From Psychrobacter raelei (GTDB taxonomy: Bacteria; Pseudomonadota; Gammaproteobacteria; Pseudomonadales; Moraxellaceae), in NCBI RefSeq assembly GCF_022631235.3, contig NZ_CP093310.2:2852001-2916000 (forward strand): a stretch of DNA of 64,000 nucleotides, written 5' to 3'. Below are positions 1 to 64,000 of this stretch, piece by piece; within the stretch, counting starts at the first letter, position 1; each line of letters begins with the position of its first letter. Below the pieces are notes generated by a model. That model was not told where the DNA came from and ran no database searches. It saw only the letters and a program-made list of their open reading frames with translations. The position numbers were made by a program, and so were the translations under genes.

Positions 1-2
1 TA

Positions 3-380
3 GCCGCTACGCCATTAATGCTAGTGACGCTGCTGGCCAGCACCCATGCTATGGCCTCAGAGGAGTACTGTAACGGCAAGTATGATCAGGCCTCAATGAA
101 TCAGTGTGCTCAAGCGGACTATAAAGACGAGGATGCTAAGCTTAATAGCGCCTATAAAACGTTAAGAAGTCTGCTTAACACTGAAGAAAAAGACCAACTA
201 AAGCAAGTACAGCTGGCTTGGATTAGTTATAGAGACAAGGTTTGTGACTTCGAGAACAGAAACGAAAAAGGCGGCAGTATCTATCCTTTACTGACCTCTA
301 GCTGCTTAAAAAAGCACACTGAAGTCCGGCGCAAACAGATAGAAGGTGAGATTAACTGGCTTCAAGAGACGCAGCACTGA
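3..380 (+). CDS. LprI/DUF1311-family periplasmic protein, 5' end cut by window
   Basis: The reading frame is open to the left edge, so the true start is probably outside the window. The first ATG (18) would leave a signal peptide without its basic n-region and has no Shine-Dalgarno sequence. The visible part has a hydrophobic stretch ending in AMA, a likely signal peptidase site, then a mature domain of about 107 residues. Conserved cysteines and the pattern MNQCA...LN..Y..L, AWISYRD and C..R...I match the DUF1311/LprI N-terminal domain. Some family members inhibit lysozyme, so an envelope role is inferred. An L,D-transpeptidase gene follows on the same strand. The family call is firm; the function is not. 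Confidence 0.75.
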   Translation, partial: AATPLMLVTLLASTHAMASEEYCNGKYDQASMNQCAQADYKDEDAKLNSAYKTLRSLLNTEEKDQLKQVQLAWISYRDKVCDFENRNEKGGSIYPLLTSSCLKKHTEVRRKQIEGEINWLQETQH

Positions 381-492
381 GTCCAACTCAGAGGCGGCCT
401 CTTATAAGCTTAAACCATTGGCGACCTAATGTGACCATGGTATAACCAAGATTGGCTTGGATTTAACTTTAATAAAAAAAGAGAGTCTACCT

Positions 493-1692
493 ATGTGGTT
501 TATTTCCTCTACGCCTTTGGCAGCTGATGCGCCCATCAAGGCGATGTCTCCTATCAAGCTGCTCAGCTATACCATGCTGGGCTTATTCAGCTTAAGCGGC
601 TGCTCTTCTTCTGATGGGAGTAACGCTCAGCTAGACCAAGGCATAGAGGCCGTGACTGAGTTTTTTGAATCGGCATCTGCAAACAGTAGCAGTGACTCTG
701 AGTTGGAAATAGCCACTAAGACCGAGCCAGAAGCTGAGCCTGCCAAGCAGTTGCAGCCGAATATCAGTCAGCAATTCATTGGCGATACGCCCTCTCAATT
801 GCGCTTAGCCAAAGCCTTTGCGGAGCTGCCTTATAGCGTGGATAATCTGCCTGAAAAAGCTCAGAAAGTGAATGCTGCCCAGTGGACAGAAGATGCCATT
901 TTAGATGAAAACTTAATCCTGAAAATACAAGCCTTGCTAAATTACAATCATCACTCAGTGGGCGCCGTCGATGGCCGCTTTGGTGAGAATGTGATTAAAG
1001 CACTAAAAGTATTTCAAGAAAAACAGGCCATGAAGCCCACCGGCCAATTAGACCCTGAAACTTGGGCCAAGCTCACCGAAGACCCAGCACTTATGTCTCA
1101 ACCGGTGTTGGTTAACTATACCCTCACCCCTGAGGATGTCACTTTAATCAAAAACCCTAAAGGTCAACAGTTTACGACTGTCACCGAAGCGGTTGCAGAG
1201 AAGTTTCATATGAGCCAAGGTCTACTTTGGCGACTCAACCCAGACACGCCACTTGAAGCAGGCAACACCATTGTGGTGTACAACCCGTATCAGCCTAATG
1301 AGCAAGAGGTGCACCGAGTGGTGGCCGTCAAGGCCAAAAACCTACTCTATGCTTATAATGACAAAGACGAGCTGGTCGCAAGCTATCCCACTACTATGGG
1401 CAGCGTCTATAAGCCCTCTCCGGATGGGGATTATAAGGTGCTGAGTCGCATCAAAGATCCAAGCTATAATAAAGACTTTAAAAACCCAAATACGGTCTTG
1501 CCACCCGGACCTAACAACCCTGTTGGCCGAGTGTGGATTGGTATTAATAAACGCAGCTACGGTATTCATGGCTCGCCCAATCCTGAGAAAATTAGCCGTC
1601 AAAACTCTTCTGGCTGTGTCCGTCTCACCAACTGGGATGCCTTAGGCTTATATGGCACCATTGAAGAGGGTGCTAAAGTTGAGTTTTTATAA
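493..1692 (+). CDS. L,D-transpeptidase (YkuD) lipoprotein with peptidoglycan-binding domain
   Basis: This should be a periplasmic peptidoglycan cross-linking enzyme. I chose ATG 493, which has a GAGAG purine stretch 7 bases upstream. A TTG at 457 and an ATG at 544 are in frame; the latter gives a compact lipoprotein signal. A lipobox LSGC places the lipidated cysteine at residue 37. A Ser/Glu-rich linker follows, then a PG_binding_1 domain (roughly residues 140-195, with VDGRFGENVIKALKVFQ), a LysM-like stretch, and a C-terminal YkuD domain. The catalytic motif is visible as HG at residue 359 and SSGCVRL with Cys375. It ends just before a strong bidirectional terminator. Whether it makes 3-3 cross-links or attaches a lipoprotein cannot be told. 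Confidence 0.9.
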   Translation: MWFISSTPLAADAPIKAMSPIKLLSYTMLGLFSLSGCSSSDGSNAQLDQGIEAVTEFFESASANSSSDSELEIATKTEPEAEPAKQLQPNISQQFIGDTPSQLRLAKAFAELPYSVDNLPEKAQKVNAAQWTEDAILDENLILKIQALLNYNHHSVGAVDGRFGENVIKALKVFQEKQAMKPTGQLDPETWAKLTEDPALMSQPVLVNYTLTPEDVTLIKNPKGQQFTTVTEAVAEKFHMSQGLLWRLNPDTPLEAGNTIVVYNPYQPNEQEVHRVVAVKAKNLLYAYNDKDELVASYPTTMGSVYKPSPDGDYKVLSRIKDPSYNKDFKNPNTVLPPGPNNPVGRVWIGINKRSYGIHGSPNPEKISRQNSSGCVRLTNWDALGLYGTIEEGAKVEFL

Positions 1693-1740
1693 CGTACACC
1701 ATAGCCATTAACCTTAAGTTTTAAACCTCTGTGCCTTGTA

Positions 1741-1777
1741 AAAAGCCTGACCCTCAATTTGAGCGTCAGGCTTTTTT
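1741..1777. terminator. Bidirectional rho-independent terminator
   Basis: The stem AAAAAGCCTGA pairs with TCAGGCTTTTTT, and an inner CTCAA/TTGAG adds to the hairpin. A-tract and T-tract flank it. It lies between the L,D-transpeptidase gene and the convergent hemerythrin-domain gene and can serve both. Confidence 0.88.
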
Positions 1778-1843
1778 GTGGCAACTGATTTTATCAGATA
1801 GACCTTATGCTAAGATTGAATGGGCTTAGTTTGGTGCAGATCA

Positions 1844-2461
1844 CTACCCCCAGCGCAGCCCCAAGATAGGAATAACTAAATCTTCCTCATCGGTTAAATG
1901 CTGCGATAGAAAGTCGGTGCCGGTGATGAGATTCTGATGCAGACGATCAGCCAGCGCCTTATCTTCTATATTGGCTTTGGCAAGCTCATCATTAAGCCCT
2001 TGTAGCTCATCGAGTAACGCATTGAGCGTCACATGATCTTTTTCTAGAATCTCAAATCCAGCTTTTAGCTGCGGATAAGAGCTGACAAAATCCGGGAAAA
2101 ACCCATGGTCTTCTACGCTATGATGCTGATGTAATTTGAGCACATGGATACCAATACGCTGTAGAATCTGCGAGCGGTAATTTTCCCAATTTAGCGCCCC
2201 CATCAAATACTCTTCGCTAAGCTGACGCAAAATGCGCTGGCGCTTACGAATGTTGGTGTGCACATTGAGCCAGCCGGAAGTTTTGTACGCATAGTCAGAG
2301 GAATACCACTGATTTGACGGCAGTTTCTCATATAAAAACAGCCAATCTGACTGTAAACGGCTTTCAGGATGTCGCGGCTTCACTTCCACTTTAGCATTAT
2401 CGTCCGTACTGCCAACCGTCGCTTGCGGTTGATCTGCTATCTGTGAGTTATTGATGCCCAT
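1844..2461 (-). CDS. Hemerythrin-domain cation-binding protein
   Basis: The protein has 205 residues. An N-terminal region of about 60 residues has no recognised domain. A four-helix hemerythrin-like domain follows, with di-iron ligand patterns: HQHHSVEDH around residue 113, a KDH further on, and QHLTDEED near the end. The start is supported by GAGGG 5 bases upstream. Such proteins bind O2 or NO or store iron; the sequence does not say which. It is monocistronic, facing the L,D-transpeptidase across a shared terminator. The family is confident, the physiological role unknown. Confidence 0.8.
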   Translation of the reverse strand: MGINNSQIADQPQATVGSTDDNAKVEVKPRHPESRLQSDWLFLYEKLPSNQWYSSDYAYKTSGWLNVHTNIRKRQRILRQLSEEYLMGALNWENYRSQILQRIGIHVLKLHQHHSVEDHGFFPDFVSSYPQLKAGFEILEKDHVTLNALLDELQGLNDELAKANIEDKALADRLHQNLITGTDFLSQHLTDEEDLVIPILGLRWG

Positions 2462-2712
2462 GATAACCCTCTTGTTTTGTAGAAAAAAAATATAGTAAAG
2501 ACTTATGGTCTATAATTAGTAAATTATACTAAACCAAAATTAAACAATGTTTAGTGTTAATGTAAGGACTTTTTTTTCATAATCAACCCTTCATTTGCGT
2601 ATCTACAGTCATCTCTAGCTATCAAGTAAACAATAGCTGCTTTTACTCATTTTACATAAGCTCACTTCTGACTCACATTTGGCACAAAACATATATCAAA
2701 TAATATTAAACA

Positions 2713-2753
2713 TAAAAAAAGACCTTCATGGATCCATGAGGGTCTTTTAAAAA
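2713..2753 (-). terminator. Terminator of the AbgT transporter gene
   Basis: AAAAGACC and GGTCTTTT arms enclose an inner palindrome TTCATGGATCCATGA. On the minus strand the hairpin ends in a long T-run just after the abgT-like stop codon. Confidence 0.88.
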
Positions 2754-2778
2754 ATCTCGACTTTTTTGCTATTGGCGC

Positions 2779-4383
2779 TTAGCGTGCAGGATAATAAGTT
2801 TCTGCGCCAGGACCAACAGGTAAACCAAGTACGAATACCCAAACGCAGAATAGAGCCGTCCAGCCAATCAAGAACATCATTGAATAGGGCAACATCATCG
2901 CCATCAGTGTACCCACACCAGTGTTCTTTTTATAGCGCATCGCAACCGCTAGGATCAGACCAAAGTAGCTCATCATTGGGGTAATAATGTTTGTACTTGA
3001 GTCACCAATACGGTATGCCGCTTGAATCATCTCAGGCGCATAGCCGGTTAACATTAACATTGGTACGAAGATAGGTGCAGTCACCGCCCACTGTGCTGAT
3101 GCTGAACCTAGCATTAAGTTAACCAAACCGCAAATCAGAATGAAGCCGACCAATAACAGGGGACCGGTTAGACCAATATCATTTAGTAAAGTAGCACCAG
3201 ATACCGCCATTACTGAACCTAGGTTTGACCACTTAAAGAAGGCGGTAAACTGAGCCGCGAAGAATACCAAAACGATATAGATGCTCAGTGAGCTCATTGC
3301 ATTGCTCATGGCATCAACCACATCTTGGTTGTTCTTGATGCTGCCAGTGATTTTACCGTAGATGTAACCTGGTATCGCGAAGAACACAAAAATGAAGACC
3401 ACAATGCCGTTTAGAAAAGGCGATCCGGCAACAAGACCTGTCTCTGGATGACGCAAAATACCATCAGCAGGTACGATCGTCCAAGCTAACAGCAAGCAGA
3501 ACACCAACATGCTGATACCGGCCCAGATAAGACCTTTTTTCTCAACAGCACTTACTTGTTCAATGTCGCTCTCTAAAAAGGAGGCATCACCGGCATCATC
3601 TGGATTATATTTACCTAAGCTTGGCTCAACAATTTTTTCGGTAACGAAATAACCAATCGCACTGATTAAGAATGTACTGGCAATCATGAAGTACCAGTTT
3701 GCTTCTGCACCAACGGTATAAGTCGGGTCAATGATACGAGCCGCTTCTTGGGTAATACCGGATAGTAGCGGGTCAACTGTACCTAGCAATAAGTTGGCAC
3801 TATAGCCGCCTGATACACCAGCAAAGGCTGCTGCCAAACCTGCTAGTGGATGACGACCTAATGAGTGGAAAATCATGGCAGCCAGCGGGATTAGTACCAC
3901 ATAACCAAGCTCGGATGCAGTGTTAGACATAATACCGGCGAACACGATGGTAAACGTCACCATCTTCTTCGGGGCATTCATCACAAGACCACGCATGGCC
4001 GCTGAAATCATACCTGAATATTCAGCAATACCTACACCCAGTAGGGCAACCAGTACCGTACCTAGTGGCACAAATCCAGTGAAGTTGGTCACTAAGTTTT
4101 CGACAATACGTGCCAGCCCATCGCCATTAACTAAGTTGACAACATAGATCATACCGTCCTCAGTACGACCGGCTGTGCCTTCTGGTCTTGGATCAATAAC
4201 AGATACGCCAAAGTAAGACAGGATAGCGGAAAGCGCCAATAGCAATACCGACATCCAAACAAATAAAATAACAGGGTGAGGCAACAAATTACCTAGCCAC
4301 TCTACCCCTTTTAAGAATCGCTGCATGCGCGAGCTGTCAGCACTCGAATCGTAATGAGAGTTTGGTGAACCACTTCCTTGCAT
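2779..4383 (-). CDS. abgT: AbgT-family transporter (p-aminobenzoyl-glutamate type)
   Basis: This is an inner-membrane protein of 534 residues, a normal length for the family, with about a dozen hydrophobic segments. Recognisable AbgT features are the LPHPVILFVWMSVL N-terminal segment, the GVGIAEYSGMISAAMR region, and the C-terminal stretch with RIGDSSTNIITPMMSYFG. Characterised members import p-aminobenzoyl-glutamate or export sulfonamides. AGGAG lies 9 bases before the ATG. No abgA/abgB hydrolase genes are adjacent, so substrate assignment is by family only and the gene may not be a true E. coli AbgT equivalent. Confidence 0.88.
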   Translation of the reverse strand: MQGSGSPNSHYDSSADSSRMQRFLKGVEWLGNLLPHPVILFVWMSVLLLALSAILSYFGVSVIDPRPEGTAGRTEDGMIYVVNLVNGDGLARIVENLVTNFTGFVPLGTVLVALLGVGIAEYSGMISAAMRGLVMNAPKKMVTFTIVFAGIMSNTASELGYVVLIPLAAMIFHSLGRHPLAGLAAAFAGVSGGYSANLLLGTVDPLLSGITQEAARIIDPTYTVGAEANWYFMIASTFLISAIGYFVTEKIVEPSLGKYNPDDAGDASFLESDIEQVSAVEKKGLIWAGISMLVFCLLLAWTIVPADGILRHPETGLVAGSPFLNGIVVFIFVFFAIPGYIYGKITGSIKNNQDVVDAMSNAMSSLSIYIVLVFFAAQFTAFFKWSNLGSVMAVSGATLLNDIGLTGPLLLVGFILICGLVNLMLGSASAQWAVTAPIFVPMLMLTGYAPEMIQAAYRIGDSSTNIITPMMSYFGLILAVAMRYKKNTGVGTLMAMMLPYSMMFLIGWTALFCVWVFVLGLPVGPGAETYYPAR

Positions 4384-4603
4384 AGTTTGTTACTCCTAAC
4401 TAAATATAAGTGACTGTTAAATTTACATAATGTGACTTCTGCTTACTTGGGAATTAATTTTTAGGCGGGGATTGAAACACATTTACGAAATAGAAACAAA
4501 TACTTTGAGTTCACAAAAAAAATAGTTTGCAATCAAGACTCTTGATAATTAAGGGCTTAAGGACAAGATTCGTCAGAAAACAGCCCCATTTAGTAGGTTA
4601 AAT

Positions 4604-4641
4604 AAAAAAACCCCTCACTACTTAAGTAATGAGGGGTTTTA
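4604..4641 (-). terminator. Terminator after the UDG-fold gene
   Basis: An ACCCCTCA/TGAGGGGT stem with an inner ACTTAAGT palindrome is followed on the minus strand by a T-rich tail. It lies directly downstream of the gene ending at 4658. Confidence 0.87.
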
Positions 4642-4657
4642 TCGGTTATCGGCAGGA

Positions 4658-5374
4658 CTAATCTGGAGAGGATTCTATCTGATTCCAGACCTGTAAGAAT
4701 GTCTGTTCAAGCTGAGCCCGCATTTCAAGCGTAAGCTTAGTACATAAATGACGCAAACCATGTACCGGAATCCCCGCCACCTCGGTATAAGCGTAGTAAG
4801 ATTCCATTTTACCCATTAGCGGTAATTGCTTAATGGTGATTTCTTGACCGTCACCATACTGCGCCAAAAATCTATCAAAGGCACGCCAGCCCATACAAAT
4901 GATGTGCTTTGGCTCAATGCGGTCGATATCAAGCTGAGTTAATGCGTGATGCTCTCTCTGCATCTCCTCTGGCAGCTCGGCCAGTTGGGCTTGTAACACG
5001 GACTCTTTAGGCGCTGCAAAGTACGACACAAAGCTGGTCTCAGCACAGTGATTTAAACGCCCACTTTCACCTAAGCAAATCACATCAATAATACGCTGGG
5101 CATAACGGCTACCTCGGGCCGCATCAGCTATATACTTACAAGGCACCGCCTTAAAATCTTGAACCACAGCTTGGGCTCGGCGCGCCTCAATATCGCCCCA
5201 GTCTTCTCGGTTACTGTGGCCTGGATTAATGCTAACGAATAACAGATCAGGGCGCTGTATCTGACCACTAATAAAGTTACCGGTATAACACAGCGGGTCA
5301 TTGCCCAATACCACATTGGCCCGTGCCACAAACTCATTTATACGCCGCTGTTTGTCCTCAAAATAACCCATCAT
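4658..5374 (-). CDS. Uracil-DNA-glycosylase-fold protein of uncertain function
   Basis: The protein has 238 residues. The motif DLLFVSINPGHSN resembles motif A of the UDG superfamily, and a late PVHGLRHL resembles the position of motif B, which carries a histidine in active enzymes. An IICMGWRAFDRFL stretch fits the central beta strand. AAGGA precedes two consecutive ATG codons, of which the first is annotated. It stands alone between the abgT-like and FUSC genes. I recognise the fold but not a named family, so glycosylase activity is a hypothesis. Confidence 0.6.
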   Translation of the reverse strand: MMGYFEDKQRRINEFVARANVVLGNDPLCYTGNFISGQIQRPDLLFVSINPGHSNREDWGDIEARRAQAVVQDFKAVPCKYIADAARGSRYAQRIIDVICLGESGRLNHCAETSFVSYFAAPKESVLQAQLAELPEEMQREHHALTQLDIDRIEPKHIICMGWRAFDRFLAQYGDGQEITIKQLPLMGKMESYYAYTEVAGIPVHGLRHLCTKLTLEMRAQLEQTFLQVWNQIESSPD

Positions 5375-5445
5375 CGCTTATAGTCCTTATGCCCTTGATC
5401 ATACCCAACCATCACACCTAAAAAGGCCATGTAAACAACTGCCCC

Positions 5446-6780
5446 CTACACATCCAAATCACTCTCACCCCCATGGGCATGTATACGGCGCTGCTCTTGG
5501 CGCTGATAGCGTAGGCCCGATCCTTTATACCACTGGGCTTGAGTATGTTGTAGTAAATCACTCAAGCTTTGCAATTGACCTTGCAAGGTTTGGGTTAACC
5601 AAAAATAGCCCTGCCATTCAAAAGGTAGGGTCTGCACACTCGGATAATCTGAAACCTGAATGCGGGTAATGGGCCGAAACACCTCATCACTGGGGCTTCT
5701 TAATACCGCGGCTATATGACGCATAGCTTGGGTTAATTCTCGGTGATAATGATCAACTAAAATCCGATTTTCCTCATCAATAGGACTGTGAGCAAGCTTA
5801 GGCGCGGCACTCAATAGCAGGTCAATGGTACCAATAATATTGCGATGGGTACGCTGAATCATATCCAAATCTTGGATATCTATGCCAGACTCCTTGGCCG
5901 TTGCCGCAATATGGGCTCTGACTCGCAATAGCCGCTTATTAATCTCTTTAAACTGCTCTACCATGTCTTTATTAACGTAAGTGGTCGAGGCAGTATTGGT
6001 AACACCATCAATGGCTGTCACTGTCGTGGCTCCCAAGTCTAACTGCACATGTTGGGTATCTATATTGGCCACTTCAGCAGAGCTGGGATGATGTTTATTC
6101 AGCTCCTTATCGGCCATCTCATCTTCTTCGATATCCGCTTCTGCAAAACGCTGATCTAAGCTTGGATCTGAGATATACGCCTCTACCCCATCATACATAT
6201 TCGCGCAGGCTTCTAGGTTATTGGCCAATAAAAAGCGCCACATTAACGTCGACTTTAACGGCAAAATTAACGTGGCCACCACCGCAAATAGGGTACCAAT
6301 TAATACGTTAAACGCTCGAGCAATCCCATCAGGACCAATGCTGTTATGGCTTGAGATAACCATACACATGGTGATCCCCGTTAAAAGGCCAATGTAGCCT
6401 AGCTGCTTGATAGAGTAATAACCGATAATCCCACTAATGAGCCCGACCAACACATAATACAGCCAAGCGATGCCAAGATACCCTTGTACGTGGTGATTAA
6501 TCCACAGCAGGCCTAAACCCACAACAATACCTAACAACGTACCGAGGATACGTTCTTTGGCTTTGGTATAAATCGCACCTTGATATTGCAGTAACCCTAA
6601 GATGACGAACACAGTGATGGTGGCCCACTCTGAATGTGGGAGTTGTGTGACCTTACTGAATATTAATGAGGAAACCACCGCCACACCCAATCTAATGGAG
6701 TGCAATAAATCAGCATGCAAATAGCGAGCATAGGGCTCAAATAGAGGGGCGATCAGGCGAGACTTTAAAGAGTAGTTCAT
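5446..6780 (-). CDS. FUSC-family aromatic-acid exporter-like membrane protein
   Basis: The protein has 444 residues. The N-terminal third (about residues 25-175) holds roughly six hydrophobic segments, with an LRLGVAVVSSLIF-like opening and LGLLQYQGAIYTKAKERILGTLLG, typical of FUSC/AaeB-like exporters. The C-terminal part is soluble and helical. It carries an acidic insert around residues 215-250 and a region resembling the cytoplasmic domain of the family. Such proteins are linked to efflux of aromatic acids; the substrate here is unknown. No membrane-fusion partner is adjacent. Confidence 0.75.
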   Translation of the reverse strand: MNYSLKSRLIAPLFEPYARYLHADLLHSIRLGVAVVSSLIFSKVTQLPHSEWATITVFVILGLLQYQGAIYTKAKERILGTLLGIVVGLGLLWINHHVQGYLGIAWLYYVLVGLISGIIGYYSIKQLGYIGLLTGITMCMVISSHNSIGPDGIARAFNVLIGTLFAVVATLILPLKSTLMWRFLLANNLEACANMYDGVEAYISDPSLDQRFAEADIEEDEMADKELNKHHPSSAEVANIDTQHVQLDLGATTVTAIDGVTNTASTTYVNKDMVEQFKEINKRLLRVRAHIAATAKESGIDIQDLDMIQRTHRNIIGTIDLLLSAAPKLAHSPIDEENRILVDHYHRELTQAMRHIAAVLRSPSDEVFRPITRIQVSDYPSVQTLPFEWQGYFWLTQTLQGQLQSLSDLLQHTQAQWYKGSGLRYQRQEQRRIHAHGGESDLDV

Positions 6781-6936
6781 GAGTAAAGATCGTTTTTAAA
6801 GGGCCATTAAAAAAGTAACCATAACAAGTCGCGTAAACATGCCGGTTGTTATTTGGATAATATGTAGAGTTTTGGATAATATTTAAAGATTATTAGGGCA
6901 TTGTCAGTGACTAAACTACCTATTATCACTAACACC

Positions 6937-7497
6937 TTAGTTATGAGACCCCGAGGGTGTAAAAAGCACCTCAAAGTCTCTGATATCATCGAATAAGTCT
7001 GGATCTGGGGCGACATCATTTTGTTTGATCACGCTCATATCACCGGTGGTTTCCATCACCACTGCAAATACTTCTGACTTAGATTTTAGTCCATTTTTGC
7101 GCAGCACTTCTTGAATATCGCTTTTGGCCAAATTGGCACTTTTAATATTATCCCAGTGGTATTCCCCGTGGGCCATCAGTACCAATGGCTCATTATCAAT
7201 CAAATCTTTTAGTGGTTTAACATTACGGCGCAGCATAGAGACCAAGGCTTGCAAAACAAACAGCATTGCCATCGCGACTAAGCCTTGCATTAAAGAGGGT
7301 GACTTCGACAAAACGGTGGACGCCAAAATACTACCTACGCCCACGGTCATCGCAAAGTCATGGCTAGATATCTTAGCAAAGCTGCGTAGCCCCATAAGCC
7401 GCGTAAACAGCATCAGACCAAAATAAATCCCCACCGCAGACAGCGCAATACCTAGCACTTGTGTTAAGTCTATCGAAAACCACTTTGACTCATCCAT
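6937..7497 (-). CDS. DUF421 (YetF-like) membrane protein
   Basis: The protein has 186 residues. It has three N-terminal hydrophobic segments (about residues 12-32, 45-62 and 70-88) containing RLMGLRSFAKISSHDFAMTVGVGS, which is diagnostic for the family. A cytoplasmic YetF domain follows with the DIQEVLRKNGLKS and FAVVMETTGDMSVIK motifs. GAGGG lies just upstream of the ATG. Family members are widespread; some have been connected with spore or stress physiology in Bacillus, but no function can be read here. Confidence 0.85.
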   Translation of the reverse strand: MDESKWFSIDLTQVLGIALSAVGIYFGLMLFTRLMGLRSFAKISSHDFAMTVGVGSILASTVLSKSPSLMQGLVAMAMLFVLQALVSMLRRNVKPLKDLIDNEPLVLMAHGEYHWDNIKSANLAKSDIQEVLRKNGLKSKSEVFAVVMETTGDMSVIKQNDVAPDPDLFDDIRDFEVLFTPSGSHN

Positions 7498-7764
7498 AAT
7501 GCCCTCTTAGTTTCAGTGTGTTGTGTTGGTTTATGTGGAGGTAGCTCAATACTGTAAATAAGCGCAGGTATATATTTCTTTGCTACAACATAACAATAGC
7601 ACACTCAATGTATAACAATAACTTACGCTATGGTTTTTTTTCTAAGCTATTATAAATCATGCTTTAGAGTTAATTAAAAGCATCGAAAAAATGCAGCAAA
7701 TCAAAAAACTTAAATTTAACTCTAACAAGTTATATATACAATTACAATTTACAAGGAGTGTCTT

Positions 7765-7920
7765 ATGTTTAGATGGGCTATCATATTTGCGGTAATCGCT
7801 TTATTGGCAAGTTTATTAGGTTTTGGCGGTGTGGCAGGCTTAAGCCAGAACTTCGCTTATATCTTCTTAGTCGTAGCGGTTATCTTATTCATCATTGGCT
7901 TTATTTCACGTAGAACTTAA
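7765..7920 (+). CDS. UPF0391/DUF1328 small membrane protein
   Basis: This is a 51-residue protein with two hydrophobic helices separated by a [14 protein letters not shown] loop and a basic RR tail. That is the standard UPF0391 (YtjA-like) architecture and length. AAGGAG lies 7 bases before the ATG and a strong terminator follows, so it is a complete single-gene unit. The function of the family is not established; expression is often stress related. Confidence 0.87.
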
Positions 7921-7985
7921 TAGCTCAATTAACAATGATTGATTAATGAGTTAGATACTTACCCTTGATGGGATCATAAGCTTAA

Positions 7986-8018
7986 TAAAAAAACACCTTC
8001 ATTTGAGGTGTTTTTTTG
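7986..8018 (+). terminator. Terminator of the DUF1328 gene
   Basis: AAACACCT pairs with AGGTGTTT around a TCATTTG loop, followed by a run of seven T. Confidence 0.88.
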
Positions 8019-8171
8019 TTTTTGACTGGGCTGTTTTTGACGAGCCTACCCGGTTCAATGCTATTATCAAGCCAGAAGTTAGCTAACACAGCCTCAATAA
8101 TAAGTACAATTTTGGCAAATGAACTACCCGCCACCTCTCCCCCTTTACTTTTAACCAGTTGGAGTCTGCCT

Positions 8172-9161
8172 ATGATTTATGATGTTATTGGAGACATTCA
8201 CGGTCATGCCGATAAGCTCAAAGGATTGCTTGATAAGCTTGGTTATAAGATGACCCAGCATGAAACTTTGAATATCTCGTACTATCAGCCGCCACCAAAC
8301 CACAGAGCGATATTTATTGGTGATTTGATCGACCGTGGCCCCCACGAGATTGAAACCTTACAACTCGTGTTTGCTATGCTTGATGCCGGCGTTGCTGATG
8401 CTTTGATGGGTAATCATGAATACAATGCGCTTGCTTATGCCACTGTCGATGACATGGCCGAGCCTACTCACGGCAAACTTAAGTATTTGCGCTCGCATAA
8501 TCAAACGCATACTCATCAACACCAAGCTTTTTTAGATGAGATACCGTTTGGCTCTGAAGCGCACAATTATTGGTTAACTCGCTTTTATGAGTTACCGCTG
8601 TGGATAGAGACTGAACATGCTTGTTTCGTACACGCCTGCTGGGATGTCGATAGTATGGCGGTGTTAAAGCCCTATTTAACTGAGGATAATCGCTTAACAT
8701 TTGAGGCCTTGCAGCGCAGCAGTCAGAAGCACTCACCAGAGTATGACGCTCTAGAGCGAGTGCTCAAAGGCGTAGAAGTTGCTTTACCAGAGGGGACAAG
8801 TTTTACTGATAAAGATGGCGCAGTGCGTCACCGTATGCGAGTCAAATGGTGGCAGCAGCCGCTACAAGGAGAGCGCATCGTTGATATCGCCCGAGCCGCA
8901 CGCTCAGATTTGGCACAAATTCCGCAGCAGGCCCGAGTAGAAGATTTGAGCTTTGAGCTGCTGACAGACAAGCCCATATTTGTCGGTCATTACTGGCTAA
9001 ATGGTGAGCCTGAGCCGCTAAGTCCTCAAGTGGTGTGTACCGATTATTCGGTCGCAGGACAAGGCCATATGACGGCCTATCGCTTCGATACTCAGCAGCC
9101 TCTGCCCCTTTGTTCTGATAACTTTATACAATATAAGCCATCTGCCATAACCCCTGAATAG
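8172..9161 (+). CDS. PPP-type metallophosphatase
   Basis: The protein has 329 residues. All three metal-site motifs of the calcineurin-like PPP superfamily are visible: GDIHGH (residues 7-12), GDLIDRGP (from 50) and GNHE (80-83). Later histidines include the FVHACWD motif and GHYW. The reading frame extends upstream to 8016, but ATG 8172 with GGAG 7 bases before it starts directly at the conserved first strand, so it is preferred. Relatives act as serine/threonine phosphatases or hydrolyse diadenosine tetraphosphate; the substrate cannot be decided. It lies upstream of purE with no sign of coupling. Confidence 0.85.
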   Translation: MIYDVIGDIHGHADKLKGLLDKLGYKMTQHETLNISYYQPPPNHRAIFIGDLIDRGPHEIETLQLVFAMLDAGVADALMGNHEYNALAYATVDDMAEPTHGKLKYLRSHNQTHTHQHQAFLDEIPFGSEAHNYWLTRFYELPLWIETEHACFVHACWDVDSMAVLKPYLTEDNRLTFEALQRSSQKHSPEYDALERVLKGVEVALPEGTSFTDKDGAVRHRMRVKWWQQPLQGERIVDIARAARSDLAQIPQQARVEDLSFELLTDKPIFVGHYWLNGEPEPLSPQVVCTDYSVAGQGHMTAYRFDTQQPLPLCSDNFIQYKPSAITPE

Positions 9162-9270
9162 AGTGCATACAGATGGCTTTAAATAAGCGTTAATTGGGTT
9201 TTGAAAAAGGTGCTTTTTATTAGCGCAAAAATTTTGTATGATGAATGTTTTTTGCAAGGAAACTCAAACC

Positions 9271-9831
9271 ATGGCAAATGCCACCAACCACCCGCAAGCT
9301 GACGCTCCTCTTGGACCGATTCAATCTCCTGCAGGCACCCCAAAAGTGGGCATTATTATGGGCTCGCAATCTGATTGGGCCACCATGAGTTTGGGTGTTC
9401 AATTATTGGCCGACTTCGGTGTGCCTTTTGAATGTGAGGTTGTCTCAGCCCATCGCACTCCAGACAAGCTATTTGATTATGCTAAATCTGCTAAAGACAA
9501 AGGTCTACAGGTGATCATCGCCGGCGCAGGCGGCGCCGCGCATCTGCCCGGTATGTGTGCCAGCCAAACTGAGCTGCCGGTACTTGGCGTACCAGTGAAA
9601 TCCTCAACCCTAAGCGGCTGGGACAGCTTGTTATCAATTGTACAGATGCCAAAAGGTATTGCTGTAGGCACCTTAGCCATTGGCACAGCAGGTGCTTATA
9701 ACGCAGGTTTACTGGCGATTCAGATTCTGGCTTTACAAGATGACGCACTGGCCAAACAGCTGGTTGAGTTTCGTCAAAATCAGACTGAAACGGTATTGGC
9801 GAGCCCGACCCCTGGCATCATAAACAGCTAA
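9271..9831 (+). CDS. purE: N5-carboxyaminoimidazole ribonucleotide mutase
   Basis: PurE converts N5-CAIR to CAIR in purine synthesis, acting after PurK. The protein has 186 residues. The class I signature GSQSDW (residues 31-36) and SAHRTPD are present, plus GGAAHLPGM and the C-terminal half typical of the octameric enzyme. ATG 9271 has AAGGA 10 bases upstream and removes an implausible 11-residue extension beginning at 9238. A 20-residue tail precedes the core, a little longer than E. coli PurE. purK follows after a terminator-like hairpin, so the two need not be strictly co-transcribed. Confidence 0.95.
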
Positions 9832-9873
9832 GTTTGCTATACTTGAGTAGTAATAGACGAACCAGATGGTGAA

Positions 9874-9903
9874 CAAAGGGGTGCTGTGAGCACCTTTTTG
9901 TTT
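9874..9903 (+). terminator. Terminator between purE and purK
   Basis: A GGGTGCT/AGCACC stem with a three-base loop is followed by TTTTTGTTTTTT. It implies that purK has its own promoter or is reached by read-through. Confidence 0.75.
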
Positions 9904-10005
9904 TTTATTTTTGTGCGATACCCTTGTTGTCCAAATCATCTTATTATTTATTGTTATTTTTACGGTTTTGACTTCTCCTACTTTTCACTAATTTAAGAGC
10001 CAAAC

Positions 10006-11205
10006 ATGACCACAGCCAACGCTTATCCTGCCAACCAAACCATCCGCACCATTGGTATTCTAGGTGGCGGTCAACTCGGTATGATGCTGGCAGAAGCCGC
10101 ACTACCTTTGGGCTACCGCTGCGTATTTTTAGAAGACGCGCCCCATTGCCCCGCCTCACTGTACGGCCAAGTCTTTACCAGTGAGCAATTAGACGACTTC
10201 GTTGCTGCAGCTGATGTGTTTACCTTAGAGTTTGAAAACACGCCTGCCAAAACGGTGGCTTGGCTCAAGCAGCTGTCAGATGAGGGCACCAAACAAGGGA
10301 TGTATCCACCACCACAAGCCTTAGAGGTGGCGCAGGACCGCTTAAGCGAAAAATCTTTATTTAATGAGCTGGGTATCCAGACCGTGCCATTTAAGAGCGT
10401 CAGCTCAGAGCAAGAGTTGAAAGCGGCTGCCCAAGAGCTGGGGCTACCGTTGGTATTAAAGACCAGCCGCGGCGGTTATGATGGTAAGGGTCAATTTGTA
10501 CTAAAAACAGAAGCAGATATCAATGAGGCCTGGCAGGCTTTGGGGGAGGCTGTGACCGGTAAAGGCAACTTGACCCCCACTCCAGCCCCGCTTATCGCAG
10601 AAGGCTTTATCAACTTTAGCCGCGAAGTTTCTATCATCGCCACCCGTGCTCAAGATGGCAGCATGCGCACCTATGACTTGGTAGAAAACCACCACCACAA
10701 TGGCATATTGGCCAAGTCGCAAGCACCTGCCGTGGGTACCAGCCACTTATTGCCTGCTGCTAAGTCTGCCATTGAAACCTTAATGAGCCACTTAGATTAT
10801 GTCGGTACTATGGCACTTGAGCTGTTCGTCAGCAAAGATGCTGCGGGTAAAGATACCATTTTGGCCAATGAGATCGCGCCTCGGGTACACAACTCAGGAC
10901 ATTGGAGCATTGAGGGGGCGGTGACCAGTCAATTCGAGAACCACATTCGTGCTGTGGTCGGTCTACCACTGGGTGATACCGATAATGTTTATCCGTCAAT
11001 GATGATTAATGTCTTGGGCCAATATCCCAATATTGAGGAGGTACTAAAAATCGATGGCGCTCATTATCACACCTATCACAAAGAGGAGCGTGACGATCGC
11101 AAGATTGCCCACGTAACCTTGATGCCAAATGACGTGGCTGCCCTTGAGCAGGCCTTGGCTGCTTTGGTACGTGCCTTGCCTAATAAGATGGGGCTCGAGT
11201 CTTGA
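10006..11205 (+). CDS. purK: N5-carboxyaminoimidazole ribonucleotide synthase
   Basis: PurK is the ATP-grasp enzyme that carboxylates AIR with bicarbonate, feeding PurE. The protein has 399 residues. Visible features are the N-terminal GILGGGQLGMM dinucleotide-like motif, the ATP-grasp segment LVLKTSRGGYDGKGQF, the GFINFSREVSII strand, and NEIAPRVHNSGHWSIEGA that closes the active site. Length is normal. The Shine-Dalgarno is weak (AAGAG). The stop codon lies 44 bases before the preferred start of the next gene, suggesting co-transcription. Confidence 0.95.
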   Translation: MTTANAYPANQTIRTIGILGGGQLGMMLAEAALPLGYRCVFLEDAPHCPASLYGQVFTSEQLDDFVAAADVFTLEFENTPAKTVAWLKQLSDEGTKQGMYPPPQALEVAQDRLSEKSLFNELGIQTVPFKSVSSEQELKAAAQELGLPLVLKTSRGGYDGKGQFVLKTEADINEAWQALGEAVTGKGNLTPTPAPLIAEGFINFSREVSIIATRAQDGSMRTYDLVENHHHNGILAKSQAPAVGTSHLLPAAKSAIETLMSHLDYVGTMALELFVSKDAAGKDTILANEIAPRVHNSGHWSIEGAVTSQFENHIRAVVGLPLGDTDNVYPSMMINVLGQYPNIEEVLKIDGAHYHTYHKEERDDRKIAHVTLMPNDVAALEQALAALVRALPNKMGLES

Positions 11206-11249
11206 GCTTAGATACTCAAGCTACCAATCTTGCCAAACCACAAGCGGGC

Positions 11250-11699
11250 ATGACCATCTGGATTGACGCCGATGCTTGCCCCTTGGTGGTGAAAGATCTG
11301 ATTACCAAGACGGTTATTCGCACCAATACTCCGGCAATATTTGTCGCCAATCAGCCGATTAAAGTGCGCAAGTCTCCGCTTATTAGCATGAAGGTGGTGG
11401 GGTCAGGCTTTGATGTGGCAGATGACTATATTGCCGATCATGTGTCACCTGGTGATTTGGTGATCACCAGCGATATCCCTTTGGCCAATGATGTGCTAAA
11501 TAATGGGGGTCAGGTACTAACCCCACATGGCATTATTTATGACAAAAACAACATTAAGCAGAAGCTAAATGCCCGTGATTTTATGGATACCATGCGCTCA
11601 ACGGGCATGCTGGATTTAACCCAAATGGGCGGTCAAAAACCGTATTCGGATAAAGATAAAAAGCAATTTGCTGATGGGCTCAATAAGTTGGTGCGTTAA
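11250..11699 (+). CDS. yaiI: YaiI/YqxD-family protein (UPF0178)
   Basis: The protein has 149 residues and closely follows E. coli YaiI. It has an opening MTIWIDADACP, GSGFDVADD, DLVITSDIPLA and ARDFMDTMRSTG. A TTG at 11202 overlaps the purK stop by four bases and would add 16 residues. ATG 11250 is preferred because it aligns with the family N-terminus. The aspartates suggest a PIN-like or NYN-like metal-dependent nuclease fold, but no activity is established. The purK linkage may simply be operon packing. Confidence 0.88.
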   Translation: MTIWIDADACPLVVKDLITKTVIRTNTPAIFVANQPIKVRKSPLISMKVVGSGFDVADDYIADHVSPGDLVITSDIPLANDVLNNGGQVLTPHGIIYDKNNIKQKLNARDFMDTMRSTGMLDLTQMGGQKPYSDKDKKQFADGLNKLVR

Positions 11700-11790
11700 G
11701 CTTCGTGTTTCTGCCTAAATTAACGGTGCGTCTTTTATGACTATTTGAGTCATTGATGCAAGCGGCCGTGTGCGCTTATGACTAAATTCC

Positions 11791-12783
11791 CTACGCCTGC
11801 CCAATACCAAACCCAATAACCTCATCAATACTTGCAGCGCCCGTTACCACCATTAACAGACGATCGACGCCCAGCGCAATGCCGCTACAGGCTGGCAGCT
11901 CATCGCACGCGGCTACCAGACGCTCATCAATGGGCATCACCGGTAATCCGCGGCGGATCCGTTCTGCATTGTCCGCTTCAAACCGAGCTTGCAGCGCAGC
12001 CCCATCTGCCAACTCATCATAAGCATTGGCAATCTCTATACCCTTGATATACAGCTCAAAGCGCTTGGCCACCTCATTACCCTGCTCATCTATCTCCAGC
12101 TTAGCTAAAGCCGCAGTAGCAGGCGGATAGTCGGTAATAATCGTTGGCATATCATGGCCCAAATTAGGCTCTACAAGATGGCTAAATAATACATCAAGCC
12201 AGCCTTGACGGTCTTCACCTAAGTCAAGCCCACCCAGCCCCTGCTCATTGGCAGCATTGATAATCAACTCAAGGTTAGCACTCAAGGGATGAATACCCAC
12301 ATAATCAATAAATGCTTGGCTATAGCTATAGTGGGCTAAAGGTTGTGGCTGCCCATATACCACAGCCAGTAAGTCAGACAGCTCAGCGGCCAACGCCTCT
12401 AAGTTAAAACCCGGCCGATACCACTCAAGCATGGTAAATTCACTGTTGTGGCGACGACCCACCTCGTTGTCGCGAAACACAGAGCAGATCTGATACATAG
12501 CCACTTTCCACGTCGCCAGCATACGCTTCATCGCAAACTCAGGCGATGTATGTAAATAATAAGTTTTTGGTTTATCGGCAACAGTGATATTGGTCGAAAT
12601 AGACGGCACAAACACATCCGTATTGCCCGCCTGCGACATCAACGGTGTCTGCACCTCTAACACCTGACGCTCCGCGAAAAAATGACGCAAAGTGGCCATT
12701 AGCTGGGCACGTTTAAAAGCCATCTCTAGGCTCATACTTGGCGCAAATAGCACAGGTGACGTTAAACGCTCATCACTCATCAT
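11791..12783 (-). CDS. epmA: Elongation factor P--(R)-beta-lysine ligase
   Basis: This is a paralogue of class II lysyl-tRNA synthetase lacking the anticodon-binding domain. It attaches beta-lysine to EF-P. The 330-residue length is right for EpmA/GenX. Motif 2 is visible in VFRDNEVGRRHNSEFTMLEW, and motif 3 in GIALGVDRLLM. Two ATG codons follow a GAGAG sequence. It lies 48 bases downstream of pdxB on the same strand, so the two are probably co-transcribed. The partners epmB and efp are not in this window. Confidence 0.93.
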   Translation of the reverse strand: MMSDERLTSPVLFAPSMSLEMAFKRAQLMATLRHFFAERQVLEVQTPLMSQAGNTDVFVPSISTNITVADKPKTYYLHTSPEFAMKRMLATWKVAMYQICSVFRDNEVGRRHNSEFTMLEWYRPGFNLEALAAELSDLLAVVYGQPQPLAHYSYSQAFIDYVGIHPLSANLELIINAANEQGLGGLDLGEDRQGWLDVLFSHLVEPNLGHDMPTIITDYPPATAALAKLEIDEQGNEVAKRFELYIKGIEIANAYDELADGAALQARFEADNAERIRRGLPVMPIDERLVAACDELPACSGIALGVDRLLMVVTGAASIDEVIGFGIGQA

Positions 12784-12831
12784 AACTCTCTTGCTCTTAT
12801 ATTATTTGGTATTTTGTCATAAAATGGATGC

Positions 12832-13956
12832 TTAATCGAATAACCACTCACGGCGCAAAGTGTAGTTTTTTCTAAGCGCATCAAAGTCAGTTCCTAGCAC
12901 CGCCCCAGCCTGTTCATTCACACTGTCTCTGAGCTGTCTGTCATCCGCCTTGATGTCATAAAACTGCGGCAGTTTTTCAGGCAACTGTTTTAACTGCGAC
13001 CAGTGATAAGGATTGGCGGGCAATAAATCAGCCATTAAATCTGTCTGTTTAATACTCAAAATATCCGCACCCTTCTCACCATAAGAGCGTACAAAAGCAT
13101 CAAATATCATTTGTGTACCTCGCAGCTTACCCTCAAGGGTATAACCCGCAATATGCGGCGTGGCAATGGTTAGCTTATCTAGCAGCTCAGCAGAAACGGT
13201 TGGCTCATTTTCAAACACATCAAGCACCACTTGACGCTCAGGATTTTGATTTAAATCAGCCAATAAGTCCGCTTCACTAACCACTGCACCGCGTGAGGTA
13301 TTAATGAGCATTGTGGTGCTGGGCATTTTAGCCAAAGCGTCTGCATCAATCATATGATAGGTGGGCAGCTCGCTATGCCCTGTCAGGGTCAAGGGTACGT
13401 GTAGGCTAATCACATCACTCTGTGCTAACACTTTATCAACGCTTGCGTTATTAATCACAGATGCAGATTGAAACGGGTCATAACCGAGTACTTCCCAGCC
13501 CAAATCTAGCGCATAACGCGCCAGCGTACTGCCAATATTACCCAAGCCAATAATGCCTAGTTTGACAGGCTTGTCCGACTGACTGGTATTACTTGCCCAG
13601 TATTCAGGGCGCAATTGCAAAATAGCGCTCATCACATACTGCGCTACAGAATGCTTGCTACAGCCTGCGGCATTGGCAAAACGCATACCTCTGAGGCTCA
13701 CATAGCCTTCATTGACGTGGTCGGTACCAATGGTGGCTGAGCCAATAAACTTAACGCTTTGGTTGGTATCGAGCAGCTTGGCATCAATCTGCGTCACCGA
13801 ACGAATAAGCAGTACATCCGGCTGATACTGTTGTAGCGCATCAGCGGTAATGTCACGTCCAGCCATGCTAATCACCTGAATAGGATGATTTAGAGTCTGC
13901 TCATTAAAATAATCGTGCAGATGAGCAATGTTACTATCGGCAATAATGGTGAGCAT
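12832..13956 (-). CDS. pdxB: Erythronate-4-phosphate dehydrogenase
   Basis: PdxB performs the second step of the DXP-dependent pyridoxal phosphate pathway. The protein has 374 residues and is a D-2-hydroxyacid dehydrogenase. It shows GLGNIGSTLARYALDLGWEV (NAD-binding Rossmann motif), INTSRGAVVSEADL, the catalytic DVFENEP and TPHIAGYTLEGK with the catalytic His, plus a PdxB-type C-terminal dimerisation domain. AAGGA precedes the ATG. It is first in a likely pdxB-epmA unit. Confidence 0.94.
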   Translation of the reverse strand: MLTIIADSNIAHLHDYFNEQTLNHPIQVISMAGRDITADALQQYQPDVLLIRSVTQIDAKLLDTNQSVKFIGSATIGTDHVNEGYVSLRGMRFANAAGCSKHSVAQYVMSAILQLRPEYWASNTSQSDKPVKLGIIGLGNIGSTLARYALDLGWEVLGYDPFQSASVINNASVDKVLAQSDVISLHVPLTLTGHSELPTYHMIDADALAKMPSTTMLINTSRGAVVSEADLLADLNQNPERQVVLDVFENEPTVSAELLDKLTIATPHIAGYTLEGKLRGTQMIFDAFVRSYGEKGADILSIKQTDLMADLLPANPYHWSQLKQLPEKLPQFYDIKADDRQLRDSVNEQAGAVLGTDFDALRKNYTLRREWLFD

Positions 13957-14096
13957 AAAAAAGTCAGTCCTTATTTAAGTAAAAAGCGGGGTGATACAGA
14001 CCATTAGGTTAAAACTGTGGTTATCTGTCTCTTAGGTCAATGAGTGATCTGTGATCTGTGTTCTGCTCTTGGCAGCTGTGCCGTCAGTCCTTTAGC

Positions 14097-15326
14097 CTAG
14101 TCATTATGAGGCTGCTTGTCATCTGAGGTATCCGGCTCCTCTTTTGGTGCATCGGCAAAAGGATACTTGCTAAAAGTCACCACATTGGGCGATATCTCTA
14201 ACGCCATGGGTCTATCGGCCGGCTTCCATTGATGCTCATCAAGCTGCGCATAACAGGGCGCAAAGATAACATTGCGGTGCTGATTAATCCATTCACGCCA
14301 TACTGCCAGCGCAATGGCCAATACCACAGGTCCAATAAATAAGCCCACAAAACCAAAGGCAGTTAGGCCACCGAGCACCCCAATAAAGATAATAATAAAC
14401 GGAATTTTGGTGGCACCAGAGATAACAATCGGGCGAATTAAATTATCAACCCAGCTGATTACCAGCATCCCCCATAATGCCAAGCCTATGGCCTCTGGCG
14501 TATGGCCTTGGGTTAATAGCCAGATGGACACACCCATCCAAGCAAAAGGGGTTCCAAAGGGCACTAATGCCACCACAAACGTCATTAAAGTCAACAAGAT
14601 AGGACTGGGTGCACCAGCAAAATAATAACCGACGCCTGCCAATAAAGCCTGCGCCAAAGCGGTCAGACCAATGCCATACACCACGGCCTGAGTGGTGGAG
14701 CCTACTGAATCTAGATAATCGTCGATACGGTTGCCAATAATATTACGTAGCGCTTGGCGAATTTGTTTAATCAGGCTGATGCCATCTCGGTAAAAGAAGA
14801 AGATGGTCATAAGCGCCATACCCAATTTGGCCATGGTACTAAAGGCCACATCGAGCGCCACCTTGCCATAATACAAATGCGACTGCAACCAAGCTCTAAA
14901 AGCACTCAAAGAGGCTTCAGGGTCTTTATTAATCTCCCACAAAATATCTTTGATCTGCTGACCAATGACCGGTAGGTTTTTGATCTCTTGTGGCACATCA
15001 ACATAGCCAACCTTGATGCGGTACAACAAGTTACTATATAGGTTAACGGCCTCTTGTTGTAGCACAAAAAGACCTAACACAATAGGCACCCCTAGCATAA
15101 GCGAGATGCTCACGGTCATAATACCGGCGCTAATATTGGGGCTAAGTTTGACTTTTTTATGGAAGAAATTATAAATAGGAAAGGTCACATAGGCCAAAAT
15201 AGCGGCCCATAAAGCCGGTACAATAAAGAACTGCACCACCCTAAAGCAAAGAATAAACAAAATGACCAATAAAGTAGCAGTCAGCACACGCTGTGTGACC
15301 AGCTCTCTTGTCCAGTTTTCAATCAT
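14097..15326 (-). CDS. AI-2E family transporter (PerM/TqsA-like)
   Basis: This membrane protein has 409 residues and about eight hydrophobic segments in the family pattern: two near the N-terminus, a long soluble loop (about 75-150), then a cluster. The family hallmark is the segment containing GMLVISWVDNLIRPIVIS followed by LGGLTAFGFVGLFIGPVVLA. The C-terminal tail is hydrophilic and acidic. Relatives export autoinducer-2 or other small molecules or act as ion antiporters; the substrate is unknown. It lies upstream of pdxB with a 140-base gap. Confidence 0.88.
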   Translation of the reverse strand: MIENWTRELVTQRVLTATLLVILFILCFRVVQFFIVPALWAAILAYVTFPIYNFFHKKVKLSPNISAGIMTVSISLMLGVPIVLGLFVLQQEAVNLYSNLLYRIKVGYVDVPQEIKNLPVIGQQIKDILWEINKDPEASLSAFRAWLQSHLYYGKVALDVAFSTMAKLGMALMTIFFFYRDGISLIKQIRQALRNIIGNRIDDYLDSVGSTTQAVVYGIGLTALAQALLAGVGYYFAGAPSPILLTLMTFVVALVPFGTPFAWMGVSIWLLTQGHTPEAIGLALWGMLVISWVDNLIRPIVISGATKIPFIIIFIGVLGGLTAFGFVGLFIGPVVLAIALAVWREWINQHRNVIFAPCYAQLDEHQWKPADRPMALEISPNVVTFSKYPFADAPKEEPDTSDDKQPHND

Positions 15327-15472
15327 GACAGCGCATACCCAAGTAACGTAATAGAGAATTTCAAAGCAGTTTAAGCCACCCTATTATGCGATAAGATTTC
15401 AAAAATGAGTAATGTTAACTTGTAACTTTTACTTACAATATTACAGCCGTCTTTGACGTTGTTTAAGCTCTA

Positions 15473-15506
15473 AAAAAAGAGCATAACGCAAAAACGTCAT
15501 GCCCTT
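15473..15506 (-). terminator. Terminator of the glyQ-glyS operon
   Basis: On the minus strand GGGCATGACG pairs with CGTTATGCTC (one G-T wobble) around a TTTTTG loop, followed by seven T. It lies 27 bases beyond the glyS stop. Confidence 0.8.
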
Positions 15507-15532
15507 AAATTAGCCCTTATCAAGATAACACA

Positions 15533-17626
15533 TTAAATCTGTAATTCACCCACATCGGCCACCGTCAAAAACAGCTCGCGTACTTGCTTAAGCAAGGTCA
15601 AACGATTGACTTTAAGTGCCTCATCTTCGCTGTTGACCATCACATTATCAAAGAAGCCGGTCAAGGGCACCTCTAATGTGGCAAGAGATTGTAAGATCTG
15701 AGTGTACTGAGTTTCTGCTTGTAACGGCGCCACTTCAGTTTTGGCCGTACTTAACGCCTGATACAAGGCTTTTTCTGCATCCTCAGTCAGTAGCGACTCA
15801 TCAACTGCCTCACCCACTTGACCTTCAGATTTGGCTAAGATATTGGCCACGCGCTTATTAATTTCAGCCAACGTCGCTGCTTGTGGCAAGCTGCGGAACT
15901 CATTCACTGCATGGATACGTTGGTCAAAATCAAGCGGCATGTGTGGGTTAATCGCGAGCACTGCCTGAATGGTATCTACACTCACACCTTGCTCGGTATA
16001 CATAGCACGGTAGCGTGAGTTAATAAAGTCGATAACCTGAGCTAAGGTCTCGCCCGCTTTAGGCAGTTTATCTTGGTAATTTAAAATGGCCTGCTCAATT
16101 AAGCTGACCAAATTAATGGGCAGCTGTTTTTCGATTAAAATACGCAGTACCCCAATGGCTGAGCGGCGTAAGCTAAATGGATCTTTTGAGCCTGTAGGGG
16201 CTTGGTCAATACCAAAGATACCCACTAATGTATCAATGCGATCGGCCAGTGCTAAGCAAATACCCACAGCGGTTTGTGGCAGTTTGTCACCACTAAACTT
16301 TGGCAAATACTGCTCCTCAATGGCCGCCGCAATCGCCTCAGGCTCACCATTTAGACGTGCATAATAAGTACCCGCCACCCCTTGTAGCTCTGGAAACTCA
16401 CCAACCAGCGTGCTGGTTAAGTCGGCTTTGGACAACATGGCCGCGCGTGTGGCTTGTGCCACGTCGATGTCTGCGTAGCCGGCAATATTTTGCTGTCTAA
16501 AAGTCGCTGCAATGAAGGCAGCAAGCTTGGCAATACGCTCAGATTTTTCCCAAATCGTGCCTAATTTGTCTTGGAAGACGCGATTTTTTAGGCTCTCGGC
16601 CATCTCGATCAGTGGCTGTTTTTGATCTTGTAAGAAGAAAAACTCAGCATCAGCAAGGCGTGGGCGTACTACTTTTTCGTTACCGCTGACCACTTGGCTT
16701 GGGTCTTTGGATTCGATGTTACTGATAAAGATAAAATACGGTTGCAGCTTGCCTTCACTGTCGGTTAAACAAAAATACTTTTGGTCTGCCTGCATGGTGC
16801 TAATCAGCGCCTCTTGTGGCACTTGTAAGAAGCGCTCCTCAAAGCTGGCGCGAAGTGCCACGGGTAAATCTACCAATGAGGTCACCTCATCGAGCAAGTC
16901 TTGCGGTACGATGGCACGGGCATTTACTTCATCGGCCAAGGCAGTAACGCGCTCACTGATAAGCTGCTGACGACGGTCAAAGTCGGCAATAACTTTAGCA
17001 CTCTCAAGCACGCTAAGATAGTCGCTAGCATGCGCAATAGTGATAGGATTTGGAGAGTGATAACGGTGACCTAATGTCTGATTACCGGCGTCAAGACCTT
17101 GCACAGTGGCGTCAATCACTTGATCATCTTGCATCAACACCAACCATTTTACAGGACGCACAAACTCTTCGCGGCTGGCGCCTGAGCGCATACGTTTGGC
17201 AATGGGCAGATTGTCTAAAGCGGTTTGAAAAATATTGGGCAGCAGCTCAGTGGTGGCTTGACCTTGAATGGTTAGCTCATAGCCAATGTAATCGCCTTTG
17301 TCCGTTTCGATAGTGATAAGCTCACTGGCATCAATACCTAGGCCTTTAGCGAAGCCTTCTGCAGCACGGGTAGGCTTACCCTCAGCATCATAGGCGGCTT
17401 TTACTGCAGGTCCACGTTTTTGTTCAGTGCGGTCCGGCTGCTTTTCACTAATGCCTTCAATTTCGATGGCTAGACGGCGCGGCGCAGCATAGGCCTTTAG
17501 GCTGTCATAGCTGATATTAGCCTCTTGTAGTTGGCTCTCAACACTAGCTTTTAACGAATCACGTAATGGCTTTAGGCTTTTTGGTGGTAGCTCTTCACTA
17601 CCTAATTCAAATAAAATTGTACTCAT
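15533..17626 (-). CDS. glyS: Glycyl-tRNA synthetase beta subunit
   Basis: This is the large subunit of the bacterial alpha2beta2 glycyl-tRNA synthetase, needed for tRNA binding. The protein has 697 residues, close to E. coli GlyS. The family opening [16 protein letters not shown] begins at ATG 17626; the frame extends eight codons further upstream, which is unlikely to be translated. Other landmarks are [45 protein letters not shown], and a C-terminal DALR-like anticodon region ending FFDNVMVN. It follows glyQ by 57 bases. Confidence 0.96.
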
Positions 17627-17683
17627 GAGGGTCTCTGATTTTTTTAACAAGGTATAAGGTTACTGGCGAATCACAATACGGAC

Positions 17684-18637
17684 TTACTTTGCCGCTTGAT
17701 CAGGCTCTGGGCTGTTGTCTTTGGGCAAATACTTCTCTAACGCTTTAGCCTTGTGCTCTTCAGCAGCCAAGGGAAAGCCAAGTTTTGCGCGAGCCTGTAC
17801 ATAGCCTTGTGCCACTTTGCGAGCCAGCGTACGTACTCTTAAAATAAAGCGTTGACGCTCAGTAACCGAAATCGCCCCACGCGCATCAAGCAAGTTAAAG
17901 GTATGTGACGCTTTTAACACCATCTCATAGGCAGGCAGCGGCAAGTCGGCTTCTACCAGCTTATCTGCTTGCTGCTCATAAAAATCAAATAGCTCAAACA
18001 TCTTAGGCACATCGGCGTGCTCAAAGTTATAGGTCGACTGCTCTACTTCGTTTTGATGGAACACATCACCATAAGTCACTTTACCAAACTCACCATCGGT
18101 CCAAACAAGGTCATACACACTGTCTACGCCTTGGATATACATGGCCAGTCGCTCAAGGCCATAAGTGATTTCACCGGTTACTGGGAAGCACTCAAGGCCG
18201 CCCACTTGTTGGAAGTAGGTAAACTGAGTCACCTCCATACCATTTAACCACACCTCCCAGCCCAGACCCCAAGCACCTAGCGTTGGCGATTCCCAGTTGT
18301 CTTCTACAAAGCGCACATCATGGGTTAAGGTATCGATACCGATTGCTTCTAGTGAGCCTAAATACAGCTCTTGAATATTGGGTGGGTTGGGCTTCATCAC
18401 AACTTGGAATTGATAATAATGCTGCAAACGGTTGGGGTTGTTACCATAACGACCATCGGTCGGACGGCGTGACGGCTGTACATACGCGGCGTTCCAAACT
18501 TCAGGGCCTAATGAGCGCAAAAAAGTCGCTGTGTGAAACGTGCCCGCCCCAACTTCCATATCATAAGGCTGTAATACCACGCAGCCTTTGTTGGCCCAAT
18601 AGGTTTGCAAAGTTAAAATGAGTTCTTGAAAAGTCAT
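17684..18637 (-). CDS. glyQ: Glycyl-tRNA synthetase alpha subunit
   Basis: This is the catalytic subunit of the tetrameric glycyl-tRNA synthetase. The protein has 317 residues. Strongly conserved blocks include [65 protein letters not shown] and the [15 protein letters not shown] helix. It has a short charged tail of about 15 residues beyond the usual end. It is first in the glyQ-glyS operon. Confidence 0.96.
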
Positions 18638-18959
18638 AATGTCGCCATGTTTTGATTAAAATAAGGGTTAATAGACAGCAAAAAAATGTGAGCTTAGCCT
18701 CTTTTTTTTGAGGGGTTACCTTTGGTACGCTCACCTTACTAAAAAATCGCTATTTTATCTATATTCAGAGCCCAATTGATGCAAATATAGACAAAAAAAA
18801 TACCTAGATGGTAACCCATCTAGGCAGGAGGAAAGTGGTGCTGTCGTGGCCTAGATACGACCACTTAAGTGTTTTAATTATAGTTATCTATATTGACGTT
18901 ATTGTTGTTGGTATTTTTAATCGCAAAATAAAATAAATAGCTTGTCTTAAATAAGGCAA
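18638..18959. other. Intergenic region upstream of glyQ
   Basis: This AT-rich spacer has no supportable gene. It should hold the glyQS promoter on the minus strand (18638-18790) and contains the terminator of the PspC-domain gene at 18790-18826. Confidence 0.6.
18790..18826 (-). terminator. Terminator of the PspC-domain gene
   Basis: CCTAGATGG and CCATCTAGG form a perfect 9-bp stem. On the minus strand a run of eight T follows. Confidence 0.85.
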
Positions 18960-19175
18960 TTAAGAGACATAAGAGTCTGCGGTTGCCTTTGGCATAATTA
19001 ACCAAAGAATCAAATAGATTAAGATACCGGGTACTGCCACACTTGCCGTAGAAATAAACACGAATAAGATACGGGTCAGATTAGGTGACCAACCAAAATA
19101 TTCAGCAATACCGCCCATTACCCCAGCGATCATTCGATGATTACGCGAACGATGAAGCTTGTTAAGTTTTGCCAT
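18960..19175 (-). CDS. PspC-domain small membrane protein
   Basis: The protein has 71 residues and consists almost entirely of a PspC domain. It opens with a basic stretch, then MIAGVMGGIAEYFGW, a short amphipathic region, and one transmembrane segment of about 22 residues ending LWLIMPK. ATG 19175 is chosen because GGGAGAA lies 5 bases upstream; a start at 19193 would bypass that site. PspC proteins take part in envelope stress sensing, but no pspA/pspB/pspF genes are nearby, so a link to that response is not shown. Confidence 0.85.
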   Translation of the reverse strand: MAKLNKLHRSRNHRMIAGVMGGIAEYFGWSPNLTRILFVFISTASVAVPGILIYLILWLIMPKATADSYVS

Positions 19176-19673
19176 AGTTATTCTCCCTATCAAGACAAGA
19201 GCGTCAATCTAAGATTAGTGTTTAAGCACATCGCCTATAAAGTACGGCTTAAAACCTTAAACTACTGCTTAAAATATCAAATAAAATAAATCCTACTTAA
19301 TATTATGGGGATTCAAGGTATGATAGACAAGGTACAAACAGATTAATAAAAAGCATTAAAACCCAAGTTACACCCTTTGATTGACTGAGTTAATTATAGC
19401 GTATGATTTAACTATTGCTGTTGAGAATTTAGGCGAAGTTTGTAACTTTATAACCACAAAGTATTGCACAATCCTAGCCCAACTATAAAAGCAGCTATCG
19501 ACAGGTAAAGCAATGTTTTAAAAAGGGTTATTAAGGATTTTTAGCGCATACAAAAATGACAGACGCTTTTTTGAACGTGACTAAAAACCCATAGATTTTT
19601 ATCAAAAAAATATTAAGATAAGCTACATTAAATAAAAAAATATTATCCAACTAACATTGTTAAGGAGCAGTAT
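19176..19673. other. 498-bp intergenic region between divergent PspC and nadR-like genes
   Basis: AT-rich, with no open frame or RNA gene I can support. It must contain the divergent promoters of the flanking genes. I found no convincing operator symmetry. Confidence 0.5.
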
Positions 19674-20714
19674 ATGCAAAAGTCAGGACTTATGATTGGT
19701 CACTTTGAACCGCTACATTTAGGTCATATTCGCAGTATTTTGCACGCCTCATCTATGGTTGAGGTGCTTCACATTGTGATTACTCGCCACCCCAATCCCA
19801 ATCAAAAGTTCCCGGTTACTTTGCAAGATAAGGCACGCTGGTTACAGATGGCGTGTAGCGACTTACCTTTTATCAAAATTCACACCTGTGATGATTTTTC
19901 GTTCCCAGTTCACGACAGCATCGAGGACATTACGATTAATATCGATGGCTATAATGCCAAGATTGACTACATCCAAGATAAATTCAATATGGATGAGGAC
20001 ACCGTATTGTTGGTCACTGAAGGCCATCCACTGTCTAAGCCGTCAGTGACTTCTGCGCTAAACACCCAAGTGGCCACTACCCCACTACACCCTGAATTTG
20101 ACAGTACCGCCATTCATTACAACCCCATTGCCAACTGGGATATTATTCATCCTGAAGCGCGTGGCAACTATACCCGCACTGTCGCTATCGTTGGCGGTGA
20201 AAGCTCAGGTAAGACCACATTGTCACACAAGATTGCCAACTACTATGGCGCAGACTTAGTACTTGAGATGGGCCGTTTGTATGTGGGCACAGATTTGGGT
20301 GGTACTGAAGAGGGTCTACAATACAGCGACTACGGACCCATTGCGTTAGACCACGCTCAAGCGGTGCGTGAGACCTTATATCAAGCTCAGTCACCGGTCA
20401 CCATTGTTGATACCGATTTTGTCACCACTCAAGCTTTTTGTGAGGAATATGAGGGACGTGCCCATCCGTTCGTCACCGCCTGTATTGAGGAGTTTCGCTT
20501 CGATCATACCTTGTTTTTGGCCAATAACACCCCGTGGATAGATGATGGCATGCGCTCTTTGGGTACCCCAAGTGCCAGAGATCGTTTTGAGAGTAGACTG
20601 ACTGATATTTTTGCGCGTCATAATATCCAAACTTATCGTATTGATAGTCCAGATTATTTTGCACGCTATGAGCAGGCCATTGCTTATATCGATCAACATA
20701 TCTTTGGAAAGTAG
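19674..20714 (+). CDS. nadR: NadR-like NMN adenylyltransferase / ribosylnicotinamide kinase, no HTH
   Basis: This bifunctional NAD salvage enzyme phosphorylates nicotinamide riboside to NMN and adenylates NMN to NAD. Residues 1-160 form a nucleotidyltransferase domain with GHFEPLHLGHIRSI (9-22), the HxGH-type motif. Residues from about 165 form the kinase domain with Walker A GGESSGKTT (174-182, Lys180). The helix-turn-helix repressor domain of enterobacterial NadR is absent, so it should not repress transcription. AAGGAG precedes the ATG. pnuC follows 92 bases downstream, giving a transport-plus-salvage unit. Confidence 0.9.
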   Translation: MQKSGLMIGHFEPLHLGHIRSILHASSMVEVLHIVITRHPNPNQKFPVTLQDKARWLQMACSDLPFIKIHTCDDFSFPVHDSIEDITINIDGYNAKIDYIQDKFNMDEDTVLLVTEGHPLSKPSVTSALNTQVATTPLHPEFDSTAIHYNPIANWDIIHPEARGNYTRTVAIVGGESSGKTTLSHKIANYYGADLVLEMGRLYVGTDLGGTEEGLQYSDYGPIALDHAQAVRETLYQAQSPVTIVDTDFVTTQAFCEEYEGRAHPFVTACIEEFRFDHTLFLANNTPWIDDGMRSLGTPSARDRFESRLTDIFARHNIQTYRIDSPDYFARYEQAIAYIDQHIFGK

Positions 20715-20806
20715 GCCTGTTTATTGCGCCATAACATCCCGTACACTCAAAAAATCTTACCAGATGACGATAACTCAATCTCACCAATCACATAATTAGG
20801 ACTGAT

Positions 20807-21550
20807 ATGCGTATAGAACTGCTAGATAATCTGACCGGTAAATGGGCAATGCAATGGATTGTTGCTTGGTTCGTGTTCGGGGTAATCGCCTTGAGCACCG
20901 GCTTTTGGCTCACCACAGAACATACCCGCTTAGATTGGTTTTATCTGGGGGTATCTTTGGTCGGTCTGGTGTGTGTGGTCTCCCTCTCGTTCCGCCGCAA
21001 TGTTATGGGCAACGGCTTGGGCATGGCAGCCACTGCCGGTGAGGTAGTTGTACAAGGTACTTCAGGTGCCGTGGGCTTAATGCTGGCGCCTTTATTTAAC
21101 TTTTTTACTCATGTGTATGGTCTGGTGTATTGGTCAAAAAACACCGATCCAGACGGCAATATGGTGCCCAAATCTGCGACCAAATGGGTGTGGCTAGTCA
21201 CCCTTGCCTTTATCGCCATTGGTCTGGCCATGTTCCCTATCGTGAATGACTTTTTAGCCCAAAAGGGCTACGCTGTGGTACAAGATGATGGCAGTCAGTT
21301 TTTAGGCCTCATTGATTTTTATTGGATTAACGTTTTTGCCTTTGTGCTGTCTATTACCGCTCAGGCCACTATGATCTTACGTTATTCTTTTAACTGGTGG
21401 ATTTGGATTGCCGTAAACTTTGTGTGGCTCATTGTCAATTTAATGAGTGGTAACTATATCTTTGCTATCCAAACCATGGTGTATCAGATTAATGCCTTTA
21501 TTGGTCTGTATGAATGGAAACGTAGTGCAAGTCAAAACAAAGTGGGCTAA
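20807..21550 (+). CDS. pnuC: Nicotinamide riboside transporter
   Basis: PnuC facilitates uptake of nicotinamide riboside, which the adjacent NadR-like kinase traps by phosphorylation. The protein has 247 residues and about seven membrane segments. The conserved aromatic region NWWIWIAVNFVWLIVN and the following QTMVYQINAFIGLYEWKR are typical of the substrate-binding helices. An early VQGTSGAVGLMLAPLFN loop also fits. AGGA lies 5 bases upstream. A bidirectional terminator closes the operon. Confidence 0.92.
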   Translation: MRIELLDNLTGKWAMQWIVAWFVFGVIALSTGFWLTTEHTRLDWFYLGVSLVGLVCVVSLSFRRNVMGNGLGMAATAGEVVVQGTSGAVGLMLAPLFNFFTHVYGLVYWSKNTDPDGNMVPKSATKWVWLVTLAFIAIGLAMFPIVNDFLAQKGYAVVQDDGSQFLGLIDFYWINVFAFVLSITAQATMILRYSFNWWIWIAVNFVWLIVNLMSGNYIFAIQTMVYQINAFIGLYEWKRSASQNKVG

Positions 21551-21566
21551 AAGCTATCGTGTAAAC

Positions 21567-21602
21567 AAAAAAATACCGCGATCTTCATCGCGGTATTTTT
21601 TA
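21567..21602. terminator. Bidirectional terminator between pnuC and htpX
   Basis: AAATACCGCGAT pairs perfectly with ATCGCGGTATTT around CTTC, with A and T runs on both sides. The two genes are convergent. Confidence 0.92.
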
Positions 21603-21638
21603 TGAGGATACGTTATAGGGTCTATGTGATTTAATGAC

Positions 21639-22550
21639 TTAAGACTGGCCTGGCGTGTACTTTTTTAACGCTTCAATACGGTCATCAAGGGTGGGATGAG
21701 AGCGAAAGAAATTAGCAATACTAAAGCCTTGTGTCTGACCTGATGAGATGGCAAAAGCTTGCATGTTTTCAGGCATCTGATCGGGACGTGCTTCGGCCGG
21801 ACGCAGCGCATTTAACGCACTGATCATCTTGTCACGGCCAGCAAGCTTAGCGCCCATAGCATCGGCACGGAACTCACGCTGACGTGAGAACCACATCACA
21901 ATCGCTGATGCTAAAAAGCCCAATAAAATATCCATCACAATACTGGTCACAAAATAGCCAATACCTGGGCCATCTTCGTTCTTGAAGACGACTCTATCTA
22001 CAAAGCTGCCGACAATACGAGCAAAGAACATCACAAAGGCGTTAACCACCCCTTGAATCAGGGCTAAAGTGACCATATCACCATTGGCCACGTGGCCAAT
22101 TTCGTGTGCCAATACCGCCTCGACTTCATCTGGGGTCATGGTATGCAGTAAGCCTGAAGACACCGCTACCAGCGCTTTATTTTTATTCCAGCCCGTAGCA
22201 AACGCATTGGGCTGAGCGTTATCAAAGATACCCACCTCTGGCATATCAATATTTACCGCTTTGGCTTGTTTGGCCACTGTCTCAACCAGCCATTGCTCAC
22301 TGGCATTACGAGGCTGTTCAATCACCACGGTACCCGTAGAACGTTTTGCCATCCATTTGGATAAAAACAGTGAAATCATAGAACCGATCATGCCATATAC
22401 CGCACACATTACGGCTAGGCTGGCAATGTTTAGCCCCCCTGCTCCATGGACAGAACCCAGTCCAAAAACACTGGATAAAATCCCAAACACAATACTAAAT
22501 ACCACCAGCACTGCTAAGTTGGTCAATAAAAACAGGCCAATACGCATCAT
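21639..22550 (-). CDS. htpX: Membrane protease HtpX
   Basis: HtpX is an inner-membrane zinc metalloprotease of the M48 family that takes part in membrane protein quality control. The protein has 303 residues. It has two N-terminal membrane segments, the zinc motif HEIGH (149-153), a hydrophobic pair after it, and the third-ligand region with [18 protein letters not shown]. The C-terminal [14 protein letters not shown] is characteristic. AAGGA lies before two adjacent ATG codons. It is a single-gene unit. Confidence 0.95.
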
Positions 22551-22818
22551 ACGTTAACTTCCTTTAAATATAATTGAGAGGCAAATAAGCGATGAAATCT
22601 TAGCCAAAATCCAAGCGCCCTTTGCAGCAGTCATGACCCTCTTAAATGGGGTCTAAGCGCCAAAAAGTCAACATATCGCCTGACTAATAAAATCCTGTTT
22701 TAACCAAACAACAAGACAGCAGTTTACTTTAAGGTGGCTTATTGTAATAATGAATGACTATAAGCCGTCAATAGTGCACGCTATCACTCTCTACCTCATT
22801 ACTAATAAGGATATTAGA

Positions 22819-23268
22819 ATGACATCACGTAAACGCTCTGAAAAGCGTAGCTTAGATCAATGGCTGGCAGATTATGCCGTTAGCCACCAAAACCCTATTA
22901 ATAAAAAAATACACTGGCTGTGTGTGCCGACAATTTTTGTCAGCATATTAGGCATGGGCATGTCGCTGGCCGCTTGGTTTACCATTGTGGCGGCCATGCT
23001 GGTTGCGGTGTTCTATTTGCGCTTATCAACCCCTTTATTTATCGCCATGGGCATATTTATGCTGATCAGTATGGCCGCTATCGCTTTACTTCCTCTTGGC
23101 TTTAAAGCTTGGGCCGCCGTATTTGTAGTGGCATGGATTGGACAATTTATCGGTCACAAGCTTGAAGGTAAAAAACCTTCTTTTTTTGAAGATTTACAAT
23201 TTTTATTAATCGGTCCAGCTTGGGTAGCCAATACCTTAATGGGACGCAAGGTGGCCCCTAGTCGTTAA
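22819..23268 (+). CDS. Mpo1-like/DUF962 membrane protein
   Basis: The protein has 149 residues. An N-terminal SLDQWLADYAVSHQNPINKK is followed by an IHWLCVP motif and four hydrophobic segments. GQFIGHKLEGKKPSFFEDLQFLL then appears in two parts typical of the family. Histidines in HQNP, IHW and GHKLEGKKP match iron ligands of yeast Mpo1, a 2-hydroxy-fatty-acid dioxygenase, so lipid oxidation is an inference. ATG 22819 has AAGG 8 bases upstream; an in-frame ATG at 22750 is less likely. An imperfect hairpin near 23296-23320 may be a weak terminator. Confidence 0.82.
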   Translation: MTSRKRSEKRSLDQWLADYAVSHQNPINKKIHWLCVPTIFVSILGMGMSLAAWFTIVAAMLVAVFYLRLSTPLFIAMGIFMLISMAAIALLPLGFKAWAAVFVVAWIGQFIGHKLEGKKPSFFEDLQFLLIGPAWVANTLMGRKVAPSR

Positions 23269-23536
23269 CCAAATGTCAGCTTATAACCAAACTACAACCA
23301 AAACTGTTGGTTTTGTGGTTTTAGCTATCCCAAATTTACTAAATATTTGTTAAACTAGTGAGCGCTATATATAAGTACCCCTTATAGATTTAGGATGCCT
23401 AACCAAGGGCTGTCTGTTCAATAGGATATGTCTCACTTAGTGTAGCTTTTCATGCGACTGCTTATCGATCTAACTGACGATGGATTTGATGACTTTATAA
23501 TCGCACCTTATAAAACTTATAACAGGAGAATGTACT

Positions 23537-24136
23537 GTGAATCTAATTCAAAAAACGCTTACTATTGCCACTGTAGTTGGCCTAGGTTCTTTAAGCGTTG
23601 CTGCCAATGCTGCGCTTTATGAAATTGATCCTGCCCATGCCAATGCTCGCTTTTCTGTAGACCATTTTGGTACCACCACGAACGCTGGCGGCTTCTACGG
23701 TCTAACAGGTGTGGTAGATTATTCTCCTGAGAAGAAACAAGGCTTTGTGGGTATTACCATTCCTATGAACAACTTAAGCACCAACTTTAAGCCTTTTGAT
23801 AAGCACTTAAAATCTGCTGACTTCTTCAACGTAGAAAAATACCCTACTGCTTACTTCAAATCTACCAAATGGGAATTTGATGGCGATAAAGTAAAATCAG
23901 TCAAAGGCGAGCTAACCATGCTTGACCAAACACACCCAGTTACTTTAACAGCCACTAAGTTTAACTGCTACGATAACCCAATCTTAGAAACAAAAACTTG
24001 TGGTGGTGACTTTGAAACCACTATCGACAGAACTCAGTGGGGTATTAACACTTACACTGACGGCGGTATGATGAAAGACGTTAAACTAAAAATCCAGATC
24101 GAAGCGGGTCTAAAAGACGACAACAAAAAGTCTTAA
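23537..24136 (+). CDS. YceI-family periplasmic protein
   Basis: The protein has 199 residues. A signal peptide ends around residue 25 (AANA), and a lipocalin-like YceI domain follows. The opening YEIDPAHANARFSVDHFG, FDKHLKSADFFNVEKYPTAYF and the closing IQIEAGLK are family landmarks. YceI proteins bind polyisoprenoids; the exact ligand here is unknown. The start is a GTG with AGGAG 8 bases before it. The nearby ATG at 23530 is out of frame. The mature protein has two cysteines (NCYD, KTCGGD). Confidence 0.92.
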   Translation: MNLIQKTLTIATVVGLGSLSVAANAALYEIDPAHANARFSVDHFGTTTNAGGFYGLTGVVDYSPEKKQGFVGITIPMNNLSTNFKPFDKHLKSADFFNVEKYPTAYFKSTKWEFDGDKVKSVKGELTMLDQTHPVTLTATKFNCYDNPILETKTCGGDFETTIDRTQWGINTYTDGGMMKDVKLKIQIEAGLKDDNKKS

Positions 24137-24213
24137 TAACCACAGGCTTTCATCACGTTTTGGTCAAGGCTGCTTTAGGGTAGACCCAACCTAGTTCATC
24201 CAAAGCACAGGCC

Positions 24214-24248
24214 CAAAAAAGGCGCTACTCAACAGTGGCGCCTTTTTG
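24214..24248 (+). terminator. Terminator of the yceI-like gene
   Basis: AAAAAGGCGCTACT pairs with AGTGGCGCCTTTTT with one wobble around CAAC. Confidence 0.88.
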
Positions 24249-24304
24249 TGTTTCAATAAGTCAAGATTATCGTTTTTCTACAGATGACCGGAGTATCAAA
24301 ATAG

Positions 24305-25510
24305 ATGAGCCTACCCCATATTTGGCCTATTTCGGCAAGAGATACCCATGAGCCTAACCGCGCTTCAACCCCGCTTGAGCTTTTATTTGACTTGGTGTAC
24401 GTGATTGCCATTTCTGCGGCAGCTCAGGGACTGTATAAAGATTTATTGGCACATGAGTATGCAGGGTTTATTACCTTTACCGTGGCATTTTTTATTCTAT
24501 GGAATGCCTGGTCTAGCTTTACTTGGTTTGGTTCCGGCTACGACCCTGATGACTTGCCGTATCGGATATCGGTCATGATGCAGATGTTTGGCTCGTTACT
24601 GATTGCCGCCAATATCCACCAATTCTTCGAGCAAGGGCTGATCTGGATTGGGGTTGCAGGCTACGCCATCATGCGCTTGGCCAGCTGTAGTCAATGGTGG
24701 CGAGTGTATCGCCATGTGCCAGGCCACAAAAAGGTAGCTGGCCGCAGTATCTTTGGTCTCATAACGCTACAACTGATGTGGATAAGCTGGTTGTTTTTGC
24801 CCGCTGCAATAAAAAAACCTGCCTTATTTTTATTCATCACAGCAGAGCTGTTGATGCCCATCTGGGCCCGCTCAGAGCAATTTGATAATTGGCATCCCCG
24901 TCACATTGCAGAGCGTTATGGGTTACTTACCATTATTGTGCTTGGGGAAGGCATATTGGGCGTCAGTCAGACTATTTTGCATTTTTTAATCAGTCCGGCC
25001 TACTCCGCCTTTGCCATTATAATCTCAGGCTCAGCTTTGGTGGCGCTATTATTTGCTGTATGGTGGCTATATTTTAGCATCCCCTTTGATGACATCTTGG
25101 ATGAAGAGCGTCGCCGCCATGACTTTGTATTTTTTGGTTATGGTCATTTCTTTATCTTTGCGGCGTTGACCGGTCTGGGCAGCACCCTAAAGCTGGTCAC
25201 CGAAATCATTGATGAAACTAGTGAAATAACCGCTCAAGGCATCTCTCAGTCCTATACCATGGCGATGATTATGCTGCAGTTAGCAAGCTTTTTATTGGCC
25301 TTAATTACATTACGAGCCCTCATGTGCCGTAATTCGAGTCACAATATGGTTGCGGTACTGGCAAGCTTAGTTATCCTAGCCTTAAGCTACACGATGGTAC
25401 ATCAAGGTATTTCAATCACTTATGGCATTTGGTTTAGCGTACTGGCACCCCTGAGTCTGATTGCCTTATTTAATTGGGACAACAAGACTTGGGCCATGAA
25501 ATCAGGATAA
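24305..25510 (+). CDS. LtrA-family (low temperature requirement) membrane protein
   Basis: The protein has 401 residues and about eleven hydrophobic segments. The N-terminal pattern ASTPLELLFDLVYVIAISAA is the LtrA signature, and HIAERYGLLTIIVLGEGILG in the middle is the second conserved block. LtrA was named from a cold-sensitive Listeria mutant; the biochemical function is unknown. A GGAG lies about 12 bases before the ATG. The gene is convergent with the DUF1653 gene. Confidence 0.88.
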   Translation: MSLPHIWPISARDTHEPNRASTPLELLFDLVYVIAISAAAQGLYKDLLAHEYAGFITFTVAFFILWNAWSSFTWFGSGYDPDDLPYRISVMMQMFGSLLIAANIHQFFEQGLIWIGVAGYAIMRLASCSQWWRVYRHVPGHKKVAGRSIFGLITLQLMWISWLFLPAAIKKPALFLFITAELLMPIWARSEQFDNWHPRHIAERYGLLTIIVLGEGILGVSQTILHFLISPAYSAFAIIISGSALVALLFAVWWLYFSIPFDDILDEERRRHDFVFFGYGHFFIFAALTGLGSTLKLVTEIIDETSEITAQGISQSYTMAMIMLQLASFLLALITLRALMCRNSSHNMVAVLASLVILALSYTMVHQGISITYGIWFSVLAPLSLIALFNWDNKTWAMKSG

Positions 25511-25604
25511 TTAACAAGGTGACATTACGTCATCAGCAGATTAGCGTCCTAAAGCCACATCTACGACATCTACTAAATGAGACTTTGCCATTGGCAATAA
25601 ACAA

Positions 25605-25844
25605 TTAATCGGCTAAAGCCTGTATCAATTTAAAGCGCGGTACAGTCTGCCCTTCGAGCTGCACAGTCTCAGTAAACATAGCTAGGGGTCTTACCCACAC
25701 GCCATATTCGCCATAAAGACAGCGATAGACCACAACTGCCTCTTCGGTTTCTGAATGGCGCGCGGTGTGTAATACTTGGTACAGATTGCCTTTGTAATGC
25801 TGATAGATACCTTGGGGCACGTGATTGTTATGATGTTCACTCAT
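25605..25844 (-). CDS. DUF1653-family protein
   Basis: The protein has 79 residues. It contains QGIYQHYKGNLYQVL, TEEAVVVYRCLYGEYGVWVRPL and a C-terminal VPRFKLI, which together match DUF1653. ATG 25844 overlaps the stop of the upstream acetyltransferase gene by eight bases, pointing to translational coupling. A longer frame beginning at 25892 lies wholly inside that gene and is not preferred. The function of the family is not known. Confidence 0.82.
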   Translation of the reverse strand: MSEHHNNHVPQGIYQHYKGNLYQVLHTARHSETEEAVVVYRCLYGEYGVWVRPLAMFTETVQLEGQTVPRFKLIQALAD

Positions 25845-26430
25845 AGCGTTTTTGTTTCTCTTCAAGTTGTGTTTTGGCTTGTGGCCACTCATCAGCAGTC
25901 ATGCTATAAAACACCGAATCTGTAATCGTGCCGTCTTGGCGTATTCTATCGCCTCGAATGATACCGTCTTTTTTGGCACCCAGTCGTTCAATGGCATTTT
26001 GAGATTGCGTATTGATGATGTCGGTACACCACCCCACCGTCTGATAGCCTAGCGCTTCAAAAGCATGGGTTAACATCAACAACTTACACTCTGTATTCAC
26101 ATGGGTGCGCCAGTACGACTTGGCATACCAAGTATAGCCAATGCTTAACCGCTTAACGTCTGGTCTGATTCGATACAAACTGGTTGAGCCAATTGCTTGA
26201 TTGGTAGCCATATCTATGACCGCAAACGCAATTCTGTCTTCGGTATCATTTGCTGTAGCGATATAAGTAGGTATCGACTGAGGGTCTGGCACAAAAGTAT
26301 AGGCTGTTTCCCACAGTTTTCCGTCTTGGCAGGCGTGTGCCAAATCAGTGGCATGCTTTTGAGTTAAAGGTTCAAGCCGTACTTTAGCACTGGTTAATAT
26401 GGGCGCATTTGGCATCATTATGTTTACCAT
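25837..26430 (-). CDS. GNAT-family N-acetyltransferase (RimJ/RimL type)
   Basis: The protein has 197 residues. The Acetyltransf_3 layout is clear: SAKVRLEPLTQKHATDL, a beta strand AFAVIDMATNQAIGSTSLY, then SIGYTWYAKSYWRTHVNTECKLLML (the acetyl-CoA loop region, in two parts) and a C-terminal block with NAIERLGAKKDGIIR. The substrate could be an amine antibiotic, a protein N-terminus or a small metabolite. The ATG chosen is the first of three in the first six codons; ribosome-site evidence is weak. It lies between tyrS and the DUF1653 gene on the same strand. Confidence 0.82.
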   Translation of the reverse strand: MVNIMMPNAPILTSAKVRLEPLTQKHATDLAHACQDGKLWETAYTFVPDPQSIPTYIATANDTEDRIAFAVIDMATNQAIGSTSLYRIRPDVKRLSIGYTWYAKSYWRTHVNTECKLLMLTHAFEALGYQTVGWCTDIINTQSQNAIERLGAKKDGIIRGDRIRQDGTITDSVFYSMTADEWPQAKTQLEEKQKRYE

Positions 26431-26534
26431 TAATGGTTATTGCTCAATAATGATTTAGAGTTTAAAGAGCCTTGAGCATCTTGCAAAGTGCTTGATACCC
26501 AGACTCATTTACGAGGTTTGAGACGGCCCGCTTA

Positions 26535-27779
26535 TTAAGCAATGGTCACTTTAGCAAAAGCCTTTTTACCGGCCTGAATCACTACCGATTGACCAGAAGT
26601 TAGGCTAAAGCCTGCGTTTACTTCCTCACCATCTACCTTCACTGCATTGCGCTTTAGCATGTCTTTGGCAGCAGCGCTGTTTTTGGCCAAGTCTGCTTGG
26701 TTTAAGATTTGAGTGATAAATAACGCCTCTTGACCAGCCTCTAGCTCTAGAGTTACCTCTGGTAAATCAACAGGTAACTCACCATCGGCTAAGACGTTAC
26801 CGGCTGATTTGTGGGCATTTGCTGCCGCTTCGGCACCGTGGAAACGCTCGATGAGCTCTTCAGCTAGGATGCGCTTAATCTCTTGCGGATTACGGCCGGC
26901 TGCCATCTCAGCCATTAAGGCGTCCACTTCGCTCATGGGCTTAAAGCTTAAAAACTCAAAGTAGCGATGGATAAGCGAGTCTGGCATAGATAAGATTTTT
27001 TGGTACATGGTACCCGGTGCGTCTTCGATACCGACGTAATTGCCAAGTGATTTTGACATTTTATTAACGCCATCTAACCCCTCTAAGATAGGCACAGTAA
27101 TGCACACTTGCGCTTCATGGCCATAACGGCCTTGTAAGGTGCGCCCCATTAATAGGTTAAAGGTCTGATCAGTCCCCCCCATCTCAACGTCCGCTTCAAG
27201 CGCAATTGAGTCATATCCTTGTACTAATGGATATAAGAATTCATGGATAGCAATCGGAGTTTGTGAGGCATAGCGCTTAGCAAAGTCATCACGTTCAAGC
27301 ATACGCGATACGGTTAACTGGCTTGCCAACTGAATCATATCGCCGGCGCTCATGTCATTGAACCACTGTGAGTTAAATACTACGTTGGTTTTCTCTTTAT
27401 CTAAGATTTTAAAAACCTGTTCAGCATAAGTCTTAGCATTGGCCATCACCTGCTCATCAGTAAGCGGTGGACGGGTAGTATTCTTACCAGAAGGGTCACC
27501 AATTTTAGCAGTATAGTCCCCAATCAAAAAATAGATCTCATGGCCTAAATCTTGAAAATGCTTTAATTTATTGATTAGTACTGTATGCCCTAAGTGTAAA
27601 TCTGGGGCGGTGGGGTCAAAGCCGGCTTTAATTTTTAAGGGACGGCCCAGCTTTAGTTTGGCCACCAAATCTTCTTCTGAAAAAATCTCATGAGTGCCGC
27701 GCTTAATGATAGCCAGCTGCTCGTCTAGACTTAAAGCATTGGATGGACTTGATGATTGTTCTGATGTCGCTTGGCTCAT
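26535..27779 (-). CDS. tyrS: Tyrosyl-tRNA synthetase
   Basis: This is a class I aminoacyl-tRNA synthetase that charges tRNA-Tyr. The protein has 414 residues. The HLGHT signature (HIGH motif) follows FDPTAPDL, the ATP-binding KMSKS appears in [13 protein letters not shown], and a C-terminal S4-like RNA-binding domain (about 345-414) is present. The ordering and the KMSKS form suit the TyrZ-like subgroup. GAGGC lies 4 bases before the ATG. Confidence 0.95.
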
Positions 27780-28276
27780 AATTGCCTCAATAGTTGGGTA
27801 ATGAATAGGAAATGACAGTCTAATCAGGACTATGTTAATGAGTATAAAAAATGAATGCTAGGATTTTAATGAAGAATTTAGCAAAAAGCTATGTTAGTCG
27901 CCGTTTTGGGCTTAGATTTGGCAAAAGCTTGTCTGTTTTGATTTCTATTTTTGGCGCTATTAAAAAAACTTTTATTAGGGTCAAAAACCTCGGATGTAAA
28001 AAAAAACAATTTTTTTTCGATAATTTGTCTAGATGATTTTATATTTTGTCTTTTATAAGCTATGATAATTTATAGCCCAAGTTAAACGAATCTACTCAAT
28101 CCATGTGCTTATTATATTAACCTTTAATGATTGTTTAGGTGGCTTTAGACCGTCTTTGCCCAACGGGTTTGGCGTTGTAGTTTTTGTGCTATTTGCAGGA
28201 TTTTTACTAGACAGCTGTTAATTGACTAACCTGTGTGTCCTTACTTCTAACTGTGTTTTGCGTTTAAGGAATCATA
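27780..28276. other. 497-bp AT-rich region upstream of the 5-oxoproline cluster
   Basis: This region separates the divergent tyrS and accB-like genes. A 61-codon frame (27851-28036) lies here but has a basic, homopolymer-rich composition and no ribosome site, so I do not call it. Promoters for both directions are expected. I see no clear operator. Confidence 0.5.
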
Positions 28277-28783
28277 ATGAATATAGATTTTGATCATTTA
28301 GAAAAAATAATTGCGCTCGCTGAACGCTCAAATATTCAATCATTAGAAGTGGTGGATGGATCTCAGCGCATACATGTTGTTTGTCAGGCGGCAAGCTTAG
28401 CCAATACCGCTGAGTTAGCGCATAGCCCTACCACTCATCATGGTGCAAATACCCAAGCACAGACTCAAAACATCCCCGCAGCCTCATCAACTGCTACGCC
28501 CTCTTGTGATCAAGACACTGCAAAATCTGCTGACTTGGCCACCAAGACAACCGTTATCGCGCCGATGATGGGCACGTTTTACCTACGCCCTGAGCCTAAT
28601 GCTGAGGTGTTTGTTCACGTTGGTGATAGCATCAAAGCTGGTGATACCCTATGTGTGATTGAAGCGATGAAAATTATGCATGAAGTCAAAGCGGAGACTG
28701 ACTGTGTCATCGAGAAGATATTAATCAAAGAAGGTGATGTGGTCGAATTTGATCAGTCTTTATTTGAAACTCGCACGCTGTAA
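28277..28783 (+). CDS. Biotin carboxyl carrier protein of the 5-oxoproline cluster
   Basis: The protein has 168 residues. An AccB-like N-terminus (residues 1-36) is followed by an Ala/Thr-rich linker (about 45-90) and a biotinyl domain. The biotinylation motif EAMKIM has Lys132 as acceptor. The thumb region and TVIAPMMGTFYLRPEPNAEV are canonical. It should carry carboxybiotin made by the biotin carboxylase encoded next door. Its place ahead of pxpB/pxpC argues for a dedicated carrier rather than the fatty-acid AccB. AAGGA lies 6 bases upstream; the next gene starts 91 bases on. Confidence 0.9.
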   Translation: MNIDFDHLEKIIALAERSNIQSLEVVDGSQRIHVVCQAASLANTAELAHSPTTHHGANTQAQTQNIPAASSTATPSCDQDTAKSADLATKTTVIAPMMGTFYLRPEPNAEVFVHVGDSIKAGDTLCVIEAMKIMHEVKAETDCVIEKILIKEGDVVEFDQSLFETRTL

Positions 28784-28874
28784 AGCAAATTCGTACCCTC
28801 TGCTTTATTTATCATTTTATGACACGCATTATTACCCTGTGTAACCTTTAACCTGCCTCTGCAAGGAAGCCGAT

Positions 28875-30221
28875 ATGTTCAAAAAAATTCTGATAGCCAA
28901 TAGGGGTGAGATTGCCCTACGTATTGTCCGTGCCTGTCAACAAATGGGCATTAAATCAGTGGTGGTATATTCTCAATCAGATAAAGATACGCTTGCTGTA
29001 AGATTAGCAGATGAAAGTGTTTGTATCGGTCCTGCACCTGCTCCTAAAAGTTATTTAAACCAAGAAGCCATCATTTCAGCAGCAGTCATGAGCGGTGCTG
29101 AAGCCATTCACCCCGGCTATGGATTTTTAGCCGAAAACGCCGCTTTTGCTGAAGCGGTAACTGACGCAGGATTGGTTTTTATTGGCCCTACTGCACAAAA
29201 CATTCGTCAAATGGGTGACAAAGTAGAAGCCAAAAAACAAATGCTACTAGCGGGTGTTCCTTGTGTCCCTGGCTCTGAGGGCGCCTTGCCAGAAACTGAA
29301 AATGAGGTATTGGCACTCGCCGAGAAGGTGGGCTATCCGGTGATTATTAAAGCGGCCAGCGGTGGTGGTGGCCGTGGTATGCGTGTGGTCGACAAACAAA
29401 GTGAGCTGCTTAAAGCCATTGCAATGACCAAGAGTGAAGCGGAAGCCAACTTTGGTGATTCTGTGGTGTATCTTGAACGTTATTTACAAAAACCACGTCA
29501 TATCGAGGTGCAAGTCTTGGCCGATACCCAAGGCCACGCGATTCACTTAGGTGAGCGTGATTGCTCAATGCAGCGCCGCCATCAAAAAGTGATTGAAGAA
29601 GCCCCTGCTCCAGGTATCAGTGAATCACAGCGTCAACAAATTGGTGAGGCCTGTGTTAATGCCTGCAAGAGAATGGGCTATGTTGGTGCGGGTACGTTTG
29701 AATTTTTATATGAAAATGGCGAGTTTTTTTTCATCGAGATGAATACCCGCATTCAAGTGGAACATACCATCACCGAGTTGGTGAGTGGTATTGATATTGT
29801 CCAAGCTCAAATTACCGTAGCTGCAGGTCTACCTTTATCGTATCAACAGACTGACGTTAAGCTTTCTGGCCATGCGTTTGAATGCCGAATTAATGCCGAA
29901 AATCCTTACACCTTTTTACCGACACCCGGCAAAATCAGCTATTGCCACTTCCCTGCAGGTATGGGCGTACGTGTCGACAGTCATGTTGAGTCAGGCTCAG
30001 TGATTCCCCCCTCTTATGACAGTCTGGTGGCCAAAATATGTGTTTATGCAGCAGACAGAGCCACGGCAGTGAATTATATGCAAGCAGCACTCAAGGAAGC
30101 TAGCATAGAAGGCATTGATACCAATTTAGCTTTACATAAGCGCTTGTTTGAGGATAAAGGCTTTCAAGAAGGTGAGGTTAGTATCCATTATTTAGAACAG
30201 TGGATTGAGCAAAATATTTAA
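28875..30221 (+). CDS. Biotin carboxylase of the 5-oxoproline cluster
   Basis: The protein has 448 residues, the length of AccC. It is an ATP-grasp enzyme that carboxylates biotin on a carrier protein using bicarbonate and ATP. Landmarks are [67 protein letters not shown] and [16 protein letters not shown]. In the last, T replaces the proline usual in AccC. AAGGA precedes the ATG. A second chromosomal accBC pair for fatty-acid synthesis is expected elsewhere, so this copy is probably specialised for the pxp enzyme. Confidence 0.92.
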
Positions 30222-30258
30222 CTGACTCTATATTATCAACCCTTAAAGGACTTAAGGC

Positions 30259-30954
30259 ATGCCAAACTTGATCAGTAATGCTGAACTCAACAGCCCTGAC
30301 CAGCACACTTGGCAATTATGTAGTGAGACCAATTTAACGCTACATTTTGCTAAGCCTATCACCCTACAAAAGCAGCAGCTTTGCTGGGCTTTGGCTGATC
30401 GTATTCGCAAGCTGCTGACGGTGACCGAAGTCGTCATTGGTATGAATACTTTGAGCGTTTTTACCCAGCCATTAACTTTTATTGAGCTAAATGAGCTAAA
30501 ACAACACCTAACACAGCTGATAAAACAAACAGAGGGTCAAAGCATTCAAGGCAAGCATATTCAGATACCTGTGCAATATGGCGGCGAATATGGCCCTGAC
30601 CTAAAGCCGATGGCTCAGGCGTTAGGCCTGTCTGTAGAAGAGGTGGTAAAGCTACACAGCGAGGCAATTTATACCGTTTACTTTATTGGATTTCAGCCAG
30701 GATTTCCTTACTTGGGCGGCTTATCAGAAAAGCTTTATTTCCCAAGGCGAGAGACACCGCGTACTCAGGTTCCAGCAGGCTCGGTCGGTATTGGCGGTGA
30801 ACAAACGGGGGTATACCCCTTCTCCTCCCCAGGCGGTTGGCAATTGCTAGGGCGTACTCAGATGCCGCTGTTTGATTTGACACAAAACCCGCCGACCGCA
30901 CTGAGTGCAGGAGATACTCTGCAGTTCACGGTGCTTGATATTCATTACTCGTAA
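30259..30954 (+). CDS. pxpB: 5-oxoprolinase subunit PxpB (KipI-like)
   Basis: This is a subunit of the ATP-dependent 5-oxoprolinase PxpABC and is homologous to part of the urea carboxylase carboxyltransferase domain. The protein has 231 residues. Family motifs are VYFIGFQPGFPYLGGL, PRRETPRTQVPAGSVGIGG and QTGVYPFSSPGGWQLLGRT. It is preceded by AAAGGA and followed by pxpC 21 bases later. In Bacillus the homologue KipI also inhibits a histidine kinase, but genomic context here favours the enzyme role. Confidence 0.93.
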   Translation: MPNLISNAELNSPDQHTWQLCSETNLTLHFAKPITLQKQQLCWALADRIRKLLTVTEVVIGMNTLSVFTQPLTFIELNELKQHLTQLIKQTEGQSIQGKHIQIPVQYGGEYGPDLKPMAQALGLSVEEVVKLHSEAIYTVYFIGFQPGFPYLGGLSEKLYFPRRETPRTQVPAGSVGIGGEQTGVYPFSSPGGWQLLGRTQMPLFDLTQNPPTALSAGDTLQFTVLDIHYS

Positions 30955-30975
30955 ACAAGGGATAGGCCACTGATT

Positions 30976-31935
30976 ATGAAGATTTTAGCCTCAAATGCGT
31001 TAGCCAGTTTTCAAGATTTGGGGCGCTTTGGCTTTCGTAGCCTAGGCGTGGGCACAAATGGAGCCATGGATCCTTGGGCATTAAAAGCTGCCAATGCTTT
31101 ATTACAAAACCCATTAGATACGGCTGCCATTGAAATTACTTTAGGCAGCTTTAGCGTGCAATTCGAGCAAAATACTTGCTTTTGCTTGACTGGGGGATTG
31201 TATGAGGCCTATCTCGATGAGCAGCGGGTGTACGCTTATTGGCGCATTACGGCTCAGGCTGGACAAACCTTAAAGCTTGTGCGCCCCCTGCAAGGCATGT
31301 ATACCTATTTTGCAGTGCAAGGCGGCTTTGATATTGAGGCTGTTCTGGGCTCAAAAAGCACCAATACTAAGGCCGAATTTGGTGGCTTAAACGGGCGGTT
31401 TTTGCAGCCACAAGATAGCGTTAAAGTCGCCAAACTAGACTCAGCACATAGGCATACCAGCGAGATTGGCGTGGCCGCTCCTCGTATGCCAGCTTCCCAT
31501 CTTGATAGCAGCGCGCCCCAAATCCGCGTTATTGCCAACAGTGAATACGACCACTTTACTGAGGCTGCCAAACACAACTTTGAGAATCAGCTGTGGCAAG
31601 TCGATACCAGCAGCAACCGTATGGGCTATCGCTGTATTGGTGAAAATATACTTGAGTTTGCTCAAAAGTCAGAGATGAGCTCGCATGGCGTGGCCGCAGG
31701 CATGATTCAGGTGCCCCCTCAAGGCCAACCCATTGTGTTAATGGCCGATGCCCAAACGACAGGTGGCTACCCTAAGATTGCCACCATTATTGAGGCGGAT
31801 ATTGGACTGATGGCACAGACCCGTTTTGGCCAAAAATGCCAATTTAAAATGGTCTCTATACAAGAGGCAATACAAGCCCGTCAAGACAGACACCGTTATA
31901 TTGAACGTATTAGGAAATATGCTTATGACCACTAA
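30976..31935 (+). CDS. pxpC: 5-oxoprolinase subunit PxpC (KipA-like)
   Basis: This is the partner of PxpB and the second half of the urea-carboxylase-like carboxyltransferase module. The protein has 319 residues. It begins with ASFQDLGRFGFRSLGVGTNG and AMDPWALKAAN; FAVQGGFDIEAVLGSKSTN, SNRMGYR and the late DAQTTGGYPKIATIIEAD are conserved. The gene overlaps the start of pxpA by 11 bases, which fits coupled translation of a complex. Confidence 0.93.
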   Translation: MKILASNALASFQDLGRFGFRSLGVGTNGAMDPWALKAANALLQNPLDTAAIEITLGSFSVQFEQNTCFCLTGGLYEAYLDEQRVYAYWRITAQAGQTLKLVRPLQGMYTYFAVQGGFDIEAVLGSKSTNTKAEFGGLNGRFLQPQDSVKVAKLDSAHRHTSEIGVAAPRMPASHLDSSAPQIRVIANSEYDHFTEAAKHNFENQLWQVDTSSNRMGYRCIGENILEFAQKSEMSSHGVAAGMIQVPPQGQPIVLMADAQTTGGYPKIATIIEADIGLMAQTRFGQKCQFKMVSIQEAIQARQDRHRYIERIRKYAYDH

Positions 31936-32689
31936 TTTACCTGTTAATAAACTGCAAACTATTGATTTGAATGCAGATGTGGCTGAAGGCTGTGGCCAAG
32001 ATATTGCTTTAATGAATATTATTAGCTCTGCTAATGTCAGCTGTGGTTTACATGCCGGCTCGTATCAGCACATGCTTGAGACCTTAAAACTGGCCAAACA
32101 GCATAATGTACGAGTCGGGGCACATCCTGGCTTTGATGACAGAGATAACTTTGGGCGCACCGCACAGCAGCTACCAGAAGAAGAGTGCCGTGCCCTAATT
32201 CATTATCAGCTGGGTGCAGCAAAAGCCATGTGCGATTTGGTTGGCGTTAAGCTAAGTTATGTCAAGCCGCATGGCGCTTTATATAATCAGGCGGCTAAGG
32301 ATGAGAAGTTGGCTAAAATTATTGTCAATGCGGTCAAAAACTTTGATCCAAGCCTAGCAATTATGGGGCTATCGGGTAGTTACCTAATCAGCGTCGCTAA
32401 GGCTCAAGGCTTAACCTCAATCTCCGAAGTCTTTGCTGATCGTAACTACGAAAGCGATGGCTCTTTGGTTGCCCGAAGCAAAGACAATGCACTGATTACC
32501 GATGCGACCCAAGCAGCCCAGCACGCTCTACAAATGATTACCCAAGGCATCGTGACCAGTGTAGATGGAGTTCAAGTACCTGTGGAAGCCCAAAGTATTT
32601 GCCTCCATGGTGACAGTGAGCATGCTGTGCAGTTCGCAGCTGAGATTAAGCAAAAGCTTGAGCAACAAGGCATTCTCATTTGTATCTGA
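31925..32689 (+). CDS. pxpA: 5-oxoprolinase subunit PxpA (LamB/YcsF family)
   Basis: PxpA supplies the lactam-opening part of 5-oxoprolinase, releasing glutamate. The protein has 254 residues when started at ATG 31925. This start has a TAGGA upstream and aligns with the family N-terminus. A longer frame from 31826 would run inside pxpC and is rejected. Motifs are IDLNADVAEG, ISSANVSCGLHAGS, GAHPGFDDRDNFGR and YVKPHGALYNQA. These hold the histidines and aspartates of the polysaccharide-deacetylase-like barrel. Confidence 0.93.
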   Translation: MTTNLPVNKLQTIDLNADVAEGCGQDIALMNIISSANVSCGLHAGSYQHMLETLKLAKQHNVRVGAHPGFDDRDNFGRTAQQLPEEECRALIHYQLGAAKAMCDLVGVKLSYVKPHGALYNQAAKDEKLAKIIVNAVKNFDPSLAIMGLSGSYLISVAKAQGLTSISEVFADRNYESDGSLVARSKDNALITDATQAAQHALQMITQGIVTSVDGVQVPVEAQSICLHGDSEHAVQFAAEIKQKLEQQGILICI

Positions 32690-32776
32690 TGATTTTAATT
32701 TGAGTATGTAAACACCCCCTTAACCTTAAAATATTTTAAGACTACTCCTGACAGCTCACCGACAACAAGGATGTTT

Positions 32777-33961
32777 ATGACAGCATTAAAAAAGAAAAAC
32801 ACCGCAATATTAGGAGCCGCTTTCTTAATGGCGACCTCCGCTGTAGGGCCGGGATTCTTGACCCAGACCGCTACCTTTACCGAAAGCTTAATGGCAAGTT
32901 TTGGCTTTGTGATCTTAATATCCATCATTATGGATATTGGGGTTCAGCTTAACGTTTGGCGTGTTATCGCTGTCTCCAAGATGCGCGCACAACAAGTGGC
33001 TAACTTAGTATTCCCAGGGGTTGGCTATTTACTTACTTTCTTGGTCGTGCTTGGCGGGCTGGCTTTTAACATTGGTAACATCGGTGGTGCAGGTTTGGGT
33101 ATGCAGTCTGTATTCAACATCTCCCCCATCACTGGCGCCCTTATTAGTGGGGTAATTGCGGTAGCCATTTTCCTAAGCCGTGAAGCGGGACCTATGATGG
33201 ACCGATTTACTCAGCTGATGGGCTTTATTCTACTGATTTTGATTATCTATGTGATGTTCAAATCAAATCCTCCCTTTGCTGAAGCAGTGACTCGGACTGT
33301 TATGCCTAGCAAAATTGATGCGATGGCCATCGTAACTTTGGTGGGTGGTACGGTCGGTGGTTATATCACTTTCTCCGGTGCTCACCGTCTGTTGGAGGCG
33401 GGTGTCAGTGGTGAAGAGAACCTGCCGTCTGTCACTCGCAGTTCAGTATCAGGTATTTTAATAGCGTCGATCGTACGTGTCTTTTTATTCCTAGCAGTAT
33501 TGGGTGTGGTGTCTAAGGGTGTATCGCTCGATCCATCAAACCCGGCTATGTCACCTTTTGAGCATATTTTAGGCAATGCCGGTAAGATTATCTTTGGTAT
33601 TGTGATTTGGGCCGCCTCCATTACTTCTGTCATTGGTGCAGCTTACACATCCGTCTCGTTTATGAGTAATTTTCATCCCTTTATCGAGCGCAACAGCCGC
33701 TACTTTATTATTGGCTTTATCCTCATCTCTACCTTTGTGTTCGCCACCGTGGGTAAACCTGCTCAGTTATTGGTCTTGGCAGGTACACTAAATGGTCTGA
33801 TATTACCTATTGCTATGATTATTATCCTGATTGCCGCTTATCGCTCTAATATTGTGGGCAGCTATAAGCATCCGATTTGGATTGCCGCTTTTGGTTGGAT
33901 CATTGCGCTTATCATGAGTGTATTAAGCGTCATTACTATTGCAAATTACATCACCGGTTAA
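32777..33961 (+). CDS. NRAMP-fold transporter of the 5-oxoproline cluster
   Basis: The protein has about 394 residues and eleven hydrophobic segments. The segment TSAVGPGFLTQTATF aligns with helix 1 of NRAMP proteins. However, the DPGN metal motif is GPGF and no MPH motif appears in the expected sixth helix, where GGTVGGYITFSGAHRLLEAG is seen. The metal-ligand set is therefore missing. The Bacillus pxp operon carries a similar gene, ycsG, so I infer an organic substrate such as 5-oxoproline. AAGG lies 6 bases before ATG 32777; an ATG at 32771 abuts it too closely. Confidence 0.82.
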   Translation: MTALKKKNTAILGAAFLMATSAVGPGFLTQTATFTESLMASFGFVILISIIMDIGVQLNVWRVIAVSKMRAQQVANLVFPGVGYLLTFLVVLGGLAFNIGNIGGAGLGMQSVFNISPITGALISGVIAVAIFLSREAGPMMDRFTQLMGFILLILIIYVMFKSNPPFAEAVTRTVMPSKIDAMAIVTLVGGTVGGYITFSGAHRLLEAGVSGEENLPSVTRSSVSGILIASIVRVFLFLAVLGVVSKGVSLDPSNPAMSPFEHILGNAGKIIFGIVIWAASITSVIGAAYTSVSFMSNFHPFIERNSRYFIIGFILISTFVFATVGKPAQLLVLAGTLNGLILPIAMIIILIAAYRSNIVGSYKHPIWIAAFGWIIALIMSVLSVITIANYITG

Positions 33962-34042
33962 ACAAGATCGCTAAGTTTTGCCTAACGATATAAACCTAAA
34001 ACAATGGTTTCGCACCTATTATGAAGAGAAAAAGGGAGCAAC

Positions 34043-34513
34043 ATGGACATTACGACCATTGAAGCTGTGGTAAAAAAAGTTGCCAACAGCTCAGTACAGC
34101 AAGTTACCATCAGTGAGGGCACTCAGTCCATTACTGTGGTGAATCGTAGCCCATCGCAGCTAAGCAGTACTGCAAGCTATGCTACAGCTGAAAATAGTGC
34201 TACAGCTGAAAATAGTGCCACAGCTAAAAATAGTACCGCCGCCGCAGATCAACAAGAGAGTGATTCTAACAAACCTGCTGCCAAATACATCACCTCAACC
34301 TATGTGGGTTATGTTCAACTGGGAAAAGATGCGGCTGCGGCACCATTAGTACAGCCAGGGGATAGCGTCCAAGTCGGTCAAACTGTGGCTTATATCGATG
34401 TTTTATCTAAACTGATGCCTGTGCTGAGTGAAGATAATGGCATTGTTGAGGCGGTTTTGGTCAATAATGCAGATAAGGTAGATTATGGTAAGCCCCTTAT
34501 TAAAATTCAATAA
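34043..34513 (+). CDS. Degenerate biotin-carrier-like protein
   Basis: The protein has 156 residues. Its N-terminus (MDITTIEAVVKKVANSSVQQ) resembles the AccB N-terminal helix, and its C-terminus resembles a biotinyl/lipoyl hammerhead with VQPGDSVQVGQTVAYID and a closing DYGKPLIKI. Where the cluster's true carrier has EAMKIM, this one reads DVLSKLM. Ser122 sits at the biotin-lysine position and Lys123 one residue later. A three-copy 6-residue repeat (ATAENS type) fills the linker. GGGAG lies upstream. It ends the likely operon before a terminator. It may be a non-biotinylated paralogue with a structural or regulatory role. Confidence 0.85.
   Translation: MDITTIEAVVKKVANSSVQQVTISEGTQSITVVNRSPSQLSSTASYATAENSATAENSATAKNSTAAADQQESDSNKPAAKYITSTYVGYVQLGKDAAAAPLVQPGDSVQVGQTVAYIDVLSKLMPVLSEDNGIVEAVLVNNADKVDYGKPLIKIQ
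34181..34234 (+). repeat. Three tandem 18-bp units in the carrier-protein linker
   Basis: The unit GCTACAGCTGAAAATAGT occurs twice exactly (34181-34198 and 34199-34216). A third copy (34217-34234) carries two changes. The period is a multiple of three, so copy-number change alters the linker length without a frameshift. Confidence 0.92.
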
Positions 34514-34544
34514 AAAGCTTAACTAAGCGCCTTTTGCTATAATA

Positions 34545-34580
34545 GGGTAGTCCTGCCTTTTGGCAGCCTACCCTTTTTTA
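34545..34580 (+). terminator. Terminator of the 5-oxoproline cluster
   Basis: AGGGTAG pairs with CTACCCT and an inner CTGCC pairs with GGCAG around TTTT. A run of T follows. Confidence 0.87.
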
Positions 34581-34602
34581 TTGCAACTACTGTAGCAGGC
34601 CT

Positions 34603-36000
34603 ATGACACATACTGACGCACCCTCTTTAGACCATTCTTTATCCCCCTCAGACAGCTCTTTAGAACATTTAGATCCTCATGAAAGCCATCTAGAAGACTT
34701 AGAGTCTGCTTTATCAGACACCCTCTTTGAGAGCTTCGATAGCGGCTACTACATTGGCATGATGTCAGGCACCAGCCTAGATGGTATGGACGCTGTGATT
34801 TGTCAGTTTGATAGCGCAGAGGCTACAGATGCTGCAGCAGACAAAATTGTGGCCACCCATTCACAGCCCTTCCCTGAACACCTGCGTGAGACCTTATTGG
34901 CACTGTGCCAACCCAATGGTACCGCCCAGCTTGCCTATCCAGTAAAAAACATTATTTTGGATCAGCAGCCACACAGCGAGCTTGAGTGGTTTGGCTGGGC
35001 GAGCCGAGAGTATGCCGAATTTGCCAGTACCGTGGTCAATGAGCTGCTACAAAAGTCAGGCATTAGTCCTGAGGCCATCTTAGCCATCGGCTGTCATGGT
35101 CAGACTGTGCGTCACCGTCCCAACTTAGGGTTTAGCTTACAGTTGGTCGATCCCAATATCATCGCTGAGCGCACCGGAATTAGTGTGGTCACCGATTTTC
35201 GCCGCCGCGATATGGCGGTGGGTGGACAAGGCGCGCCGCTGGCACCCGCTTTTCATTTAGACCAGTTTGGTGCGCCGTTAGAGCCGTCACAACACAATAG
35301 TGGCCACCGTATCGTCGTCAATCTAGGCGGCATTGCTAACATTACGGTGCTGCCAGCCAGCTCAGCTGAGCAGCAAGCAGCTTCGGTGATCGGTTATGAC
35401 ACCGGCCCGGCCAACATCCTGCTTGATGCTTGGTACCAATACCATGCGCCAAGTCTTGATGAGAGCCTCAAAGACAATGAGCTGTACGATACAGATGCCA
35501 AGTGGGCGCAGTCAGGACAAGTGAATGATGAGCTGTTAAATCAGTTGCTGAGTCACCCCTATTTTACCCAGCCCACGCCCAAAAGCACTGGACGTGAAGA
35601 TTTCAATCTCTCCTGGTTACAGCAGCAGCTTGAACAGTTACCCGAGCAGACTCACGCCCAACTGCATCCGCAAGACGTGCAGGCTACATTAACTGAGCTA
35701 AGTGCCCGTAGCTTAAGCGATGCCATTGCCGCAGAAGCGACTCGACTTGATATGACAGGTGGTGAGCTGATTGTGTGTGGTGGCGGTGCTTACAATGCTT
35801 ATTTGCTTAAGCGTCTTGCTGCGTTATTGCCAAACTGGCAAATACTGACCAGCGCAGACTTTGGGATTGCGCCTACTTGGGTAGAAGCCATGGCGTTTGC
35901 TTGGCTTGCACGTCAGACCATCATGGGTGCCACCGGTAACCTGCCTGCGGTTACCGGTGCCAGTAAGACAGTGGTCTTGGGTCAGGTGTGTTTTGCCTAA
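34603..36000 (+). CDS. anmK: Anhydro-N-acetylmuramic acid kinase
   Basis: AnmK phosphorylates anhydro-MurNAc released in cell-wall recycling, giving MurNAc-6-phosphate. The protein has 465 residues, longer than the usual about 370. Residues 1-47 are an acidic Ser/Asp/Glu/His-rich extension before the conserved YYIGMMSGTSLDGMD. Other motifs are GCHGQTVRHRP, TDFRRRDMAVGGQGAPLAP, VNLGGIANITVLP and GRGDF-like GREDFNLSW, with LIVCGGGAYN near the end. It is convergent with trxC, 17 bases apart. Confidence 0.93.
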   Translation: MTHTDAPSLDHSLSPSDSSLEHLDPHESHLEDLESALSDTLFESFDSGYYIGMMSGTSLDGMDAVICQFDSAEATDAAADKIVATHSQPFPEHLRETLLALCQPNGTAQLAYPVKNIILDQQPHSELEWFGWASREYAEFASTVVNELLQKSGISPEAILAIGCHGQTVRHRPNLGFSLQLVDPNIIAERTGISVVTDFRRRDMAVGGQGAPLAPAFHLDQFGAPLEPSQHNSGHRIVVNLGGIANITVLPASSAEQQAASVIGYDTGPANILLDAWYQYHAPSLDESLKDNELYDTDAKWAQSGQVNDELLNQLLSHPYFTQPTPKSTGREDFNLSWLQQQLEQLPEQTHAQLHPQDVQATLTELSARSLSDAIAAEATRLDMTGGELIVCGGGAYNAYLLKRLAALLPNWQILTSADFGIAPTWVEAMAFAWLARQTIMGATGNLPAVTGASKTVVLGQVCFA

Positions 36001-36017
36001 CCCAATCAGATTTTAAA

Positions 36018-36455
36018 TTAGCTCAAAGACTGAACCCATTGCACAATTTGATTGCTCGGCAGGGCGCCTGACTGCCGGGCAATTTCTTTTCCGCCTTTAA
36101 AAGCCACCATAGTCGGTAAGCTGCGGATACCATAAGGTGCTGCGGTCTGCTCAAACTGATCGGTTTGTAGCTTAGCAAAGACAATATGCGGCAATTGAGC
36201 TGCGGCCTGCTCGAACTGTGGCGCCATCATATGACAAGGCTGACACCAACTGGCCCAAAAATCGACGATGGTTAGCACCTCGTTTTTTTGGATGATCTTG
36301 GGGGCACTTTGAGCGTTCAATATCACAGGCTTGCCTATTAGCAAGGCATTTTGGCATTTGCCGCATATTGGATTTTGATTGATACGGTTAGCAGGAATGC
36401 GATTGGTGGCTGAGCAGTGAGGACAAACCAAGTGTCGTGATTGTGCTGTGGTCAT
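36018..36455 (-). CDS. trxC: Thioredoxin 2
   Basis: TrxC is a cytoplasmic disulfide reductase with an N-terminal zinc-binding module. The protein has 145 residues. Zinc ligands are in CPHC (11-14) and CGKC (31-34). The redox motif is WCQPC (Cys71/Cys74), with Gln in place of the usual Gly, followed by the cis-Pro region RSLPTMVAF. In E. coli trxC is OxyR regulated; I saw no OxyR site here. GAGG lies 8 bases before the ATG. Confidence 0.93.
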   Translation of the reverse strand: MTTAQSRHLVCPHCSATNRIPANRINQNPICGKCQNALLIGKPVILNAQSAPKIIQKNEVLTIVDFWASWCQPCHMMAPQFEQAAAQLPHIVFAKLQTDQFEQTAAPYGIRSLPTMVAFKGGKEIARQSGALPSNQIVQWVQSLS

Positions 36456-36749
36456 GATAAATTACCTCTTATGGTTTAACGCCTGTAATAACAGCAGTTT
36501 ATGTTTGATTTATTGCCTTGGATATTGGTTTTATTTAGCACTATATATTTTATTTAGAATTCTATAATGGGGGTTATTTATCAAACTTGCCAGCTTAGCG
36601 CAAAAAACTGATACAAAGTCACCACCTACTCTGGGGTGAGTTATCACTTTGAAAATAACCGTTACTCATTATCTCAAGCTATCTTGCGCCATCTGTTATA
36701 TTATACAATTAAGTATATTAACTTATCTCGCCATCTGTAAGAGGCCACA

Positions 36750-38543
36750 GTGACTGACAAGCCGACCTCACTCATCCCGCACACAAAGCAAGACTGGCTG
36801 AAAAAGCTGATTCCCGCTTGGGTTTCAGACTATAGCCCCTCTCGCCTACCCGCTGACATTATCGCCGGTATTGTGGTTGGTATCTTGGTCATTCCACAAA
36901 GCCTCGGCTACGCTGTATTAGCGGGATTGCCCCCTGTGTACGGGCTATATGCCTCAATCGTGCCAGTTTTGGTCTACGCCTGGGTCGGCTCAAGCAGTGT
37001 ACAAGCACTCGGCGCCGTTGCCATTACTGCGATCATGACCGCCAGTAGCCTGCATGGTCTGGCAGTTGAGGGCAGTTTGCAATACATCATGCTTGCCAGC
37101 TTATTGGCACTGATGATGGGCGGTATATTATGGCTCGCCGGCAAGCTGAAGCTTGGCTGGATCATGCAGTTTATTAGCCGCGGGGTATCGGCAGGCTTCG
37201 TCAGTGGGGCGGCGGTGCTTATTTTTATTAGCCAGATAAAATACTTAACCAATATTGCAATCAGCGGCAACACCTTGCCAGGCTATGCCATCTCCATGTT
37301 TAGCCAGTTAAACAGCTTACATCTGCCCACCTTGCTAATTGGTGCTACCGCTTTTGTTCTGTTTTTATTAAATCGCTATGCCAGTGCTTATGTCTGGGAA
37401 TCTTGGCTACCGCAAGCTCAGGCAAAATGGGCTGGACGATTGTTTCCGCTGCTACTGGTGGTGGTAGCCATTGTCTTAAGTTACTTGGGTCAGTGGGCAA
37501 GCCGAGGTATTCGCACTATTGGTGAAATCCCAAGCGGCCTACCCAGCTTCTCTGTGCCTGAATTTGAGTCATTTTCACAAGTTGCCACCTTACTACCCAC
37601 CGCAGGCTTGATGGCGCTTATTGTGTTTATCTCCAGCAGCTCAGTCGCTAGTACCTATGCCCGATTGCGCGGCGAGAAGTTCGATGCCAATACTGAGCTT
37701 AGAGGACTGGGTCTGGCCAATATTGCCGGCGGTTTTAGCCAAAGCTTTCCGGTAGCAGGCGGGTTTTCTCGCACAGCCATCAATGTCGATTCTGGTGCTA
37801 AGACCCCTTTGGCCAGTGTGGTCAGTGTAGTGGTCATGGTCATCGCGCTATTGTCTTTGAGCCAAATGATAGCGCCGCTGCCCTATGCGCTGCTCGGTGC
37901 AATGATTATGGCCTCGATTATTAGCCTCATTGACTTTGGCACCTTTAAAAGCGCTTGGAAAACTGATCGTCTGGATGCATTAAGCTTTTCAGCCACCTTT
38001 TTTGGGGTGCTGCTATTTGGGCTTAATGTGGGCTTGGTCATCGGCATTATTGTCTCTTTTGCTGGCTTGATCTGGCAGTCAAGCCAGCCTCATATCGCCG
38101 TAGTAGGCCGCCTACTAGGCACCGAGCATTTTCGTAACGTAAATCGCCATGATGTGATTACCTACGAGAATTTACTGATTATGCGGGTTGATGAAAGCTT
38201 GTTTTTTGGTAATAGTGAGTCAGTGCATAGCCAAATCCAGCAAGCGCTCAACCAGCACCCTAAAGCTTCTGAGTTGGTACTGATTATGTCCTCAGTCAAC
38301 CACATTGACTTGACGGCACAAGAGATGCTTATCACCTTAAACCGTGAGCTGGTGGCCAACAATAAGCGTTTGCACTACAGTTTTATTAAGGGGCCGGTGA
38401 TGGATGTTATAGAACAAACAGCGGTGATTACTGAGTTATCCGGACGTGTATTTTTGAGTACCGTTCAGGCCATTAACCTACTAACCGATGACAATCTTCA
38501 CAACGACCAGCACCCTACTGTGCAGCAACAAGAATTTCATTAG
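36750..38543 (+). CDS. SulP-family anion transporter with STAS domain
   Basis: The protein has 597 residues. The membrane domain (about 25-430) has the SulP signature PADIIAGIVVGILVIPQSLGYAVLAGLPPVYGLY (in two parts) and FSQSFPVAGGFSRTAIN. A cytoplasmic STAS domain occupies about 455-565, with VLIMSSVNHIDLTA corresponding to the conserved loop. Substrates in this family include sulfate, bicarbonate and dicarboxylates; this one cannot be assigned. The start is GTG with AGAGG 7 bases upstream. Confidence 0.9.
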   Translation: MTDKPTSLIPHTKQDWLKKLIPAWVSDYSPSRLPADIIAGIVVGILVIPQSLGYAVLAGLPPVYGLYASIVPVLVYAWVGSSSVQALGAVAITAIMTASSLHGLAVEGSLQYIMLASLLALMMGGILWLAGKLKLGWIMQFISRGVSAGFVSGAAVLIFISQIKYLTNIAISGNTLPGYAISMFSQLNSLHLPTLLIGATAFVLFLLNRYASAYVWESWLPQAQAKWAGRLFPLLLVVVAIVLSYLGQWASRGIRTIGEIPSGLPSFSVPEFESFSQVATLLPTAGLMALIVFISSSSVASTYARLRGEKFDANTELRGLGLANIAGGFSQSFPVAGGFSRTAINVDSGAKTPLASVVSVVVMVIALLSLSQMIAPLPYALLGAMIMASIISLIDFGTFKSAWKTDRLDALSFSATFFGVLLFGLNVGLVIGIIVSFAGLIWQSSQPHIAVVGRLLGTEHFRNVNRHDVITYENLLIMRVDESLFFGNSESVHSQIQQALNQHPKASELVLIMSSVNHIDLTAQEMLITLNRELVANNKRLHYSFIKGPVMDVIEQTAVITELSGRVFLSTVQAINLLTDDNLHNDQHPTVQQQEFH

Positions 38544-38654
38544 GCGAATTAAGCACTACCTGGTGTTCAAAACCACGCTAAAATTAACACAAGCCCAAGC
38601 TTTGACTGCTCAAAGTCTGTGGCCTCCATTTACTTTTATTAGACACACAAAATT

Positions 38655-38981
38655 ATGAGCGACTCGTTAACTATCTATAAGCAAATATACCCTACTCAGT
38701 GCGCAAAGCTGTCACAGATGGGCTATCGCTCACTGATTAATATTCGTCCAGACCTTGAGACTGAGCATCAGCCCTCAAGTGAAGCGCTAAGTGTCGCCGC
38801 TCAGCAAGAAGACTTAGCTTATGTCCACATTCCCTTCGATGAAGAGCGTCTTAGCCGTGCTACCGTCGTACGCTTTGCGGAGCAATATCACGCGCTACCA
38901 AAACCTATTATGCTGTTTTGTGGCTCTGGCCACCGCGCCAAGCTGCTTTACCAAAGTGCATTGATGCAAGGTTTGCTATAA
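38655..38981 (+). CDS. DUF442/TIGR01244 phosphatase-like protein, copy 1
   Basis: The protein has 108 residues. It opens with a strand and helix like the second copy downstream, SLINIRPD corresponding to IINNRPD there. Its active-site-like loop is CGSGHRAK, a C-x4-R arrangement related to protein tyrosine phosphatases. Family members are fused to sulfide-oxidising or beta-lactamase-fold proteins in other species. The linkage to SulP upstream is suggestive only. The ribosome site is weak. Confidence 0.78.
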   Translation: MSDSLTIYKQIYPTQCAKLSQMGYRSLINIRPDLETEHQPSSEALSVAAQQEDLAYVHIPFDEERLSRATVVRFAEQYHALPKPIMLFCGSGHRAKLLYQSALMQGLL

Positions 38982-39073
38982 GTTATATTGACGTCACCGG
39001 TTACGCATAGCACGTATTTATGATTATTTTATAACATCAAAAAACATAATTTTATTGTTAATAAGGATTTCTT

Positions 39074-39406
39074 ATGTCACATCAAGTCAGCTTCTCAGGT
39101 CAGATCACCCCAGAACAAGTTCAACAAATCGCCGATCAAGGCTTTAAAACCATCATTAACAACCGCCCTGATGGAGAAGCTGTAGACCAGCCCACCAGCG
39201 CTGAGATTGAAGCCGCTGCCAAAGCCGCTGGAGTTGCGTATAAAGAAATCTCATTTGCAGGTAATGAGTTAAATATGCAACATGTTGAAGATTTCGCCGA
39301 TTATTTCAATCAAGCCGAGCAGCCTATCTTAATGTTCTGCCGTACCGGTAATCGCTCAAACGGTCTATATGAAGCGGCTAAACAACGTGATATGTTAGAC
39401 GACTAA
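39074..39406 (+). CDS. DUF442/TIGR01244 phosphatase-like protein, copy 2
   Basis: The protein has 110 residues and contains the full family pattern: GQITPEQVQQIADQGFKTII, NNRPDGEA, AGVAYKEISF and the loop CRTGNRS with C-x4-R. AAGGA lies 6 bases before the ATG. It is clearly paralogous to the preceding gene, from which it is separated by 92 bases, so a tandem duplication with divergence is likely. Catalytic activity is inferred from the loop only. Confidence 0.85.
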   Translation: MSHQVSFSGQITPEQVQQIADQGFKTIINNRPDGEAVDQPTSAEIEAAAKAAGVAYKEISFAGNELNMQHVEDFADYFNQAEQPILMFCRTGNRSNGLYEAAKQRDMLDD

Positions 39407-39410
39407 TCTG

Positions 39411-39480
39411 TCATGGTTTAAATTTCGTGGTTTAAATCCCATGGCTTAACTTTCATGATTTAACTGTCGCAGCTTAATAA
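39411..39480 (+). repeat. Five degenerate 14-bp tandem repeats
   Basis: Units at 39411, 39425, 39439, 39453 and 39467 share a T/C-C-A/G-T-G-G-T-T-T-A-A pattern, for example TCATGGTTTAAATT and TCGTGGTTTAAATC. The array lies between the second DUF442 gene and the dienelactone hydrolase gene. Confidence 0.8.
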
Positions 39481-39526
39481 GCAGTAACCATTTAACCCAC
39501 TTTTAATCAATCTTCGAGGTGTCGTC

Positions 39527-40315
39527 ATGCTATCCAGATTTACGACGTTAGCAACAACCAAAGCAGCTTTAAGCGCTATTGTGTTTAGTGTTGCTACTGT
39601 AGGACTTACCCAAACTGCGGCAGCGATTACCACTAAAAATGTCGTCTATACTGTCGATAATGAGCCTTATGAGGGTTATTATGCGAAAGCAGATAAGCCG
39701 AATGCACCCTTTATATTGCTATTGCACGACTGGGATGGCTTGACAGAATATGAGCGCATGCGTGCCGATATGCTAGCAGAAGAGGGCTATAACGTCTTTG
39801 CTGCCGATGCCTTTGGTCAAGGGATACGCCCTACCTCTGTTGACGACAAAATGCACTTAACAGGCGGGCTTGATAACGACCGCAATAAGATGCGCCGTTT
39901 AATGGCGGGTGCCTTAAATGCTGCACAGGCAGAAGGCAACGATGTCTACAATGGCGTGACTATGGGCTACTGTTTTGGTGGTACCTTGGCGTTAGAGTTA
40001 GCACGTTCTGGGTTTGAGCAAAAAGGCTTTGTTATTTTTCATGGCGGGCTAGATACACCAGCGGGTCAGAATTATGACAACACCAAAGGGAATATTTTAG
40101 TGTTTCATGGCACATCAGATGATGTCGCTCCGTTTGACAGCTTTGTTAAACTCGCTGAGCGCCTAGACGACGCCAATGTGCCTAATGAGATGACCACTTA
40201 TGGCAACGTGGGGCATGCCTTTACCGAATCAAGCTCTGACAGTTATAACGCCTACGCGGATAAAAATTCATGGAACCGCTATTTGGACTTCTTAGATACT
40301 CTATACGACAAATAA
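39527..40315 (+). CDS. Dienelactone hydrolase-family protein, exported
   Basis: The protein has 262 residues. A signal peptide of about 33 residues (cleavage near TAAA) suggests periplasmic location. An alpha/beta-hydrolase fold follows, with the nucleophile region GYCFGG using Cys, as in dienelactone hydrolases, plus a late GTSDDVAPFDSF and GHAFTE for the acid and His of the triad. The natural substrate is unknown; export makes a role in catabolism of aromatic dienelactones doubtful. GAGG lies 7 bases before the ATG. Confidence 0.88.
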   Translation: MLSRFTTLATTKAALSAIVFSVATVGLTQTAAAITTKNVVYTVDNEPYEGYYAKADKPNAPFILLLHDWDGLTEYERMRADMLAEEGYNVFAADAFGQGIRPTSVDDKMHLTGGLDNDRNKMRRLMAGALNAAQAEGNDVYNGVTMGYCFGGTLALELARSGFEQKGFVIFHGGLDTPAGQNYDNTKGNILVFHGTSDDVAPFDSFVKLAERLDDANVPNEMTTYGNVGHAFTESSSDSYNAYADKNSWNRYLDFLDTLYDK

Positions 40316-40370
40316 GCATCGAACCTAAGCATCGAGTTATCGAAGACTTCTCCGATGAATTTATTTTAAA

Positions 40371-40404
40371 TAAAGGGCTGTATAGAATTCTATACAGCCC
40401 TTTA
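40371..40404 (+). terminator. Terminator of the dienelactone hydrolase gene
   Basis: AAAGGGCTGTATAG pairs perfectly with CTATACAGCCCTTT around AATT. The T-tail is short, so termination efficiency is uncertain. Confidence 0.78.
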
Positions 40405-40744
40405 TGTTTAATCAGTGCTAATATCTTAAATGAAGGCGATAGATGTTAGTGGTTGGGTCATCCGATTGACTGCTTTCTGACCTATCTCTATCGCTCATAT
40501 CATTATTTAGTATTATTAACTTAGTAGTACTTATAGTTATTTAGTGTTAAGGCGCCTAAACGCCCCTTAATAAACATTTATACTATTTCTATTAATTAAC
40601 ATACCAAGAAAAACGAGCGCAAGTACTACAATCAGTAGACTAAGTGAGTTTGACAAAGGTATGTTATTTTAGAGAATGGGTATTACTATCTAGCCAGCCA
40701 AGTTTACTGATACCAGTTAACTTGGCAAGCCAATAGGAGCTCCA
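40405..40744. other. Intergenic region upstream of the Fe-S protein gene
   Basis: A 340-base AT-rich spacer with no gene I can support; it should hold the promoter of the downstream CDGSH gene. Confidence 0.5.
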
Positions 40745-41416
40745 ATGGACAATAATAAAGAAGTCGTTAAGTCTGACAATGCAACCGTTACCTTTGATAG
40801 CAATCGCTGCATTCACTCACGCAACTGTGTGTTAGGTCGCCCTGATGTGTTTGTGCCCAATGTAGACGGCGAATGGATTCATCCTGAAAACGCCTCACCA
40901 GATGAGCTGTTAGAGATTGCTCACAACTGCCCCTCTGGCGCCATCCAAGTGTATCATCCTGATGGCACACCGATGGAAACCGCACCCAAGGTGAATACCA
41001 TTCGAGTCACTGAAAATGGGCCGTCCTACATTCATGCCAAGCACAGTGTGCAAGGTGAAGACAATGGCACACGTATGGTGTTATGCCGCTGTGGTCACTC
41101 TAAACAAAAGCCCTATTGTGATGGCAGTCATAAAGAGGTGAACTTTGAAGCCACCGGCGAGCCTGCCTCAGTTGAAATCAAACTGCCTGAGGTTAAAGAT
41201 GCCAGTGGCAGCGAGCTACGCATTGAACCGATGAAAAATGGTCCAAACTTTATCTATGGTAATGTCGAAGTAGTGACAGGCACGGGGCGCACCATCACTC
41301 GTGATACTGAGGTGCATCTGTGCCGCTGTGGTCATTCAGCGCACAAGCCGTTTTGTGACAGTACTCATGTCAAAGTTGGCTTTGAAGCGGATGGCTTTGT
41401 GCCAGAGAAAAAATAG
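40745..41416 (+). CDS. YjdI-like 4Fe-4S plus double CDGSH iron-sulfur protein
   Basis: The protein has 223 residues and three metal-site modules. Residues 15-75 form a YjdI-like mono-cluster domain with cysteines at 22, 28 and in NCPSGA. The first CDGSH motif is CRCGHSKQKPYCDGSH, and the second is CRCGHSAHKPFCDSTH, with Ser in place of the first Gly after Asp. CDGSH domains hold labile 2Fe-2S clusters with one histidine ligand. The likely role is redox sensing or cluster transfer in the cytoplasm. AGGAG lies 5 bases before the ATG. Confidence 0.9.
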   Translation: MDNNKEVVKSDNATVTFDSNRCIHSRNCVLGRPDVFVPNVDGEWIHPENASPDELLEIAHNCPSGAIQVYHPDGTPMETAPKVNTIRVTENGPSYIHAKHSVQGEDNGTRMVLCRCGHSKQKPYCDGSHKEVNFEATGEPASVEIKLPEVKDASGSELRIEPMKNGPNFIYGNVEVVTGTGRTITRDTEVHLCRCGHSAHKPFCDSTHVKVGFEADGFVPEKK

Positions 41417-41479
41417 GATTTAACTCTTTAAAATAGCACTCTACCAAAGCTTGATTTTGTAGAGCTTTATCTGCTCATA

Positions 41480-41511
41480 ACTAACCCTCCCTTTTTAAAA
41501 GGAAGGGTTAG
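41480..41511 (+). terminator. Possible weak terminator hairpin
   Basis: CTAACCCTCCCTT pairs with AAGGAAGGGTTAG with one mismatch, but no T-run follows on either strand. It lies between the convergent Fe-S protein and TPR genes. Confidence 0.4.
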
Positions 41512-41571
41512 ATTGGTTATAACGCTATTCCAAAGCTTTTCTTCACAATGATTAAAAGTAGGGATGGTGTT

Positions 41572-42699
41572 CTAATCATTTTTAATGAGAGAGTCATCAA
41601 ATAAGTTATGATGACATTGGCAACCGAACAATAAACAGCCAATATACATAGCACGCAAGTCATTAAGAATGTTGTCTTGTGGCTTGGGCTGTCTGTCGTT
41701 TGCCAATAGTGTCTCTAATTTTTCAACCTCTGCTTTTTGATAGCTAATCTCTTCCTCAGACTCTTTTAGCTTTGCGGCTATATCCTCACTATTAGGGCTT
41801 GTTAGTAACACTTTGAGGTCATTCTGATATTCTAATAGTATCTCCTGCTCCTGATACAGTTTCTGCTCAATTTTTTGCTGCCAATTCTGCTTATCACTGT
41901 TGTAAATCGCATACCAAATCCAGCCCCAGGATACATCCACATTCTCGGTCTGAACCAGATTATTTGCCCTATCATACTCTCCTATCTGGGCGTACAAATC
42001 GGCCAAATCTAATGTGTCAGACGCTTCATTATTGTTGGCATCTTTTAGTAAATTCAATGCCTGCTGCTTGTTGCCCATTAGGATATGCAAGCGGATTTTA
42101 TTTAATAACACCGAATACAAATGATCATTAAGAATCGGTTCCACATATTGGCTATTGCCGCCATTTATTAATACCTTGATATGACTTTCACTTTTTTCGA
42201 AGTAAGCAAAAGCTTGCAAATAGTCACCTAATTTTGCATATGCATAAGCGATATTGTTATAAAAAATAAATTCACTGCCATCTGACTGAGACTGATTGAG
42301 CCTCTCTAACTTCTCTAAAGCAGTGTGTGAGACAGCTATAATCGCTTGATAATCCTCAGCCTGATAATGATAAACAGGCTGAACATCTTCAAAAGTGACC
42401 TCATTAGATATCAGCATCTGAGCGTAAGCCGCATAGGGATAATAAGCGTGTGGGGCCAGTTGTAGAACCTGTTGTTGCAACGGCAGACTATCATCCACAC
42501 CATATTCAAAAAAAGACCAAAAGGCGAGATTGTGAGTGTTCTTGATAGAGGGATTTATCTGATAAGCTTTTTTTAAATACTCAAGGTCTTTGTCACCCTC
42601 TGGATGTTGCATATAGTAAAGCGCAAGAGATGCCATCAGTTGGTCATTATCAGGCTGCTGCTGAAGCTGAGTCAGCAAGTTATTAAGTTCATCATTCAT
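41572..42699 (-). CDS. TPR-repeat protein with C-terminal Cys/His cluster
   Basis: The protein has 375 residues with helix-pair repeats: MASLALYYMQHPEGDKDLEYLKKAY (in two parts) at the start, NNIAYAYAKLGDYLQAFAYFEKSE around 150, and LADLYAQIGEYDRANNLV near 230. This is a TPR scaffold for protein contacts. A coiled-coil-like stretch follows (about 280-345). The last 30 residues hold a CLLFGCQCHH motif that could bind metal. No enzyme domain is recognised and no signal peptide is present. Confidence 0.7.
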   Translation of the reverse strand: MNDELNNLLTQLQQQPDNDQLMASLALYYMQHPEGDKDLEYLKKAYQINPSIKNTHNLAFWSFFEYGVDDSLPLQQQVLQLAPHAYYPYAAYAQMLISNEVTFEDVQPVYHYQAEDYQAIIAVSHTALEKLERLNQSQSDGSEFIFYNNIAYAYAKLGDYLQAFAYFEKSESHIKVLINGGNSQYVEPILNDHLYSVLLNKIRLHILMGNKQQALNLLKDANNNEASDTLDLADLYAQIGEYDRANNLVQTENVDVSWGWIWYAIYNSDKQNWQQKIEQKLYQEQEILLEYQNDLKVLLTSPNSEDIAAKLKESEEEISYQKAEVEKLETLLANDRQPKPQDNILNDLRAMYIGCLLFGCQCHHNLFDDSLIKND

Positions 42700-42837
42700 T
42701 TTATACCGCCCATCCTCTGGCCCATTTCACGTTACCGGTTGTTTTATTTTATCGATTAAAAGCAATAAATTTAGTATTAGACCATACAGCATTCCAAGCA
42801 AATAAACCTAATAACCATTTAACAGTGACTATTGAAA

Positions 42838-42876
42838 ACAAAAAAAACCACCCTACACCGTAGGATGGCTTTCTAA
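42838..42876 (-). terminator. Terminator of ahpF
   Basis: On the minus strand GCCATCCTAC and GTAGGGTGG form a stem with one mismatch, followed by a run of eight T. Confidence 0.83.
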
Positions 42877-42942
42877 GTCGCTCAATATTGGATCATATTA
42901 GTAGATGCTAATGATTTAATATTGGCTAATAAATCATGCAGC

Positions 42943-44523
42943 TTACTGCATCATTAGGTATTCAAACGCTGATAGTGCCGCTTTTGAACCCTCGCCCATC
43001 GCAATGTTGATTTGCTTAAAGGGAACGGTAGTCACGTCACCGGCTGCGAAGATACCTCTGCGGTCTGTCTTACAAGCTTCATCAATCTCAATCTCACCAA
43101 AGCGGTTAACATCGACAAAGCCTTTAACAAACTCTGAGTTTGGCACTAGGCCAATCTGAACGAATACCGCTGATAAATCAAGCTCTTTGGTTTCGCCTGA
43201 GGCGCGGTCTTCATACAATATCGAGCTTACTTTGCCGTCAGTGGCTTTAATCTCTTTGGTCGCCGCTGAGGTAATAAAGTCAATATTGTCTTTTGATTTT
43301 GCTTTGTTAATCAGTACTTGGTCGGCTTTTAAGTCATCAGCAAACTCAACCACGGTCACATGCTCAACGATACCTGCCAAGTCAAGCGCCGCTTCAACAC
43401 CTGAGTTACCACCGCCAACAACGGCAATCTTTTTGCCTTTAAAGAACGGACCGTCACAGTGTGCACAGTATGCCACACCACTACCGACGTACTCATCTTC
43501 ACCTGGTACGTTTAGCTTACGCCACTGCGCACCTGTCGCTAAGATGATACTGCGGGTTTCAAACTGCTCGCCGGTGTTTAGCTCGATGGTGTAGTTTTCA
43601 TCTTCAGTTTCGCCCAGCTCTTTGACACTCACATGCTCTTTGATGTTGATGTCATATTCGTTTAGGTGTTTTTCAAAGTTAGCAGACAGCTCAGTACCTG
43701 TGGTCAATGGCACAGAGATTAAGTTCTCAATGCTTTGGGTGTCTTTCACCTGACCACCGATACGGTCGGCAACGATGGTCACTTTTAGACCCTTACGTGC
43801 GGTATAAATTGCTGCTGCAACGCCGGCTGGGCCACCACCAATAACAGTCACATCTTGACGCTCTAGCTGCTCAGCATCGTCTTCACTTGCTGCGCTTAAC
43901 AAGTCAGGATACTGCTCTTGTAGCTTGTCGATAATGCGTGCTGTGTCCACTTTACCGTTTAAGAATGGCTTACCATTTAGGAATACCGCTGGCACACCTT
44001 GAATGTTGTTGGCTTCCACTTGCTCTTGGAACAAGCCGCCATCAATCATCTCATTACTAATACCATCGTTTAATAACGCAAACTGGTTAAGCGCCTGCAC
44101 CACTTCAGGACAGTTGTGGCAAGATAGCGACACATAAGTTTGGAACTGTAATGGATGACCAATACGCTTCACCATCTTTTGAATGCTCTCATCAAGCTTT
44201 AGTGTGTGACCACCCGCTTGTAAGATGGCTAAGATAAGTGAGGTAAACTCATGACCGCCTGGAATACCACTAAATACGATACCGGTCTCGCTGCTGACAT
44301 CATCGCCTTCTGTGGTAATCTTGAAGCTGATTGGGCTTGGCAGGCTGTCGTCTGTGTTATTTTCATCAAAATTAATCTTGTCTGTGGTGCCTGCAATTTT
44401 GCTTAAAAAATCAACCAACTCAGCTTTTTTATCATGCTCACCAGTACCAATCACAAAATGGATTGGGCGAGTCATATTTTCACTATAACTTTTTACCGCA
44501 TCTAATAAACTTTGGTCTAACAT
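42943..44523 (-). CDS. ahpF: Alkyl hydroperoxide reductase subunit F
   Basis: AhpF uses NADH and FAD to reduce the peroxiredoxin AhpC. The protein has 526 residues. The N-terminal double-thioredoxin-fold domain has CHNC (135-138), and the thioredoxin-reductase-like part has VIGGGPAGVAAAIYTARKG (FAD), CAHCDGPFFKGKKIAVVGGG (in two parts, redox disulfide and NADH site) and GIFAAGDVTTVPFKQI. Length is normal. ahpC is not adjacent, unlike in many bacteria. A long 446-base upstream region holds the promoter. Confidence 0.95.
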   Translation of the reverse strand: MLDQSLLDAVKSYSENMTRPIHFVIGTGEHDKKAELVDFLSKIAGTTDKINFDENNTDDSLPSPISFKITTEGDDVSSETGIVFSGIPGGHEFTSLILAILQAGGHTLKLDESIQKMVKRIGHPLQFQTYVSLSCHNCPEVVQALNQFALLNDGISNEMIDGGLFQEQVEANNIQGVPAVFLNGKPFLNGKVDTARIIDKLQEQYPDLLSAASEDDAEQLERQDVTVIGGGPAGVAAAIYTARKGLKVTIVADRIGGQVKDTQSIENLISVPLTTGTELSANFEKHLNEYDINIKEHVSVKELGETEDENYTIELNTGEQFETRSIILATGAQWRKLNVPGEDEYVGSGVAYCAHCDGPFFKGKKIAVVGGGNSGVEAALDLAGIVEHVTVVEFADDLKADQVLINKAKSKDNIDFITSAATKEIKATDGKVSSILYEDRASGETKELDLSAVFVQIGLVPNSEFVKGFVDVNRFGEIEIDEACKTDRRGIFAAGDVTTVPFKQINIAMGEGSKAALSAFEYLMMQ

Positions 44524-44969
44524 GGTAAGCTCCTTATCTAATTTTTATTTGCTGTCTTATTACCAAAAAGGGTGAAACACGACATTAATGAGCCAGCCCA
44601 TTGACTGATTGTCGTGTTATCTCATACCCCTATTATCGAAGCTTGCGCCCCAAACGGCAAGCGGATAAACCTCAACACTGCAATTTATAAAACTAAACGA
44701 TTAAGATTAAACGTTTTGTATTCCAAAACAATACATTTGCTTATCATGCGCCTTTGGTCAGGCCACTACCTTAATAATGGATGAGATGAGGAGTATTGTA
44801 ATTTTGGCAAAATAACCGCTTTTAGGCATAGTGTTTAGCAACAATTTTGGGTACAATTTAGTTAAAGCCAACAATAAATATAAACTCTCCCACTAAATAG
44901 GGTGCTACTTTTAACATTAAGATAAGCGCTTTATTTAGTTTATAAAACCAAGAAAATAAGGACTACGCT
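44524..44969. other. 446-bp divergent region between ahpF and the YdcH-like gene
   Basis: No gene is supportable. It contains an inverted repeat TGTATT-(7)-AATACA at 44717-44735 and the promoters of both flanking genes. Confidence 0.5.
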
Positions 44970-45197
44970 ATGTTCCATGAACACCGTGATTTAATCTCTG
45001 AACTTAAAAACACAGACTCTCATTTCCAAAAAATGTTCAAAGAACACAACGAATTAGATACTGAAATTGGTAAGCTTGAAAATGACGTAGTTAAGTCAGT
45101 TAGCCGTGAAGAAGAAATCGAGGAAATGAAGCGCCGTAAATTGGCTCTTAAAGATGAAATCGGTCGTTATTTAGACGAAAAAAGCAAAGCTGAATAA
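44970..45197 (+). CDS. YdcH/DUF465-family small coiled-coil protein
   Basis: The protein has 75 residues, is wholly helical and highly charged, with the family pattern FHEHRDLISELKNTDSHFQK, a middle EHNELDTEI, and a closing EMKRRKLALKDEI. AAGGA lies 7 bases before the ATG and a hairpin terminator follows, so it is a single-gene unit. The function of this abundant small-protein family is not established. Confidence 0.88.
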   Translation: MFHEHRDLISELKNTDSHFQKMFKEHNELDTEIGKLENDVVKSVSREEEIEEMKRRKLALKDEIGRYLDEKSKAE

Positions 45198-45232
45198 GCC
45201 ACCATGCTCTTCGTAGTTTTCATCAACGAAAC

Positions 45233-45274
45233 ATCAAAGCCCTACTGATTACAGTGGGGCTTTGACTTTTTAGG
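45233..45274 (+). terminator. Terminator of the ydcH-like gene
   Basis: CAAAGCCCTACTG pairs with CAGTGGGGCTTTG (one wobble) around ATTA, followed by ACTTTTT. Confidence 0.83.
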
Positions 45275-45906
45275 GCCTAATTGTGGTGGGGGTCGGCTAA
45301 CTTGTGTCAAATGACGCTCATTTCACAAAAAAACCAAGCTGGCCACATCAACATACAAGGCTAGATGGCTTAATCTTACAAGACAACTGCACTACAAATG
45401 CAATCTCTTTAGTGAGGGCAGGAAATCAAGCAGTCACAATCAATACGCTTTGTTTACGTTAGTTAACCCGTAGTATCATCGTTGCTCATACTTATTAACG
45501 CTTTTTTTATGTTAATATAGCTTCGATGGTACAAAAACCTTCATTTGACTATCTATAAGACTCAGTACAAACTAAGTACACACGCTAAAATAAGTACACA
45601 TGCTAAAAAAAGCAAATAATAAGGGCCACCGGGTTAATAAGCGATTCGATACCCCCTACCCTGTACTGACTTATAATGAATCACTTATATAGTTAATCAC
45701 ATAGTACCTAATGAAAGCGCTATTGAACCAAACCGTGTTTATTAGCCTATATGGCTACTCAACTTAGCACGAAAAAATCGGTTGTGAGACCAACACAGTC
45801 ACCTTATTTATAAACACTGACTTGGTCAATTTAACTATCAAATCACTTGAACTATCAGACCACCCTTACATTTAAATTAAAACACAAATAACTCATACGG
45901 TATTAT
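45275..45906. other. Long region upstream of rnr
   Basis: More than 600 bases have no supportable gene. It includes an 18-bp tandem duplication at 45573-45608. The length would allow a long 5' leader for rnr, whose product is cold- and stress-related in other bacteria. Confidence 0.5.
45573..45608 (+). repeat. 18-bp tandem duplication upstream of rnr
   Basis: TAAGTACACACGCTAAAA is followed directly by TAAGTACACATGCTAAAA, differing at one position. Confidence 0.9.
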
Positions 45907-48219
45907 ATGACCTGGAACGATCCTAACGCACAACAAGAAGCTCAAAACTACGAAAATCCTATCCCAAGCCGCTTGCTTATTTTGCAAACCTTGGCCGATC
46001 AAGGAGAGCTTACTCACAAACAATTGGCTCAATCTTTTGGGATTGACAATGAAGATCAATTTGACGCTTTAGGCAACCGCCTAAAGGCCATGGCCCGTGA
46101 TGGCCAAGTCAACCGTGAAGGTAGACCTTATAAATACCGCGCTGTGACAAAGCAAGATGTGGTCACAGGTACCGTATCAGCGCATGCCAAAGGCTTCGGC
46201 TTTTTGGTACTTGATGACATGCCAGATTTGTTTTTGCATGAAAAACAGATGCGCTGGGTATTCAACGGTGATACCGTTAATGCTATCGGCACCACCACCG
46301 ATAATCGTGGCCGCACTGAAGGACGTATTGTTGAGGTTATCGATCGGCAACAGACTCACTTTATCGGTACCTTAGAAAAAGATGATGAAGGCTATACCGT
46401 ATCTTTGGCAAGCCCCAACAATCATCAACCGATTACCGTTACCGAAGACAATGTCAAGGCAGTGAATGCCAAGCCAGGTGTTGCGGTAAAAGTCGACATT
46501 ATCGATTGGCCGACTCAACACGAATTTGCCACGGGTAAAATCGTTAACGTGATGGATGATGATAATGACCGTGAGGTAATTATTGAAACCACTTTGCTTA
46601 ACTATGATATCCCAAGCGAATTTGGTGCAGGTGTTATCAAGCAAGCCAATAGTTATAAAGAGCCTAACAAGAAAGATTTGCAAGGCCGCATTGATATCCG
46701 CGACTTGCCAATGGTCACCATTGATGGTGAAGATTCACGCGACTTTGACGATGCGGTATATGCGGAGAAGCGTCCAGGCGGTAACTACCGTGTGGTAGTG
46801 GCCATCGCCGATGTGAGCCATTATGTCACCCCCAATTCAGCATTAGACCATGAAGCCTTCGAGCGGGGTACTTCCGTATATTTCCCACATCATGTGGTAC
46901 CGATGCTACCAGAAGTATTGTCTAATGGCCTGTGCTCATTAAACCCAGGCGTTGACCGTCTATGCATGGTCGCCGATATTAAGTTATCACGCGCCGGCAA
47001 TATCACCGGTTATGAGTTCTACCCTTCTGTGATGCACTCTCAAGCCCGTTTGACTTATAACCAAGTCAATGATTACTTTGACGGTAATATGGAAAATGTC
47101 CCAGACTCTTTAACAGGCAATAAAGACGTTAAAAAATCTGTCGATACCATGCATCAGCTATACAAAGTATTGGTTAAAAAGCGCGAAGAGCGCAATGCGA
47201 TGGAGTTTGAGACACCTGAGACTTATATTAAGTTTAATGAAGAAGGCGGCATTGATGCCATCGTGCCACGTACCCGTGGTGACTCGCACAAGCTGATTGA
47301 AGAGCTTATGTTATTGGCCAACACCTGTGCTGCTAACTTTGCCCTTAAAAATGAGCTGCCCGTGTTATACCGTAATCACGATAAGCCAGATTCTGAGAAA
47401 TCTCGCACAGTGCATGAATACGCCAAAAACTTCGGTATCAGTTTCCCAGAGGAAAACCCCACTCAGGCGGACTACAAGCGGATTATCGAAGCCACCAAAG
47501 ATCGTCCAGATGCGGTGAGTATTCACAGCATGCTGCTGCGCTCTATGATGCAGGCCAACTACTCACCGGACAACATCGGTCACTTCGGTCTTGCTTATGA
47601 TGAATACTCACACTTTACCTCACCGATTCGCCGTTATCCTGACTTAATGCTGCACCGTGCTATTAAGGCCAAAGTCACTGGTAAAAAACAACCGCAAATG
47701 GACTTTACGCTAGAAGAAGCCGGTCAGCAGACTTCAGATACGGAGCGCCGTGCTGAAAAAGCTTCGCGCTTTGTTGAGAGCTGGTTAAAATGCCACTACA
47801 TGAAAGATCATGTGGGTGAAGAGTTTGATGGTGTGGTCACCACAGTCACCAGCTTCGGTCTATTTATCAATTTGACTGAATTGTTTATTGATGGCTTAGT
47901 GCACATCTCAAACGTGGGTAAAGACTACTTCGTTTATGATGAAAAGCAGCAGCAACTTATCGGCCAAGACAAAGGTATGGTCTATGGTCTAGGCGACTTA
48001 GTACGTATTAAAGTGGCTGCGGTCAACATGGACTTATTGCAAATTGACTTTGAGCTTATTGCCAAGCTTAAAGCCAGCGCCATGAACCAAACCAAAAAAG
48101 ACGGTAAAGCCAACGCTAAACAAAAGCCATCGGCTCAAAACAGCAGCGCTAAACATGGGGAAGACAAAAAACCGTCTCGTCGCCGTAGTAGCCGAGGCCG
48201 TGGTAAACCTAAGTCTTAG
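45907..48219 (+). CDS. rnr: Ribonuclease R
   Basis: RNase R is a processive 3'-5' exoribonuclease able to unwind structured RNA. The protein has 770 residues. An N-terminal winged-helix-like region (20-80) precedes two cold-shock domains. The RNB catalytic domain has DSRDFDDAVYAEKRPGG with the metal-binding aspartates, and HFTSPIRRYPDLMLHR. An S1 domain (about 640-720) contains FDGVVTTVTSFGLFINL. A Lys/Ser/Arg-rich tail of about 50 residues ends the protein. The Shine-Dalgarno is poor, so translation may depend on leader structure. Confidence 0.95.
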   Translation: MTWNDPNAQQEAQNYENPIPSRLLILQTLADQGELTHKQLAQSFGIDNEDQFDALGNRLKAMARDGQVNREGRPYKYRAVTKQDVVTGTVSAHAKGFGFLVLDDMPDLFLHEKQMRWVFNGDTVNAIGTTTDNRGRTEGRIVEVIDRQQTHFIGTLEKDDEGYTVSLASPNNHQPITVTEDNVKAVNAKPGVAVKVDIIDWPTQHEFATGKIVNVMDDDNDREVIIETTLLNYDIPSEFGAGVIKQANSYKEPNKKDLQGRIDIRDLPMVTIDGEDSRDFDDAVYAEKRPGGNYRVVVAIADVSHYVTPNSALDHEAFERGTSVYFPHHVVPMLPEVLSNGLCSLNPGVDRLCMVADIKLSRAGNITGYEFYPSVMHSQARLTYNQVNDYFDGNMENVPDSLTGNKDVKKSVDTMHQLYKVLVKKREERNAMEFETPETYIKFNEEGGIDAIVPRTRGDSHKLIEELMLLANTCAANFALKNELPVLYRNHDKPDSEKSRTVHEYAKNFGISFPEENPTQADYKRIIEATKDRPDAVSIHSMLLRSMMQANYSPDNIGHFGLAYDEYSHFTSPIRRYPDLMLHRAIKAKVTGKKQPQMDFTLEEAGQQTSDTERRAEKASRFVESWLKCHYMKDHVGEEFDGVVTTVTSFGLFINLTELFIDGLVHISNVGKDYFVYDEKQQQLIGQDKGMVYGLGDLVRIKVAAVNMDLLQIDFELIAKLKASAMNQTKKDGKANAKQKPSAQNSSAKHGEDKKPSRRRSSRGRGKPKS

Positions 48220-48272
48220 ACCGGTCTATAAGCTTACAACGCTTGAGACAAAAAAGTTGAACCGTTAAGCAT

Positions 48273-48310
48273 AAAAAGGCGCCATTCAGTTATCTGGGTG
48301 GCTTTTTTAT
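48273..48310. terminator. Imperfect terminator after rnr
   Basis: AAAAAGGCGCCATTCAG and CTGGGTGGCTTTTTT pair with bulges. It lies between convergent rnr and the EEP-family gene. Confidence 0.55.
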
Positions 48311-48357
48311 TGGCTTATCATTTTAGCTGACAGTTAATGCTTGAGGTTTATTGTCCC

Positions 48358-49113
48358 CTATAAGCTCAGCTCAGCACTGATGGGTAAATGATCCGATAGC
48401 TCAGACCAAGGCTTGCCCTTATGCACCCAAGCCCGCTTAACCTTTAGGTTACGTACATAGATACGATCAAGGCTTAGTACCGGCAGCTTAGCCGGATAAG
48501 TGGGCAACAGCTTTTTATGTTTTTGCATAAAAGCTTCTGTCATATTAAGCTCATGCGCCAATCTTTGACACGAGACTTTTTTCCAGTCGTTAAAGTCACC
48601 CGCTAAGATAAGGGGGCGGCTTTGATCAATGGTGTCATTGACGTACTCAGCAATGGCTCTATACTGCTTTTGACGATCATTCTCTAACAGATTTAAATGA
48701 GCGCACAGCACCACCACCGGCTCAGGCCAACCCAAAGGCAACACTTCACAGTGCAGCACGCCTCTTTGCTCAAGCTTATTTACAGTGATATTTACATTGT
48801 GCTTGGGGTCAAGTGGATGACGACTGAGCACTGCATTGCCATGGTGACCATTTTCATATTCGCAGTTTTTACCATAGCTATGTGCGCAGTTTAGATATTC
48901 ACCAAACCACTCATGTTGCGACTGATTGGGGTATTCGTTGTATTTGACCATACGTTTAAGATTTTGCCCCTGCACTTCTTGTAGACATAAGATATCAGGG
49001 TGTAAGTCTTTTAAAGCCATGCCTATTTGCTTGGTCACAACTTGGCGATTGAGCGGAGACATGCCTTTATGGATGTTATAAGTGGTAATGGTGATGCTAT
49101 TGGAATTTATCAT
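48358..49113 (-). CDS. Endonuclease/exonuclease/phosphatase-family protein
   Basis: The protein has 251 residues with the EEP fold. Motifs are TYNIHKGMS at the N-terminus, DILCLQEVQG (metal-binding Glu), LILAGDFNDW (catalytic Asp/Asn) and the final LSDHLPISAEL (catalytic His). ATG 49113 is preferred to a TTG at 49137. Substrates in this family range from DNA to phospholipids, and there is no signal peptide. It stands alone. Confidence 0.87.
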   Translation of the reverse strand: MINSNSITITTYNIHKGMSPLNRQVVTKQIGMALKDLHPDILCLQEVQGQNLKRMVKYNEYPNQSQHEWFGEYLNCAHSYGKNCEYENGHHGNAVLSRHPLDPKHNVNITVNKLEQRGVLHCEVLPLGWPEPVVVLCAHLNLLENDRQKQYRAIAEYVNDTIDQSRPLILAGDFNDWKKVSCQRLAHELNMTEAFMQKHKKLLPTYPAKLPVLSLDRIYVRNLKVKRAWVHKGKPWSELSDHLPISAELSL

Positions 49114-49325
49114 TATCAATATACTTAATAGTGTCAAAGTGAGTGAACTAAAATGGCTTTATTTTTATTATGAGCGCTTAGCCTTGTCTGGATGATTATA
49201 ATATGGATTGGGCTTAAGGTTTGAGGTCGATTCGTTTTTTAATGCAGTATATTGTTAGCAATTATTTGGCAAGACTTAATAGCTCACTTATCTTATCGGC
49301 TTAATAAACCCATCTTATGAACCTA

Positions 49326-49362
49326 ATAAAAAAGACACTGATTATAAATCAGTGTCTTTTTA
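49326..49362 (-). terminator. Terminator of the baeRF gene
   Basis: AAAAGACACTGATT pairs perfectly with AATCAGTGTCTTTT around ATA. On the minus strand a T-run follows. Confidence 0.9.
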
Positions 49363-49414
49363 TATCACTCACAGCAGCTTGGGTTTAGCGCTGTTTGGAT
49401 GATACGATTTGAGG

Positions 49415-50527
49415 CTAATAGCGAGTTACCAAAGCAATCGGCATCTGTTCATCCATAATGTCTTGCGGCATAAATACCACCTTACCCCCATTATGAATGA
49501 CCTGTTCAATAATTTCACCCACCGCATCATCGGTTACCCCGTCAGCAGTAGGATCCTCTGCTAATTCTAACGTCTGCGCTTTTTCATCGATTGTTGCAGG
49601 CTGCATATAACCACGGCGCAAGTACAAGGTCTCACCCGCACCTTGGAAGGCTGCACGGTAAACTTCTTGTAAATCTGTGCGCAGCATCTCTACACCACGC
49701 GCTTTATCAATATCGCCTAACGCCGCTTCATGCAGTGAGCTGCGATATGCTTCAACGGCTTCTTGTACGCCATCTACTATATGCTGAGCACTGCCATTTT
49801 CTAAATCGGTTACGTTAGATACGGCGCCGATGATATTATCAGGGCGATCACAGACTTCTTTATAATAGCTGATGTTACGGTTATCCCCTACTAAAATCAG
49901 TGGCATTCTATGCTCACCCCACAGCTCCTGAACACTCTTATCCACACGGTTAAAGTACTCTTTTAGGTAGCTGTTTTCGTTGTTCGCTGAACGATCAGAG
50001 CCACCATCGCCTGTTTTATAAAGGCTGTTGTTCTCAATAGGAAAGGGAATACTTTCCATGTGGTTTTGCGCTTTGTCATTCTGATCAAACTCTTTGATCA
50101 CACGGCCGTTTGCCGCTTCAATCAGGCGGGCTTGGTCACGGCCGAGTACCACCACGTAATAATGTACAGCACTTGCCATATCACGAACCAAATCACGGGT
50201 CGCAAAACGTTCACCGATAATCACACGCTCTTTGGCATCAAAAGGCAGACGAATAACCTGGACATCTTCTGTACTGGCAAATATCGCTAAGGTATCTAGG
50301 TTATAGTTGTGGTCTAGATGATCAGTTTCGGCATGGATTTTGTCCATAATAGCCGCCGCTGTCCCTTTATCGTACTCATTAGTAATCCGCTCTTGCGCCA
50401 CTTTAAGTTGATTCTTTAAAGAAATAGGGTCTTGCTCATTATCAGGATGCTGTCTGTGCGTGGTTACAAAGATACTTACTGCAGGGTTTGCTGTGCTTTC
50501 GCGTAAACTTTTCAAAGTCGCTTTCAT
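49415..50527 (-). CDS. baeRF-type (archaeo-eukaryotic release-factor-like) protein
   Basis: The protein has 370 residues. AVSIFVTTHRQHPDNEQDP and DPISLKNQLKVAQERI at the N-terminus, YVVVLGRDQARLIEAANGRV in the middle and GGKVVFMPQDIMD near the end match the bacterial relatives of the eRF1/pelota fold. The family has been proposed to act at the ribosome, but no bacterial member has a firmly known function that I can recall. AAGGA precedes the ATG. It is monocistronic with a strong terminator. Confidence 0.75.
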   Translation of the reverse strand: MKATLKSLRESTANPAVSIFVTTHRQHPDNEQDPISLKNQLKVAQERITNEYDKGTAAAIMDKIHAETDHLDHNYNLDTLAIFASTEDVQVIRLPFDAKERVIIGERFATRDLVRDMASAVHYYVVVLGRDQARLIEAANGRVIKEFDQNDKAQNHMESIPFPIENNSLYKTGDGGSDRSANNENSYLKEYFNRVDKSVQELWGEHRMPLILVGDNRNISYYKEVCDRPDNIIGAVSNVTDLENGSAQHIVDGVQEAVEAYRSSLHEAALGDIDKARGVEMLRTDLQEVYRAAFQGAGETLYLRRGYMQPATIDEKAQTLELAEDPTADGVTDDAVGEIIEQVIHNGGKVVFMPQDIMDEQMPIALVTRY

Positions 50528-51061
50528 AAAAATTTCCTTATTATTGTTGCTTTGGACTATTGTTGCTTTGCTTTCTTAAAATTATTGTTTATTTTGACTA
50601 TATAATTCACCTTAACAACTAAACACCCTATCTGCCACATGATTTTGTAAAGCAATGTTGAGGGCACTTAATAGCTTGTGTGTGTTGTGTAATTAAGTGA
50701 GTCGCCCTTTTTGTCGATCAAGTATTCCTACAATCTCACTGCAGACAAAACTACAAACAAACCATAAAAACAACGGCGATAAACAAATTGCCCTAAACAC
50801 CGCTTAATCGCACAATCAGCAGATAAGGGCGCAACTGGCCTCTTGTAATCTGTGCTGATAGACTCAATAGTTATTACAAAGCGCGTATTTTGTCGTCTAT
50901 TTTTACAGTATTAACCTAGGATTTCTTATACTTTAAGCTGTTAATTTGTTTACAGTTACTATTTAGCCGGCTGTTATTAGACTGTTATGTAGCTGGCCGG
51001 TATTTAAGTTAATATCCCTTTTATTACTGTCCATTCGCTTGTTAGCTTTAGGAATTCATTT
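50528..51061. other. 534-bp divergent region between baeRF and prlC
   Basis: AT-rich spacer with no supportable gene, RNA or clear operator. It contains the promoters of both flanking genes. Confidence 0.5.
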
Positions 51062-53200
51062 ATGCACCCTACCTCTTATACCAAAGATATTGATCCAAAT
51101 TTACATCTGGTCAACTTCTCTGAAGTTACCCCAGAGCAGCTCAAAAAGCAGGTAACTGATGCTTTAGCGAAAGGCACCGCTTTTTTGGATAAATTAGATA
51201 CGCAGCACAGTGCACCGGCTGAAGCTCAGCAGGCTTTGGATGATATTATCGAGTTTGACCATATTGGCCTAGACTTAGACCGCAGTTGGGGTATTTTGTC
51301 TCATCTTAATAGCGTGATGAGTAATGAGGATATCCGTGATGTGCATCATGACTTGCTGCCTGCCCTCTCCGCCTTTGGTACCCGTGTGGGTCAAAACAAA
51401 CCTCTATATAGCCGCTATCAAACCATCAAAAATGACAGCGCATTCTTTGCAAGCTTAGAGCCTGCACGCAAGCGTGCTATTGAGCTTGCTATTCAAAGCT
51501 TTGAGCTGTCTGGTATTGGCCTAGCTGCCGAAGAGCAGGCCCGTTATGCTGATATTCAAAGCCAGTTATCGACCTTATCTGCTAAGTTCTCAGACAATAT
51601 TTTGGATGCCACACAGGCCTTTGCGCTACCTTTAAGCAATGAGCAGCTTGCCGGCATTACCGAAAGTGGTCTTGCCATGCTCAAAGCAGCAGCTGAGCAG
51701 TATATCGCCAAGCAAGACGCCGACCCGTCGATGCAAGATAAGCCTGAGTATGTGGCTACCCTAGATATCCCAGTGTATCTGGCTGTGATGACTCATGCTG
51801 AGGATCGTAAGCTGCGCGAAATATTATACAAAGCGTATGTCACTCGTGCCTCACAGTTTGATAGCCACACAAACGCCAAACAAGAGACGCTGGATAACAG
51901 CGATATCATGGCGCAGATATTACAGTTGCGCACTCAAAAAGCACAGCTTTTGGGCTTTGACAACTATGCTGAAGTCTCCTTATCACGCAAGATGGCAGAC
52001 AGTGCTGAGCAAGTAGAGCGCTTCTTACGTGACTTGGCCAGCAAAGCTATGCCTGCTGCCGAGGCTGATTTAGCACAGTTACAAGCAGAAGCTGCTAAGC
52101 TGGGCATCGAGCAGATTCAGCCTTGGGATACTGCCTACTTGGCCGAAAAAGTAAAACAGGCCAAATTCAACTTATCACAAGAAGAAATCCGTCCTTATTT
52201 CCCTCTGCCTAAAGTGATTGAAGGGCTATTTACCATTGTCAACAAGCTGTTTGGGGTACGTGCCATAGAGCAGTCTGACAAAGTGGCACTGTGGCATAAC
52301 GATGTGCGCTTTTATGAGCTGTTTGATAAAGATGACAGTTTAATTGGCGGTTTCTACTTCGATTTATATGCTCGCAGCGGCAAACGTGGCGGTGCTTGGA
52401 TGAGCGGTTTTCAGGCCCATTATGAGTATACTGGCAGTACACATGATGCTTATAGCCAACTGCCTGTGTGCTTTATGGTGGGTAATTTCACACCGCCAAC
52501 TGCCGATAAGCCAAGTTTATTGACCCATGATGAAGTATTGACCTTGTTCCATGAGTTTGGGCATGGCCTGCATCATTTATTAACCCAAGTGAGCGTTAGC
52601 GATGTGGCCGGCGTCAATGGCGTTGAATGGGATGCTGTGGAGTTGCCCAGTCAGTTCTTAGAGAACTGGGCTTGGCATTCAGAGGGTATCGCACTTATTA
52701 GTGCGCATGTTGACACTGGTGAGGCGCTACCAAAAGAGCAGCTTGAGGCACTATTGGCAGCCAAAAACTTCCAAAGCGGTATGCAAACCTTACGTCAAAT
52801 TGAATTTGCTTTATTTGATTTGCTCATCCATGCCCAATCACCGGCACCCGATTATCAGAACATTTTAGCGACTTTAAATGGTGTGCGTGATGATATTGCC
52901 ATCCTAGATACCCCAGATTACAACCGCTTTGCCAATGGCTTTAGTCATATCTTCGCTGGGGGCTATGCGGCAGGTTACTACTCTTATAAATGGGCAGAGC
53001 TATTGTCCGCGGATGCCTTTAGCCGCTTTGAGGAAGAGGGGATTTTTAATGCAGACACCGGTCAATCTTTCCGCGATAATATCTTAGCGGTAGGCGGCAG
53101 CTTGCCTGCCAAGACCAACTTTGAAGCCTTTAGAGGCCGTGAAGCCAGCATTGAGGCACTACTGCGTCATGGCGGCTTTATAGATGACGAGGTGGCCTAA
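51062..53200 (+). CDS. prlC: Oligopeptidase A
   Basis: PrlC is a cytoplasmic M3-family zinc peptidase that degrades oligopeptides such as cleaved signal peptides. The protein has 712 residues, slightly longer than E. coli PrlC. The zinc motif is HEFGHGLHH with His497 and Glu498. Conserved flanking blocks are GGFYFDLYARSGKRGGAW and VEWDAVELPSQFLENW, and the C-terminal GGYAAGYYSYKWAELLSADAF shapes the substrate channel. The stop is one base before the ATG of the YheV-like gene, suggesting an operon. Confidence 0.95.
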   Translation: MHPTSYTKDIDPNLHLVNFSEVTPEQLKKQVTDALAKGTAFLDKLDTQHSAPAEAQQALDDIIEFDHIGLDLDRSWGILSHLNSVMSNEDIRDVHHDLLPALSAFGTRVGQNKPLYSRYQTIKNDSAFFASLEPARKRAIELAIQSFELSGIGLAAEEQARYADIQSQLSTLSAKFSDNILDATQAFALPLSNEQLAGITESGLAMLKAAAEQYIAKQDADPSMQDKPEYVATLDIPVYLAVMTHAEDRKLREILYKAYVTRASQFDSHTNAKQETLDNSDIMAQILQLRTQKAQLLGFDNYAEVSLSRKMADSAEQVERFLRDLASKAMPAAEADLAQLQAEAAKLGIEQIQPWDTAYLAEKVKQAKFNLSQEEIRPYFPLPKVIEGLFTIVNKLFGVRAIEQSDKVALWHNDVRFYELFDKDDSLIGGFYFDLYARSGKRGGAWMSGFQAHYEYTGSTHDAYSQLPVCFMVGNFTPPTADKPSLLTHDEVLTLFHEFGHGLHHLLTQVSVSDVAGVNGVEWDAVELPSQFLENWAWHSEGIALISAHVDTGEALPKEQLEALLAAKNFQSGMQTLRQIEFALFDLLIHAQSPAPDYQNILATLNGVRDDIAILDTPDYNRFANGFSHIFAGGYAAGYYSYKWAELLSADAFSRFEEEGIFNADTGQSFRDNILAVGGSLPAKTNFEAFRGREASIEALLRHGGFIDDEVA

Positions 53201-53201
53201 G

Positions 53202-53447
53202 ATGCGCTATCAATCTACTCGCCCTAAGCGTCAGTTCTTAGCCGGTGTCAGCTGTCCAAAATGTCAGACCATGGATGCTGTGGTACAGGTTCGGGTATTT
53301 GAACCTGAGCCTGATGAATACATCGAGTGTACACAGTGTGGCCATACTGAGCGGCGCCCTGATCCAGAAGCGATTATCGAAAAAAACGCCTTGGCCAATG
53401 ACGCCATGAGTACCGGTACCTCAGGGACGGTTAAGTTCTTAGACTAG
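53202..53447 (+). CDS. yheV: YheV-family putative metal-binding protein
   Basis: The protein has 81 residues. It has a basic opening RPKRQFLAGVSCPKC, a second CTQCGH knuckle and a TIGR02443-like layout. The two CxxC pairs should bind one zinc. ATG 53202 lies one base after the prlC stop and is preferred to an in-frame ATG at 53184 inside prlC. Function is unknown. The frame is closed by a strong terminator. Confidence 0.87.
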   Translation: MRYQSTRPKRQFLAGVSCPKCQTMDAVVQVRVFEPEPDEYIECTQCGHTERRPDPEAIIEKNALANDAMSTGTSGTVKFLD

Positions 53448-53481
53448 TCTAAGCATCTAAATTAGCTAAGCGCTTGGCCAC

Positions 53482-53523
53482 AAAAAAGCCAGATACTAAA
53501 TTTAGTATCTGGCTTTTGTCTTT
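53482..53523. terminator. Bidirectional terminator between yheV and tpsB
   Basis: AAAAGCCAGATACTAAA pairs perfectly with TTTAGTATCTGGCTTTT, followed by TTTTTT on the plus strand. Confidence 0.92.
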
Positions 53524-53582
53524 TTTAAAATCATCAACTTATTTTAGGACAGGACATATCACCTAATGAGCGGTGCTGCTTA

Positions 53583-55580
53583 TTAAAAGAACCACTGCCA
53601 AGCGGCTGATATCTCTGTATCTTGTGAGCCATCGTCTTCTCGATTGGCATAATCGGTATGGGCACGACTGGCGCTCACATCCAGCTGCCATCGTCTATCA
53701 AACGAGGGATCTTGTGCATCATATGCGGTCAATTTTAGACCAAGCGTGCCACTGGCTGCATCACTGGTATCATCATCCAAACGATGGTCGCTGTATTTGA
53801 CCACCCCATAGTCGACACCCACATAAGGCGACCACCGTATTTTCTGAGAGCCAAAGCTTTTCCAGTCTGCCTGACTCGGCTCATAGCTTAGCGTGTTGCG
53901 TAGCGTGACCCCACTTTCGGCCGCATTATAGGCATTATCAATACCGCGCACTCCAGAGTAAGTTGAGCCAAGCGACTGCTGACTGACACCAAATAGCTGA
54001 TCGTCGCTGTACTGTGCTTGTAACTCATGTGTCATTTGCCAATAGCCTTTACTTTGACCAGACTTGATGATGGGATGTTGATGGGTGAAGTAACCTGACA
54101 ACAGCCAGCGTAAATACTCATCCTCTAGCCCTTGCTCAGTCGCCGGATTATCATGATTACCAAATCCTTGCTCAGCACTTAAGTCGACCACCCACGCCCC
54201 CGTAGTGATTTTACTCGGATCAGTGCTTGAGCGCTTATCAAAAAGCTTGGTGTGGCTGATACCTAAGCGGCCGCTGCTTAATGTGGGGCTTTGAATATCT
54301 AACCGACTGCCTAGCAGCTCACTGGTCACCTCTTGGTGAGCGACCTGACCATATAACGTGGTAATACTGTCTTGGTCACGCTTGAACATATAATCGCCAC
54401 GAATATTGGCCTGCCAGCTGTCCCCTTCTTGCTCAAGTACTGAGTTTGGCAGTTGAGTGGTTCGTTTGTACTCATCTGCTGCAAATAGTGCTGACCACTG
54501 CCAGCGACCATTCGGAACTAGGGTGTAAATACTGGCACTACGGCGCTGATTGTCTTCATCATAGCCGTAGTTATCACGTAGGCTTTGCTCCATCGATATC
54601 GAGGTATAATCTGCCTGACCTAATACGTTACGTAGGGTGCCATGGAGCTGAATTAAGTTATGGCCGTAGCTGTCATCTGGGTCATAGCGCCACTGTATAT
54701 CGGTACTAAACGGATCAACCTCACCTTGTTGACTGACCTTGATACGCACATCTTGACCGACAGGATAAATATCGAGTAGCAATTGCCCATCAATCACACG
54801 CTCACCGTGACTGACCGCCTGATCCAGTATCGCCATATTTGCCGCTTTGCCAATAATATCGCCAAATAAGCGTGCGGTCGGAAGCTTGGTTTGATTGTCT
54901 ATCTCACGAATGTTTGCTACCAGTATTTGCCATGTAGACCGGCCATTTTCAGCCGGAGTGGGATCAATGGTTATCTTAAAGTAACCGGCATCCAGATACG
55001 CTTCAGTAATCGCACGCACCAAGTCGTTAGCATCAGATACTGACACACACTGCCCTGTCTGGAGGTTTGATGAAGACGCCGTAGTTTGAGAATCAGTCTG
55101 CGGATTAGCCGTCATCTCCTTGTTATCTACAGACAGCTGTCTGGCTTGTTGACGCAGCTTAGCTTGCACAGATTGAGTTAACTGCGGCATGTCACCCAAC
55201 GTGATTTGCTGAATAGGCAGGCAAGCCGCCGTGCTTGGTTCAGCTGGACTGGGCTGAGTATTAGCCGATGCGTCTGCACCTTGGTCATTGCCGCTTTGCT
55301 GCGACTGACGCAGGGCATCAATACGCTGCTGCTGCTGCGACTCTTGCCAAGCTTGTTGTTGTTCAATGGTCTGCTTTGAGGGAGAGGCCAAAGTGTTATT
55401 AATCGCTGCGGCACTACTGATATCTCCTGTGGCAGCCGCCGCTACGACAGGCAATACAGCACCACTGGTCATTAGAGCTAGCAGCGTACTGCGTAGATAA
55501 CCGTGAGACTCATGTCTGGTTTTAAAAGAGGGTTCGTTGCTATTAATAGCGACCGTTATAAAAGGTGATAACATAATCAT
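53583..55580 (-). CDS. TpsB-family outer-membrane transporter (FhaC/ShlB type)
   Basis: This is the partner translocator that exports the TpsA encoded upstream. The protein has 665 residues. A long N-terminal leader ends near PVVAAAA. A Gln-rich plug helix with EQQQAWQESQQQQRIDALRQ follows. The POTRA_2-like region begins CLPIQQITLGDMP and continues with VRAITEAYLDAGYFKITI. The C-terminal barrel has alternating strands and ends WQWFF, with terminal Phe as expected for BAM recognition. The ribosome site is weak for any of the first ATG codons, perhaps limiting expression relative to TpsA. Confidence 0.9.
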   Translation of the reverse strand: MIMLSPFITVAINSNEPSFKTRHESHGYLRSTLLALMTSGAVLPVVAAAATGDISSAAAINNTLASPSKQTIEQQQAWQESQQQQRIDALRQSQQSGNDQGADASANTQPSPAEPSTAACLPIQQITLGDMPQLTQSVQAKLRQQARQLSVDNKEMTANPQTDSQTTASSSNLQTGQCVSVSDANDLVRAITEAYLDAGYFKITIDPTPAENGRSTWQILVANIREIDNQTKLPTARLFGDIIGKAANMAILDQAVSHGERVIDGQLLLDIYPVGQDVRIKVSQQGEVDPFSTDIQWRYDPDDSYGHNLIQLHGTLRNVLGQADYTSISMEQSLRDNYGYDEDNQRRSASIYTLVPNGRWQWSALFAADEYKRTTQLPNSVLEQEGDSWQANIRGDYMFKRDQDSITTLYGQVAHQEVTSELLGSRLDIQSPTLSSGRLGISHTKLFDKRSSTDPSKITTGAWVVDLSAEQGFGNHDNPATEQGLEDEYLRWLLSGYFTHQHPIIKSGQSKGYWQMTHELQAQYSDDQLFGVSQQSLGSTYSGVRGIDNAYNAAESGVTLRNTLSYEPSQADWKSFGSQKIRWSPYVGVDYGVVKYSDHRLDDDTSDAASGTLGLKLTAYDAQDPSFDRRWQLDVSASRAHTDYANREDDGSQDTEISAAWQWFF

Positions 55581-55622
55581 TCAACATCTATCATGGAGGA
55601 TTAAAAAGCCCACACCTGTGAC

Positions 55623-55654
55623 AGGTATGGGCTCGAATAACGTACAAAGCATCT
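55623..55654 (-). terminator. Intercistronic terminator-like hairpin between tpsA and tpsB
   Basis: On the minus strand AGCCCATACCTGT pairs with ACAGGTGTGGGCT (one mismatch) around CAC, followed directly by TTTTTAA. It lies just after the tpsA stop and about 40 bases before the tpsB start. Confidence 0.82.
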
Positions 55655-55683
55655 ATAAAAACAATAGCTGCTACAGCGAGGCG

Positions 55684-58600
55684 TTAAAGCTTAACATCTG
55701 CCTTGGTATGAGCGCCATCACTATCGTCCCAATCAAAATTAGCATCAATATTTACAGGTAAATCTAGCGGCTTGCCTTCAAAGGCATCTTGAACCAAGCT
55801 TGGGATGCTTTGAACAAAGCCTGGGATACTAAAGGTTTTTGCATCTACGCTTGCACCAACATTATGCACAAAGTCATCATTATTGGTGGTTTTCACCTTT
55901 GCATCACCCAGCTTGCTATTAGCGGCTCTGACGGTGGCAGCTTTGACAGCAATATCATTGCTACCCACTGACGCATCAAGATTATCCGCAGTCACTGTAG
56001 CGTGGTGCGTCGTTTGCTGATGATCAATATCAAATCCAGCTCTACCAGCGGCGCTGACACCTAAGATAGTGCCATTATTAAAGTCATCTTTTAATAAGCC
56101 CAGCACATCGCCTTTAGCCGCATCTGCAATAAACTGAATAGGTGAGCCATCAACAGCAAGGTCAGTATCTACATCTACCTTTCTAACCACATCTTGCGCT
56201 GAGCTGATAGTCAGATCATTGCCCGAGACGGTTTGCAAGCTGCCTGCATCGACATTACTCTGTAATGTCACATCCTTACCGCTATTGATGGTGATGCGGT
56301 CGGCATTGACTTCACCCAACTGATAGTACTGACTGTTGTCGGTCTCAACATTTAGGTGAGCACCGATATTATCGGTATTAAAGCTGCCCTCACCTGCATT
56401 GGCAGGGACATTACCGCCAATACCAACATTGCCTACTTTGTTACGAGACTCGGCGGCAATAACCGCGACGTTACCGTCTTTATTGTCATTGGTTAAGCTC
56501 ACAGTATCCGCATGGATTGTGGCGCCTTCAACAACCAAAGCGTCATCTGCCTCATTTGCGGTCACGGTTAAGTCACTGGTATTAACGGTAGCGCCGTGCG
56601 CTTTATTACCAGTCTCATTAACCACACCTAAGTGGCCACCAACACCGATGTCATCGCTACTAAGAATAGTATCAGCAATATTTAGTGAAAACCCTGTGTT
56701 ACCGCCCATAGCGACACCAACGGCACGATGGTTGTCTTGAGCTGCTGCGATATTAGCACGGTTGCCTTTTATGACGACCTCATCGGCATTGATAGTTGCG
56801 CCATCAACTTGTGCTAACTGCTGAGCTGTTACGGCTACTTTTTGTGCATCTACATTTGCGGTTTTGGCTTGTGAGTCTTCTACGCTTAGGTAATTAAAGC
56901 CTGCTTGACCATTAAATGAAGGCGTACCAACGACTGCTCCCGCTGCGGCTGTGGCAGGAATAACCGTCAGACCCACTGAACCACCAAGTTTACCGCCGCC
57001 TACAGTGGTCCATTGCTTGTCATTATCTTGTCCGATTCGTGCCTCTTCACCGGCGCTAAGCGTATAGTTATCTGCCGTGACATCTTGTGCCGCTGTCGCA
57101 CGTGTGCCTGCATTAATCGCAACCTCTTTTGCGTTTAATTGGCCTTTAACCGCTTTTGCATCACCGGTTTGTAAGTACTCATACTCACCGCTGCCAGTAA
57201 CACCAATGGTCACATCAGCCAAGGTGCTGCTGCTGGCGCTAACGCCTACATCACCGCGGCCGCTGTGCGTGGTTGTGACCGTTGAATCATATGCAGAAGT
57301 ACCATTATAGTCATCTGCTTTAATATTAATGCTGTTGGCTTTGATTTGGGTACCGGCATCAACCGCACTATTGGCCGCATCAACTGTCACTGTATTGTCG
57401 GCATTGATGGCTGTCGTATGGGCTGTTTTGACCTCAGTGGTTTGACCAATACCGTCTCCAGATAGGCTAACCGCACCGCCAATAATTGGGCTGATACCTG
57501 CGAAAGCCGTTAATGCGGCATCACCACCGGCCACAACATTACGATCAACCACACGGTCGTAAGACGCCTCATTGGTAATGTCTTGACCGCTTAAGCGTAC
57601 GTCAGCCGCTGTAATCTGTGCCCCTTTATTGGCTAAGGTTTCAGTCGCCGTTAATGAGGCGCTCTCGCCTGCGTTAACACTAGAGTTAACGGCCTGATAC
57701 TCATTGTGCTCATCAATAATTTGATCGGTTCCGATACTCAGACCAACTTCAACACCCGTTGCGCCGCCTCTAATATAAGCTTCAGGGCCGGTGCTCTTAG
57801 CCACTTTGCTATCAACTGCAGTCAGCGCTTCACTGGCACCGACTGTCACATTATCTGCACGGATAGTGGTGTTTTGTGCGGTGGTTAAATCACTGCCATT
57901 TAAGTTGATTTCTGCGGCATTAAGCTCAGCATTACCCGCTTGTAGCGTGTTAGCACGGGCACTACCTGTACCAGTCGTCGTTAGCGTGGTCACACCTTTA
58001 ATAGAGCTTTTTGATTCAAATAAATCTGGCTTATCAAACGCCGCTAAACCTTGGCTCAAATCAACATTAAGGCTGGCTTCTGTACCGCTCTCAATATCAT
58101 AGGTTTCGGTTTTGGTAATATCAGTCGCATTGGCAGCTTCTGTATTTAGCTCACTGTTTGCGGTCACATTTAGGCGGTCAGTTGCTGAAACATCACTGCC
58201 TGAAACCGTCACGCTGTCACCGGTTAAGCGCATATCTTTTGCTGTTAAGCTGCTGGCAACTGCAGATGTCGCAACACGATCTGTCGCTGACTTTTTATCG
58301 GTGATATTAAAGGCTGTCCCGTGACGATCTTCGCTATAATCTTTCTCTTTTGCAAAACCGTTAGCGACTTCTAGTGCCTCACCTGCATTGATATCCAGTG
58401 TATCGTCAGCAGTAACTGAACTGGCATTGACGCTGACATTTGTATCACTGGCTAAGCTTACGTTATTGGCTTTGATTTGACTGCCAGTAACCGCGGTTTG
58501 TTGTTTGTTATCAATGTGAGTTTCACCGCCACCGATACCGCCCCAATATTTGAAGTCTTCTTCATCTGTTTGGCGATTTGTGATGGTGCTGCCTGCAATA

Positions 58601-60183
58601 CTCAGCCCTTTATTGGCTGTTAATTGAGCGCTATCTGCCGTTAGCTGTACACCTTCTAAACCCAGCTCACCGTCACTGTTCAGTGCCACGCTATCTGCGT
58701 TAATAGCAGTTTGATGACCGGCTTGAGTTGTGTCTGTTTGAGTACGCGCACCTGATTTTAAGGCAGCCGTTTCACGCTTATAGCGATTGATTTGGCTTTG
58801 TGAATTCTCAGTGGCTTCAGCAGACGCTTGCAAATCGCCGCCAGTATTAACCGCTACAGTCTTCGCGTTAATCGCTGTCCCTGCAATACTGGTATCTGCC
58901 GCAGAGCTGACATTAATTTGGTCGGCAGCATCTAGGCTTGATTGATGATACTGCTGGGTTTTGTTTAAGGTTTCATCTTCATTAAACCACAAGCCTTTGC
59001 TGTTACGTGCCGTCGTGCTGTCTGTATCGGTTGTGGTCACACCACTTAAATCAACTGTCTCACCGCTGACATTAATATTATCACCTGTCACTTGGCTGCC
59101 TGATACGGTGATATCACCGCCTGCTAGTGCAACGTCTGTACCAGAGATGCTTGAGCCGTTAAATGTCTCTGTCTCTTGATAGCCTGAATGGGTTAGTGTC
59201 ACTCTATCTTCAAGCTCCTCTTTAGTGACTTCTTTGTCCGTACGGGCCGTTGTAACATCACCGCCAACAGACAAGCTATCACGACCTGTTAAATCAACTG
59301 AGCCACCTTTAATAGTGCTATCAACAACTTTTAGGTTGGCAGCCGTGGCATCAAATTCTTGCCCAGCAGTAAACTGACCTTGTAAAGTTTGTGTCGCTTT
59401 CTCATCTGTATTATGCAGACGGATGCGGCCTGATTGCATACTGCCTAGGATTTGGCCGTCTAACACTACTTTGGGCTGAGAGCGCTCTAAGCCGCTTACT
59501 TCAAGCGTGTCATAATCTACTTTATTACGCCCTGAGATGACATTAATGGCATCCGTTGCTGTGATATTGCCATTGATATCTACTTTTGGTGCCAATAAAT
59601 CCAAACGCTGTGCACCATTCACATCACCGCTTACCGTTAAGGTATTGCTTTGACGGTCACCCACATTAAAGCTCTCTAGACGCTCCTTTGCAATATTTGG
59701 CGTACCCACAACCAACGACGCACGGTTGGTATTAATAAAACCGCCGCCCTCAGAGGTAATGCCATTAGGGTTAGCAAGTACATAATCAGCAGCCATCCCA
59801 AATACTTCTTGTTGACCCAACAACAATGATGGGTTTTTGCTGACCACCTCATTTAAGATAACAGAGGCGGTCCCCGTTAAGTTGCTATTAGCATCAAGTT
59901 GACCCGCAAGCTGTGATTTACCAGCGGTCAGTGAGTTATTTAATACAGCGCCCGATTTACTCACATTAAAGTCTTTATACTGGTTATGAGAAAGACCTTT
60001 TGAGTTTGGGTTAGCAATATTGACAACATCGACATTACCTACTTGGCTCACACTGGTTTCGCCAACGGGTTTAATATTGTCTGCAAGTGCAGCAACACTC
60101 ATAAAAGGTAATACCAGTGCCATGCTGACTGCGCTTGCAATCCGGCCTTGAGGGGATAATCTAAAAGCTTGTCTGTGATTCAT
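55684..60183 (-). CDS. TpsA-family filamentous-haemagglutinin-like exoprotein
   Basis: This is a secreted adhesin of 1499 residues. ATG 60183 has AAGGG 7 bases upstream; an earlier frame start at 60225 lacks one. Signal peptide is residues 1-34 (ending SVAALA). The TPS domain (about 35-280) has NPNSKGLSHNQYKDFNV and LANPNGITSEGGGFIN, the two hallmarks for TpsB recognition. The rest is a long series of beta-helix-like repeats rich in Asn, Thr, Ala, Asp with no cysteine. No VENN motif or toxin-like C-terminus is seen, so it is not a CdiA-type toxin. Its tpsB lies downstream. Confidence 0.92.
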   Translation of the reverse strand: MNHRQAFRLSPQGRIASAVSMALVLPFMSVAALADNIKPVGETSVSQVGNVDVVNIANPNSKGLSHNQYKDFNVSKSGAVLNNSLTAGKSQLAGQLDANSNLTGTASVILNEVVSKNPSLLLGQQEVFGMAADYVLANPNGITSEGGGFINTNRASLVVGTPNIAKERLESFNVGDRQSNTLTVSGDVNGAQRLDLLAPKVDINGNITATDAINVISGRNKVDYDTLEVSGLERSQPKVVLDGQILGSMQSGRIRLHNTDEKATQTLQGQFTAGQEFDATAANLKVVDSTIKGGSVDLTGRDSLSVGGDVTTARTDKEVTKEELEDRVTLTHSGYQETETFNGSSISGTDVALAGGDITVSGSQVTGDNINVSGETVDLSGVTTTDTDSTTARNSKGLWFNEDETLNKTQQYHQSSLDAADQINVSSAADTSIAGTAINAKTVAVNTGGDLQASAEATENSQSQINRYKRETAALKSGARTQTDTTQAGHQTAINADSVALNSDGELGLEGVQLTADSAQLTANKGLSIAGSTITNRQTDEEDFKYWGGIGGGETHIDNKQQTAVTGSQIKANNVSLASDTNVSVNASSVTADDTLDINAGEALEVANGFAKEKDYSEDRHGTAFNITDKKSATDRVATSAVASSLTAKDMRLTGDSVTVSGSDVSATDRLNVTANSELNTEAANATDITKTETYDIESGTEASLNVDLSQGLAAFDKPDLFESKSSIKGVTTLTTTGTGSARANTLQAGNAELNAAEINLNGSDLTTAQNTTIRADNVTVGASEALTAVDSKVAKSTGPEAYIRGGATGVEVGLSIGTDQIIDEHNEYQAVNSSVNAGESASLTATETLANKGAQITAADVRLSGQDITNEASYDRVVDRNVVAGGDAALTAFAGISPIIGGAVSLSGDGIGQTTEVKTAHTTAINADNTVTVDAANSAVDAGTQIKANSINIKADDYNGTSAYDSTVTTTHSGRGDVGVSASSSTLADVTIGVTGSGEYEYLQTGDAKAVKGQLNAKEVAINAGTRATAAQDVTADNYTLSAGEEARIGQDNDKQWTTVGGGKLGGSVGLTVIPATAAAGAVVGTPSFNGQAGFNYLSVEDSQAKTANVDAQKVAVTAQQLAQVDGATINADEVVIKGNRANIAAAQDNHRAVGVAMGGNTGFSLNIADTILSSDDIGVGGHLGVVNETGNKAHGATVNTSDLTVTANEADDALVVEGATIHADTVSLTNDNKDGNVAVIAAESRNKVGNVGIGGNVPANAGEGSFNTDNIGAHLNVETDNSQYYQLGEVNADRITINSGKDVTLQSNVDAGSLQTVSGNDLTISSAQDVVRKVDVDTDLAVDGSPIQFIADAAKGDVLGLLKDDFNNGTILGVSAAGRAGFDIDHQQTTHHATVTADNLDASVGSNDIAVKAATVRAANSKLGDAKVKTTNNDDFVHNVGASVDAKTFSIPGFVQSIPSLVQDAFEGKPLDLPVNIDANFDWDDSDGAHTKADVKL

Positions 60184-60625
60184 AACCGTGCCCTTTTTAG
60201 TAATTATTGCCAAACCTATCTTCATTGTTGAAGCTCATCCGTACCATAAGCTAGATTTGACAGTGATGAAGCTCTATCACATCAACTTACTAATAAAATC
60301 AAATCTATGATTCATCTAATCAGATAAATATGACATTATTATTACAATTAACGCTGTCGTTACAATTGCCACCACTTGTTACCTATAGTTAATGGTAGAT
60401 CATTTATTAACCACACTTCATCATTTAAATTAGCAAATAAAACAACTGCTTAGCTGCTATTTTTGTATCTAAATGTGATAATAGGACTCTATTTAAAATA
60501 ATCATTAATTAATAAATTTAAATTAAGTTACATATATCAAGATAAATATTACTCATATGAATCGCTCGTCTTCTCTGCAAATACTTGTCCTCTTGTAGCT
60601 CAGCACTTTATCTATCAGACATAAC

Positions 60626-60644
60626 AATAATGAGAATTATTTTC
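60626..60644 (-). promoter_or_regulatory. Fur-box-like operator upstream of tpsA
   Basis: AATAATGAGAATTATTTTC matches the 19-bp Fur consensus at 15 positions by my count. It lies 440 bases upstream of the tpsA start in the only promoter-bearing gap for the tps genes. Iron control is inferred, not shown. Confidence 0.6.
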
Positions 60645-60747
60645 AGGTTAATTGTTAAATTAATAATACTAAATAAAAATAATTGCTATCTCATACTGTG
60701 ACTTGTTACTTCTCATTAACAAAAAAAATTGTAACTGCTTTGTAACT

Positions 60748-60781
60748 AAAAAAGTGCCTATCAGAAGATAGACACTTTTTG
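60748..60781 (-). terminator. Terminator of the autotransporter-tpgA unit
   Basis: AAAAAGTGCCTATC pairs with GATAGACACTTTTT around AGAA, with one internal mismatch. It lies downstream of the tpgA-like stop on the minus strand. Confidence 0.87.
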
Positions 60782-60824
60782 GTTAGTGACTGGTTTTATT
60801 AGCTTTTTTGAGGGCTGTTATGAC

Positions 60825-61682
60825 CTAGTCTTGGGTAACCGTCACATCTAAGGTGACGCGGCGATTGGGCTGTAAACAATTAATTTCTTGTTGACGGGGT
60901 AGATTTGTTGAGCACTGTTGAATCGGCTGTGACTCCCCTGCACCATTGGCAATCATAGAGCTTGGCTCAACACCTTGATTGATTAAGTAAGAGCGGACAG
61001 CCTGAGCACGTAATTGGGATAAACTCATATTATACATATCATCCCCTTTACGGTCAGTGTGGCCGGTAATAATGATACGGCTATCCCCCATGCTTTGATA
61101 CTGGTTGAGCTTTTTAGCCAGCGTATCAAGCTCACGTCGACCTTGAGGCAACATATATTCTTGTTGCCATTTATCAAACTCAAAAAGCGCATCAGCACTA
61201 AGATTAATATGCTCTTTAATCGGCGCTGCCACAATCACTGGCGCTATATTAGATGCTGGCTCGGCCTTTTTAGGCGGGCAATCTTCTGGATGCCAATAAA
61301 ACTCCTGCCCTCGATAATTTTTATCAAAGATAACCTTATATTGGCATACTTTGACAGAATCATCTGGTTGATAGAACTTCATAATATAGTCCCATTCACG
61401 CGCATATTGAGCTTCGCTAAAATGTGGACGTCCAATTAGCTGATACAGCTCTTCTTTTTTGATACCGGGTCTAATTTTAGACAGATTTTCTGTATTAGCG
61501 AATTGACCCTCCGTCTGCCACGCGTCTTTTATATTGGGAAATACCAAATCCTGTTGTTGGACACGTCCCTCCTCTGAGATACCTTCACTTAAATAACGGG
61601 TGCCCATACAGCTGCTCATCGCAACGACAGCAAGTCCGATACTGCCTAGATGCACTAATTTGTTGAGTTTACTCTTCTTCAT
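60825..61682 (-). CDS. tpgA: TpgA-like lipoprotein with OmpA C-terminal domain
   Basis: The protein has 285 residues. Lipobox AMSSC places the lipidated Cys at 25. A SmpA/OmlA-like domain (about 60-135) contains LSKIRPGIKKEELYQLIGRP. A linker of about 25 residues leads to an OmpA-like peptidoglycan-binding domain (about 165-282) with IITGHTDRKGDDMYNMSLSQ and NRRVTLDV. In Acinetobacter, TpgA has this architecture, is encoded beside the trimeric autotransporter AtaA and helps its surface display. The same order is seen here. AAGGA lies 6 bases before the ATG. Confidence 0.87.
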   Translation of the reverse strand: MKKSKLNKLVHLGSIGLAVVAMSSCMGTRYLSEGISEEGRVQQQDLVFPNIKDAWQTEGQFANTENLSKIRPGIKKEELYQLIGRPHFSEAQYAREWDYIMKFYQPDDSVKVCQYKVIFDKNYRGQEFYWHPEDCPPKKAEPASNIAPVIVAAPIKEHINLSADALFEFDKWQQEYMLPQGRRELDTLAKKLNQYQSMGDSRIIITGHTDRKGDDMYNMSLSQLRAQAVRSYLINQGVEPSSMIANGAGESQPIQQCSTNLPRQQEINCLQPNRRVTLDVTVTQD

Positions 61683-61745
61683 TAGGATTCCTTTACTATT
61701 AATCAGATTAAATAAAAATACTGGATATCACTCTAATACAACTTG

Positions 61746-61782
61746 CAAGCTTGTCACTTACTCAAAATAAGCGGCAAGCTTG
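61746..61782 (-). repeat. Inverted repeat between autotransporter and tpgA genes
   Basis: CAAGCTTG at 61746-61753 and 61775-61782, with an inner CTTA/TAAG pair, can fold as a hairpin in the intercistronic RNA. No T-run follows on the minus strand, so it is not an obvious terminator. Confidence 0.75.
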
Positions 61783-61811
61783 TTTGTGAATACACATTCA
61801 ATTAAGCGTGA

Positions 61812-64000
61812 TTAAAAGTGGAAACCTGCACCTACTGCACCGCCGCCATTACCTTCTGTATCGGCACTACCACTGATCTTAAATACCCAGCGGCCATTAT
61901 CCGATAATTTAGACAAACCAATAGCAACAGCACCTTGACCGTTATAAGAAGCCATACCACCGGTTACCATGCTTTTACCTGGTATATAGGCCTGCGGTAA
62001 AGCGGCCATTGCCATTGCAGAGGAGACACCTGCATTGGCATCATCTTCAACATCATCAATTTTGCTACTTAACTTGTAGCCTAAATTATTTAGTTGATTC
62101 ACATTAACCGCATCCATTGGATCAACACCTGGCCCGACATTGGTTAATCGATTACCGCCGTTATTAAGCCCTTGTGCCGTTAATGCCACATCTGTACGGC
62201 CCTCACTATTAGCCGGTGCTTTAACCACAACACCTTCATTATTAATGGTAGTATTGCCAGCAGTGACCGTCTCTACTGTGATATTGTCTGCTAAGCCAAC
62301 TTCAACGCCGCTTGTGCGTGTGGTAGTGGTAATGTTGCTATCACCTGTGACCGCTACCGTATCTCCAAGCTGATAGTTATTTGCAGTCACGCCATCACCT
62401 ATATTCAGGCCTTTGTTGATGCTATTCGTATTGGCTTGGATATTCGTTTCATTAACAGCAACTTTGTCACCTATCTGTGAAATAGCTCCTGCATTTTGAG
62501 TGATATTGTTGGTATTGGCCGCAATATTACCCTCATTTGTTGTCACACGAGCATCAATTGCACCAGTTCTAGCATCGACACTATCCAACTGAGCTTTATT
62601 CACCGCATCATTTGGATTGGTGCCATTAGCGATGTTGGTGATTCTAGTACCACCAGCATTGATGCCTTCATTGTTGATGGTCACGGTATCACCAATAGTC
62701 GTACTGCCGGTGTTGACGTTACTCACTGTAATGTCATCGTTTAGCTCAACAGTGACATTGTTATTGCCGTCAGTGGTTGCCGTGAGATTATCATCACCTG
62801 TTACAGACTGAATGGCTGTGTCTGCCTTGGCAATACTGGCTTTGGTAGTGTCGCTTAAATCAACCGCAAAGTCAGTGTTACCATTCTCATCACGCTCACC
62901 AGCAGCAACAGTCACTGCATCTGAACCTGCACTAACACTTGAGCTATCGGCATTGACGACATAGGTCATTGCACCTGTTTCATCATCAGTAGTCGCGGCT
63001 ACTGTCGTGTTACGACCAGCCTCAACTGTTGTTTTAGATGCTTTTGCAGCAGCAGCAACAGTATCTAATTGCTCTTTATTCACCGCATCATTTGGATTGG
63101 TACCGTTAGCGATGTTGGTGATTCTAGTACCACCAGCGTTGATACCTTCATTGTTGATTGTCACGGTATCACCAATCGTTGTACTGCCGGTGTTGACGTT
63201 ACTTACTGTAATGTCATCGTTTAGCTCAACAATGACATTGTTATTGCCGTCAGTGGTTGCAGTGAGATTATCATCACCTGTTACAGACTGAATGGCTGTG
63301 TCTGCCTTGGCAATACTGGCTTTGGTAGTGTCACTTAAATCAACCGCAAAGTCTGTGTTGCCTTGCTCATCACGCTCACCAGCAGCAACGGTCACAGCTT
63401 CTGAGCCTGCACTAACACTTGAGCTATCGGCATTGACGACATAGGTCATTGCACCTGTTTCATCATCAGTAGTCGCGGCTACTGTCGTGTTACGACCAGC
63501 CTCAACTGTTGTTTTAGATGCTTTTGCAGCAGCAGCAACAGTATCTAATTGCTCTTTATTCACCGCATCATTTGGATTGGTACCGTTAGCGATGTTGGTG
63601 ATTCTAGTACCACCAGCGTTGATACCTTCATTGTTGATTGTCACGGTATCACCAATCGTTGTACTGCCGGTGTTGACGTTACTTACTGTAATGTCATCGT
63701 TTAGCTCAACAATGACATTGTTATTGCCGTCAGTGGTTGCAGTGAGATTATCATCACCTGTTACAGACTGAATGGCTGTGTCTGCCTTGGCAATACTGGC
63801 TTTGGTAGTGTCACTTAAATCAACCGCAAAGTCTGTGTTGCCTTGCTCATCACGCTCACCAGCAGCAACGGTCACAGCTTCTGAGCCTGCACTAACACTT
63901 GAGCTATCGGCATTGACGACATAGGTCATTGCACCTGTTTCATCATCAGTAGTCGCGGCTACTGTCGTGTTACGACCAGCCTCAACTGTTGTTTTAGATG
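61812..64000 (-). CDS. Trimeric autotransporter adhesin (YadA/Hia/AtaA type), N-terminal part outside window
   Basis: The frame is open to the right edge, so only about 728 C-terminal residues are visible. The body is a stack of 160-residue units containing neck motifs such as GTRITNIANGTNPNDAVNKE, typical of Hia/AtaA-type stalks. A coiled-coil region (INKGLNIGDGV and neighbours) follows. The C-terminal YadA anchor (about the last 75 residues) has AMAMAALPQAYIPGKSMV, GGMASYNGQGAVAIGLS and ends GAGFHF with terminal Phe. The protein should form a trimeric surface fibre. The tpgA-like gene is 129 bases downstream. Confidence 0.9.
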   Translation of the reverse strand, partial: SKTTVEAGRNTTVAATTDDETGAMTYVVNADSSSVSAGSEAVTVAAGERDEQGNTDFAVDLSDTTKASIAKADTAIQSVTGDDNLTATTDGNNNVIVELNDDITVSNVNTGSTTIGDTVTINNEGINAGGTRITNIANGTNPNDAVNKEQLDTVAAAAKASKTTVEAGRNTTVAATTDDETGAMTYVVNADSSSVSAGSEAVTVAAGERDEQGNTDFAVDLSDTTKASIAKADTAIQSVTGDDNLTATTDGNNNVIVELNDDITVSNVNTGSTTIGDTVTINNEGINAGGTRITNIANGTNPNDAVNKEQLDTVAAAAKASKTTVEAGRNTTVAATTDDETGAMTYVVNADSSSVSAGSDAVTVAAGERDENGNTDFAVDLSDTTKASIAKADTAIQSVTGDDNLTATTDGNNNVTVELNDDITVSNVNTGSTTIGDTVTINNEGINAGGTRITNIANGTNPNDAVNKAQLDSVDARTGAIDARVTTNEGNIAANTNNITQNAGAISQIGDKVAVNETNIQANTNSINKGLNIGDGVTANNYQLGDTVAVTGDSNITTTTRTSGVEVGLADNITVETVTAGNTTINNEGVVVKAPANSEGRTDVALTAQGLNNGGNRLTNVGPGVDPMDAVNVNQLNNLGYKLSSKIDDVEDDANAGVSSAMAMAALPQAYIPGKSMVTGGMASYNGQGAVAIGLSKLSDNGRWVFKISGSADTEGNGGGAVGAGFHF
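62926..64000. repeat. Perfect 480-bp tandem repeats in the adhesin stalk
   Basis: From 62926 to the right edge the sequence is exactly periodic with period 480 by line-by-line comparison: 63041-63520 equals 63521-64000. The preceding unit (62446-62925 side) is similar but has substitutions. One unit encodes 160 residues, keeping the frame. Confidence 0.93.

Follow-up and report, generated by a model that had tools for sequence, protein, structure and literature searches.

Why should the genes for a biotin carboxylase (BC) and a biotin carboxyl carrier lie among those for the 5-oxoprolinase proteins PxpA, PxpB, and PxpC, which open the ring of 5-oxoproline, a by-product of glutamate? The locus that raises this question is part of a window of 64,000 nucleotides from Psychrobacter raelei and consists of seven plus-strand open reading frames (ORFs) at positions 28277 to 34513, the coordinates being those of the original prediction, in the order BCCP1-BC-PxpB-PxpC-PxpA-NRAMP-BCCP2. 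The intergenic gaps are, in order, 91, 37, 21, −17, 81, and 81 bases, and the ORF coordinates and family profile scores together confirm the predicted cluster of seven genes on one strand with short gaps. In a scan of the locus, promoter-like sites (17 versus 13.4) and terminator-like sites (9 versus 9.1) were roughly as numerous as in shuffled sequences, and the cluster is therefore taken as an operon from its spacing alone.

Profile searches bear out the predicted identities of the BC, PxpB, PxpC, PxpA, and NRAMP-fold permease and confirm the predicted biotin carrier. The AccC-type BC (28875 to 30221) matches expectation at each of the 12 E. coli positions compared, which we take to be the active-site positions of that enzyme, and scores 685 against TIGR00514 (cut-off, 626.5). 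BCCP1 (28277 to 28783) has its biotinyl Lys132 within an EAMK motif and scores 120.7 bits against TIGR00531 (cut-off, 115.2). PxpB (30259 to 30954; CT subdomains C-D) scores 249.7 against TIGR00370 (cut-off, 145.55), while PxpC (30976 to 31935; CT subdomains A-B) scores 331.8 against the broader TIGR00724 (cut-off, 230.2) and 318 against the equivalog NF045499, for which the cut-off is 500. The AF2 model of PxpC (mean pLDDT, 91.5) is closest to E. coli YbgK (5dud_A), with 45% identity in the structural alignment; the CT fold is retained in both PxpB and PxpC, and PxpC can be aligned with the CT of urea carboxylase. PxpA, a LamB/YcsF hydrolase, scores 389 against NF003815 (cut-off, 337); its longest frame opens at a TTG at 31826, and we chose the ATG at 31919, so that the gene (31919 to 32689) overlaps pxpC. 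The permease (32771 to 33961), of the YcsG/PxpT/MumT type, matches the Pfam Nramp domain at 91.5 bits.

The gene set is not a matter of chance neighbors, since BC, PxpB, PxpC, PxpA, and two carriers are kept together in 27/27 Moraxellaceae split loci examined, as the gene-neighborhood check called for by the original prediction reveals. The permease is recognized too in 25 of these; only 24 distinct PxpC sequences occur among the 27, so three of the loci probably repeat genomes already in the set. BC, PxpBCA, and both carriers are also kept together, in different gene orders, in rhizobial and Burkholderia plasmid loci. For the phylum at large, 120 regions from the matches listed were analyzed, and models recognized PxpB and PxpC in 116 of them; the listed places outside the 120 were chiefly full-length urea carboxylases or ranked lower. 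One locus set comprised the best 80 of 591 confirmed loci. Among the matches listed, a fused BC-BCCP lies beside a fused PxpBC and PxpA in 14/116 phylum loci, and PxpB and PxpC occur without BC in 95/116.

Two quick trees, which carry SH-aLRT support alone and flagged long branches, bear on how this linkage arose. On the PxpB-plus-PxpC tree (214 rows thinned to 159), the BC-positive label changes 5 times, compared to 29.5 times in shuffles, with all five changes forced by starred branches; L232, whose label came from a 1073-residue frame, was recoded as BC negative for this tree. The tree thus indicates that BC is a part gained or lost by pxp clusters several times. On the small BC tree, from which ten near-copies were dropped and whose background is thin (two other BCs of one genome plus urea carboxylase), the BCs of the split clusters form one clade (97, starred) apart from the genome's other AccC. 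Because the genome has a second BC-BCCP pair elsewhere, the split-cluster BCs form one clade, and BC was repeatedly gained or lost, the biotin part looks dedicated. A gene for the biotin importer BioY adjoins pxpC in one BC-positive locus (L152), but as a general marker of such loci it was rejected, the tblastn match being confined to L152.

A structure points in the same direction. As far as the available part of the entry describes it, PDB 9yx5 contains the M. smegmatis PxpBC homologues MSMEG_0435-0436 bound to a long chain acyl-CoA carboxylase complex, so that homologues of PxpC and PxpB are found in one complex with a BC-BCCP protein, the counterpart of the cluster proteins. Unlike the cluster, that carboxylase is of the long chain acyl-CoA type and has its own CT, and the binding may be regulatory or accidental. 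The BC clade, the linkage in several lineages, and this complex all support the predicted membership of a BC and a biotinylatable carrier in the pxp module, and the BC of the cluster probably acts with its PxpBC. The genetic link between BC and pxp is well supported; biotin-dependent chemistry is unproven.

Our main reading, to which we give a probability of roughly 45%, is that the cluster encodes a dedicated biotin-dependent 5-oxoprolinase in which PxpBC N-carboxylates the substrate and PxpA hydrolyzes it. The BC would spend ATP to load CO2 onto the biotin of BCCP1, and carboxybiotin would be handed to the CT-fold pair PxpB-PxpC, which would activate 5-oxoproline, most simply via carboxylation of the lactam nitrogen. 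PxpA would hydrolyze the activated ring, and the resulting N-carboxyglutamate would then decay to glutamate and CO2. BCCP2 would be a nonbiotinylated subunit, comparable to plant BADC, that helps to assemble or regulate BC-BCCP1, and the permease would supply 5-oxoproline or else Mn2+. Such biotin chemistry, if true, would account for the CT fold of PxpB and PxpC, and the presence of BC in the same operon makes this alternative 5-oxoprolinase chemistry directly testable.

N-carboxylation of 5-oxoproline as the step catalyzed is a tentative assignment. Lys1605 (K. lactis numbering) is described in the available part of PMC5770610 as the CT general base of urea carboxylase. Its position is held by Arg163 in the window PxpB and by Arg in 50/52 BC-positive rows and 159/159 BC-negative rows of the PxpB alignment, so that N-carboxylation by the chemistry of urea carboxylase is not established. 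Whether or not BC is linked, the conserved positions of PxpBC are alike, apart from a few departures in the fused group; no residue in the PxpBC alignment marks every BC-positive lineage, and a His favored by three of these lineages is absent from the window PxpBC. The original prediction of a split urea carboxylase-like enzyme therefore holds in part: all of the domains are present as separate proteins, but Lys1605 is replaced and BCCP2 lacks a biotinyl Lys.

The strongest rival, which we nonetheless consider doubtful, is that PxpABC uses the ATP-dependent phosphorylation assumed for its B. subtilis and C. glutamicum counterparts. The BC and carriers of the cluster would then form a spare acetyl-CoA carboxylase half, coregulated with glutamate supply and feeding AccAD rather than PxpBC. 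BCCP1 and BC both exceed the acetyl-CoA carboxylase equivalog cut-offs for AccB and AccC (TIGR00531 and TIGR00514), as would suit this explanation, and so would the missing urea carboxylase Lys and the many pxp clusters without BC (the 95/116 among the matches listed); the authors of a study of S. aureus, in the part available (PMC11315280), likewise name the linked genes as fatty acid synthesis genes. However, it is at odds with the repeated linkage of BC, with the clade separate from the genome's other AccC, with the fused BC-BCCP next to a fused PxpBC in other loci, and with the 9yx5 complex, and neither accA nor accD is found among the cluster genes or beside them in the window.

It is less likely still that the module is biotin dependent with another lactam as its substrate, such as 5-oxo-D-proline derived from the D-glutamate of cell wall turnover. 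The product of D-glutamate cyclase is 5-oxo-D-proline, and tblastn found homologues of that enzyme in 73/213 pxp loci; another homologue is encoded elsewhere in the genome, and the next gene downstream of the cluster (34603 to 36000) resembles what is presumably anmK. Nevertheless, the cyclase is also found near 48/160 pxp loci without BC and is therefore no marker of the biotin form, and sequence cannot reveal the substrate. Finally, we rejected as highly improbable a split urea carboxylase with a Mn2+-importing permease, the interpretation given to the A. baumannii mum operon: every urea carboxylase domain is present as a separate protein and urea use in A. baumannii needed mumC (PMC5050338, from the part available), but Lys1605 is missing, no allophanate hydrolase scores above the cut-off in the genome (TIGR02713; best, 211.7 versus 511.05), urease is present, PxpA is linked in all 27 Moraxellaceae split loci, and a D-glutamate cyclase homologue lies within fused mum-layout clusters.

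The second carrier, BCCP2 (34043 to 34513), is the most surprising part of the cluster. This BADC-like paralogue is a weak BCCP by profile (67.8 versus a cut-off of 115.2, with PF00364 above its cut-off) and has a biotinyl-domain fold with Ser at the attachment position in ungapped alignments, which also rule out the Lys of LSKLM as the biotinyl position. In 33 two-carrier loci (27 Moraxellaceae and 6 others), with carriers assigned by gene position relative to BC, the upstream carrier has the biotinyl Lys in 33/33 and the downstream carrier in 0/33. Rows sorted by motif give 40/40 for first and 0/53 for second carriers, counts made partly true by construction through the EAMK/EVMK sorting, and the Lys is found in 0/120 of the best 120 of 201 matches to a profile built from second carriers. 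The predicted second carrier-like protein thus has a BCCP-type domain, but a second working carrier is rejected by sequence. BCCP2 is more likely than not a structural or regulatory subunit. Plant BADC is likewise described as BCCP-like without the biotinylation motif, although BADC belongs to the plant plastid acetyl-CoA carboxylase and BCCP2 to a bacterial pxp cluster. In the available part of PMC11926652, BADC proteins are reported to aid BC-BCCP assembly and the subunit type is described as unique to plants, of which BCCP2 would be a bacterial case.

The cargo of the permease is less clear. The DPGN and MPH sequences are metal motifs of NRAMP transporters. Among 106 members of the permease family, MPH is found in none and DPGN in two, yet YcsG, which belongs to the same type, is reported to import Mn2+ (PMC10448178). 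The cargo of the family is given as 5-oxoproline in the available part of PMC13274462; the permease, taken in the original prediction as the system's own importer, may import 5-oxoproline or Mn2+, the published cargo being disputed.

Among known systems, the cluster shares PxpA, PxpB, and PxpC with the PxpABC of B. subtilis, C. glutamicum, and E. coli (YbgJKL), and its permease type with C. glutamicum and B. subtilis (PMC13274462). Beyond these it has BC, a carrier that can be biotinylated, and a second one lacking the biotinyl Lys, none of which figures in the PxpABC operons as described in the parts of the reports available. Two statements in these reports weigh against a biotin-dependent enzyme: pxpTABC is all that C. 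glutamicum requires to grow on 5-oxoproline (PMC13274462), and, at second hand, PxpB-PxpC is reported to hydrolyze ATP (PMC8453981). Urea carboxylase (K. lactis 3va7; bacterial TIGR02712) has the same domain set of BC, CT A-B, CT C-D, and BCCP but is a single chain with Lys1605, whereas the cluster has separate proteins, Arg, and a linked PxpA; no single chain comes near the TIGR02712 cut-off of 1303.85 bits (BC, 511; PxpC, 147.5; PxpB, 25.9). The P. putida 5-oxoprolinase is described, in the part of PMC8453981 available, as a component A that is a hexamer of 64- plus 51-kDa dimers and a component B of 82 kDa. In fused-layout loci, BC-BCCP has a mass of 60.5 to 65.3 kDa in 12/13 (73.8 in one), PxpBC of 55.6 to 60.2 kDa in 11/12 (84.5 in one; split in the thirteenth locus), and PxpA of 26.1 to 29.0 kDa (13 loci), so that 64 kDa fits BC-BCCP and 51 kDa has no clear fit. 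It is possible, if unlikely, that PxpB-PxpC 5-oxoprolinases in general depend on carboxybiotin to carboxylate lactams, the unlinked ones borrowing BC and carrier from an acyl-CoA carboxylase, as 9yx5 hints, and those of Moraxellaceae, rhizobia, and Burkholderia owning a dedicated BC, a carrier, and a BADC-like nonbiotinylated subunit.

Biotin carboxylase genes also accompany pxp-type genes in the six-gene pxpBC-accBC-pxpA operon of S. aureus, read in the available text as serving fatty acid and amino acid metabolism (PMC11315280), and, together with an NRAMP gene, in the mum operon of A. baumannii, read as serving urea use with Mn import (PMC5050338). In mum-layout genomes, BC-BCCP and PxpBC are each fused, and models recognized no second carrier in three loci. 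According to the available part of PMC5050338, deletion of mumC (BC-BCCP) impaired urea use and deletion of mumH or mumL did not, so that a single BC-PxpBC-PxpA pathway fits poorly, and the cluster described here calls for a reexamination of the mum operon.

The seven ORFs from 28277 to 34513 lie on one strand (+), with intergenic gaps of 91, 37, 21, −17, 81, and 81 bases, and the profile scores agree with the families originally predicted for them. The first carrier (BCCP1, 28277 to 28783) and the biotin carboxylase (BC, 28875 to 30221) exceed the acetyl-CoA carboxylase cutoffs, PxpB (30259 to 30954) and PxpA (31919 to 32689) each exceed their own family cutoffs, and PxpC (30976 to 31935) is over the TIGR00724 cutoff and under that of the PxpC equivalog; the last gene, encoding the second carrier (BCCP2, 34043 to 34513), is a weak BCCP match. 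Overall, the cluster represents a genuine pxp module, conserved and biotin-linked, whose second carrier is nonbiotinylated. An ORF presumably resembling anmK (34603 to 36000) begins 89 bases past BCCP2, and one presumably resembling tyrS (26535 to 27779) lies upstream on the other strand. Among the other fetched Moraxellaceae cluster loci, tblastn (1e-10) found no relatives of the former and relatives of the latter only in L050 and L160, two loci with identical PxpC. Since the flanks are mostly unshared, the place of insertion varies between species. The closest of the named loci found via the permease (best 80 of 591) is that of Psychrobacter pasteurii (93%).

PF02682, the PxpB type, was found in 69/149 genomes of a family sample and 143/299 of a phylum sample, from which 20 regions and 120 regions (the latter among the matches listed), respectively, were fetched. 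PxpB and PxpC are both present in 116 phylum loci; 95 of these lack a nearby same-strand BC, 14 are fused (BC-BCCP and PxpBC fusions), and 7 are split, the last count including L120, a fused-type locus with divided PxpBC. A search for a conserved gene neighborhood had been proposed with the original prediction. BC and two carriers are kept with the pxp genes, including pxpA, in every one of the 27 split loci from Moraxellaceae (24 when counted by distinct PxpC); the permease is present in 25. The second carrier (E of 6e-15 or better) occurs in 19/60 genomes of the genus, and the distribution of the module is therefore patchy. In other gene orders, BCCP, AccC, PxpB, PxpC, PxpA, and a second carrier are also encoded on Rhizobium phaseoli and Burkholderia pyrrocinia plasmids; the rhizobial second carrier has matches in 171 plasmid records. 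Two Domibacillus loci are arranged PxpB-PxpC-BCCP-BC-PxpA-NRAMP, with a single carrier. In three Pasteurellaceae loci (L164, L166, and L168), the pxp-NRAMP genes are followed by an EAMK-containing biotin-domain protein (about 600 aa), perhaps a decarboxylase alpha subunit.

The biotin part of the cluster is additional to the other BC-BCCP of the host genome (3.17 Mb), which contains three BC C-domains: that of the window, one adjoining an EAMK carrier (L002 and L009) and taken as the host's ACC, and one inside a BC+BCCP protein about 700 aa long. The window BC shares 57% identity with the second of these and 41 to 43% with three bacterial urea carboxylases, and it has the expected residue at 12/12 checked Escherichia coli BC positions, which we take to be the important ones. 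In a BC tree with few true AccC as background and with long branches flagged, Moraxellaceae and rhizobial split-cluster BCs form one clade (97, starred) beside the host's other AccC, fused-cluster BCs form a separate clade (100, starred), and urea carboxylase BCs group with neither. On a quick PxpB+PxpC tree of 159 rows, the label for a linked BC (BC+) needs 5 changes versus 29.5 in shuffles; starred branches force 5, which indicates multiple gains, or losses, of BC.

According to the original prediction, lactam opening could proceed through carboxybiotin instead of phosphorylation. The BC-pxp linkage, the gene fusions, and a BioY gene adjoining one BC+ cluster (L152) favor this route, as does PDB 9yx5, by its title a Mycobacterium smegmatis long chain acyl-CoA carboxylase complex with MSMEG_0435-MSMEG_0436 bound, of which chain V matches PxpC and chain W matches PxpB. 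However, window PxpB has Arg163 where urea carboxylase has Lys1605, its probable general base (PMC5770610). The position is Arg in 50/52 BC+ rows and 159/159 rows without linked BC (BC−), and Lys in 3/3 urea carboxylases and also in L151 and L152. Growth of Corynebacterium glutamicum on 5-oxoproline with pxpTABC (PMC13274462) and the ascription of ATP hydrolysis to PxpB-PxpC (PMC8453981) also speak against carboxybiotin, although both reports leave room for involvement of a cellular BC-BCCP. Either PxpBC transfers carboxyl groups by other means, in which case the PxpB Arg might hold the 5-oxoproline carboxylate, or it phosphorylates and BC has a different role. The two exceptions, L151 and L152, come from a lineage of BC+ PxpBC that lies close to the urea carboxylase root and has PxpA adjoining; it may come nearer to a true split lactam carboxylase than the window system does. 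L152 also has genes of a branched-chain amino acid type ABC transporter, and a nearby ORF in L151 presumably resembles a hydantoinase/oxoprolinase A subunit. PxpB residue 106 (HIQIPVQYGG) is most often His in three BC+ lineages (Moraxellaceae, rhizobia, and fused) and seldom so (4%) in BC− rows; it is Gln in the window and Cys in Domibacillus.

MPH and DPGN, presumably the metal-binding motifs of NRAMP, are nearly absent from the family of the permease (32771 to 33961), occurring in 0/106 and 2/106 members, so the sequences lean toward an organic rather than a metal cargo. Published work disputes whether the cargo is 5-oxoproline or Mn2+: C. glutamicum needs PxpT during growth on 5-oxoproline (PMC13274462), and Bacillus subtilis YcsG was described as a Mn2+ importer (PMC10448178).

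For the mum operon of Acinetobacter baumannii, the published interpretation is a urea carboxylase combined with Mn import (PMC5050338). The layout of L253 to L255 agrees with mumTLUHC, and in L253, L255, L104, and L259 (a Pseudomonas aeruginosa plasmid locus) a D-glutamate cyclase homologue, the mumU counterpart, lies between pxpA and fused pxpBC; this extra gene was assigned to PF07286 in L255 and L259, where it was tested. Cyclase relatives occur in 73/213 classified pxp loci (tblastn), and the host has a homologue elsewhere (C1:1608032-1608460). This suggests that mum-layout clusters are an oxoproline system, but the reported deletion effects do not all fit, as urea use was impaired by deletion of mumC and not of mumH or mumL (PMC5050338). 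The host genome has urease, no allophanate hydrolase over its cutoff, and, among the matches listed, PF02682 once.

The second carrier-like protein of the original prediction holds as a BCCP homologue but not as a biotin acceptor of the usual kind: BCCP2 can be aligned to E. coli BCCP from end to end, the final 56 residues without gaps, and has Ser at the position of the biotinyl Lys. With carriers of two-carrier loci classified by position relative to BC, the upstream one has Lys in 27/27 Moraxellaceae and 6/6 other loci, while the downstream one has Thr (16), Gly (6), Ser (3), or Ala (2) in the former and His (2), Pro (2), Glu (1), or Ala (1) in the latter. Database homologues (best 120 of 201) have His (77), Ser (20), Pro (8), Asp (8), Gln (5), or Val (2). 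Confidence in the AF2 model of BCCP2 is high for the biotinyl domain (93 to 95 per block, with a single block at 80) but not for residues 39 to 72, and the model's top Foldseek matches are E. coli 1bdo and Arabidopsis BCCP1. The N-terminal region is recognizable within the genus; in the rhizobial second carrier, the TIGR00531 match begins only at residue 52. A second carrier also lies near PxpBCA in L112, a locus resembling Pectobacterium sequences (compare P0013), with BC absent from the 16.8-kb region fetched. This paralogue without Lys (L112:3242-3712) is about 2.6 kb from PxpA.

The cluster type is already partly known from annotation (PMC11315280, PMC5050338). The literature searched, which covers few subscription papers and was available in part, yielded no statement of a biotin-dependent 5-oxoprolinase, no mention of a Lys-less second carrier of a pxp cluster, and, in a search for it, no bacterial BADC. 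Plant BADC lacks the biotinylation motif, aids BC-BCCP assembly, and is termed unique to plants (PMC11926652). By analogy, BCCP2, as a BCCP paralogue whose biotin site is absent, recalls this plant subunit.
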